This document shows, in pieces, positions 1-34,424 of a DNA stretch of 34,424 nt. Position 1 is the stretch's first letter. The number at the start of each line of letters is the position of its first letter. The DNA comes from an archaeon. Its GTDB lineage: Archaea; Nanobdellota; Nanobdellia; SCGC-AAA011-G17; GW2011-AR20. Location of the stretch: assembly GCA_002688355.1 (NCBI GenBank), contig NZCT01000006.1, positions 1 through 34,424 on the forward strand, read 5' to 3'. The notes below the pieces were generated by a model. That model was not told the DNA's origin, searched no databases, and saw only the letters and a list, made by a program, of their open reading frames with translations. Position numbers and translations under genes: made by a program.

Positions 1-626
1 AAAAGTATAGAATCATCATAACCTTCAGTTTTAATATCGCCATTTTCTTTATAATACAAATAAACTCCTGGCAATATTCTTCCACCAGATTTAATAGTGC
101 TAATACTTGCTTCAACTTTAACACTTTGACCAATATTTACATTATCAGGAGAATCTAAAAAAATAGAAAGTGCACCTTGTTGCAATTCATCTTCTGGAAC
201 ACTAGAAACATCTCCAACCTCAATCTCATAGTAACCTTGTCCATCAAGTAATTGATATCCAGTAAGATCATCTGGAGAATATACAGCTTCAACACCATTT
301 CTTGCAAAAATAAAATATCTTATTATCCCTGGAGAATTTAATGCATCAATATTATGACTATACTTGCCATTTTTTAAAAACATAGTTCTGGTTTCTGTAT
401 CTGCATAACCACCACTTCCAATTCTATATTTTACTCCAACTCCATTAAAAGAAGCAGGACTATTAGTTGTAACAGTTATATTTGCAGTATCTCCCAATTC
501 AACACTATCTAAAGGTTCATGAATAATATAAAAACTCTGAGCATTTACATTAAAAACACTAAAAATACCTAAAATAAATAGTAGAATTACACCTATCAAA
601 AACAAATTAATACCTCTTTTCACCAT
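1..626 (-). CDS. Secreted beta-rich surface protein (3' end beyond window)
   Basis: The reading frame is open from an ATG at 626 to the window edge, giving 208 residues with no stop. Residues 6-24 are hydrophobic and end in VNAQ, which looks like a Sec signal peptide or anchor. The rest is polar, rich in Ser, Thr, Gly and Tyr, with alternating patterns typical of Ig-like or fibronectin-like beta domains, for example around DTANITV and SVKVEASIS. This suggests an exported surface protein, but I cannot name a family. A TATA-like TTTTATATA at 645-653 fits a leaderless start at 626. The gene lies just downstream of, and on the same strand as, a glycosyltransferase and a multi-pass membrane protein. 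Confidence 0.75.
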   Translation of the reverse strand, partial: MVKRGINLFLIGVILLFILGIFSVFNVNAQSFYIIHEPLDSVELGDTANITVTTNSPASFNGVGVKYRIGSGGYADTETRTMFLKNGKYSHNIDALNSPGIIRYFIFARNGVEAVYSPDDLTGYQLLDGQGYYEIEVGDVSSVPEDELQQGALSIFLDSPDNVNIGQSVKVEASISTIKSGGRILPGVYLYYKENGDIKTEGYDDSIL

Positions 627-657
627 ATTAAACTGAAATACTAATTTTATATATTAT

Positions 658-1356
658 TTAAACCTTTTTACTCTTAAGAAACTTGTATTTTAGTATATTA
701 ATAAACATAAAAAATACACTTTTGTAAGAAAAACTACTTTTTTTATCTAGATTCTTTATTTTTACTAAAATTTCCTTAATTTTAAATTTCTTTTTCTTAA
801 CTTTATGCAAGAGTTCAACATCAAAATCAAAACCCCTACAATAAAAACTCTTTAAATCAATTTTCTTTAAAACTTCTTTTCTGAAAAACTTCATTCCAGC
901 TTGACTATCTCTAATTTTTAAGTTAAACAAAAAATTAACAAACAAATTCCAAATTCTTCCAAATATTTTCTTAAAAAATCCTTCATTAACATTAAAAAAA
1001 CTATTATTAATCCATTTAGATCCTATAACGCAATCATAATCTTTTAATTCCTTAACTAATCTTGTAATATCTTCAACATAAAATGCTCCATCTGCATCTA
1101 CATATCCTATATATTCTCCTTTAGCATACTTTAAACCTTCTAAAATAGCTCCACCTTTTCCAATATTTTTATTTATATCAAGATTAAGAATATTTTTATT
1201 TTCAATCTTCCCAACAACATAAAAAGTTTTATCAGAACAATTATTGCAAACAACAATAACTTCAACGTTTCTAACCTCTAAAAAAATATCTCTTATTGTT
1301 TTTTCTATATTTTTCTCTTCATTATGTGCAGGAATTATAATGCTCAAAAATTTCAT
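658..1356 (-). CDS. GT2 family glycosyltransferase, dolichyl-phosphate sugar synthase-like
   Basis: This 232-residue protein has a GT-A fold. It opens with SIIIPAHNEEKNIEKTI, the nucleotide-sugar binding start of GT2 enzymes, and has a metal-binding DAD motif in YVDADGAFYVEDI near residue 87, followed by VIGSKW. Length and pattern match dolichyl-phosphate mannose or glucose synthases (DPM1/AglJ-like), which load sugar onto a polyprenyl phosphate at the cytoplasmic membrane face. No C-terminal membrane segments are present. Its start overlaps the stop of the upstream membrane protein by 4 nt, so the pair is probably translationally coupled and works in one glycosylation route. The exact sugar cannot be read from sequence. 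Confidence 0.9.
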   Translation of the reverse strand: MKFLSIIIPAHNEEKNIEKTIRDIFLEVRNVEVIVVCNNCSDKTFYVVGKIENKNILNLDINKNIGKGGAILEGLKYAKGEYIGYVDADGAFYVEDITRLVKELKDYDCVIGSKWINNSFFNVNEGFFKKIFGRIWNLFVNFLFNLKIRDSQAGMKFFRKEVLKKIDLKSFYCRGFDFDVELLHKVKKKKFKIKEILVKIKNLDKKSSFSYKSVFFMFINILKYKFLKSKKV

Positions 1357-3371
1357 CTTATTATTCTTAGTCTTCTATAAAATATTAAAACAATTAAAGC
1401 TAATATAGAAAGAATAATACTAATTACATTAATATAAGTATTTCCATAATAAATCTCAACATCTTCTTTTTCTGGAATTACAATCATTAAAGCAGGACTT
1501 GCAGCAAATAATTTACCACCATTAACTTTCCAATTTGGAAAATAAGAAACTTTAACTAACAAAGGCTTACCAATACAATTAGTTTTCAATTTTATATTAT
1601 CAACATTATATTCTTCATCAATAAAACAATTATTATAATCAATTTCTTTTTCTTTAATCTTTCTAACACTATCTACTCTCTCAAAATATAAAACATCATC
1701 ATTAGAATAAATAATTTCAGTAGTTTCATTACTCTTAAACCATTCTAAAGATTTCTGTCTAAAGTTTTCCTTACCCATTACCACAGGTTCAAACTCTAAA
1801 TAATCAACATATTTATTTTCCCTATTTAATTCATATATTTTAATAAAATCAATCTCCTTTAACAAAGTAAATCTACTATCATTACCAATTAAACTTTTAA
1901 TCTCATCAGAAGTTACAACAAAATATTTTATATTAAACAACTCTAAATGTTCAAAACCCTTTTCTATATCAATTCCACCACATCTTAACCCAGCAATTGG
2001 ACACGTTTTATCCTTAGAAACTTCACTTTGTAAAACAAAATGATAAATACTGTTTATACCAGATTCTATTAACAAACCTTCCATTGTTCCCTTATTTGTA
2101 AAAAATGGTATTAACTCAAACGCTCTTGGTGTTCCAAAATGATCATTATGACTTTTAGAATATTCATGAAAAACTCTTCCCTTTTCTAAATCATCTAAAT
2201 ATAGATTCATCTCATCAAAAACATCCCAATCTTTTTTATCCTCAAAACCAGAATAATTCCACTTAATCCAATCATCAACAAAACCAACATTCACGTTAAC
2301 TAAACCAAGAACTAATATCGATAATAAAATAGGAATCAAATATTTCAATTTAAAATTAAACCTTTCATATAAATTACCAATAAAATAAACAGCAAGCATA
2401 CTCACACCTAAATAATAAAATGGTAAAAACCGAACATTCCAAACATGTCCTTTTGACATAAATAAAAATAATAAAACTGAAACAAAACTAAAAATACCAA
2501 ATAAAATTATTCTCTTATCATTATTTCTTATTCCAGCTATTAAACCTAATATTGCAATAGGTAATAAAAACAAAATATTTTCCGGCGTTAACAAACTCAA
2601 ACTAGTATCAGGAATAAAATTTAACGAAGTCGTTAGACCAGCATAAAACAAAAATGGTATTGTCCAAAAACCAATTAATAAAAATGCAAAAACAAATACT
2701 AAAAATCCATATCTAAATTCTTCTTTTCTAAATAAAGTTAAAAATAATAAACATGAAAAAGTTAAAACAATAACAGGAATAACATGACTTAAAACAATTG
2801 CACATAATAACAAAACACTATAAATAAAATGTTTTTTAGTTCTGATTCCATTATAAAACAAACCAATAAATAATAAACCTAAAGCCAAAGAAAAACTATA
2901 TGTAAATTCTCCAGCTAACGTACTTGGGATATTTCCTCCATACATAGAATTATTTTCTAAAAACAAAAAAGGCAAAGTAAAAACACTAGCCAAAATAGGA
3001 TAAGGAAATTTAAACCTCATTAATCTAAAAGAATAATATGCACATATTGGTAACAAAAAACTACCTAAGATAGTTATTATCTTAAAAGAAACATTAAAAC
3101 TAAACATTAAACTTAGTAAAGCTCCTAAAATATATAAAAAAGGAAAATAAAATCTAAATGAAGGAAAGCCAGCATACCAACCATCACTCCAACTTGTTAT
3201 TTTTCCTTTAGCTAAATTTTCTTGCATAATTTGCAATAAATAATTATGACTTCCACTATCTCCACCGTTCAAAGTTGTATCAGAAAATATTAAACTAGGT
3301 TTAAAATATGAAAGTATAAATATAAAAATTAACAAGAATATAACAATATTAACAATTTTTTCTCTATCCAT
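1353..3371 (-). CDS. Large multi-pass membrane protein, GT-C / PTPS-related type
   Basis: This 672-residue protein begins with a membrane segment and then an extracytoplasmic loop containing GGDSGSHNYLL (D38 and H42), followed by WYAGFPSFRFYFP. That arrangement resembles PTPS-related (6-pyruvoyl-tetrahydropterin synthase-related) membrane proteins and GT-C glycosyltransferases, where an acidic residue in loop 1 is catalytic. About ten more hydrophobic segments follow to residue 360. A soluble domain spans roughly 365-640, and the protein ends with one membrane helix and a basic RRLRIIR tail. Coupling to the downstream GT2 enzyme suggests it transfers lipid-linked sugar outside the membrane, which is inference. 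TTATTTAAATTT at 3392-3403 fits a leaderless start at 3371. Confidence 0.8.
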   Translation of the reverse strand: MDREKIVNIVIFLLIFIFILSYFKPSLIFSDTTLNGGDSGSHNYLLQIMQENLAKGKITSWSDGWYAGFPSFRFYFPFLYILGALLSLMFSFNVSFKIITILGSFLLPICAYYSFRLMRFKFPYPILASVFTLPFLFLENNSMYGGNIPSTLAGEFTYSFSLALGLLFIGLFYNGIRTKKHFIYSVLLLCAIVLSHVIPVIVLTFSCLLFLTLFRKEEFRYGFLVFVFAFLLIGFWTIPFLFYAGLTTSLNFIPDTSLSLLTPENILFLLPIAILGLIAGIRNNDKRIILFGIFSFVSVLLFLFMSKGHVWNVRFLPFYYLGVSMLAVYFIGNLYERFNFKLKYLIPILLSILVLGLVNVNVGFVDDWIKWNYSGFEDKKDWDVFDEMNLYLDDLEKGRVFHEYSKSHNDHFGTPRAFELIPFFTNKGTMEGLLIESGINSIYHFVLQSEVSKDKTCPIAGLRCGGIDIEKGFEHLELFNIKYFVVTSDEIKSLIGNDSRFTLLKEIDFIKIYELNRENKYVDYLEFEPVVMGKENFRQKSLEWFKSNETTEIIYSNDDVLYFERVDSVRKIKEKEIDYNNCFIDEEYNVDNIKLKTNCIGKPLLVKVSYFPNWKVNGGKLFAASPALMIVIPEKEDVEIYYGNTYINVISIILSILALIVLIFYRRLRIIR

Positions 3372-3420
3372 ATTAGTTAAACAAAAAGAAATTATTTAAA
3401 TTTAATTGTAGTTAAAAAAA

Positions 3421-3879
3421 TTATCTTCTATCTTCTAAACTTTTAAGATCTTTAGATGCAATCGCAAGTATAGCATTTTTTGTATTTTCAATATCTTTTT
3501 TAGTATAATTTTTTTCGCTACTTACTATTATATTTTTAAATTTTGTAGAATTAGAGTCAAACTGAACAATCCATTGAGAGTTTTCTTCCTTATCATTATA
3601 AAAAACATAAGGTTCAGTATAAATTCTAAACCAATAAATATGGAATTTTTCTTTATTTGATTTAACAGTCCATTTAGCCGAATTGCCACGCATTTTCTTT
3701 GGATTTGGTATACCTGCATCTCCTTGATGCAATGAAAATTGATAGACCCCATAATCTTTGTTAAGTAAAACAACAATTTCTTCAAGAATTCTTTCAATAT
3801 CTTTTGTAAAATTTACCTGCCAAGCTTGTGTCTCTTCACTATAAGCTTTATTTTTTTCCCAAGGTTTCCACCATACCAT
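3421..3879 (-). CDS. Hypothetical 152-aa soluble protein
   Basis: I do not recognise this family. The protein is soluble, with a Trp-rich N terminus (MVWWKPWEK), a helical stretch around residues 22-42, and a predicted beta-rich middle with several aromatic residues (FHIYWFRIYTEPYVFY). It ends in a charged helix. There is no signal peptide or membrane segment. A TATA-like TTTATATAA at 3901-3909 lies about 21 nt upstream of the ATG at 3879, so the gene probably has its own promoter and a leaderless start. No neighbour suggests a role. Confidence 0.7.
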   Translation of the reverse strand: MVWWKPWEKNKAYSEETQAWQVNFTKDIERILEEIVVLLNKDYGVYQFSLHQGDAGIPNPKKMRGNSAKWTVKSNKEKFHIYWFRIYTEPYVFYNDKEENSQWIVQFDSNSTKFKNIIVSSEKNYTKKDIENTKNAILAIASKDLKSLEDRR

Positions 3880-3919
3880 ATATCTAAAAAGAATACATCA
3901 TTTATATAAATTTCTATTC

Positions 3920-4987
3920 TTATATCAATTTCAAACCAAATTTCAATAATCTAGGTTCCATTAATAACAATTTAAAACCAAAAGTACTTGGAAAATCTCT
4001 ATTCATTGTTTTCATTAAATTAGTAACTTTATCTTGACTCAATAATTTCATTAAATCCTCATAATTCTTCTCAGAAAATTTATCTAAACTCTTTCTAATC
4101 AAATCATGATAAAACAATTCTTTCCTTAATCTTTTTTTAATTAATTTATTATAATCTTTTCCCTGTTTAAAAGATTTTAACAATTCTTGACTAGAAATCA
4201 TTCCAGTTAAAATTCCTCCACCAGTTGTATTCTTTACCAAACCAGCAGCCTCACCAACTAAGTAAATATTATCTCTAAAAAATTTATAATTTTTCTTGTA
4301 AACAGTAATCAATCCACCAGTATGTTCTAGTACTTTTTTAACATTCTTCATTTTCAAAAATTTATCAAAATGTTCTTTAATATTATTTTTACTAGCAATA
4401 CCAATCCTAACAATTCCATTTCCCTCTGGAACAACCCACCCAAAAAAATCATTAACTAAACTAGGATAAACTTCAAAAGCATTTTCATCTATTTTCATCT
4501 TAACTCTTGCTTCTTTTCCAATTAAATATTCTCTATTTTTAATTAATCCAGATTTCTTAGCAATAAAAGAACCAGGACCATCAGCACCAACTAATTTTTC
4601 ATTTTCAATTACTTTATCATTAGAAAATTTTAATTTACCTTTGTTAAAATCAACTAATCTATGATCTAAAAATAATTTAGCACCATTATCTATCGCTAAT
4701 TGCAACAAATACTTATCAAACTCAACTCTATCTAAAACATATTCTTTCTTAACATCTAATTCTAAAAATTCTTTACCAGAGAATATCTTAACTTTAGTAA
4801 CTTCATTTTGAATAAAATCTTTCTGAACATTTATCAAATTATTCAAAGTGCTTGTAACGATTCCAGTATCTCTAACAGGTTTACCTATTTCTTTATGTTC
4901 TTCATAAACATTAACTTTAAATCCATTCTTAGCTAGTAAATATGAAGTATAACTCCCAATATATCCTGCTCCAATTACGTTTATCAT
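3920..4987 (-). CDS. FAD-dependent geranylgeranyl reductase family protein
   Basis: This 355-residue flavoprotein starts with a Rossmann FAD-binding motif, GAGYIGSYTSYLLAKNG. It has the DRVEFDKYL segment and VGADGPGS motif of the p-hydroxybenzoate hydroxylase fold, and a distal FAD motif LVGEAAGLVKNTTGGG. These are the features of geranylgeranyl reductases, which saturate isoprenoid chains of archaeal lipids or quinones. The usual GD of the distal motif is GE here. Length is slightly below the common 390 or so. The start at 4987 is supported by a TATA box (5009-5016) exactly 21 nt upstream, shared with the divergent prepilin peptidase gene. Another small-molecule reductase of the same superfamily is possible. 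Confidence 0.85.
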   Translation of the reverse strand: MINVIGAGYIGSYTSYLLAKNGFKVNVYEEHKEIGKPVRDTGIVTSTLNNLINVQKDFIQNEVTKVKIFSGKEFLELDVKKEYVLDRVEFDKYLLQLAIDNGAKLFLDHRLVDFNKGKLKFSNDKVIENEKLVGADGPGSFIAKKSGLIKNREYLIGKEARVKMKIDENAFEVYPSLVNDFFGWVVPEGNGIVRIGIASKNNIKEHFDKFLKMKNVKKVLEHTGGLITVYKKNYKFFRDNIYLVGEAAGLVKNTTGGGILTGMISSQELLKSFKQGKDYNKLIKKRLRKELFYHDLIRKSLDKFSEKNYEDLMKLLSQDKVTNLMKTMNRDFPSTFGFKLLLMEPRLLKFGLKLI

Positions 4988-5008
4988 AAGAATCTAACAA
5001 AAACAAAA

Positions 5009-5016
5009 TTTATAAA
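5009..5016. promoter_or_regulatory. Palindromic TATA box between two divergent leaderless genes
   Basis: TTTATAAA is its own reverse complement. It lies 21 nt from the ATG at 4987 (minus) and 21 nt from the ATG at 5038 (plus). Its centre is about 26 nt from both start codons, the usual TATA-to-start-site distance in archaea, so one box could serve both genes with leaderless transcripts. Confidence 0.65.
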
Positions 5017-5037
5017 ACACTATTATTATCAATAAAT

Positions 5038-5904
5038 ATGAATTTAGACATAATTCTAATAATAATAACATTAATAGCTTTAATTATAGCATCAATTACA
5101 GATTTCAAAAAAAGAGAAATTCCTGATTTTCTATCTTATTCGTTATTATCAACAGTAATTTTCATAAAAATTTTACAAGCAATCATAGAAAGATCTTTTA
5201 CACCAATTATTTATGGCCTTATCGGTTTTACAGTTTTCTTCGCAATAGCTTTATTTATGTATTACACTAAACAATGGGGCGGTGGAGATTCAAAAGTTCT
5301 TATGTCCCTAGGTATAGTTTTTTCAGAATATCCAAAAACATTATTAAATTACTTTACTCCAAATTTAAACATCCCAATTTTAGCAAGTTTATTCATTAAT
5401 ATTTTATTATTAGGTTCCTTTTATGGAATTTTTTACAGCATGTTTCTAGCCATTAAAAACAGAAAAACATTTATTGAAGAATTAAAAAAAGTAAAAAGTA
5501 AAAACACAAGACATTACTTAATTTCTGCATTAATAATTTTAGCATTATCTTTTTTAATAAAAGAACCAAAACAAAGGTTATTAATCTTATTTCTAGCATT
5601 CATTTTACTAATCTCTCCTTATTTAATTACATACATAAAAATAATAGAAAAATCCTGTATGATTAAAAAAATAAAAACAAACAAACTAACAGAAGGTGAT
5701 TGGATTAATCAAGATATAAAATCTAAAGATAAAACAATCTATTCAAAAAAATCTTTAGGAGTTACAATAGAACAAATACAAAAAATTAAAAAATTAAATT
5801 TAAAGTATGTTATAGTAAAAGAAGGCATACCATTCATACCATCATTCTTACTAGCTTTTATTGTAACACTAATTTACGGAAATATATTATTATTTTTCCT
5901 TTAG
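5038..5904 (+). CDS. Archaeal type IV prepilin peptidase (A24 aspartic protease, FlaK/PibD-like)
   Basis: This 288-residue polytopic membrane protease has both catalytic aspartates of the family: D22 in SITDFKKREIPD after the first membrane helix, and D84 in the GGGD motif (WGGGDSKVLMSLG). It cuts class III signal peptides after the Gly or Ala that precedes the hydrophobic stretch, on the cytoplasmic face. The C-terminal part (about residues 205-270) is the soluble insert found in archaeal members, ending EGIPFIPSF before the last helix. No pilin genes are adjacent. Its likely substrates are the eleven KKG-type prepilins at 15829-21570. It starts from the shared TATA box at 5009-5016. Confidence 0.93.
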   Translation: MNLDIILIIITLIALIIASITDFKKREIPDFLSYSLLSTVIFIKILQAIIERSFTPIIYGLIGFTVFFAIALFMYYTKQWGGGDSKVLMSLGIVFSEYPKTLLNYFTPNLNIPILASLFINILLLGSFYGIFYSMFLAIKNRKTFIEELKKVKSKNTRHYLISALIILALSFLIKEPKQRLLILFLAFILLISPYLITYIKIIEKSCMIKKIKTNKLTEGDWINQDIKSKDKTIYSKKSLGVTIEQIQKIKKLNLKYVIVKEGIPFIPSFLLAFIVTLIYGNILLFFL

Positions 5905-6566
5905 ATAGGCGCTCTATTATACCAAGAATCATATCTTTTCTTTAGCTCACTTTCTTGAACTTCTTTTTCTTCAGGTGTAACTTCTTTTTTAACTTCTTCC
6001 TTTTTACCAATAGATTCCATTTTCATTTTACCAAAAATTTCATCCATTTCTTTATCTTCTATTTTTTTTCCTTCCCATTGAAAGTTTATACCGTCTTCGC
6101 TAAATCTCGGAATAACATGTACAACAACATGATTTAATCTTTGACCAGCTTCAGGTCCGTTAGCAACAAAAATATTACTTCCTGTTTGAAATACTTCATA
6201 TATTTTTTTAGACACTTGATTAGCAACATTGAACAAATGACCAACATCTTCCATTTCTGTAGAAAATGCAATATGATCTTTTGGCATCACTAAAACATGT
6301 CCTTTATTTGCAGGACTAACATCTAGCACCGCTAAAATATTATTGTCTTCATAAACAACTTTTGATTCTATTTTTTTATCTCTAATTGCACAAAATAAAC
6401 ATTCTTGTCCTTGTCCTTGCTGTTTCTTTAAAAATTCAACTTGCTCAGGGTTTAGTGATTTTAAAAAAGGTTCTAATCTTTCCTTCTGTTTATCTTGAGG
6501 TAAACTAGCTATTTCATTTAATTCTTTTATTTGTTCCTCTGATAAAGGGCTTTTATTTTCTTCCAT
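5901..6566 (-). CDS. HIT-domain protein lacking the catalytic histidine
   Basis: This 221-residue protein has a helical N-terminal extension (1-50), then a HIT domain from a CxxC pair (ECLFCAI) to the motif at about residues 150-158, and a charged C-terminal tail. HIT hydrolases and transferases use HxHxH with the middle His as nucleophile. Here the motif reads HVVVHVIPR, so the outer two histidines remain and the nucleophile is Val. The DNA reads this clearly (CAT GTT GTT GTA CAT on the minus strand). A binding or regulatory role is therefore more likely than nucleotide hydrolysis. The preceding GQRLN resembles the family's GQEVF. TTTATAAA at 6595-6602 is the likely promoter. Its stop codon overlaps that of the convergent prepilin peptidase gene. 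Confidence 0.88.
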   Translation of the reverse strand: MEENKSPLSEEQIKELNEIASLPQDKQKERLEPFLKSLNPEQVEFLKKQQGQGQECLFCAIRDKKIESKVVYEDNNILAVLDVSPANKGHVLVMPKDHIAFSTEMEDVGHLFNVANQVSKKIYEVFQTGSNIFVANGPEAGQRLNHVVVHVIPRFSEDGINFQWEGKKIEDKEMDEIFGKMKMESIGKKEEVKKEVTPEEKEVQESELKKRYDSWYNRAPI

Positions 6567-6637
6567 TTTTATTACTATTTTTAAACATTTATCCTTTATA
6601 AATCTTTCTATTATTTATAACTAAGAAGTAACAACAA

Positions 6638-7018
6638 TTAAACTAATTTTAATTCTTTAATGTTTTCAAAATGTTTTTTGTTAAAAGTAACTAATTCGCA
6701 GTTATTAACAATGCATATTGCGGCTATAAAAACATCTCTAAACTCTATAATTTTTCCTTTTCTCTTTAATTCTTTATGAATATCACTAGATTTTCTAGAA
6801 GATTCTTCGTCAAAATCTAAAACATTAACTTTTCGTCTAAATATTTCTATTTCTTCTAAATCTGTTTCTCTTAATAATAACTCAAATAATGTTATAACAG
6901 ATATAAATATCTCAAATTCTTCAATAAAATTTATTATGCTTACAGCTCTCTCTTCATTATTAAGAATTCCAATAACAGTATCAGTATCTAGGCATATTTT
7001 TTTGTCCAAGATTTCCAA
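6638..7018 (-). CDS. vapC: PIN-domain toxin VapC
   Basis: This 126-residue PIN-domain ribonuclease has the expected acidic residues: D11 in CLDTDTVIG, a Glu in TLFELLLRE, and an Asp in FRDVFIAAICIVN. It ends with VTFNKKHF, where Asn replaces the frequent fourth Asp, a common variation. VapC toxins cut specific RNAs, often tRNAs, when released from antitoxin. The ATG at 7018 lies inside the 3' end of the upstream antitoxin gene (31-nt overlap), a typical VapBC arrangement. The RNA target cannot be inferred. Confidence 0.9.
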   Translation of the reverse strand: MEILDKKICLDTDTVIGILNNEERAVSIINFIEEFEIFISVITLFELLLRETDLEEIEIFRRKVNVLDFDEESSRKSSDIHKELKRKGKIIEFRDVFIAAICIVNNCELVTFNKKHFENIKELKLV

Positions 7019-7212
7019 CCTCTTTTAAGATCTTTTTCAATTTTTTTCCATTCTTCATCTTTCTTAAGAATACCAAGACATTCTCTTAATCCTGATCCTT
7101 TTTTTAGATCATCATTCAAAAGATTTTTAAAAAGCTCAGTAAAACTCATATCTCTTTTTAATAACTTCAATTCATCATACATTTCATTTGATATCATAAT
7201 TGTTTTTGCCAT
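6988..7212 (-). CDS. vapB: VapB-type antitoxin
   Basis: This roughly 74-residue protein begins MAKTIMISNEMYDEL, a short ribbon-helix-helix/AbrB-like DNA-binding start. It continues with a helical, toxin-binding tail (LRECLGILKKDEEWKKIEKDLKRGW). The frame is open to an earlier ATG at 7233, but I chose 7212 because the TATA-like stretch at 7233-7243 then sits about 26 nt upstream, and the MAKT start matches antitoxins of this class. It precedes and overlaps vapC. Autoregulation at its own promoter would be expected from the family. Confidence 0.82.
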   Translation of the reverse strand: MAKTIMISNEMYDELKLLKRDMSFTELFKNLLNDDLKKGSGLRECLGILKKDEEWKKIEKDLKRGWKSWTKKYA

Positions 7213-7232
7213 ACTATACATATGAATATACA

Positions 7233-7243
7233 TATATATAAAA
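7233..7243 (-). promoter_or_regulatory. Probable vapBC promoter (TATA box)
   Basis: On the minus strand this reads TTTATATATA. It is centred about 26 nt before the ATG at 7212. The next bases contain ATACATAT twice (plus strand, 7217-7224 and 7227-7234), a possible operator for VapB. The operator is inference. Confidence 0.45.
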
Positions 7244-7259
7244 CTTTCTATTTAAGAAC

Positions 7260-7538
7260 TTACCCTAAAGCTCTTCTAATATCAGTAACTTCAACAGAAT
7301 TCACATTTTCTAGATTAGTTATATCACTCTCTAAACTGTCTGTACTACCTTTATTTTCATCCATAACAAATGTAATATTAAATGCCTTTAAACCAAAAGC
7401 TATTTCCTCTAAATTACTCTTAAATTCAGCTTTACCAGCAAATTTAGAAATTTTTTCCTTAACTGTTTTTTCCAATTCTTCCATATCTGTTTCAGGAGAA
7501 TCCGGCATTACTTTAAATGTTATAATTACTTCAGCCAT
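7260..7538 (-). CDS. ef1b: Translation elongation factor aEF-1beta
   Basis: This 92-residue protein matches the archaeal guanine nucleotide exchange factor that recharges EF-1alpha with GTP. It starts MAEVIITFKVMPDSPETDMEELE, and its C-terminal half reads ITFVMDENKGSTDSLE with a final SVEVTDIRRALG, both characteristic of the alpha-beta sandwich of aEF-1beta (about 90 residues). It is the second gene of a transcript with the 56-aa zinc-ribbon protein just upstream (2-nt gap), a pairing common in archaea. Confidence 0.95.
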   Translation of the reverse strand: MAEVIITFKVMPDSPETDMEELEKTVKEKISKFAGKAEFKSNLEEIAFGLKAFNITFVMDENKGSTDSLESDITNLENVNSVEVTDIRRALG

Positions 7539-7540
7539 TT

Positions 7541-7711
7541 TTAATTAGGTCCTTGAAATGAACATTTACTACATGTATATCTAGCAGCAATTTCTCTACA
7601 ATGTCGACATCTAACAATTTCAGATTTTCCACATTCTGGACATTTAAATATCGATCCACTATCTAAAATTGATTTCTTACATGAATTACATACTTGAGCT
7701 TTTTCTGCCAT
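7541..7711 (-). CDS. Small zinc-ribbon protein upstream of aEF-1beta (56 aa)
   Basis: This short gene starts at an ATG at 7711 (MAEKAQVCNSCKKSIL) and stops with TAA at 7541-7543. It has four CxxC-type pairs: CNSC, CPEC, CRHC and CSKC, enough for two zinc ribbons in 56 residues. It matches the archaeal HVO_2753-like family of tiny zinc proteins that usually precede the aEF-1beta gene. A role in translation or RNA binding is plausible from context only. A TTTATAAA box at 7734-7741 sits 22 nt upstream. Confidence 0.9.
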   Translation of the reverse strand: MAEKAQVCNSCKKSILDSGSIFKCPECGKSEIVRCRHCREIAARYTCSKCSFQGPN

Positions 7712-7733
7712 ATAAAAAACCTTTTTAAGTAAG

Positions 7734-7741
7734 TTTATAAA
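7734..7741. promoter_or_regulatory. TATA box between zinc-ribbon/aEF-1beta and GT2 genes
   Basis: A palindromic TTTATAAA lies 22 nt from the ATG at 7711 (minus), the ideal leaderless distance, and 16 nt from the ATG at 7758 (plus), which is rather short. It is a good promoter for the minus-strand operon and a possible one for the plus-strand gene. Confidence 0.5.
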
Positions 7742-7757
7742 TCTTTTTCTAAGGCAT

Positions 7758-8399
7758 ATGAAATTTTCAATAATAATTCCAGCTTATAATGAAGAAAAAT
7801 ACATAGAAAATACTTTAAAATCAATACCTAAAAGAGATAATATAGAAATTATAACAGTCTGCAATGGTTGCACAGATAACACAGAAAAAATAGCTTCAAA
7901 ATATTCCGAAATAATTTTACAAAAAGAAAAACAGGTTTCTAAAGCAAGAAATATAGGGGCAATATCTTCTAAAGGATCTATAATAATATTCTTAGATGCA
8001 GATACTTTATTAACACAAAATACATTAAAAGAAATTGAACTTTCTCTAAAAAATAGTGTAATAGGAACTTGCAAAGTAAAACCAGATTCTCAAAAATTAA
8101 AATACAAAATAGCAATGTCATTTAAAAATTTACTATTATGGTTACCATGGACTTCAGGAATAATTTACTGCACTAAAGATGTCTTCAAAAAAACAAATGG
8201 TTTCAATGAAAATCTTACAAAAAAAGAAGATAAAGATTTTGTTAGAAGAGCTAAACATTATGGTAAGTTTTCAATAGCAAACACATACATAATAAATTCA
8301 ATGAGAAGATTTGAATCTAGAGGTATATTTAAAACTGCATTTTTCTGGATAAAAGAAACCATAAAACCCACAAAAAAAGAGTATGATTCAGTTAGATAA
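7758..8399 (+). CDS. GT2 family glycosyltransferase
   Basis: This 213-residue enzyme starts MKFSIIIPAYNEEKYIENTL, the standard GT2 nucleotide-binding opening, and has a DAD metal site in IIIFLDADTLL near residues 72-82. A conserved-looking NEDKDF-type acceptor motif appears as KKEDKDFVRRAKHYG. No membrane helices are evident, so it should act at the cytoplasmic membrane face on an unknown acceptor. It differs from the DPM-like enzyme at 658-1356. The next nucleotide after its TAA stop is the first base of a tRNA gene, so its mRNA may be processed to release the tRNA. Confidence 0.88.
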   Translation: MKFSIIIPAYNEEKYIENTLKSIPKRDNIEIITVCNGCTDNTEKIASKYSEIILQKEKQVSKARNIGAISSKGSIIIFLDADTLLTQNTLKEIELSLKNSVIGTCKVKPDSQKLKYKIAMSFKNLLLWLPWTSGIIYCTKDVFKKTNGFNENLTKKEDKDFVRRAKHYGKFSIANTYIINSMRRFESRGIFKTAFFWIKETIKPTKKEYDSVR

Positions 8400-8473
8400 G
8401 GGCGAGTAGTATAGCTTGGATAGTACATAGCCTTGCGGAGGCTATAACCAGGGTTCAAATCCCTGCTTGCCCG
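8400..8473 (+). tRNA. tRNA-Arg (anticodon GCG)
   Basis: A complete cloverleaf can be folded by hand. The acceptor stem is GGGCGAG with CTTGCCC (one G-U pair). The D arm is GTAT/GTAC with loop AGCTTGGATA. The anticodon stem is TAGCC/GGCTA with loop TTGCGGA, giving anticodon GCG at 34-36 (Arg codons CGC and CGU). The T arm is CAGGG/CCCTG with loop TTCAAAT, and the discriminator is G. CCA is not encoded and no intron is present. It touches the stop codon of the upstream GT2 gene and the convergent stop codon (8474-8476) of the next gene, with no spacer on either side. Confidence 0.96.
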
Positions 8474-8722
8474 CTAAAAAGGATTTCCAAACACAATAAA
8501 AGCAAAAACAGCATGCAATAAAACAGATATTACAAATAACCACCAATAATAACAATGCAAACTATAAAATTTCTTAAACCATTCATATTTCCAAAAATAA
8601 TTTATAATTTTAACAGAACCCATACATCTACAAGATAACAAAACTAAAAATAAAGCAATTATATTAGTAATTCCTAAAATAAAAACTAACTTCACACCAA
8701 AATCAGTATCTATCAAAACCAT
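8474..8722 (-). CDS. Small His/Cys-containing membrane protein (82 aa)
   Basis: The protein has two clear membrane segments (about residues 10-30 and 58-78) joined by a short basic loop. C31 and C33 form a CxC at the end of helix 1. H56, C57 and H70 lie in or next to helix 2 (SLHCYYWWLFVISVLLH). The 14-residue H56-H70 spacing on one helix resembles bis-heme helices of cytochrome b, but no family is recognised. Its start overlaps the upstream cupredoxin gene by 10 nt, so the two are probably made together. A metal, heme or copper function is inference from these residues and that neighbour. Confidence 0.75.
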   Translation of the reverse strand: MVLIDTDFGVKLVFILGITNIIALFLVLLSCRCMGSVKIINYFWKYEWFKKFYSLHCYYWWLFVISVLLHAVFAFIVFGNPF

Positions 8723-9174
8723 TCTTCTACAATAATTGATCCTTTAGCGCTTGGTTTAACATGATCATGAAATTTCCAAGATCCTACTTCAGTAAATGTA
8801 AAAGAATAATTTTCACCAGTCTTCAAAGGTTTACAAGCATCGAAATTACTTCCAATACATCCACCTTCTTCAGGGTACTGTCCATGTGTTGGGTGAATAT
8901 TAGAAGCAGGCCAAGTACTACTTATATCGTTATTAAGAAAAATAACTGTTTCTCCTTTTTTTATCGTTAATGTTGAAGGTTTATATTTTCCATCAGAAAA
9001 CTCAATAATATTTCTTGTATCTTCAACAATAGTTTCCGTAGTATGATCATCATCTTCATCATGTCCATGATCATTCTCATGTACAGTTGTAGTTGTCGCC
9101 TGAATTTCATTAGAACCACAACCAATTATTACAAATACACTAAACAACAAAAAAATACCAAATAAAAATTTCAT
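8713..9174 (-). CDS. Cupredoxin-like lipoprotein with non-classical metal ligands
   Basis: This 153-residue protein has a signal peptide ending in the lipobox FVIIGC, with C19 as the lipidated residue. A His/Asp-rich linker follows at 32-44 (HENDHGHDEDDDH), then a plastocyanin-like beta domain (55-153). Typical cupredoxins end with a Y-H-C-x-x-H-P-S-M pattern. Here the equivalent is WKFHDHVKPSAKG, so Cys, His and Met are replaced by Asp, Lys and Ala, while H136 and H138 appear instead. Upstream H94 and H97 (IHPTH) and C106/C114 remain. It may bind copper or another metal in a different geometry, or serve in metal delivery. Its ATG overlaps the stop of the upstream coiled-coil gene (ATGA). Confidence 0.85.
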   Translation of the reverse strand: MKFLFGIFLLFSVFVIIGCGSNEIQATTTTVHENDHGHDEDDDHTTETIVEDTRNIIEFSDGKYKPSTLTIKKGETVIFLNNDISSTWPASNIHPTHGQYPEEGGCIGSNFDACKPLKTGENYSFTFTEVGSWKFHDHVKPSAKGSIIVEEWF

Positions 9175-9812
9175 TTCTTAGATTTTCCTTTGAGTTTTTG
9201 AGTAATTTTTCCTAACTCCTTAACATTACTAGTTAAAGGCTGCATTATTTTCTCAAAGACTTTCTCTAATGCTTTCATTTCAGTATTTAATCCAGAAATG
9301 TTTTCATTATACTCAGAAACCTTACCAAAAACAGCCCTTTGTAAATTTGCAAAATTAGATTGTGTTCTTATAACCTCTTGCTTTACAGCAGTTATCTCAT
9401 TTTCAACTCTATCTTTCCACATATTAAAATCCCCTAACTTAGCAGTTAATTCTTGCCACTTCTCATCTACAATAGATTCTGCAACTTCTTGAATATCAGA
9501 ACTCATTGATCCTTGAGCTGGTGCTTGTTGAAAAGAATTCATTCCCTCTTCCATTGGAGAAGGCGCATCACTTATTAATTCATCCATAGGTTGCTCAACA
9601 TTTTCCTCTTTAACAATTGGTTCTTTTACTTTAGGTTGTTTTTTAGGTTTTCCAGGTCCAGAAAACTGATCCAATTCAGATAAGATATTATCATCACTTT
9701 GTTTTTTAGGTAATTTAGCTTGATTAACAGTATCTGCTATTTCTTTATAAGAAGCTTCAATATTTTCATCAATATTACTTTTTCTTCCTTTTTGTTCTGG
9801 AATTTTTAACAC
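9171..9812 (-). CDS. Coiled-coil protein, archaellum FlaC/D/E-like
   Basis: The 213-residue protein has a charged, low-complexity, Pro/Gln-rich first half (about 1-105). Its second half is an alpha-helical coiled coil (about 106-205) containing WQELTAKLGDFNMWKDRV and FANLQRAVFGKVSEYN. This two-part layout resembles cytoplasmic FlaC/D/E-type accessory proteins of archaeal motility and pilus systems. No membrane segment is present. It overlaps the upstream coiled-coil gene by 38 nt and the downstream cupredoxin gene by 4 nt, so all are one operon. The link to the pilus-like locus starting 1.1 kb away is inferred from proximity and family resemblance. Confidence 0.75.
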   Translation of the reverse strand: MLKIPEQKGRKSNIDENIEASYKEIADTVNQAKLPKKQSDDNILSELDQFSGPGKPKKQPKVKEPIVKEENVEQPMDELISDAPSPMEEGMNSFQQAPAQGSMSSDIQEVAESIVDEKWQELTAKLGDFNMWKDRVENEITAVKQEVIRTQSNFANLQRAVFGKVSEYNENISGLNTEMKALEKVFEKIMQPLTSNVKELGKITQKLKGKSKK

Positions 9813-10137
9813 CTCTTTCTTCTATTAATTTAACAACTTCATCCTCTGTAACAAAATTCAAAGGGTTCCACAAATTTATATATTTTTCAAGTACTTTAAA
9901 GTTTTCTTTTCTAGCAAACGTTTGCAACTCAGAAATTATATGTTTATTCATCTCTTTTAATTCATTCAAATCATTTTTCATATCTTTAACATCATCATTA
10001 ACCAATTTCATTTCCATATTAATTTTTTTATATTGATCAATCATATTCTGATTAATAACTAGCATTCTATCTCTCATCAAAGAATATCTAGACTCTAAAA
10101 TTCTTAATTTTTCTGCAGGATCAATTTGAAATTCCAT
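9775..10137 (-). CDS. Coiled-coil protein with FlaD/E-like C-terminal motif (120 aa)
   Basis: Residues 1-80 form a long amphipathic helix (LRILESRYSLMRDRMLVINQ and on), followed by YINLWNPLNFVTEDEVVKLI. The latter resembles the short conserved domain of FlaD/FlaE archaellum accessory proteins. It is first in a four-gene minus-strand operon. An AGAGGT at 10141-10146 lies 3 nt before the ATG, and a TATA-like stretch at 10175-10187 gives a short leader. Probably a cytoplasmic partner of the secretion ATPase and platform, which is inference. Confidence 0.75.
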   Translation of the reverse strand: MEFQIDPAEKLRILESRYSLMRDRMLVINQNMIDQYKKINMEMKLVNDDVKDMKNDLNELKEMNKHIISELQTFARKENFKVLEKYINLWNPLNFVTEDEVVKLIEERGVKNSRTKRKKK

Positions 10138-10174
10138 ATTACCTCTTTTATTAATTATAAAAAATTAAACATTC

Positions 10175-10187
10175 TTTATATATAAAT
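10175..10187 (-). promoter_or_regulatory. Promoter of the coiled-coil/cupredoxin operon
   Basis: ATTTATATATAAAG is read on the minus strand. Its centre is about 43 nt before the ATG at 10137, giving a leader of about 17 nt that includes an AGAGGT ribosome-binding site. Confidence 0.45.
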
Positions 10188-10211
10188 ATTTTCTATTTTA
10201 AAAACAAAAGA

Positions 10212-10219
10212 TTTATATC
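10212..10219 (+). promoter_or_regulatory. TATA box for the 77-aa gene
   Basis: TTTATATC sits 21 nt before the ATG at 10241, which fits a leaderless transcript. The region 10138-10240 holds only this box and the opposite-strand promoter. Confidence 0.4.
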
Positions 10220-10240
10220 TTAATTAACCATAAAAAATTC

Positions 10241-10474
10241 ATGCCAACAAGAAAACAACTTCATGATTCATGGAATGCACAGTTTTACCTTGGTTTAAGT
10301 CATGAACAAGCTTATTGTAATGATTTCAATCCAGAAACATTAGAACAAAGAACAATGAATTCTCAACCTACTCAAACTCAATTGCCAGAATATACTGGAA
10401 AAATTATGGGAAAAATCAGTTATGATCCAGAAAAGAAAAAATTAACAATCACACCCTATCAAGAAAAAGATTAA
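10241..10474 (+). CDS. Hypothetical 77-aa soluble protein
   Basis: I do not recognise this protein. The first half is polar and helical with aromatic residues (LHDSWNAQFYLGLSHEQAYC). The second half is a Gln/Thr/Pro-rich linker followed by two probable beta strands (KIMGKISYDPEKKKLTITPY). It has one Cys, no signal peptide and no membrane segment. Start choice is backed by the TATA box at 10212-10219. It is transcribed toward the racemase and secretion genes but seems to have its own promoter. Confidence 0.65.
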   Translation: MPTRKQLHDSWNAQFYLGLSHEQAYCNDFNPETLEQRTMNSQPTQTQLPEYTGKIMGKISYDPEKKKLTITPYQEKD

Positions 10475-10491
10475 TTTCTATTTTAAAAACA

Positions 10492-10500
10492 TTTTTAAAT
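10492..10500 (+). promoter_or_regulatory. TATA box for the racemase gene
   Basis: TTTTTAAAT is centred about 25 nt before the ATG at 10521, which fits a leaderless start. Confidence 0.4.
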
Positions 10501-10520
10501 TAATTATTGGAATCAAATAT

Positions 10521-11210
10521 ATGAAAAAGAAAATTATTGGCGTATTAGGTGGTATGGGACCAGAATCAACAGCAATTTTTTATCATGAGTTAATAATCCA
10601 ATGTCAGAAACAATACAAAGCAAAATATGATGAAGATTATCCAGAAATATTTATCTATAACCTTCCTATTCCTGATGTAGTTAATAATCTAAAATCACCT
10701 AAAGAAACTTCAAATATTTTAACAAAGGGAACGAAAAAATTGGAATCTATAGGCGTAAATTTTATCGTAATGCCATGCAACACTGCTCACTATTTTTATG
10801 AACATCTAAAAGAAAAAATTTCAATTCCATTTCTTAGTATAACAGAAGAAACAGCCAAAAAAGTAAAGTCAAGAAAATATAAAAAAGTTGGATTGCTAGC
10901 AACTACAACAACTATTAAAAATAAAATTTATAATAAAGATTTTGAAAAATTAGGAATAGAAATAATTTCTCCAGAAAATCAAACTAAAGTAACAAAAGTA
11001 ATTATGAATATTTTAGCTGGGAAAAAATTAGAAAAAGATAAAAAAATTTTAAAAGAAGTTATCCAAAAATTAAAAAGTAATGGAGCACAAGCAATAATTC
11101 TAGGTTGCACAGATATTCCTATTCTACTAAGTCAAAAAGATGTAAATACTGAAATCTTTGATACAGTTGAAATTTTAGCAGAATCAACAATTAAATTTGC
11201 AACTAAATAA
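10521..11210 (+). CDS. Aspartate/glutamate racemase family protein
   Basis: This 229-residue PLP-independent racemase has a GVLGGMGPESTAIFY opening and the two catalytic cysteine motifs, MPCNTAHYF (about residue 83) and LGCTDIP (about residue 195). Both cysteines are present, so it should be active, interconverting L- and D-forms of Asp or Glu. The substrate cannot be decided; the MGP start and NTAH motif favour the aspartate racemase branch. It lies directly before the secretion ATPase but has its own TATA box. D-amino acid production is intriguing beside a pilin with cell-wall-hydrolase-like domains, though no direct link is shown. Confidence 0.9.
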   Translation: MKKKIIGVLGGMGPESTAIFYHELIIQCQKQYKAKYDEDYPEIFIYNLPIPDVVNNLKSPKETSNILTKGTKKLESIGVNFIVMPCNTAHYFYEHLKEKISIPFLSITEETAKKVKSRKYKKVGLLATTTTIKNKIYNKDFEKLGIEIISPENQTKVTKVIMNILAGKKLEKDKKILKEVIQKLKSNGAQAIILGCTDIPILLSQKDVNTEIFDTVEILAESTIKFATK

Positions 11211-11231
11211 AATAATAAAATTAAAAACATT

Positions 11232-11239
11232 TTTATATT
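11232..11239 (+). promoter_or_regulatory. TATA box for the secretion ATPase gene
   Basis: TTTATATT lies 19 nt before the ATG at 11259 and is centred about 23 nt upstream, which fits a near-leaderless start for the ATPase-platform operon. Confidence 0.45.
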
Positions 11240-11258
11240 AACTTTACTCTAAATTCTT

Positions 11259-13556
11259 ATGAAAGAAAAAGAAAAGAGGGAAGAAACTAAAAAAGACATC
11301 TTCACAGTTACAAGAGAAGGAGATGAAAGTATTCTAAAAATAAATTTTACTTCCTCTACTCAAGCCCCAAGTATAGAAAATTCTCACTCAACCATGGCTT
11401 TAGTCATTGACGCTCTAGTTGAAAATCCTGAAGTACACAGAATAATTTTCCAAGCAAGAAGAAATTACATTTATGATTATAAACAAACTCAAATAATATT
11501 AGAAATTTCAAATATTTACAAATTTTTAATAAGGCAAAAGAAAGTAGTAACTTTATCTTTACTAAACGGAATCCCTGGTTTAGATCTTTACTTAAACTCT
11601 TGGAAAAATAATTTACAAAATATAATTATTAATTTATTAAGATCTGATCCAATTGGCGCTTATGTAGAAGTAAAAAGATTGATTAGAGAAGAAAGAATAG
11701 CAACTAAGAAAAGCAAAAATCCTGAAGAAGTGGATCTAAGAACAAAATACTTACAAATCCTAGAATATTTATACAATTTATTAGATGACACAACAATAAT
11801 CAAATTAGTAAAAGATAGTTTATCTGGACACATAATTGGTTCAAGATCAATATATAAAAATGTCTTTCGTCCTTTAATTACTCCAGATTTTATGTTCACA
11901 AGATTAATGGCCTCACCTCCTCTAGATGGAGAAGAAATGGATGCATATTCTCTAGACAAAGAAACTGAAGTTAATATTTTCAAAACTCCAGGAAATATAA
12001 AATATCTCTACCATTTAAGTCCTCCAGAATTTAAAATAGATGAAGACAAATATGAAATTCTAGATATAGCAAGACAAGCTATGGTAGAACACACTCCAAG
12101 CAAAGAAGAATTTGCAGATCCAGGAAAAGTAAGATCAAATTTTTTCAATATAGGCAGAGATCTAATCCAAGAACTTGCTGAATCTAGAAATGTAGAATTA
12201 TCTTACAAAGAATCTGAAGATCTTGCAAAAATCTTAGTTCGTTATACAATAGGCTTTGGACAAATTGAAATTTTATTAAAAGATCCAAAAGTCCAAGATA
12301 TCTCTATAAATTCCCCAATAGGAGAAACTCCAATATTTATTGTACATCAAGATTATGATGAATGTGTTACAAATATTTACCCTGCAAAAGAAGATGGAGA
12401 ATCATGGGCAACTAAATTTAGATTACTTTCCGGAAGACCATTAGACGAAGCAAACCCAGTTCTAGATACAGAATTAGAATTACCATGGTCTCGTGCTAGA
12501 GTAGCAATAATCTCAAAACCATTAAGTCCATCTGGTTTAGCTTACGCTCTAAGAAGACATAGAGATAACCCATGGACGTACCCATTATTTATTAAAAACA
12601 AAATGATGAATCCTTTAGCAGCTGGCTTACTAAGTTTTATTGTTGATGGCGGAAGATCATTATTATTTGCAGGCACTAGATCTTCTGGTAAAACTTCTAT
12701 CTTAGGTTCAACAATGGTAGAAATAATGAGAAAGTATAGGATTATTAATATTGAAGACGTCGACGAATTACCAAGCAAAGCTCTAAGAAAATTAGGTTAC
12801 AATATTCAATCAATGAAAGTAAGAAGCGCTTTAACAAAAGGTGGCGCAGAATTAGGAGCTGATGAAGGAATAAGAACAAGTCTAAGAATGGGAGATTCCT
12901 CATTAATTGTAGGCGAGATAAGATCTACAGATGCCCTAGCACTCTACGAAGCAATGAGAATTGGAGCTTTAGCTAACGTAGTAGCTGGAACAATCCATGG
13001 AGCAGATCCTTATTCTGTTTATGATAGAGTTGTTAATGATTTAAAAGTTCCAAAAACAAGTTTCAAAGCCACAGATATTATTATAGTTAGTAACCCTGTA
13101 AAAAGTGCAGACGGATTACACAAATGGAGAAGAATCTTAAGTATAACAGAAGTAAGAAAACATTGGGAAGATGATCCTCTAAAAGAGAATGGTTTCATAG
13201 ATTTAATGAAATATGATTCAAAAGAAGACACACTAAAACCAACAGATGATTTAATTAATGGAGAAAGTAATGTCTTAAAATCCATTGCAGGGAATATAAA
13301 AGATTATGTTGGAAACTGGGACGCGGTCTGGAATAATATTTTATTAAGAGCAAGAATAAAAGAAGCAATAGTAAACTACTCAACAAAATTAAAAAGAAAT
13401 GATTTACTAGAAGCCAAATTTACAATTTTAAGTAATGACATGTTCCATCAAATTAGTGATAAAGTTAAAAACGAAACTGGTAATTTAGATAATAAAAAAA
13501 TCTTTTTTGAATGGGAAAACTGGTTAAAGAGAGAAATTAAAAAACAAACAGTTTAA
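11259..13556 (+). CDS. Type IV pilus/archaellum-type secretion ATPase (FlaI/GspE family), long form
   Basis: This 765-residue cytoplasmic ATPase powers assembly of pilins. The C-terminal half is the motor: Walker A GTRSSGKTS near residue 472, an IINIEDVDELP acidic box, Walker B SLIVGEIRS near 547, and a His box with AGTIHGADPYS. The N2 domain includes LLKDPKVQDISINSP (about residue 345). The protein is about 200 residues longer than FlaI, with an extra N-terminal part (1-260) that I cannot assign and a 130-residue C-terminal tail. It is followed after 18 nt by the platform protein gene. Overall it is closer to archaeal pilus/secretion ATPases than to bacterial PilB, since there is no tetracysteine zinc motif. 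Confidence 0.93.
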   Translation: MKEKEKREETKKDIFTVTREGDESILKINFTSSTQAPSIENSHSTMALVIDALVENPEVHRIIFQARRNYIYDYKQTQIILEISNIYKFLIRQKKVVTLSLLNGIPGLDLYLNSWKNNLQNIIINLLRSDPIGAYVEVKRLIREERIATKKSKNPEEVDLRTKYLQILEYLYNLLDDTTIIKLVKDSLSGHIIGSRSIYKNVFRPLITPDFMFTRLMASPPLDGEEMDAYSLDKETEVNIFKTPGNIKYLYHLSPPEFKIDEDKYEILDIARQAMVEHTPSKEEFADPGKVRSNFFNIGRDLIQELAESRNVELSYKESEDLAKILVRYTIGFGQIEILLKDPKVQDISINSPIGETPIFIVHQDYDECVTNIYPAKEDGESWATKFRLLSGRPLDEANPVLDTELELPWSRARVAIISKPLSPSGLAYALRRHRDNPWTYPLFIKNKMMNPLAAGLLSFIVDGGRSLLFAGTRSSGKTSILGSTMVEIMRKYRIINIEDVDELPSKALRKLGYNIQSMKVRSALTKGGAELGADEGIRTSLRMGDSSLIVGEIRSTDALALYEAMRIGALANVVAGTIHGADPYSVYDRVVNDLKVPKTSFKATDIIIVSNPVKSADGLHKWRRILSITEVRKHWEDDPLKENGFIDLMKYDSKEDTLKPTDDLINGESNVLKSIAGNIKDYVGNWDAVWNNILLRARIKEAIVNYSTKLKRNDLLEAKFTILSNDMFHQISDKVKNETGNLDNKKIFFEWENWLKREIKKQTV

Positions 13557-13574
13557 TTTTAAAAGAGGAAAATA

Positions 13575-15788
13575 ATGCCAAAAGATGTAGATGATATTTT
13601 AGCAAAGTACAAAGAGAAACTAGAAAGTAAAGTAAAATCAGAAATTTCTCCACAAGCTATTGAAAATTACAGACCAAGCAAAGGCTCTTCAAAAGAATAT
13701 TTACTTTTTAAAAAAGAACTAACATCAAGAAAAAGATCTGCATATGAAAATTTATGTAACTCTTCTGAAAGATTAATAAAAATAAAACCAAAAGAAAAAG
13801 ATTATATAAAACTTAAAAAAAATATTGATACTTGCCACTTAAACATTAACCCAGAAGGTGCAGCTTCTTTTGCAACTTTAACAGTTATAATTTTAGTCTT
13901 CTTAAGTCTTTTAATTGGTGCAGTTTCAATTCTAACATCTGATTTTACAATAGGAAAATTATTAATACCTTTAATCTTAATCTTAATCTCAGTTTTAATT
14001 CTAAAACCATTAACAAATATTCCAATTTATATTGCTAACAAATGGCGTTTACGAGCAAGCAATCAAATGGTCTTATGTATTTTATATATTGTAATGTTTA
14101 TGCGCCATACTTCTAATTTAGAACATGGCTTACGGTTCGCGATAGAACACATAGGAAATCCATTAGCTTTAGATTTAAGAAAAGTTTTTTGGGACATTCA
14201 AACAGGAAAATATTCAACACTTAAAAAATCCTTAGATGCTTATCTAATTTCCTGGCGTGATTATAACCTTGAGTTCGTAGAATCTTTTCATTTAATCGAA
14301 GGTTCACTTTATGAAAAAGCTGAAGAACGTCGCGTTAACGTTCTAGAAAAAGCTCTTGACGTTATGTTAGATGGAACATACGAAAAAATGCTCCATTATG
14401 CTCAAGAATTAAAAAATCCTATAACAGTTTTACACATGTTAGGAATTATCCTACCAATTTTAGGTTTAGTTATTTTGCCTTTATTTGGATCTTTAATAGA
14501 AACAGCTGCAGGAATAAAAATATTCGCTTTGTTTCTAGGTTACAATATTATCTTACCTTTTGTAGTTTACATTATCGGTAATAACATTTTAGCAAAAAGA
14601 CCAACAGGATTTTCAGAATCTAATTTAATGGAGAAGAACCCAGAACTAAGTAAATATCAAAATTTAATTATTAACCTAGGAAAAAGAGAATTACAAATTA
14701 ATCCTTTTTGGATTTCTCTTATTTTAGGTTTTACAATTGCAATAATAGGAGTATTTCCTTTACTACTTCATTTTTCAGGGGTAGATTTCCAATTCCTAGG
14801 TTCAAATTTCATAGATTATAGATTAGAAGGTGGCCAACCTTGTGCATTAGGAGAAACATGTTACGGCCCTTTCGGTGCAGGTGCTGTTTTACTAAGTTTA
14901 TTTTTCCCATTAGGTATAGCAATAGGAATTGCCTTATATTATAAAATAAGAACAAGAAAATTAATAATATTAAGAAATGAAACTAAAAAACTAGAGCTAG
15001 AATTCTCAGGAGGTTTATTTCAATTAGGAAACAGAGTTGGAGATAATATCCCAATGGAAGTTGCTTTCGGAGAAGTTGGAGAAAGTATGAAAGGAACACC
15101 AACAGGAAATTTCTTCTCAAAAGTTTATAATAATATAAAAAAAATAGGCACTTCTTTAGATCAAGCTATTTTTAACAAAGATTATGGTGCAATTTGGTAT
15201 TATCCTTCTTCACTAATAGAAACAAGTATGAAAGTAGTTGTGGAAACAACAAAGAAAGGTCCAGAAATTGTCTCAAGATCATTAATAAGTATTTCAACAT
15301 ACGTTAACAGAATCCATCAAGTAAATGAACGCGTAAAAGATTTATTAAGTGAAGTAATCTCAAGTATGAAAAGTCAAATTTCTTTTCTCACTCCAATAAT
15401 TGCCGGCATCGTAGTCGGAATAACAGCAATGATAGTAAATATTTTAGGAAAATTAAGTTCTTTATTATCAGGAGGATCTTTAACCCAAGGTGCAGATTCT
15501 GCAAATACTCAAGTTGCAAATTTAGGTGCTATCGTTTCTCTATTTGATATTCCAAATATTATTCCAAGTTATTACTTACAATTAATAGTAGGAGTTTACG
15601 TTATTCAAATGACAATAATTCTAACTTTCCTTGTTAATAGCATTGAAAATGGTGTAGATAAATTAAATGAAAAACACAGAATTAGTAAAAATCTACTAAC
15701 AAGCCTAGGTTTATATTTTATTGTAGCTTTAGTCGTTACTTTAATCTTTAATTTATTAGTAAGCAGTATTAAATTTGGTTCAATCTAA
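13575..15788 (+). CDS. Type IV pilus platform membrane protein (FlaJ/TadC family), long form
   Basis: The 737-residue integral membrane protein contains two T2SSF-like cytoplasmic helical domains (about 155-280 and 470-590) between groups of membrane helices near 100-150, 280-335, 375-400, 430-455, 595-620, 660-685 and 712-735. The first domain has RHTSNLEHGLRFAIEHIGNP and the second has QLGNRVGDNIPMEVAFGEV, typical of FlaJ-type platforms. A basic N-terminal cytoplasmic region of about 95 residues is present. It should anchor the ATPase and receive processed pilins. AGAGGAAA at 13563-13570 before the ATG gives a ribosome site. A T-rich stretch at 15809-15828 follows. Confidence 0.92.
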   Translation: MPKDVDDILAKYKEKLESKVKSEISPQAIENYRPSKGSSKEYLLFKKELTSRKRSAYENLCNSSERLIKIKPKEKDYIKLKKNIDTCHLNINPEGAASFATLTVIILVFLSLLIGAVSILTSDFTIGKLLIPLILILISVLILKPLTNIPIYIANKWRLRASNQMVLCILYIVMFMRHTSNLEHGLRFAIEHIGNPLALDLRKVFWDIQTGKYSTLKKSLDAYLISWRDYNLEFVESFHLIEGSLYEKAEERRVNVLEKALDVMLDGTYEKMLHYAQELKNPITVLHMLGIILPILGLVILPLFGSLIETAAGIKIFALFLGYNIILPFVVYIIGNNILAKRPTGFSESNLMEKNPELSKYQNLIINLGKRELQINPFWISLILGFTIAIIGVFPLLLHFSGVDFQFLGSNFIDYRLEGGQPCALGETCYGPFGAGAVLLSLFFPLGIAIGIALYYKIRTRKLIILRNETKKLELEFSGGLFQLGNRVGDNIPMEVAFGEVGESMKGTPTGNFFSKVYNNIKKIGTSLDQAIFNKDYGAIWYYPSSLIETSMKVVVETTKKGPEIVSRSLISISTYVNRIHQVNERVKDLLSEVISSMKSQISFLTPIIAGIVVGITAMIVNILGKLSSLLSGGSLTQGADSANTQVANLGAIVSLFDIPNIIPSYYLQLIVGVYVIQMTIILTFLVNSIENGVDKLNEKHRISKNLLTSLGLYFIVALVVTLIFNLLVSSIKFGSI

Positions 15789-15828
15789 ACTTAGAAATAT
15801 TTATTAACTTCCTTTTTATTTTATTTCC

Positions 15829-15930
15829 ATGAATAAAAGAGGAATATTCTCTGAAAAAATAGTAACATTAGTTTTTATAATATTAGTAATTATCATAATC
15901 TCTGTTTTAATCTTGCAACAAGTAAAATAA
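15829..15930 (+). CDS. Minimal class III prepilin-like peptide (33 aa)
   Basis: This tiny gene encodes MNKRG followed by an acidic residue (IFSEK) and a strongly hydrophobic helix (about residues 11-29) ending QQVK. It has all parts of a class III prepilin (basic n-region, Gly at the cleavage site, pilin-type helix) but almost no head domain. It lies directly before the next pilin gene (1-nt gap) and after the platform gene. It may be a filament-core subunit or a small regulator of assembly. AATATTTATTA at 15796-15806 could be its TATA region. Confidence 0.75.
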   Translation: MNKRGIFSEKIVTLVFIILVIIIISVLILQQVK

Positions 15931-15931
15931 A

Positions 15932-16918
15932 ATGTTAAATAAAAAAGGTTCAATTAGCTGGAATTTCGCAGTTAAACTAACTCTTGCAATAATTGCAATG
16001 GGCATTATAACAATTGTAGGTTATCAATTTTACATTTTAGGAAGTACTGAAAATCCAGCTTGCACTTCTTGGATAACTCTTCAAGCAGCTAAAAAAGGTG
16101 CAACATTAAATTTTTTAGGTATAGACATTCCTCCTTCTGGAGAAAATGGAAATATCTATACTGATAATTCTCCTTGTATAACTACAAGAGAAAAAATAAA
16201 AGAGAAAGATGTAAATGATCAAAATGATTTACATAAAAAAATAGCTGATAATATGTATTATTGTTGGCGACAGTATGGAGAAGGAGAAATAGATTTTTAT
16301 AGCAATTTAGATTTTGGATCTGGAAATTCATACTGTAGAGTCTGTTCAGATATTTACCTAGATGAAGATGTAAAAGATCAAGAAATAGATATTGATGAAT
16401 TTGAAATATTTTTAAGTAATGAATTTACTCCAAATAAAAAAGACAAGTATATAGATTTTTTCTTAAAAGGAGCAAGTGATCAAATAGACTTTGGGACAGG
16501 TAAACTCAAACTAACTCAAAATAATCATTTATATAGCATGTTTTCAATTACAAAAACAGCAGTTAGGCAAGAAAATCCAAACGATATAACTGAAGAAGGA
16601 CTTATATCTGCAATTCCAGCAGCAGCATTAACAGGTGGAGCATGTTATGCTGGCATAGTAGCCGGTGGAAAATTAGGTGGTTTAATCAGTCTTGTATCAG
16701 GTGGTTCACTTGCGCCAATTTTAGTACCAGGGGGATCCCTTTTAGGTTGCGCAATTGGTATGGGAGGCACACTTTTAACTATAGCAGGAGATAAAGTACC
16801 AACACTAATTTTATATAACGATGATCCAGAGCAATTCAAAAATTCATGTGATTCAGTAATAATAAACTTAAAAGATGAAAAAGATTTTGAACTTTTCAAG
16901 AACATAGAAGGTAAATAA
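15932..16918 (+). CDS. Large class III prepilin-like protein with glycine-rich hydrophobic segment (328 aa)
   Basis: The N terminus MLNKKG, SISWN and a hydrophobic helix (15-35) form a class III signal. The ectodomain has several cysteines, including C-W-R-Q-Y-G-E-G and YCRVCSDIYLDEDV (CxxC), a pattern I associate with pilin-like proteins of DPANN archaea. Residues about 225-290 form an unusual second hydrophobic region, rich in Gly and Ala (LTGGACYAGIVAGGKLGGLI and GGSLLGCAIGMGG), that could span or insert into a membrane. The protein then ends with a charged 40-residue tail. It is probably a minor or tip component. The function of the glycine-rich part is unknown. Confidence 0.82.
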   Translation: MLNKKGSISWNFAVKLTLAIIAMGIITIVGYQFYILGSTENPACTSWITLQAAKKGATLNFLGIDIPPSGENGNIYTDNSPCITTREKIKEKDVNDQNDLHKKIADNMYYCWRQYGEGEIDFYSNLDFGSGNSYCRVCSDIYLDEDVKDQEIDIDEFEIFLSNEFTPNKKDKYIDFFLKGASDQIDFGTGKLKLTQNNHLYSMFSITKTAVRQENPNDITEEGLISAIPAAALTGGACYAGIVAGGKLGGLISLVSGGSLAPILVPGGSLLGCAIGMGGTLLTIAGDKVPTLILYNDDPEQFKNSCDSVIINLKDEKDFELFKNIEGK

Positions 16919-16920
16919 TA

Positions 16921-17079
16921 ATGTTAACTAAAAAAGGAGAATGGGGATGGGAAGAAATATCAAAAATAATTATTGCACTCATAGTTCTTGCAGTATTAGT
17001 TTTACTTGCTTTTACATTCAAAGATAAAATATTAGATCTAATAGAAAAATTAAAAGATATTTTTAATGCTAAAAGATGA
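16921..17079 (+). CDS. Small class III prepilin-like protein (52 aa)
   Basis: It starts 2 nt after the previous stop and encodes MLTKKG, EWGWEEIS, a hydrophobic helix (about 14-32) and a short amphipathic helix (KDKILDLIEKLKDIF). The stop TGA overlaps the next ATG (ATGATGA region at 17076-17079), so it is translationally coupled to the next pilin gene. The overall shape (signal, helix, short charged tail) suits a filament-forming small pilin. Confidence 0.8.
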   Translation: MLTKKGEWGWEEISKIIIALIVLAVLVLLAFTFKDKILDLIEKLKDIFNAKR

Positions 17080-17660
17080 TGAACAAAAAAGGTTTAGGTT
17101 TTAAAACAATTGGAGCAATTATACTAATACTATTTGTTTTAGCAACAATTTTAGCTGTATTAAATTCAACTTCAAGTAAATTATGGGAACCTCTAAAAGA
17201 AATTTTTGGTTTTGGATATGATGGACCTGATTTTGCAACTTTAAATGAAGAAGCAATTTCAAATTTTGATGTTATGATGGAAGACATTAATACTTGTCTC
17301 TCCTCTGAAAAAGCCGAATGTGGTTGCTCCATAAGTTTTAATGGCTTAGCAGAACATCATGCAATAAAAACAGATAACTCTAAAATTTTCATGCTAAACA
17401 TCAAAGGTGGAAATGAAATAACTATGGATAGTGCAGAAATAAATAATTTAAATTGTTACATTGATAATGATTTTAAATCAAATGAATTAAAATCAAATGA
17501 AAGAATAAAATTCAATGAAAAAACACCATACATAGATATTTCTCTATGGTTTGATTTAGATTTTAAATACAAATATAACGTTTACAAAAAAGGAGATCAA
17601 TTATGTTGGTTAACAAATAAAGTAAATAACAACAATTTTGATTTAATAAACAAATGCTAA
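17076..17660 (+). CDS. Class III prepilin-like protein with Cys-containing ectodomain (194 aa)
   Basis: The start MMNKKG, LGFKT, and a hydrophobic helix (12-30) mark a class III prepilin. The ectodomain is polar with cysteines in NTCLSSEKAECGCSISF, LNCYID, QLCWLT and the C-terminal NKC, so at least two disulfides are possible outside the cell. No known binding domain is recognised. Its ATG overlaps the end of the 52-aa pilin gene by 4 nt. Confidence 0.82.
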   Translation: MMNKKGLGFKTIGAIILILFVLATILAVLNSTSSKLWEPLKEIFGFGYDGPDFATLNEEAISNFDVMMEDINTCLSSEKAECGCSISFNGLAEHHAIKTDNSKIFMLNIKGGNEITMDSAEINNLNCYIDNDFKSNELKSNERIKFNEKTPYIDISLWFDLDFKYKYNVYKKGDQLCWLTNKVNNNNFDLINKC

Positions 17661-17673
17661 AATAATAGAAAAA

Positions 17674-17682
17674 TTTATATAA
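17674..17682 (+). promoter_or_regulatory. Promoter and SD region of the six-Cys pilin gene
   Basis: TTTATATAA is followed about 50 nt later by the ATG at 17733, with GAGGTG at 17721-17726 (6-nt spacing). This predicts a leader of about 30 nt with a good Shine-Dalgarno site, unlike the coupled neighbours, so this gene may be expressed separately and strongly. Confidence 0.55.
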
Positions 17683-17732
17683 GAACTTTATTATTTATCT
17701 TTATCAAATATATTACTAAAGAGGTGCATTAA

Positions 17733-18110
17733 ATGCTAAAAAATAAAAAAGGTGCAGAACTTTCTATGAATATTATAGTTATATCTATTATAGTCATTGT
17801 TGTTCTTGTTGTCATGGTTGCTTTCTTTTTAGGATCTTTTAAACCACCAGGAGGCGGAGGTGTTACACCAGACCCATTACCCTATCATATAGAAATTTGT
17901 AGTGCTGATTGTAGATTAGCACAAGCATTCACAACAGATAGTGCAAAGGCAGCATCAAGTTATTGTAGGAAAACAATAAATGTTGACGAAGATGGTGATG
18001 GATCAGCAGATATCAAAGCACATTGTTACTCTAGTCATTTAGGTGTTGAAGACTGTGATGGTGTAAGAGGATTATGTATTGAAAATCCTGAAGAGTCACT
18101 TTCAAGATAA
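17733..18110 (+). CDS. Class III pilin with six-Cys, Ca-loop ectodomain; candidate major pilin (125 aa)
   Basis: The signal is MLKNKKG, AELSM, then a very hydrophobic helix (14-33). A Pro/Gly linker (PPGGGG) leads to a compact head with six cysteines (ICSADC, SYC, AHC, DC, LC). The head also holds DEDGDGSAD, which fits a DxDxDGxxD calcium-binding loop as in dockerins and thrombospondin type 3 repeats. Its separate promoter and SD, and the small disulfide-rich head, suggest a major filament subunit, which is inference. Its TAA stop overlaps the ATG of the next gene by one base. Confidence 0.85.
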   Translation: MLKNKKGAELSMNIIVISIIVIVVLVVMVAFFLGSFKPPGGGGVTPDPLPYHIEICSADCRLAQAFTTDSAKAASSYCRKTINVDEDGDGSADIKAHCYSSHLGVEDCDGVRGLCIENPEESLSR

Positions 18111-18304
18111 TGAAAAAAGCAGAACTAACATTACAAACAATAGCAATAGCGATATTAGTTTTATTAGTTCTTGTTGTCTTGATTGTTGCATTCAAAAGCC
18201 AAATAGCTAGCTTAATCGAAGGTTTTACAGATTTAATTTCAACGACAACAGATCAGGCTTCAAAAACTGCATCAACAATAGATGCTAATGCAATAACGAA
18301 ATAA
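18110..18304 (+). CDS. Small class III prepilin-like protein (64 aa)
   Basis: MKKA, ELTLQ and a long hydrophobic helix (10-28) fit the class III pattern, with Ala in place of Gly before the cut. The tail is Ser/Thr-rich (STTTDQASKTASTIDA), short, and has no Cys. It overlaps the previous gene by one base (TAATG) and is followed after 1 nt by the next, so it is made with the candidate major pilin. It could be a second filament-core subunit. Confidence 0.8.
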   Translation: MKKAELTLQTIAIAILVLLVLVVLIVAFKSQIASLIEGFTDLISTTTDQASKTASTIDANAITK

Positions 18305-18305
18305 A

Positions 18306-19418
18306 ATGAATAAAAATGGAGCTCTTGAATTAATCTGGATTGCTTTCGGTATCTTAATTGCCATAGGTCTTCTTATATTTGTTGTATTACCCAACCTAGA
18401 TTATCTTTCTAGTATCTTTAATTATGGTTCAGAAGAAACAGAAATATATAAAGCAAATCCAATTCCTATTCCAGCTGAAGAAGCAAAAAATATAGAACCC
18501 CATTTAGATAAAATAAAAGGCAATAATAAAAATTTAATAATATCTCTAATTGCAAAAGTCTCAAAAGGTAATAAAAATTTCATTTCAGATTGTGCTTCCG
18601 TTGGTTTAATGTCGATAACACCAGAAGTTGCAGTTTTGAACAATCTAAAAATATTCGAAACATCTAAGCAAAGCGAACTAAAAAATTGTGACAATAAAGA
18701 ACTAAATCTAGAATACTCAAATAATTTAAGAGAAGAAATAAAAGATAAAGAAGAACAAGAAATAATAGAAATAGATCAAAGATTTAATACAGATTTAAAC
18801 ATTAAAGAAGGATCTGAACATATAAATTTATTAATAGAGAGATACAAAAATAAACAATTTGCATTAGCAGCATATTATTACAGTTCATCTAGATTTGAAA
18901 GCACATGTAAAAATAATTTTAAAGTTTGTAAACATAATGACAAGGAAATGGCAGATTTTATAGATACAATTCTTTCTTATGAAGCACATTTAAATCAAGA
19001 ATCAGCAAATAGAGTTCCAAATCCAGAAGAGGAAATAAAGATTAGAAATGAATTAAAAACATTAAGCAATAACAGAATTTCTTTCAACCATCCTAATGCA
19101 TGTCAGGCAACTCAAACAACAGGATGTACAAGTCTAGAAGGTTTACCACAATTAGCTATAGATTTCCTAGTTAAATTAACAGAAGATTGTGATTGTGACA
19201 TCGTAATTACTGGTGGAACAGAAGGAGGACATCAAACACATGGCCCAGGGAAATCAATAGTAGATCTAAGGAAAACTTCAGAATTAAAAAACTATGTTCT
19301 TTCCAATTCCGCAACATCAGAACAAATAAGTTCAGGTAGGAGATACAGAGTAGGTTCAAACTCCTATGTAGAAGAAGAAGATCATTGGCATGTTATTTTT
19401 AGAGAACTTAACACATAA
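18306..19418 (+). CDS. Pilin-like protein with degenerate lytic-transglycosylase-like and M15 peptidase-like domains (370 aa)
   Basis: The N terminus MNKNG plus a helix (8-30) is pilin-like. Residues about 60-195 resemble the SLT lysozyme fold: LIISLIAKVSKGN, CASVGLMSITPEVA and later NTDLNIKEGSEHINLLIERY with FALAAYY line up with the SLT pattern (AKES, GLMQ.P.TA, D..NI..G..YL..L, ALAAYN). The catalytic Glu of AKES is V85. Residues about 275-367 resemble M15-type zinc peptidases: H309/H312 in GGHQTHGPGKSIVD, D320, and HWH at 360-362. Both domains face outside the cell in this topology. A cell-wall binding or cutting role is inferred; the organism is not expected to make peptidoglycan. Confidence 0.78.
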   Translation: MNKNGALELIWIAFGILIAIGLLIFVVLPNLDYLSSIFNYGSEETEIYKANPIPIPAEEAKNIEPHLDKIKGNNKNLIISLIAKVSKGNKNFISDCASVGLMSITPEVAVLNNLKIFETSKQSELKNCDNKELNLEYSNNLREEIKDKEEQEIIEIDQRFNTDLNIKEGSEHINLLIERYKNKQFALAAYYYSSSRFESTCKNNFKVCKHNDKEMADFIDTILSYEAHLNQESANRVPNPEEEIKIRNELKTLSNNRISFNHPNACQATQTTGCTSLEGLPQLAIDFLVKLTEDCDCDIVITGGTEGGHQTHGPGKSIVDLRKTSELKNYVLSNSATSEQISSGRRYRVGSNSYVEEEDHWHVIFRELNT

Positions 19419-19463
19419 TTCAACTAAAGTAAATATTAAAAAGGATTAAACAATAAAAAATAT

Positions 19464-19889
19464 ATGAATAAAAAAGGATCTGAAGCAGTACAATTATTAT
19501 TAGTTACATATTTAATTCTAAGTATAATAATCTTAATCTCTGGATTATATATAGTTCAAAAAAATTTAACAGGTGCAGGTGCATTAAAAGAATTTATTGT
19601 AAGAGATACTTCCATGTTAGTAAACACAATTCACACACCAACTGGAAACCTAGAAATAAAATACAACTTAAATCATCAATATAATTTTGATTTTAAAGAA
19701 AGCCAAACAAAAATAAAATCAGGGAATCAAATAGAAAGGAAAAATACCTATCCTTATTTTACAAATGACAAATACATTTTAGATTCTTCAGTAAAAAATT
19801 TTGAAAAGAAAGATGAAACATGTAACATAATATTCACAAAATCAGACAATGAGATAACCATAGAAAAAGGAGATCAATGTAATGCTTAA
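19464..19889 (+). CDS. Class III prepilin-like protein (141 aa)
   Basis: MNKKG, SEAVQ and a hydrophobic helix (11-30) form the pilin signal. The ectodomain is polar, basic-acidic and probably beta-rich, with two cysteines (ETCNIIF and DQCNA at the very end) that could pair. A possible TATA element AAATATTAAAA (about 19430-19440) precedes it, so a new transcript may start here. It overlaps the next gene by 8 nt. Confidence 0.8.
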   Translation: MNKKGSEAVQLLLVTYLILSIIILISGLYIVQKNLTGAGALKEFIVRDTSMLVNTIHTPTGNLEIKYNLNHQYNFDFKESQTKIKSGNQIERKNTYPYFTNDKYILDSSVKNFEKKDETCNIIFTKSDNEITIEKGDQCNA

Positions 19890-20376
19890 TAAAAAAGGAG
19901 ATTTTAACGCAACTAAAGAATTGTTTCTTTCATTACCTAAGATATTTACAGTAGCAATGTTTTTCTTATTTCTAATTTTTGCAGTAGATAATGGTTCTAA
20001 AAAAAATACTGACATTTCAGAAATAGAATCATTCACACTTAAAAACACTTTATTCTATTCAGATTGCATTACAATTCAAGAAAATAATAGAGTAATTCCC
20101 GGCTCAATAGATCTAGAAAAATTTAACGAAGATAACATAAAAAATTGTCTAAACAATAATATCTATGGAATGAAACTCTCTTTAAATTATAAAGATCAAG
20201 AAAAAATAATTGTAATAAATGAAGCAATAGAACAACAAAAAGTTTTCTGTTTTGATAATAATCAATTATACTGTGATAATAGAGAATATTACATTGGACA
20301 AATAGAAGATTCAAATAACATAGAGAAAGGTACTCTAAAAATAGAATTAACAAAATTAAGAAGATCCACACTATAA
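19882..20376 (+). CDS. Class III prepilin-like protein (164 aa)
   Basis: The signal MLNKKG, DFNAT is followed by a hydrophobic helix (18-37) and an ectodomain with cysteines in YSDCIT, KNCLNN, VFCFD and LYCDN, so two disulfides are possible. It overlaps the preceding gene by 8 nt and is 1 nt from the next. No recognisable domain is seen beyond the pilin anchor. It is probably a minor pilin or part of a tip complex. Confidence 0.8.
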   Translation: MLNKKGDFNATKELFLSLPKIFTVAMFFLFLIFAVDNGSKKNTDISEIESFTLKNTLFYSDCITIQENNRVIPGSIDLEKFNEDNIKNCLNNNIYGMKLSLNYKDQEKIIVINEAIEQQKVFCFDNNQLYCDNREYYIGQIEDSNNIEKGTLKIELTKLRRSTL

Positions 20377-20377
20377 A

Positions 20378-20872
20378 ATGCTAAACAAAAAAGCCCAAGA
20401 AGAAGGAATAACATTAATCTTCATGCCAATAATAATCACAACAATTCTAGTAGTTTTCTTCTTAGTCTTTACATATGGTGATATCTCAAATGATGAAATA
20501 GAAATCACTATTAAAACTTCAGAAACAAATGAAGACACAATAATTTTAATGAATTACCTAAGATCAACAGTAGATTACAAAAATAATAAAATAAAAATGT
20601 TCCAATTATTAAACACTAAAGATGAACTACCTATAGAAACAAACACAAAAGAAATCTTTAATACATACTGCCAAGAAGATATAAACGCACCACAAAAAAA
20701 CAAATGTTTCTGGGAATTATTTATTAATTATGAAAATAAGGAATTACATTTTTCAGGTGGAACTCGAAGAGGTTTACTAGGTCTAGAAGACAAACAAGAT
20801 TCTTCCTTAACATTCAAAGATGAAAATAATAAAGAAATAGAAATAAAATTTAGGAGATACATAATAGAATGA
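20378..20872 (+). CDS. Class III prepilin-like protein (164 aa)
   Basis: MLNKKA, QEEGI and a hydrophobic helix (11-31) mark the signal, with Ala at the cut position. The ectodomain has two cysteines (TYCQED and NKCFWEL) and a FSGGTRRGLLGLEDK turn-rich region. It overlaps the next gene by 4 nt (ATGA). It has the same overall size as the previous gene but no clear sequence identity beyond the signal. Confidence 0.8.
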   Translation: MLNKKAQEEGITLIFMPIIITTILVVFFLVFTYGDISNDEIEITIKTSETNEDTIILMNYLRSTVDYKNNKIKMFQLLNTKDELPIETNTKEIFNTYCQEDINAPQKNKCFWELFINYENKELHFSGGTRRGLLGLEDKQDSSLTFKDENNKEIEIKFRRYIIE

Positions 20873-21570
20873 ATAAAAAAGGTAAGTGGGGATTCCTGCA
20901 GTTTTTATTTATAACAGTTTTAATAGTGTTTTCATATGCAGCTTACTTAAATTTTTCAGATAATTCAGAATTAAATAACTTTAGACAATCTTTAGGCGAA
21001 AATCAAATAGCAGTAACAAACTTATATAAAAATTACGAATTAGACGTATTAAATAAAGAAATAATCTTAAATTACGCTATAGATAAAGCAAATAAAAAAT
21101 TCTTCCAAAATAGTGCAATATTACAGTCATGTAACAATTTATGGTCTTTTTCAAGTAATTGTGAGCCAAACTTCGAACAAAATTACATAGATTTACTAAA
21201 AGAAGAATTAGAATTTTACAATACAGAAGCAGATTCTATCAAAATAGAAAATAATGATTTAATAGTAAACTTTGGTTCTCTAGAATTTAAAACAAAAAAT
21301 GAGGTAATCGATGCAACTTATTCTAATGAAGCCACTATAACAAAGATACCACTGGACTTTACTAAACTAAACTCCATAAAATCTGAATTAAGATCATGTA
21401 TTTTAAACAATAAATTAAAAACTTGCTTTGAAAATCAACAAGAAAATAATAACATATTAACAATAAACACAGACATAAAAACAACGTATTTTCTAAACAA
21501 TAAAGTAGAAACATCAAATTTTAATTTTAAAATAGACACGAAAAACACTGGTTTAAATTCATTATTCTAA
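20869..21570 (+). CDS. Class III prepilin-like protein, last of the array (233 aa)
   Basis: The N terminus MNKKG, KWGFL and a helix (9-26) form the prepilin signal. The ectodomain has a long helical start (about 30-110), then mixed strands, with cysteines in QSCNNLW, SNCEPN, RSCILN and KTCFEN. This is the longest conventional ectodomain among the last four pilin-like genes. No known domain is recognised. About 50 nt of AT-rich DNA separate it from RPA, which has its own likely promoter. Confidence 0.8.
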   Translation: MNKKGKWGFLQFLFITVLIVFSYAAYLNFSDNSELNNFRQSLGENQIAVTNLYKNYELDVLNKEIILNYAIDKANKKFFQNSAILQSCNNLWSFSSNCEPNFEQNYIDLLKEELEFYNTEADSIKIENNDLIVNFGSLEFKTKNEVIDATYSNEATITKIPLDFTKLNSIKSELRSCILNNKLKTCFENQQENNNILTINTDIKTTYFLNNKVETSNFNFKIDTKNTGLNSLF

Positions 21571-21622
21571 AAACTAGTTTAAAGAACAATTAATTATTTA
21601 AAGGACAACTAATTTTTCCTTA

Positions 21623-22639
21623 ATGAAAATGTTTAATCTTTCTTATAATGAGGTGGTAGGAAAAATACAAGACTCTACTAACTTAACTCAAGATGAAATA
21701 AATCAACGAGTAGAGGAAAAATTAAAAAAACTAGCAGATCTAGTTTCTAAAGAAGGAGCAGCCCATATACTAGCAAATGAACTAAATGTAAAAATCTTTG
21801 AAAATATTCCTAAAGATCTAAAAATAGAAAAACTAATTCCAGGAATGTCCGCTGTAAATATTATAGGCAAAGTAGCAAATGTTTTTGATATTAGAGAATA
21901 CAATAAAGATGGAAGATCTGGAAAAATAGGTTCCTTAACATTAGGAGATGAAACAGGAGTTACTAGACTAGTCTTATGGGATACAAATCATATTTCTTTA
22001 ATAGAGAAAAGTGAAATAGCAAAAGACAAAGTTCTAGATATTAAAAACGCATATGTTAAACAAGGTTACAATAACTTAAAAGAATTGCATATTGGAAACA
22101 AAGGTTCAATAGAATTTTCAAATCAAGAGATCACAATAGATCCAAAGCACTTAGCAGAAGGTCTAGAAAATGGTTTTTCCATACAAAACACAATAGAGTT
22201 AAAAAAAATAAATGAGGTAAAAGAACAAGAAGTCGCAAAAATAAATGGAAATTTAGTTTACATGTTTGAACCTCGTTATTATGATGCTTGTTCAGAATGT
22301 AATAAAAAAGTAGAAAATGGTTCTTGTTTACAACACTCCAACGCTAGTGTTAAAAAAACACCTGTTTTAAATTTCTATTTAGATGACGGCTCTGCAAATA
22401 TTAAAGTTGTAGCATTTAGAGATCAAGCAAATTCCTTAATGAATGGTCACGCAAATGATTCTGGAGAAATTAATTATGAAAAATTAAAGGAAGATATTCT
22501 AGGGAATCAATATTCTATCAATGGTCGTGTTGTAAGAAATTCATTTAGCAATGATATTGAAATGATTGCAAATAACATTGACACAATAGATACTAACAAA
22601 GAACTAAAAAATACAGTAGAAAATATAGAAGCCAACTAA
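21623..22639 (+). CDS. rpa: Replication protein A (OB-fold ssDNA-binding protein)
   Basis: This 338-residue archaeal RPA has an N-terminal helical part (1-65), one clear OB fold (about 70-180, INIIGKVANVFDIREY and VTRLVLWDT) and a second OB region interrupted by a zinc finger CSECNKKVENGSCLQH (CxxC-x8-CxxH, near residue 223). It coats single-stranded DNA in replication and repair. An ATG two codons later (21629) is an alternative start. TTATTTAAA at 21594-21602 is the probable TATA box. It lies 0.7 kb before the radA operon, separated by the YdjM-like gene. Confidence 0.9.
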   Translation: MKMFNLSYNEVVGKIQDSTNLTQDEINQRVEEKLKKLADLVSKEGAAHILANELNVKIFENIPKDLKIEKLIPGMSAVNIIGKVANVFDIREYNKDGRSGKIGSLTLGDETGVTRLVLWDTNHISLIEKSEIAKDKVLDIKNAYVKQGYNNLKELHIGNKGSIEFSNQEITIDPKHLAEGLENGFSIQNTIELKKINEVKEQEVAKINGNLVYMFEPRYYDACSECNKKVENGSCLQHSNASVKKTPVLNFYLDDGSANIKVVAFRDQANSLMNGHANDSGEINYEKLKEDILGNQYSINGRVVRNSFSNDIEMIANNIDTIDTNKELKNTVENIEAN

Positions 22640-22652
22640 TTCTAAAAAGCAT

Positions 22653-22660
22653 TATATATA
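22653..22660 (+). promoter_or_regulatory. TATA box for the YdjM-like gene
   Basis: TATATATA is centred about 26 nt before the ATG at 22683, the ideal distance for a leaderless transcript. Confidence 0.5.
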
Positions 22661-22682
22661 CTTTTATCCCCTTCTAAATAAA

Positions 22683-23168
22683 ATGATGTTCAAAACACAT
22701 GCAATATTTGGATTATTTTTAGCTTTACTAACATTTAACTACTTCCAAGAATTAAACATTTACTTATTTACATTAATAACAGTCTTCTCAGCTATTTTAT
22801 TAGATATAGATGAAAAACATTCTAAAATAGGTTATAAAACAAGACCTCTTTCAAATATTATACAATTTATATTCAAACATCGTGGTTTTATTCATAGTAT
22901 TTTCTTCATAGCTATTATAAGTTTTTTAATTAACACTTTCTTTGGAAATTACTATATTCCCTTTTTAATCGGTTCTGGGAGTCATATTTTACTAGATGCT
23001 CTTACTCCTCGTGGAATTCGATTATTTTATCCTTTTCAATTTAAAATGAGTTTCTTCTTCAAAACAAGAGGCATAGTAGATCAATCTCTATTTTTTATAC
23101 TAACAGCATCTGTTTTATTAATCAAATTTCCAGTTTTAAAATCATTTTTACTAAAGATTCTAACATAA
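22683..23168 (+). CDS. Membrane-bound metal-dependent hydrolase, YdjM/DUF457 family
   Basis: The 161-residue protein has about four membrane segments and the conserved polar sites of the YdjM family: an early THAIFG, LLDIDEKHSK, KHRGFIHS and GSGSHILLDALTPRG. These His and Asp residues are expected to bind metal at the membrane face. The substrate of the family is not known. Two ATGs are adjacent (22683 and 22686); the TATA box at 22653-22660 fits either. Confidence 0.85.
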   Translation: MMFKTHAIFGLFLALLTFNYFQELNIYLFTLITVFSAILLDIDEKHSKIGYKTRPLSNIIQFIFKHRGFIHSIFFIAIISFLINTFFGNYYIPFLIGSGSHILLDALTPRGIRLFYPFQFKMSFFFKTRGIVDQSLFFILTASVLLIKFPVLKSFLLKILT

Positions 23169-23170
23169 AC

Positions 23171-23187
23171 ATACGTACATATACGTA
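23171..23187. repeat. Two TACGTA palindromes spaced 10 bp (operator-like)
   Basis: ATACGTA occurs at 23171-23177 and 23181-23187. Each contains the self-complementary TACGTA, exactly one helical turn apart, just after the YdjM-like stop codon. The second runs into TATAAAT (23186-23192), a possible TATA box. This is a typical layout for a repressor site. Confidence 0.5.
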
Positions 23188-23196
23188 TAAATTCAA

Positions 23197-23221
23197 TAAC
23201 CTATATTCTCTAACCTATATT
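23197..23221. repeat. 11-bp direct repeat in the radA leader
   Basis: TAACCTATATT occurs perfectly at 23197-23207 and 23211-23221, a 14-bp period, upstream of the radA-operon TATA box. Either a regulator site or chance in AT-rich DNA. Confidence 0.5.
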
Positions 23222-23230
23222 TTCCTTACA

Positions 23231-23263
23231 AATGTTGCATGTGCAAGACGCCCGCGCAGCATT
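23231..23263 (+). other. GC-rich hairpin island upstream of the radA operon
   Basis: AATGTTGC (23231-23238) can pair with GCAGCATT (23256-23263) in an 8-bp stem with one G-U pair. The 17-nt loop contains GACGCCCGC. The local GC content is far above the surrounding DNA. In AT-rich archaeal genomes such islands often mark structured RNA, but it also abuts the TATA box and could be a protein-binding site. Confidence 0.4.
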
Positions 23264-23269
23264 TATAAA
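23262..23269 (+). promoter_or_regulatory. TATA box for the small-protein/radA operon
   Basis: TTTATAAA predicts transcription starting near 23292, leaving a leader of about 56 nt. That leader begins with an inverted repeat (ACCTT at 23295-23299 and AAGGT at 23305-23309) and ends in a strong GGAGG (23336-23340) 7 nt before the ATG at 23348. Confidence 0.5.
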
Positions 23270-23347
23270 GAATTCCATCTTTTACTATATTTACACCTTA
23301 TTTTAAGGTAAATTTGAAAAAAATGCGAAAGCAAAGGAGGAATTAAA

Positions 23348-23605
23348 ATGGCAAATAGACCTATAAAGAAATTTAAATCTGGTTCTTTAGAAGCCGCAAT
23401 TTGGTTTAACGAACGTGAAAATAATGGAGAAATAGTTGGATTTAAAACAGTTAGTTTAAAGAAATCTTGGAAAGATAAAGAAAAAGATGTTTGGAGAAAT
23501 GAAACTTTAAACATAAGAAAACAAGACATAGCAAAACTCTTAGTAATTCTAAATAAAGTTCAAGAAGAATTATTATTAAATAAGGAGGATAATGAAAATG
23601 AGTGA
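23348..23605 (+). CDS. Small conserved-type protein co-transcribed with radA (85 aa)
   Basis: The sequence [20 protein letters not shown], then [18 protein letters not shown] and [18 protein letters not shown], matches a pattern I have seen in small bacterial and archaeal proteins of about 80-90 residues (K..AG.I.A.IW...TV.L..SYKD...W..T..L...DL.KL). No function is established that I can cite. A strong GGAGG lies 7 nt upstream, and its 3' end overlaps radA by 8 nt, so the two are coupled. A DNA-binding or recombination role is inferred from the partner only. Confidence 0.8.
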
Positions 23606-24644
23606 AAATATTCAGATGGTAAAACCAGAAGAAAAAATTGAAATAAAAGAAATTCCCAAAGTAAAAACTGAAACAAAAAAAACAACAAAAGAAGAAAAAG
23701 AATTCACAGTGTCTGATCTTCCTGGAGTTGGTCCAGCAACAGCAGAAAAATTAATAGATGCAGGTTTTGATACTTTAATGGCTCTAGCTGTAGCCTCACC
23801 AGCAGAACTTATTGATATAGCTGGAACAACAGAAGCAACAAGTAGAAAAATCATCAACACAGCTAGAAAAAGATTAGATATGGGTTTTGAAACAGGAGAT
23901 GAAGTTCTTAAAAAAAGATTAAACATAGGGAAAATATCAACAAATAGTGAAAATCTAAATAATTTACTTGGAGGTGGAGTAGAAACAAATGCTATTACAG
24001 AGATGTATGGGGAATTCGGTGCTGGAAAAAGTGCCATAGCTCACCAGCTGGCAATAAATGTACAACTACCAAAAGAACAAGGTGGAGTAAATGGTATTGC
24101 AGTATGGCTAGATACAGAAAATACATTTAGACCAGAAAGAATTAAACAAATAGCAGAAAATAATGGTTTAGACGTAGATCAAATTCTAAAAGGTATTCGT
24201 GTTGTACGCTGTTACAATTCTGACCATCAAATGTTAGTTGCTGAAAAAGTAGAAGATTTAATTAAAAATGACAAACTTCCAGTAAAGTTAGTCATAGTAG
24301 ATTCTTTAATGAGTTTATTTAGATCTGATTTTTCAGGAAGGGGCCAGTTGGCAGATAGGCAACAAAAACTAAACAAACATATGCATGTCTTACTAAAATT
24401 AGCAGACACATATAGTATAGCTATTTATGTAACAAACCAAGTTATGTCTCGTCCTGATGTCTTTTTTGGAGATCCAACAGCAGCAATAGGAGGCCATATA
24501 GTGGGTCATAACTCAACCTATAGATTATATCTAAGAAAAGGCAAAAAGGGAACAAGAGTGGCAAAAATGATAGATTCTCCATATCATGCAGAATCTGAGT
24601 GTATTTTCAAAGTAACAGAGAAAGGTATAGAAAACGCAGAATAA
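23598..24644 (+). CDS. radA: DNA repair and recombination protein RadA
   Basis: This archaeal recombinase of about 348 residues forms filaments on single-stranded DNA and catalyses strand exchange. It has a charged N-terminal tail, a helix-hairpin-helix region ([20 protein letters not shown]), Walker [10 protein letters not shown] near residue 140, Walker [12 protein letters not shown], and the L2-region segment [20 protein letters not shown]. An in-frame ATG at 23592 exists, but GGAGG at 23584-23588 is only 3 nt from it and 9 nt from the ATG at 23598, so 23598 is preferred. A T-rich tract follows the stop. Confidence 0.97.
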
Positions 24645-24665
24645 TTCTTTTTCTTTTTTTATTTT
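24645..24665 (+). terminator. Oligo-T terminator after radA
   Basis: Directly after the RadA stop codon the plus strand is almost all T (two runs of five and seven T), as expected for archaeal intrinsic termination. It overlaps the last codons of the convergent nucleotidyltransferase gene. Confidence 0.5.
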
Positions 24666-25162
24666 CTAAAATAATCCCTTGTTACTTTATGTTCTCTAGA
24701 AAATTTAATCTCTGCTTCATCATAAGATTTTATAGCATCTTTTGGATCTTGTCCCATAGCTTTATTCTTTTTCATAATTTTCAATTTATTTTTCCAAAAT
24801 TTTACAATTTTAGAATTCTTATCAAAATATTTCTTGATATTTCTCTTTAAGTTCTTCATAAAATCTTTAGGGTCATAAATTATTTTTTCATTTAGATAAT
24901 CATAACATAAATAGGGATACTTTTCGAATTGATAAATCAAATGTTCTTTAGGGCAAATTACTAAATCAATTTCAATTCCATATTTTTTCTTTTTTAATAA
25001 TCTCCATTTTCTTACATTTTCTGAAATTATTTCAATATCAACATCAGAATTTGGTCTTTCTTCTCCTCTTGCTAAACTTCCAAATAAATTTATAGCTATT
25101 GTTGATTTATCTTTCTTATATTTTTCTACAAGTTCATTAACAATTTTTTGGTGAATTTTCAT
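24659..25162 (-). CDS. MNT-type nucleotidyltransferase domain protein (167 aa)
   Basis: A polymerase-beta fold nucleotidyltransferase with the motif NLFGSLARGEERPNSDVDIEI (GSxARG and SDxDIE) near residues 26-46. The protein continues with further strands and a basic helical C terminus (KIVKFWKNKLKIMKKNK). Such proteins transfer nucleotides to proteins or small molecules and are often antitoxins beside HEPN toxins. No HEPN gene is adjacent, so its target is unknown. A TATA-like ATATATAAAA at 25186-25195 supports a leaderless start at 25162. Confidence 0.88.
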   Translation of the reverse strand: MKIHQKIVNELVEKYKKDKSTIAINLFGSLARGEERPNSDVDIEIISENVRKWRLLKKKKYGIEIDLVICPKEHLIYQFEKYPYLCYDYLNEKIIYDPKDFMKNLKRNIKKYFDKNSKIVKFWKNKLKIMKKNKAMGQDPKDAIKSYDEAEIKFSREHKVTRDYFRK

Positions 25163-25214
25163 TTAATTTAATAAAACATTATTCCATATATAAAAGTTAA
25201 CGAAAATGAAAAAA

Positions 25215-25601
25215 TTAAAAGAAAAGGGACTTAATTCCCCAAACTAATAAAGCAACCCAGATTAAGGTATAAAGCCATTGCTCCTTTAATATGTTACTTG
25301 CTCCTTGTTCTTCATAATAACTTATGAATGCACCAATATGTTTTGCCATACCCACAACAATAATCAAAGCAACAAAAGCCAACACTGCAAAAATCTGCAA
25401 AATAGTTATACCAGCTTGATTAAGGTAGTACAAAACAATTACAGCCAATACTAGAGAAATCCAAGAAACAGCTTGTGGTTTACTATACAATTTCCTTGCA
25501 AAATTCATCCAAGAATTCGGAGATACTGCCAAAACGATCAATTTCAAAACTGAAGCTAAAATTACAATAAACGCTATTGTCTCAATAATTCCAAATGCCA
25601 T
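25215..25601 (-). CDS. Four-helix membrane protein of unknown function (128 aa)
   Basis: Four hydrophobic segments (about 5-25, 47-63, 68-88 and 108-126) are separated by short loops, one with NFARKLYSKPQ and one with SYYEEQGASNILKEQW. There is no signal motif and no charged residue inside the helices except near their ends. I do not recognise the family. GAGGTG upstream of the ATG at 25601 is a good ribosome site, so the transcript has a leader. Confidence 0.75.
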   Translation of the reverse strand: MAFGIIETIAFIVILASVLKLIVLAVSPNSWMNFARKLYSKPQAVSWISLVLAVIVLYYLNQAGITILQIFAVLAFVALIIVVGMAKHIGAFISYYEEQGASNILKEQWLYTLIWVALLVWGIKSLFF

Positions 25602-25666
25602 CTATCACACCTCTTTTTTATTTTAATAACAAATAGATTCAATAATTTAAATAATTTACTAAAATA

Positions 25667-26725
25667 CTAAACAATTTCAAATTCTATCTTTATAGGGTTA
25701 TGATCAGAATCTACAAAATTTAAATCAAATGTTTTTACATCAATTACCTTAACATCATCACTAACTAAAAATCCATCAACAATAGCTCTAAAATTCTCTC
25801 CTTCTACATAAGGTTGTTCATTTGTTCTAACAGTTGGTATTTCTTTATCAAAAACAAAACTAAAACCTTCAGGAACCCAATCTTCTGGAAATTTATCTAA
25901 AAACTCAGGATATTCTTGTTTGGTTTTAAATTCAGGAACATTTGGAAGTTCCATATTCCAATCTCCAGCAACAATAACTGCATTACCTCTAGTTCTTTCA
26001 TCTAAAGTTAATTGTCTCAAAAAAGAAAGTTGTTCATCTCTAATTCCTTGTCCAACAAAAGCAGATAAATGAATATTAATAATTGATAAATCTTTATTCT
26101 CTAATTCAACATTTTGTAAAAGAACTGCACGTTTTAAATGAAAATATCTATCTGGAAAATTCTCAACACTTGCTATGCTAAAACGCTTTGCATTACTAAC
26201 TTTAAAACTTGATAAAGAAAACAATCCAGATTGAACAGAGCCAATAGGATCACTTAAAGGAATAGGCAAAAATAAAATTTTATAATTAAAAGCAAAAGAA
26301 GAAAAATAATTAGGAAAAGAATTTTTAATTTGATTAATTTGATTAATATAATAACTTCTACTACTTTTTACATCAACTTCTTGTAAAAGTAAAATATCAG
26401 GAGATTCTTTCTCTAAAAAATTTAAAATATTTTCTAAATGTTCTCGCACAGTTTCTTTTGACTCACCTTTAGACATTTTACCTCCTTCAAGGAAAAAATC
26501 GGCCTCATCTCCAAGGCCAGCATAACCAACATTCCAAGAAATAACAGAAAATGGTTCCTCTTTGTTTAAAACATCTACAGGAATAGAAATCTCCAAATTC
26601 GAAACATCATCAGGATTAAATTCAGTTATAATAACAGTAAACGCAAAAACACTTACAAGAAAAATTAAAAAGATAAAAACAAATAAAAAACTCTTAATAA
26701 AAATGTTAATTTTATTCTTTTTCAT
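25667..26725 (-). CDS. Membrane-anchored endonuclease/exonuclease/phosphatase (EEP) family protein
   Basis: Residues 10-32 form an N-terminal anchor, so the rest (352 aa in total) is likely extracytoplasmic. The EEP fold has its active-site series intact: VISWNVGY (Asn), LLLQEVD (Glu), INIHLSAF (His), VAGDWNMEL (Asp and Asn), and DSDHNPIKI (Asp and His). These enzymes cut phosphodiester bonds in DNA, RNA or lipids, using Mg2+. The position outside the cell suggests digestion of external nucleic acid or lipid phosphate, a useful trait for a scavenging archaeon, but the substrate is not decided by sequence. A TATA-like CCTTATATATGG at 26743-26754 (minus strand) lies upstream. Confidence 0.88.
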   Translation of the reverse strand: MKKNKINIFIKSFLFVFIFLIFLVSVFAFTVIITEFNPDDVSNLEISIPVDVLNKEEPFSVISWNVGYAGLGDEADFFLEGGKMSKGESKETVREHLENILNFLEKESPDILLLQEVDVKSSRSYYINQINQIKNSFPNYFSSFAFNYKILFLPIPLSDPIGSVQSGLFSLSSFKVSNAKRFSIASVENFPDRYFHLKRAVLLQNVELENKDLSIINIHLSAFVGQGIRDEQLSFLRQLTLDERTRGNAVIVAGDWNMELPNVPEFKTKQEYPEFLDKFPEDWVPEGFSFVFDKEIPTVRTNEQPYVEGENFRAIVDGFLVSDDVKVIDVKTFDLNFVDSDHNPIKIEFEIV

Positions 26726-26804
26726 TATATAATTAAATTAATTCCATATATAAGGTTTATTTAAAAAACACAAACTTAAAAAACAAAAACATAATTTAAC
26801 TATT

Positions 26805-28058
26805 GTGGAAAAAAAGGAGGATAATGTATTACTTTATGAATTAATACATTCTAAAAGAAAACATAGAACAGAAACCTTTAGAAAAATTAATCAAAACAAA
26901 CAAGGTTTCATTTTATTAAACTTAACAACTATACTGCAAAAAGAAATTTTACATAATTTAGAAGATCAAGAAATTGTAAATTTACTGGAATTCCTAGATC
27001 CAGATAAAGCAATAGATATTTTACATAATCTAAACAAAGAAAGAAAAGATCAAGTAGTTGATAATTTAAATAAAACAATTAAAGACAAAGTAGAATTCTT
27101 ATTAAAATTCAATCCAAAAACAGCAGCAGGTATGATGTCTTTAGAATACTTAGAAATTTCTAAAGGAATAACATTTGGAAAAGTATCTCTATTAATAAAA
27201 AAACATGAAAAAAGAACTGGTAAATTTCCAGCTATACTAGTAATTGAAAATGGTTTCCTAATGGGTGAAGTTCCTGGAGAATCTCTAGTTTTGCATGGCA
27301 AATCTGAAAAGATTGATAATTACGTTAAAAAAGTTCCACATATAAAATATAATAAAAGCGAAAGAGAAGTAAATAATCTATTAAAGAAAAATCCCCATAA
27401 CAAAATAGTTGTCCTAGATGATAACGAAAGTATCTTAGGTATAATTTATTCTGTTGATATTTTACAAGTAATACAAAAAAAATCTAATAGCCTTTATGAT
27501 TTTGCAGGCGTTAGTGATGAAGAAGATATCTTAGACCCCCCACAAGAAAAAGTAAGACATAGATATAAATGGTTAATTCTAAATCTAGGAACTACATTTC
27601 TAGCAGCATCTGTAGTGGGTTTATTTCAGGAAACAATTTCATCCTTTATTTTATTAGCAATTTACATGCCAATCATTGCAGGAATGGGTGGTAACGCAGG
27701 AACTCAAACTCTAGCAGTGGTTATTCGTGGTCTAGCGTTAAAAGAAATAGAACTTAAAACAAGTAAAAAAGTTATAATAAATGAAGTTCTAGCTGGAATA
27801 ATGAATGGTTTGATTAATGGTATTCTAGTTGCAGCCATAGCAATCTTATGGAGTAAAAATCCTTTATTTGGTTTAATAATAGGATTATCAATAGTAATCA
27901 ACCTAATTGTAGCAGCATTCTTTGGAGTAATAATTCCATTGACAATGAAAAAATTAGGAAAAGATCCAGCATCATCTGCAACAATATTTATTACAACAGC
28001 AACAGATGTATTTGGATTCTTAGTGTTCTTAGGATTAGCAAGATTAATATTAGTATAA
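26805..28058 (+). CDS. mgtE: Magnesium transporter MgtE
   Basis: The 417-residue channel has the MgtE N domain (about 35-130), a CBS-type regulatory region (about 130-225, with IKYNKSEREVNNLLKKN and VVLDDNESILGIIY) and five membrane helices from about 255. The signature YMPIIAGMGGNAGTQT lies in the pore helix. It admits Mg2+ when intracellular Mg2+ is low. The start is a GTG, as no in-frame ATG precedes the conserved region; an AAGGAGG inside the gene (26814-26820) precedes an out-of-frame ATG and is probably incidental. TTTATTTAAA at 26756-26765 is a possible promoter. Confidence 0.95.
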   Translation: MEKKEDNVLLYELIHSKRKHRTETFRKINQNKQGFILLNLTTILQKEILHNLEDQEIVNLLEFLDPDKAIDILHNLNKERKDQVVDNLNKTIKDKVEFLLKFNPKTAAGMMSLEYLEISKGITFGKVSLLIKKHEKRTGKFPAILVIENGFLMGEVPGESLVLHGKSEKIDNYVKKVPHIKYNKSEREVNNLLKKNPHNKIVVLDDNESILGIIYSVDILQVIQKKSNSLYDFAGVSDEEDILDPPQEKVRHRYKWLILNLGTTFLAASVVGLFQETISSFILLAIYMPIIAGMGGNAGTQTLAVVIRGLALKEIELKTSKKVIINEVLAGIMNGLINGILVAAIAILWSKNPLFGLIIGLSIVINLIVAAFFGVIIPLTMKKLGKDPASSATIFITTATDVFGFLVFLGLARLILV

Positions 28059-28106
28059 ACTACATTACAATAAAACATAAAAATACTACTATCAACAATA
28101 TACAAA

Positions 28107-28712
28107 ATGACACATACTTTACCAGAACTAGGATATGAATATAATGCTCTAGAACCACATTTCGATGAAAAAACTATGATTATACATCATACAAAACATC
28201 ATCAAACTTACATAGATAAATTAAACGCAGCCCTAGAAAATAATGAAGAATTAAAATCTAAAGATGTTATAGAATTATTAAAAGATCTAAATTCTATTCC
28301 TGAAGATATAAGAACTGCAATTCGAAATCATGGAGGAGGGCATTTTAACCATTCATTTTGGTGGCCAATGCTAAAAAGAGACACACAATGTAAAGGAGAA
28401 ATATTAGAAGCAATAAACACAAAGTTTGAATCATTTGAAAAATTCAAAGAAGAGCTTACTAACACTGCCTTAACTTTATTTGGATCTGGATGGGCATGGT
28501 TAGTTGTAAATAATGGAGAATTAGAGATAGTACAAACATCAAATCAAGATAGTCCAATAAGTGAAGGAAAAATTCCCATATTAGGAATCGATATGTGGGA
28601 ACATGCAGCATATTTACGCTACCAAAATAGAAAACCAGATTATGTTGAAGCATTTTTTAACGTTATAAATTGGGATCAAGTTAACGAGAATTATTTAGAA
28701 ACGAGAAAATAA
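28107..28712 (+). CDS. sod: Superoxide dismutase, Fe/Mn family
   Basis: This 201-residue enzyme disproportionates superoxide in the cytoplasm. The four metal ligands are visible: H27 in IIHHTKHHQTY, the His of GHFNHSFWW, and the Asp and His of GIDMWEHAAYLRYQ. Length and all motifs are normal for the family. The residues do not firmly separate Fe from Mn use. The gene ends 1 nt from the convergent membrane-protein gene. Its presence indicates at least occasional oxygen exposure. Confidence 0.96.
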   Translation: MTHTLPELGYEYNALEPHFDEKTMIIHHTKHHQTYIDKLNAALENNEELKSKDVIELLKDLNSIPEDIRTAIRNHGGGHFNHSFWWPMLKRDTQCKGEILEAINTKFESFEKFKEELTNTALTLFGSGWAWLVVNNGELEIVQTSNQDSPISEGKIPILGIDMWEHAAYLRYQNRKPDYVEAFFNVINWDQVNENYLETRK

Positions 28713-28713
28713 T

Positions 28714-29247
28714 CTATCCTTCGGGTTTAACTACATTCTCAGAAATAAATTTAATTGCTACAGATGCTATTAACAATACAACAATAGCACCTAAAACTCT
28801 TGGATGAACAATTGCATTTAACCCAACAGTAACTCTACTTTCATCATCTGGGTCCGAACCTGGAAGCTTATCGCCAAAGATTTGTGTTAAAGCAACTAAA
28901 AATAAAATTATACCAATAACCAAAACAGGCCAATACACTCTAGGATCCTCAACTGCTTTCTGCAACTCTGAATCTCGTACACCCATAAATAAAAATGCAG
29001 ATAATAAAAACATCAATAAGACTAAAAATACAACAAACCAAGGACTTACAAAATTAATAAATCTAACAGCATCTGCTGAAAATATAAACAACATTCCGAC
29101 ACAAAAAGAGATAAATAATTTAGGTACTTTATTTTCTCCCAATAACTTAAATTTATCTAAAATTGCATAAGTAACAGCTATAACTAAACCTAATGAAAAA
29201 ACAGGTGTAAAAAATTCTAGCACTCCAAGATCTAAAACAGTTGCCAT
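28714..29247 (-). CDS. Membrane paralogue 3 of a tandem triplet (177 aa)
   Basis: The N-terminal stretch GVLEFFTPVFSLGLVIAVTYAILDKFKLLGE is shared, with changes, by the two genes upstream (AILEK-x2-I-x-G). Five or so hydrophobic segments follow (near 12-32, 44-60, 67-90, 105-125 and 150-168), with a short acidic loop SDPDDESR. No known family is recognised. It lies 2 nt downstream of paralogue 2 in one operon, so the three products may form a hetero-oligomeric membrane complex, which is inference. Confidence 0.75.
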   Translation of the reverse strand: MATVLDLGVLEFFTPVFSLGLVIAVTYAILDKFKLLGENKVPKLFISFCVGMLFIFSADAVRFINFVSPWFVVFLVLLMFLLSAFLFMGVRDSELQKAVEDPRVYWPVLVIGIILFLVALTQIFGDKLPGSDPDDESRVTVGLNAIVHPRVLGAIVVLLIASVAIKFISENVVKPEG

Positions 29248-29249
29248 TT

Positions 29250-29810
29250 TTAATCTCTGTTACCAAATATCAATTTCTCCCATTTTTCAGCAGTATCTCC
29301 AAGACTTCCACTTTGTCTACCGCCACCAACAACCGCAAAGATTATTATTAGTATTATAGCTGCAACTAATAAAGTGGGCCAATATATTTGAACCCAATAA
29401 GGAACTAAAAATTCCAAATCTAACGTTGGCGCTAAGGACCAATATATAAAAATTATAGATATAACAGCACCAACAAGGAAACCTATAGGTCCCAATCCCT
29501 TATTAACATTAGCACCCAATATTCCAAACAAAACCAAAGTCATAACTAAAACTATGATAAATAAAGATATCTTAGGTAAAAAATAATTTAATCTTGAAAT
29601 TATTATAAAATTATTAACAAAAAATAAGCCTATTATTAAAGCTACGACAGCATTGATATTGGTTCTAGGTTTTGAATCTCTTTCTCCAAAAATCTTAACT
29701 TTTTCTAAAATAGCAAAAGTAATTGTAAATACTAATAAAAATGGTAAAATAAATTCATAAAATCCTATTCCTTGTAATTGATAAAATAAACTTGCTATAT
29801 CAGTTGGCAT
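29250..29810 (-). CDS. Membrane paralogue 2 of a tandem triplet (186 aa)
   Basis: It shares with its neighbours the pattern GFYEFILPFLLVFTITFAIL followed by EKVKIFGE, then a helix (VVALIIGLFFVNN) and three more hydrophobic segments. A Trp/Tyr-rich loop VPYWVQIYWP occurs before the last helix, and the C-terminal tail is polar (GGGRQSGSLGDTAEKWEKL). A GGAGG within the end of paralogue 1 lies upstream of its ATG. The function is unknown; the family appears typical of small archaea, from memory. Confidence 0.75.
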   Translation of the reverse strand: MPTDIASLFYQLQGIGFYEFILPFLLVFTITFAILEKVKIFGERDSKPRTNINAVVALIIGLFFVNNFIIISRLNYFLPKISLFIIVLVMTLVLFGILGANVNKGLGPIGFLVGAVISIIFIYWSLAPTLDLEFLVPYWVQIYWPTLLVAAIILIIIFAVVGGGRQSGSLGDTAEKWEKLIFGNRD

Positions 29811-30404
29811 TTAGCTATCCTCCTTTTTCTCTTCATCATTTCCCCCATTCCCATTTCTAGGCCCACGAGTAATAACAATGATAACAACTAAAATAATAGT
29901 TACAACAATTATACTTGTAATCACAGTACTATCAAAGTTACTAATAAAATAATCATAAACTATAGTTAAAAAACTTTTCCCTTTTGAATCTCTTATCGCT
30001 CCTAAAAAGATTAACACAATACCAACAAATAAAGCTATCACAAATCCCTTATACCAATTAGGATGTCCAGTAGAAAAGTCTAATTCTTTTGTTCCCATAA
30101 AAGCCCCAATTAATAATAAAAAACTAATTGAAACTACCAACAACAAAACAACATTAGGTAAACTTTCATTAATAATACCCACAACATTTGTAGCAGCAAC
30201 AGTCAATAGTCCAACTACAAATGCAACCATAGTATTCAAATTCTTATTAGGAACTTTCTTATCTTCAGTCCCTTCACTACCTAAAATCATAGTTTTCTCT
30301 AGAATAGCATAAACAATAGTAAAAACTAACAAAAATGGAAGTATTACATCGAATACTCCAAAGTCTCTAAAAAAATCAATTGCCCTTGTTAACGGCGAGG
30401 ACAT
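29811..30404 (-). CDS. Membrane paralogue 1 of a tandem triplet (197 aa)
   Basis: Residues 15-42 read FGVFDVILPFLLVFTIVYAI and LEKTMILG, the family signature also found in the two following genes. It has about five hydrophobic segments and a polar, acidic C-terminal tail (RGPRNGNGGNDEEKKEDS). The gene abuts the next one with no gap and follows the PRC-barrel gene by 33 nt, with a GAGAGGT ribosome site. Members probably share topology with a cytoplasmic tail. Confidence 0.75.
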   Translation of the reverse strand: MSSPLTRAIDFFRDFGVFDVILPFLLVFTIVYAILEKTMILGSEGTEDKKVPNKNLNTMVAFVVGLLTVAATNVVGIINESLPNVVLLLVVSISFLLLIGAFMGTKELDFSTGHPNWYKGFVIALFVGIVLIFLGAIRDSKGKSFLTIVYDYFISNFDSTVITSIIVVTIILVVIIVITRGPRNGNGGNDEEKKEDS

Positions 30405-30437
30405 TTACCAACCTCTCTTTTTACCATATTTTTTTAT

Positions 30438-30719
30438 TTAATCCTCATCTTCATCTTCGTCTAATCCATAATTTGGAACTGCAGCCCTACTTACAATAAA
30501 TACATCTCCAATATTATTAACTAGATTATGTGGAACTATAACACCTTTAGCGCCGCTTAAGACCTTATTTAAGTATGAATTTTTAGTAGCTCTTATTCTC
30601 CAACCATGAATTCTATTAGATGCTAACTGTGCTTCTTCAACTTCACCAAAATAAAAACCTTCATCTGTAAATACTTTCATATTCATACAATCACTCATTT
30701 TTTTTGCTTTCAATACCAT
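30438..30719 (-). CDS. PRC-barrel domain protein (93 aa)
   Basis: This small beta-barrel protein has the pattern KVFTDEGFYFGEVEEA, and later GAKGVIVPHNLVNNIGDVFIV, of archaeal PRC-barrel proteins, and ends with an acidic DEDEDED tail. Related archaeal PRC-barrel proteins (CdpA/CdpB) take part in cell division, while others act in RNA processing, so the role here is uncertain. AAAGGAGG precedes the ATG. It is first in an operon with three membrane paralogues, so a membrane-linked structural role is plausible. Confidence 0.85.
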   Translation of the reverse strand: MVLKAKKMSDCMNMKVFTDEGFYFGEVEEAQLASNRIHGWRIRATKNSYLNKVLSGAKGVIVPHNLVNNIGDVFIVSRAAVPNYGLDEDEDED

Positions 30720-30798
30720 TTTAAAGCCTCCTTTGTTTTCTAAATAAATATAATATAAAAAACAAGTATTTTTAACTATTTAAAGTTTATCCTAGAAA

Positions 30799-31464
30799 AT
30801 GACATTAAAAAATATAACAATTATAGGTACTTCTCACATTTCAATAGAATCTATTCAAGAAGTAGAAACAGAAATACTAACAAAAAAACCAGATATTGTA
30901 GCTTTAGAGCTAGATAAAAAAAGATTTGTATCCTTAATAGGTCCAAAAAGAAAAATAAAACTCTCAGATATTCGCGTTTTAGGAGTAAAAGGATTTTTAT
31001 TTAATTTAATTGGTTCATACATCGAAAAAAAACTAGGTCAATTAGTCGGAGTTTCACCAGGTTCTGAAATGAAAAAAGCTATTCAATTAGCTCATGAACA
31101 TAAAATAAAAGTTGCATTAGTAGATCAAGAAATCTCAGTTACTTTAAAAAGATTATCAAAAGCAATTACTTGGAAAGAAAAATTTACTTTTGTTAAAGAA
31201 ATAATAAAAGGATTTTTCGTTAAAGATAAATTAGTAAAAAAAATAGATTTAAGAAAAGTTCCTTCTGAAAAGATCATAAACGAGATGATGAAACGTGTTA
31301 AAAAAAGTTACCCATCAATTCATAAAGTTTTAATAGAAGAACGTAATCATATAATCACAAATAAACTAAAAAATTTACAAGAATTACATCCAGATAAAAA
31401 AATATTAGTAATAATAGGTGCAGGACATAAAAATGAGGTTATCAAACTCTTATCAAGAGACTAA
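30799..31464 (+). CDS. traB: TraB family protein
   Basis: The 221-residue protein has the TraB/PrgY features GTSHISIES near the N terminus, VALELDKKRF, VSPGSEMKKAI and a final VIIGAGHKNEV. These conserved Gly, His, Glu and Arg residues are thought to form a metallohydrolase-like site. The N-terminal domain appears complete, with no C-terminal membrane domain of the longer archaeal TraB proteins. The next gene, a membrane protein, overlaps its 3' end by 32 nt and could supply that membrane part in trans, which is inference. Confidence 0.88.
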   Translation: MTLKNITIIGTSHISIESIQEVETEILTKKPDIVALELDKKRFVSLIGPKRKIKLSDIRVLGVKGFLFNLIGSYIEKKLGQLVGVSPGSEMKKAIQLAHEHKIKVALVDQEISVTLKRLSKAITWKEKFTFVKEIIKGFFVKDKLVKKIDLRKVPSEKIINEMMKRVKKSYPSIHKVLIEERNHIITNKLKNLQELHPDKKILVIIGAGHKNEVIKLLSRD

Positions 31465-32173
31465 ACATATATTAATAATAATTCTATTACTAACGGTAAT
31501 ATTTTCATTTAATGATGGTTCTGAAATTTTTAACGCTAGTAATTATGCAATAAATTTTATTCTTGCACTAGTCTTAGTAACATTATCAATCCTAGTTCAT
31601 TTATTTGTCCTAAAATTTTCTGGAAAACATTATGGGGTCTCACCAACATTTAGACTCTGGTCTCTAGAAGAATTTATTAATTTGCATCCAGTTACTTGGA
31701 AAAAAACAAAAAGCTTTCATGCGAACTTCTCAGGGCCTATTCTAGCAATTCTAATAACATTAATCTCAAACGGAAAAGCGTTCTTTACAGCATTATTTAC
31801 TTTTGATATAAAAAATACAAAAACAATTGGAAGACCCTACGCAAATATAACGGAAAAAGAAATAGGGCAAATAGCTTTTCTTTTAATCTTCTCACATTTC
31901 CTATTAGTAGTTCTATTCAAATTACTAAATATAAATTTAGGCGTAAGGATAAACACATGGATAATTGTATGGAATTTAATTCCTTTCTCAACATTAATAG
32001 GTGCAAGAATATTCTTTGGTTCAAGAGTACTTTATATATTTACATTAACAATATCTATAGCAACATTAACATTAATTGGAATTTTATCAACAACTGTAGC
32101 TTTAATAATTTCCATAGTTTTTGCAATATTACTCGTTGCTTTATTTTTATGGTATATTGAATCAAAATTATAA
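31433..32173 (+). CDS. Degenerate site-2-protease (M50)-like membrane protein
   Basis: This protein of about 246 residues (ATG at 31433; a GTG at 31418 is also in frame) has six or more hydrophobic segments laid out as in archaeal S2P proteases. The zinc motif, usually VHELAHKFVAKHYG, reads VHLFVLKFSGKHYG, so H56 stays but Glu and the second His are both Leu. The later NLIPIPPLDGSKIFFGS motif reads NLIPFSTLIGARIFFGS, losing the zinc-binding Asp. The GPILAILITL segment matches S2P GPLAN. Proteolysis should be lost, so a scaffold or regulatory role is more likely. It overlaps the traB gene. Confidence 0.82.
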   Translation: MRLSNSYQETKHILIIILLLTVIFSFNDGSEIFNASNYAINFILALVLVTLSILVHLFVLKFSGKHYGVSPTFRLWSLEEFINLHPVTWKKTKSFHANFSGPILAILITLISNGKAFFTALFTFDIKNTKTIGRPYANITEKEIGQIAFLLIFSHFLLVVLFKLLNINLGVRINTWIIVWNLIPFSTLIGARIFFGSRVLYIFTLTISIATLTLIGILSTTVALIISIVFAILLVALFLWYIESKL

Positions 32174-32178
32174 TCAAA

Positions 32179-32187
32179 TTTATAAAA
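32179..32187 (+). promoter_or_regulatory. TATA box for the 125-aa gene
   Basis: TTTATAAAA is centred about 25 nt before the ATG at 32208, fitting a leaderless start. Confidence 0.4.
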
Positions 32188-32207
32188 TTTTTTAATTTCT
32201 CTTAAAT

Positions 32208-32585
32208 ATGGGATTAGACAACATTGCTAGGAAAAATTTAGATTCTTTAAAAAAAGGAGACGTATATTCATGGGAAAGAGTTCATGAACTAGCATTAAAC
32301 AACAAGATTCCGATAGAATATGCAATCTCTGCTCTTGAACAAGGATTAGAAGAAAAAATAATTCCAAGATATAAAGAACTCATTGCATTGGCTGAGAAAA
32401 CACAAGGAGATAATCTTAGTGAATATTTTAAACTCAATCTTTATATTGCTCAAGAAACTCTCAAAAATATTTATGAAAATAAGAGAACAATACAATATAG
32501 AGGTCTTAAGTTGTCTTATCATCTTCTGTCACATTTATTCAGGAATAAGAAAAGGAAAGATCATTTAAGATTTATTCCAATTTAA
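32208..32585 (+). CDS. Hypothetical 125-aa helical protein
   Basis: I do not recognise this family. The protein looks mostly helical and soluble, with repeated helix-turn patterns (SWERVHELALNNKIPIEYAI, then ALEQGLEEKIIPRYKELIAL) and a strongly basic C terminus (FRNKKRKDHLRF) that might bind nucleic acid. It has no Cys and no membrane helix. The gene has its own TATA box, and its stop is 2 nt from the convergent membrane-protein gene. Confidence 0.7.
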   Translation: MGLDNIARKNLDSLKKGDVYSWERVHELALNNKIPIEYAISALEQGLEEKIIPRYKELIALAEKTQGDNLSEYFKLNLYIAQETLKNIYENKRTIQYRGLKLSYHLLSHLFRNKKRKDHLRFIPI

Positions 32586-32587
32586 TT

Positions 32588-32854
32588 CTAACTAAACAAA
32601 CTAAAGATTCCTTTCTGTAATAACCAAATAGCCACTAATATCAAAAAAAAGTTCGCCCCAAATATAATAGAGAGAATTATTATTAAAACACTAATAAAAT
32701 CTGCAACACTTACTAAAGTATCAAAAAATATAAATGCTTTAATAGCAACCAATACAGCTAAAAAAACAACGAATTTAAGATAAACATCCATTTTAATAAA
32801 AATCAAACTAAACGCCAATAAAATATCTAAAATCCCCATAAATTTGGATAACAT
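32588..32854 (-). CDS. Small four-helix membrane protein (88 aa)
   Basis: Nearly the whole protein is hydrophobic, with helices near 8-20, 25-45, 48-68 and 70-86 and very short loops. It has no Cys and no recognisable motif. It converges on the 125-aa gene and diverges from the helicase gene. A TTTATTTAATA-like stretch (minus strand) just upstream could be its promoter. Confidence 0.65.
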   Translation of the reverse strand: MLSKFMGILDILLAFSLIFIKMDVYLKFVVFLAVLVAIKAFIFFDTLVSVADFISVLIIILSIIFGANFFLILVAIWLLQKGIFSLFS

Positions 32855-32901
32855 CTTAAAATTATTAAATAAATTAATTATATAAGTTTACCTTTTTTCA
32901 T

Positions 32902-34386
32902 ATGAATATGCTAGAACTAAAAAACATAGAACCAAGAGATTATCAATTAGAAATCTTTGAAACATCTAAGGAAAACAATACTATAGTAGTCTTACCAACA
33001 GGAACTGGAAAAACACTAAATGCATTATTATTATCTCTATACAGATTAAATAAAATAAAAGATTCTAAAGTTTTAATAGTTGCTCCAACAAAACCATTAT
33101 GTGAACAGCATAAAAAAACTTACATAGAAAACACAAACATAGGAAAAGAAAATATTTCATTATTAACAGGTCTAGTAAAACCAAAAGAGCGTGAATCATT
33201 ATACAAAAATTCAAATTTAATTATCGCAACACCTCAAACTGTTAAAGAAGATCTCTCAAAAAATATAATCTCATTAAAAAATTTCTCAGCATTAATAATA
33301 GATGAAGCCCATAGAGCTGTAGGAAATTACGCATATACATTCTTAACAAAAAAATACACAGAAGATTCTGAATTTCCAAGAATTTTAGCATTAACAGCTT
33401 CCCCAGGTGGAAACAAACAAAAAATAAATGAAATCTGTGATAATCTATTAATAGACGCTGTTGAAATAAGAACTGAAGAAGACATTAAAGAACATATTCA
33501 AGAAAAAAACATTCGTTGGTTAAATGTAGATTTACCTACATCATTAAAAGAAATTAATTTATTACTAAAAAACGTTTACAAACAAAAATTACAAGATCTA
33601 AAAAAAGTAGGGTTCACAAAACCATTATCTATAATCAGTAAAAAAGATTTAATAATTCTACAAAATACATTTAGAAAACAATTATTCAGAAAAAATCCTT
33701 CAACATTTTATGGTTTATCCTTAACAGCATTTCTAATAAAACTAGATTACGCTTCGGAATTACTAGAAACTCAAGGCCTAAAACCTTTATCAAATTTCTT
33801 TGAAAAATTAGAAACAGATACATCAAAAGCAGCTAAAAATATTTTAAATTTTAAAGAAGTTCAAAAAGCAATTACACTAACTAAAAAATTAAACGAAAAA
33901 GATGTAAAACACCCTAAACTTTACATGTTAAAAGGATTAATAAGAAAAGAATTGCAAGAAAATCCAAAAGCAAGAATAATAACATTTGCAAATTACAGAG
34001 CAACTATAGATGAAATAATAGAATTTCTAAATGAAGAAGATAATATTCACGCAGTAAAATTAGTTGGCCAAAAATCTGGAATAACACAAAAGAAACAAGT
34101 AGAAACAATAAAGAGATTTGAAGAAGGAATTTACAACGTAATTTGTACAACTTCAGTAGGGGAAGAAGGGTTAGATATTTCTGGTGGAACTGTAGCAATC
34201 ATGTATGATCAAGGATCAAGCTCAGAAATTAGAAAAATACAGAGAGCCGGAAGAGTAGCAAGAGTCAAGTCTGGGAAGATTATAGTTTTATTAACCAACA
34301 ATACAAGAGAAATTGGTTACTATTGGATCGCAAAGAGAAAAGAAAAAACAATGAAATCAACATTACTAAAACTACAAGAAAAATGA
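32902..34386 (+). CDS. Hef-type DEAH helicase, helicase part only (494 aa)
   Basis: This superfamily 2 helicase has Walker A LPTGTGKT (residues 31-38), the DEAH box LIIDEAHRAVG (about 130-140), a SAT-like ALTASPGG, an insertion domain at about 200-320 as in Hef/FANCM, and the C-terminal motifs GEEGLDISGG and QRAGRVAR. It branch-migrates or unwinds forked DNA at stalled replication sites. Euryarchaeal Hef continues into an XPF/ERCC4 nuclease and HhH domain, whereas this protein stops at residue 494. The nuclease may be encoded elsewhere. TTATATAAG at 32878-32886 is the likely TATA box; an in-frame ATG at 32908 is an alternative start. Confidence 0.9.
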   Translation: MNMLELKNIEPRDYQLEIFETSKENNTIVVLPTGTGKTLNALLLSLYRLNKIKDSKVLIVAPTKPLCEQHKKTYIENTNIGKENISLLTGLVKPKERESLYKNSNLIIATPQTVKEDLSKNIISLKNFSALIIDEAHRAVGNYAYTFLTKKYTEDSEFPRILALTASPGGNKQKINEICDNLLIDAVEIRTEEDIKEHIQEKNIRWLNVDLPTSLKEINLLLKNVYKQKLQDLKKVGFTKPLSIISKKDLIILQNTFRKQLFRKNPSTFYGLSLTAFLIKLDYASELLETQGLKPLSNFFEKLETDTSKAAKNILNFKEVQKAITLTKKLNEKDVKHPKLYMLKGLIRKELQENPKARIITFANYRATIDEIIEFLNEEDNIHAVKLVGQKSGITQKKQVETIKRFEEGIYNVICTTSVGEEGLDISGGTVAIMYDQGSSSEIRKIQRAGRVARVKSGKIIVLLTNNTREIGYYWIAKRKEKTMKSTLLKLQEK

Positions 34387-34424
34387 TACTAACTTAAAGA
34401 CCATTTGTGGGGGATTTTTCCAGA

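Follow-up and report, generated by a model that had tools for sequence, protein, structure and literature searches.

The archaeal gene described in this study encodes a 370-aa protein in which two domains are grafted onto a pilin: a lysozyme-like GH23/SLT domain that has lost its catalytic residues, and a C-terminal LAS/M15-like domain that is a candidate zinc metallopeptidase. The interpretation favored here, to which about even chances are given, is that the product is a modular archaeal minor pilin whose pseudo-SLT domain would bind, and whose peptidase domain would cut, the wall of a bacterial neighbor. This interpretation draws on the presence of a prepilin peptidase, an assembly ATPase and a platform protein in the window (the whole 34,424-nucleotide stretch of DNA that was analyzed), on the fixed slot of the gene in a pilin array, and on the two grafted domains themselves.

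A pilin gene within an archaeal pilus cluster

The genome is 0.96 Mb in size and 97% complete, and contains the archaeal markers RadA (over the cut-off), RPA and geranylgeranyl reductase; its size and relatives point to a DPANN archaeon. The open reading frame (ORF) that had been noted at 18306-19418 on the forward strand was recovered as such, encoding 370 aa from ATG to stop. It lies within a one-strand run comprised of a FlaI/TadA-type ATPase gene, a platform protein gene and nine pilin-like ORFs (15932-21570). The features of the pilus cluster are listed below, with the genome closest by platform protein (69% identity) designated G006.

5038..5904, forward strand: prepilin peptidase, FlaK/PibD-type (Pfam Peptidase_A24, E=2.4e-13; NCBIfam FlaK, E=1e-15)
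11259..13556, forward strand: pilus assembly ATPase, FlaI/TadA/T2SSE-type (NCBIfam FlaI, E=3e-37, and TadA, E=1.6e-30; Pfam T2SSE, E=3.4e-9)
13575..15788, forward strand: multi-TM pilus platform protein, 737 aa, TadC-like by position and topology
15932..16918, forward strand: large pilin-like protein, 328 aa, with class III leader and TM; syntenic in G006
17076..17660, forward strand: pilin-like protein, 194 aa
17733..18110, forward strand: short pilin-like protein (KKGAELSMN...), 125 aa, recognizable in most clusters examined
18110..18304, forward strand: Flp1-like small pilin, 64 aa (Pfam PF16982, E=6.7e-7, under the curated cut-off)
18306..18455, forward strand: class III prepilin-like leader and hydrophobic pilin helix of the 370-aa protein (residues ~1-50)
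18456..19055, forward strand: GH23/SLT (lysozyme-like) domain of the same protein, catalytically degenerate (residues ~55-250)
19056..19415, forward strand: C-terminal LAS/M15-like domain of the same protein, candidate zinc metallopeptidase (residues ~255-370)
19464-19889, 19882-20376, 20378-20872 and 20869-21570, forward strand: four more pilin-like ORFs with class III leaders and TM

The 737-aa platform protein had no Pfam or NCBIfam match; its gene was found in 91 of 99 relatives, heading a similar pilin array, and the four downstream pilin-like ORFs occur in the same order in G006 and other genomes. The class III prepilin anchor proposed in the sequence-only reading was borne out within this run of pilin-like ORFs, with the N-terminus MNKNG|ALELIWIAFGILIAIGLLIFVVL fitting such an anchor (cleavage site read by eye). 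The predicted cleavage site has NG, the neighboring pilins have KG, and the overall N-terminal pattern is also present in adjacent ORFs and in syntenic pilin-SLT proteins. Combined, the leader and hydrophobic helix of the protein and the ATPase, platform protein and prepilin peptidase of the window are the features by which archaeal type IV pilins are recognized. A phmmer search of the whole 370-aa protein against the PDB returned no match. Elsewhere in the window, on the reverse strand at 28714-30404, three tandem multi-TM ORFs, apparently paralogues, share the N-terminal pattern FxxFILPFLLVFTIxFAILEK....

A lysozyme-like domain without its catalytic residues

As had been claimed from the sequence, residues ~55-250 do form a genuine GH23/SLT domain of the lysozyme-like kind. 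Pfam PF01464 matches the protein with E=1.9e-8 (34.3 bits against a cut-off of 21.3), and all of the 50 PDB matches listed by Foldseek for the AlphaFold (AF2) model of residues 51-250 (pLDDT 85) are lytic transglycosylases or GH23 chitinase, with probabilities of 0.96-1.00 and a best E of 8e-4. The likeness to the soluble lytic transglycosylases of GH23 (Slt70, MltE, MltF; PF01464) includes the fold, the positions of the ES, GLMQ and AYN motifs and a Pfam score over the cut-off. However, the catalytic Glu of the ES motif, the Gln of GLMQ and the Asn of AYN are replaced here by Val85, Ser103 and Tyr191, respectively, and the domain is carried on an archaeal pilin, whereas those proteins are secreted or lipid-anchored bacterial enzymes. 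The sequence-only reading had correctly recognized the Val at the catalytic Glu position, but had overlooked the replacement of the Gln and Asn of the other two motifs.

In a residue survey, the Gln and Asn of these two other core motifs were near-invariant, and the Glu was kept in 16 of the 18 proteins for which its column was resolved. It is missing only from the 370-aa protein, which reads V/S/Y at the three positions, and from the syntenic G006 orthologue, which reads T/P/Y; neither has any of the three residues. With G006 also being the nearest genome by platform protein, a single loss in a shared ancestor would explain this most simply. Judged by these residues, the SLT domain is a pseudoenzyme of one lineage, and cleavage between MurNAc and GlcNAc is predicted to be absent because the catalytic Glu has been lost. 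Retention of the fold suggests binding rather than decay.

Pilin-SLT fusions, mostly with an intact Glu, were found in at least 11 genomes from seven families of the order; apart from the V/S/Y and T/P/Y pair, every fusion that was read retains the Glu, and the three cleft residues are kept in sister pilin-SLTs. The SLT set as a whole contained no segment conserved strongly enough to serve for a profile scan. A same-strand SLT gene lies within ~6 kb downstream of the platform gene in G000, G006, G013, G017, G025, G040, G052, G066 and G082, and pilin-fused SLTs are present in pilin arrays on broken contigs in G003 and G089; in each of these 11 genomes a pilin-like N-terminus precedes the SLT within one protein. 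By a rough estimate (~100 SLT genes, ~1-Mb genomes), fewer than one such SLT/platform neighborhood would be expected by chance. The pilin carrying the SLT follows the short KKG pilin in six genomes (G000, G003, G006, G013, G040, G066), precedes it in two (G025, G052) and is the last of the array in two others (G082, G089); the G017 pilin-SLT array ends at a contig end. In relatives without the SLT, the slot is occupied by an ordinary pilin. A degenerate SLT hidden in these slot pilins was considered and rejected, with only the hydrophobic helix having aligned.

Several additional observations were made on the pilins and SLT domains of the order. Ordinary slot pilins (L238, L239, L241, L244) carry a Cys-rich CLCLC ectodomain motif that is common across families. 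In L145 (G003:C82, 1685-2885), a KKAVSGLKSPLNFSPGFLHS segment is repeated close to the N-terminus in two adjoining pilin genes, which looks like the multiplication of a short element within pilin leaders. In many relatives (PF01464 matches of L003, L126, L129, L132 and others), the SLT domain lies inside open frames of >2000 aa, representing giant surface or secreted proteins in which the Glu is intact wherever the sequence was read.

The C-terminal domain and its bacterial relatives

The C-terminal domain was modeled by AF2 with a pLDDT of 90 and contains the zinc-ligand motif HxxG(x3-4)D followed by HxH (or HxD). The residues that had been singled out as zinc-peptidase-like (H309, H312, D320 and the HWH at 360-362) were all confirmed, and the H/D/H triad is kept in close homologues, with H312, D320 and H360, together with E306, invariant in 54 of 54 aligned sequences. 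At position 362, 25 of the 54 sequences have His and the other 29 have Asp. A His-Asp spacing of 8 goes with HxH (24/24) and a spacing of 7 with HxD (29/30), a covariation of the kind that a metal site would give.

The earlier assignment of an M15-like peptidase domain held for motif order and structural neighbors, but not for profile comparison. Against the PDB, the model was matched weakly to Desert Hedgehog and MepA (E 0.2-3.7, none <0.001; TM <0.5), with Hedgehog also among the best PDB-profile neighbors, whereas against BFVD it was matched to models of phage M15A, M15 and MepK proteins (best E=9e-3, probability 0.99, TM ~0.5). The domain family is covered by no Pfam model, and only one of 51 homologues touches M15_4 (E=0.039). 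A comparison of the family by hhalign with a small M15_4 set of four proteins gave a probability of 0.6%, the control comparison with an SLT set was negative, and no M15_3 proteins were found when sought in phage records. Relative to M15/LAS metallopeptidases and Hedgehog (VanX, MepA, MepK, M15A endolysins), the domain shares the order and spacing of H...D / HxH and some fold neighbors, but differs in lacking any Pfam or NCBIfam match, in its negative profile comparison, in a TM of ~0.5 or lower and in an extra residue between His and Asp. Because of the missing Pfam M15 match and the hhalign result, the domain is called LAS/M15-like here and is not filed as M15; on its motif order and structural neighbors, it is a candidate metallopeptidase.

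Within the phylum, a 51-row profile of the domain searched against 371 genomes matched only its own genome (0 of the 370 others). A single-sequence search of the phylum gave weak matches only, which were read as unrelated proteins, and no match was found in phages or viral contigs. The comparison of related genomes showed that the pilin-SLT architecture recurs; the full architecture is present in one genome only, because the nearest orthologue, that of G006, is without the C-terminal domain.

The family was first reached through PG_binding_1 proteins of Streptomyces plasmids, matched at 31%. A scan of the genome collection then gave 336 related stretches, and among the best 80 of these 336 the top ones belong to Patescibacteria. 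The closest relative (L034, Patescibacteria UBA3531) is 45-48% identical to the C-terminal domain; its gene is preceded by one for a TraG/VirB4-type ATPase and followed by one for a PG_binding_1 protein. In such CPR kin the N-terminus is a T4SS pilin, with PF18895 over the cut-off in all four proteins tested. The Patescibacteria proteins thus resemble the archaeal one in their homologous C-terminal domain, in HxxHGPG....D + HWH and in display on a pilin; however, their PF18895 pilin is a two-TM, VirB2-like domain that is unrelated to the archaeal class III pilin (Pfam finds no PF18895 in the 370-aa protein), and they are without an SLT domain. In actinobacterial and Chloroflexi secreted proteins, the homologous domain is fused to PG_binding_1 or GH25, linking it to wall-binding or lysozyme modules, but these proteins are of the SHxxGYKxD + HWD subtype and have no pilin. 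In a tree that is unrooted and built on a short domain, the archaeal C-terminal domain pairs with L034 (89/65) inside an otherwise-CPR set (95/83). From these sequence relationships, the module was probably gained from a Patescibacteria pool in this lineage.

The CPR members of the family (L066, L044, L046, L080 and other loci) fall into two motif subtypes, HxxHGPG....D + HxH and SHxxGYKxD + HxD, and the first His loop sometimes contains inserts. Pfam did not bear out a lysozyme-like tail that had been suspected in L042. A T4SS-pilin-like + LAS-like protein very close to that of Patescibacteria L059 is encoded by L084 (1830-2729), on a contig labeled Candidatus Pacearchaeota that is probably a misbinned CPR contig.

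Proposed function, alternatives and meaning

No Mur ligase was detected in the genome itself or in 20 relatives, whereas 12 of 14 control genomes were positive, in agreement with the previous expectation that this archaeon has no peptidoglycan; a native peptidoglycan substrate is therefore unlikely. In the proposed mechanism, the prepilin peptidase would cleave the NKNG|ALE leader and the hydrophobic helix would pack into the filament, probably near its tip, such that the SLT and C-terminal domains would be displayed outside. The degenerate SLT, with its fold kept and its cleft chemistry gone, would serve as a module for binding glycan (the peptidoglycan strand). In the C-terminal domain, H312, D320 and H360/H362 would hold a metal close to E306 and H309, and the domain would hydrolyze peptide bonds of a cell-wall substrate, either peptidoglycan or a different wall peptide. 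With no Mur ligase seen in the archaeon, the presumed substrate is the wall of a neighboring bacterium, a partner or prey, which may be cut for attachment, local breaching or nutrient scavenging. In Streptococcus sanguinis, the modular type IV pilins PilB and PilC similarly display a functional module on the filament, grafted to a small pilin part; here, the pilus is archaeal and two wall-enzyme-derived modules stand in series.

Previous literature touches on parts of this proposal. Murein transglycosylases of Woesearchaeota have been proposed as predation tools (PMC9723730); neither the passage making this proposal nor the one on haloarchaeal hydrolases in PMC12352652 describes a pilin fusion, and the passages on the Patescibacteria T4SS in PMC12102498 do not mention the C-terminal head on pilins. 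The open-licence literature yielded nothing specific on a pilin with SLT or M15 in DPANN or Patescibacteria.

Alternatively, the protein could be a pure adhesin in which neither domain is catalytic: the dead SLT would bind glycan, a Hedgehog-like LAS domain would likewise serve for binding, and the archaeon would be held to a bacterial surface by the pilus that carries them. Hedgehog, which is among the best PDB-profile and fold neighbors of the C-terminal domain, is a LAS domain generally described as a binding/signaling protein. The SLT is clearly dead, and modular adhesive pilins are common in bacteria (PMC8179133), in further agreement with an adhesin. Nevertheless, the candidate metal site, including a catalysis-like Glu and His, is kept in 54/54 homologues and covaries between subfamilies, suggesting selection on a working site, and the pure adhesin is considered rather unlikely. 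A target in the archaeon's own envelope or pilus, where the SLT fold would recognize a native glycan and the peptidase would trim S-layer or pilin glycoproteins as assembly proceeds, would be consistent with SLT domains being widespread in the order (63 of 145 genomes, with the >2000-aa frames among them), which makes archaeal use of SLT plausible, and with pilus biogenesis having its own maturation steps. This explanation is improbable, however, given a pilus that is near-universal (91/99) and a C-terminal domain that is absent from the 370 other genomes, and hence not a core assembly factor, with kin tied to bacterial-wall modules.

The head could also lyse attacking or competing bacteria, Patescibacteria included, as antagonism or defense and not for feeding or attachment. 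There is precedent in the bactericidal peptidoglycan hydrolases secreted by haloarchaea (PMC12352652), and the same module occurs in CPR, whose T4SS and pili are used on hosts (PMC12102498). A single pilin-tethered domain beside a dead glycosidase would nevertheless make a poor broadcast weapon, and no immunity or toxin genes were seen beside the 18306-19418 gene, leaving this explanation very doubtful. The isolation of the CPR-like C-terminal domain in the phylum sample might even point to an assembly artefact, with an archaeal pilin gene wrongly fused to a contig from CPR. That is scarcely credible: the junction is in frame and at a domain boundary, the flanking pilin genes on both sides match the order in G006, the C-terminal part has a GC of 0.35 and a GC3 of 0.167 that are within the local range, and the nearest CPR protein is only 48% identical.

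Returning to the wall-cutting minor pilin, a broader proposal is made tentatively and at somewhat less than even chances: that the unrelated pili of Patescibacteria and DPANN have each been equipped with this cell-wall peptidase module, and that a dead lytic transglycosylase has been kept here as a targeting lectin for the peptidase. If this is true, pili able to cut walls are carried by reduced microbes that depend on hosts in both domains of life. For the question of how symbiotic or predatory archaea of small size reach bacterial cells and breach them, the wall-enzyme domains on pilins, in at least 11 genomes of the order and with a parallel on the secretion pilins of Patescibacteria, provide concrete proteins to express and assay. 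Additionally, this gene records what is likely an exchange of a pilin head module between domains, as well as a pseudoenzyme arising beside active-looking sister copies.
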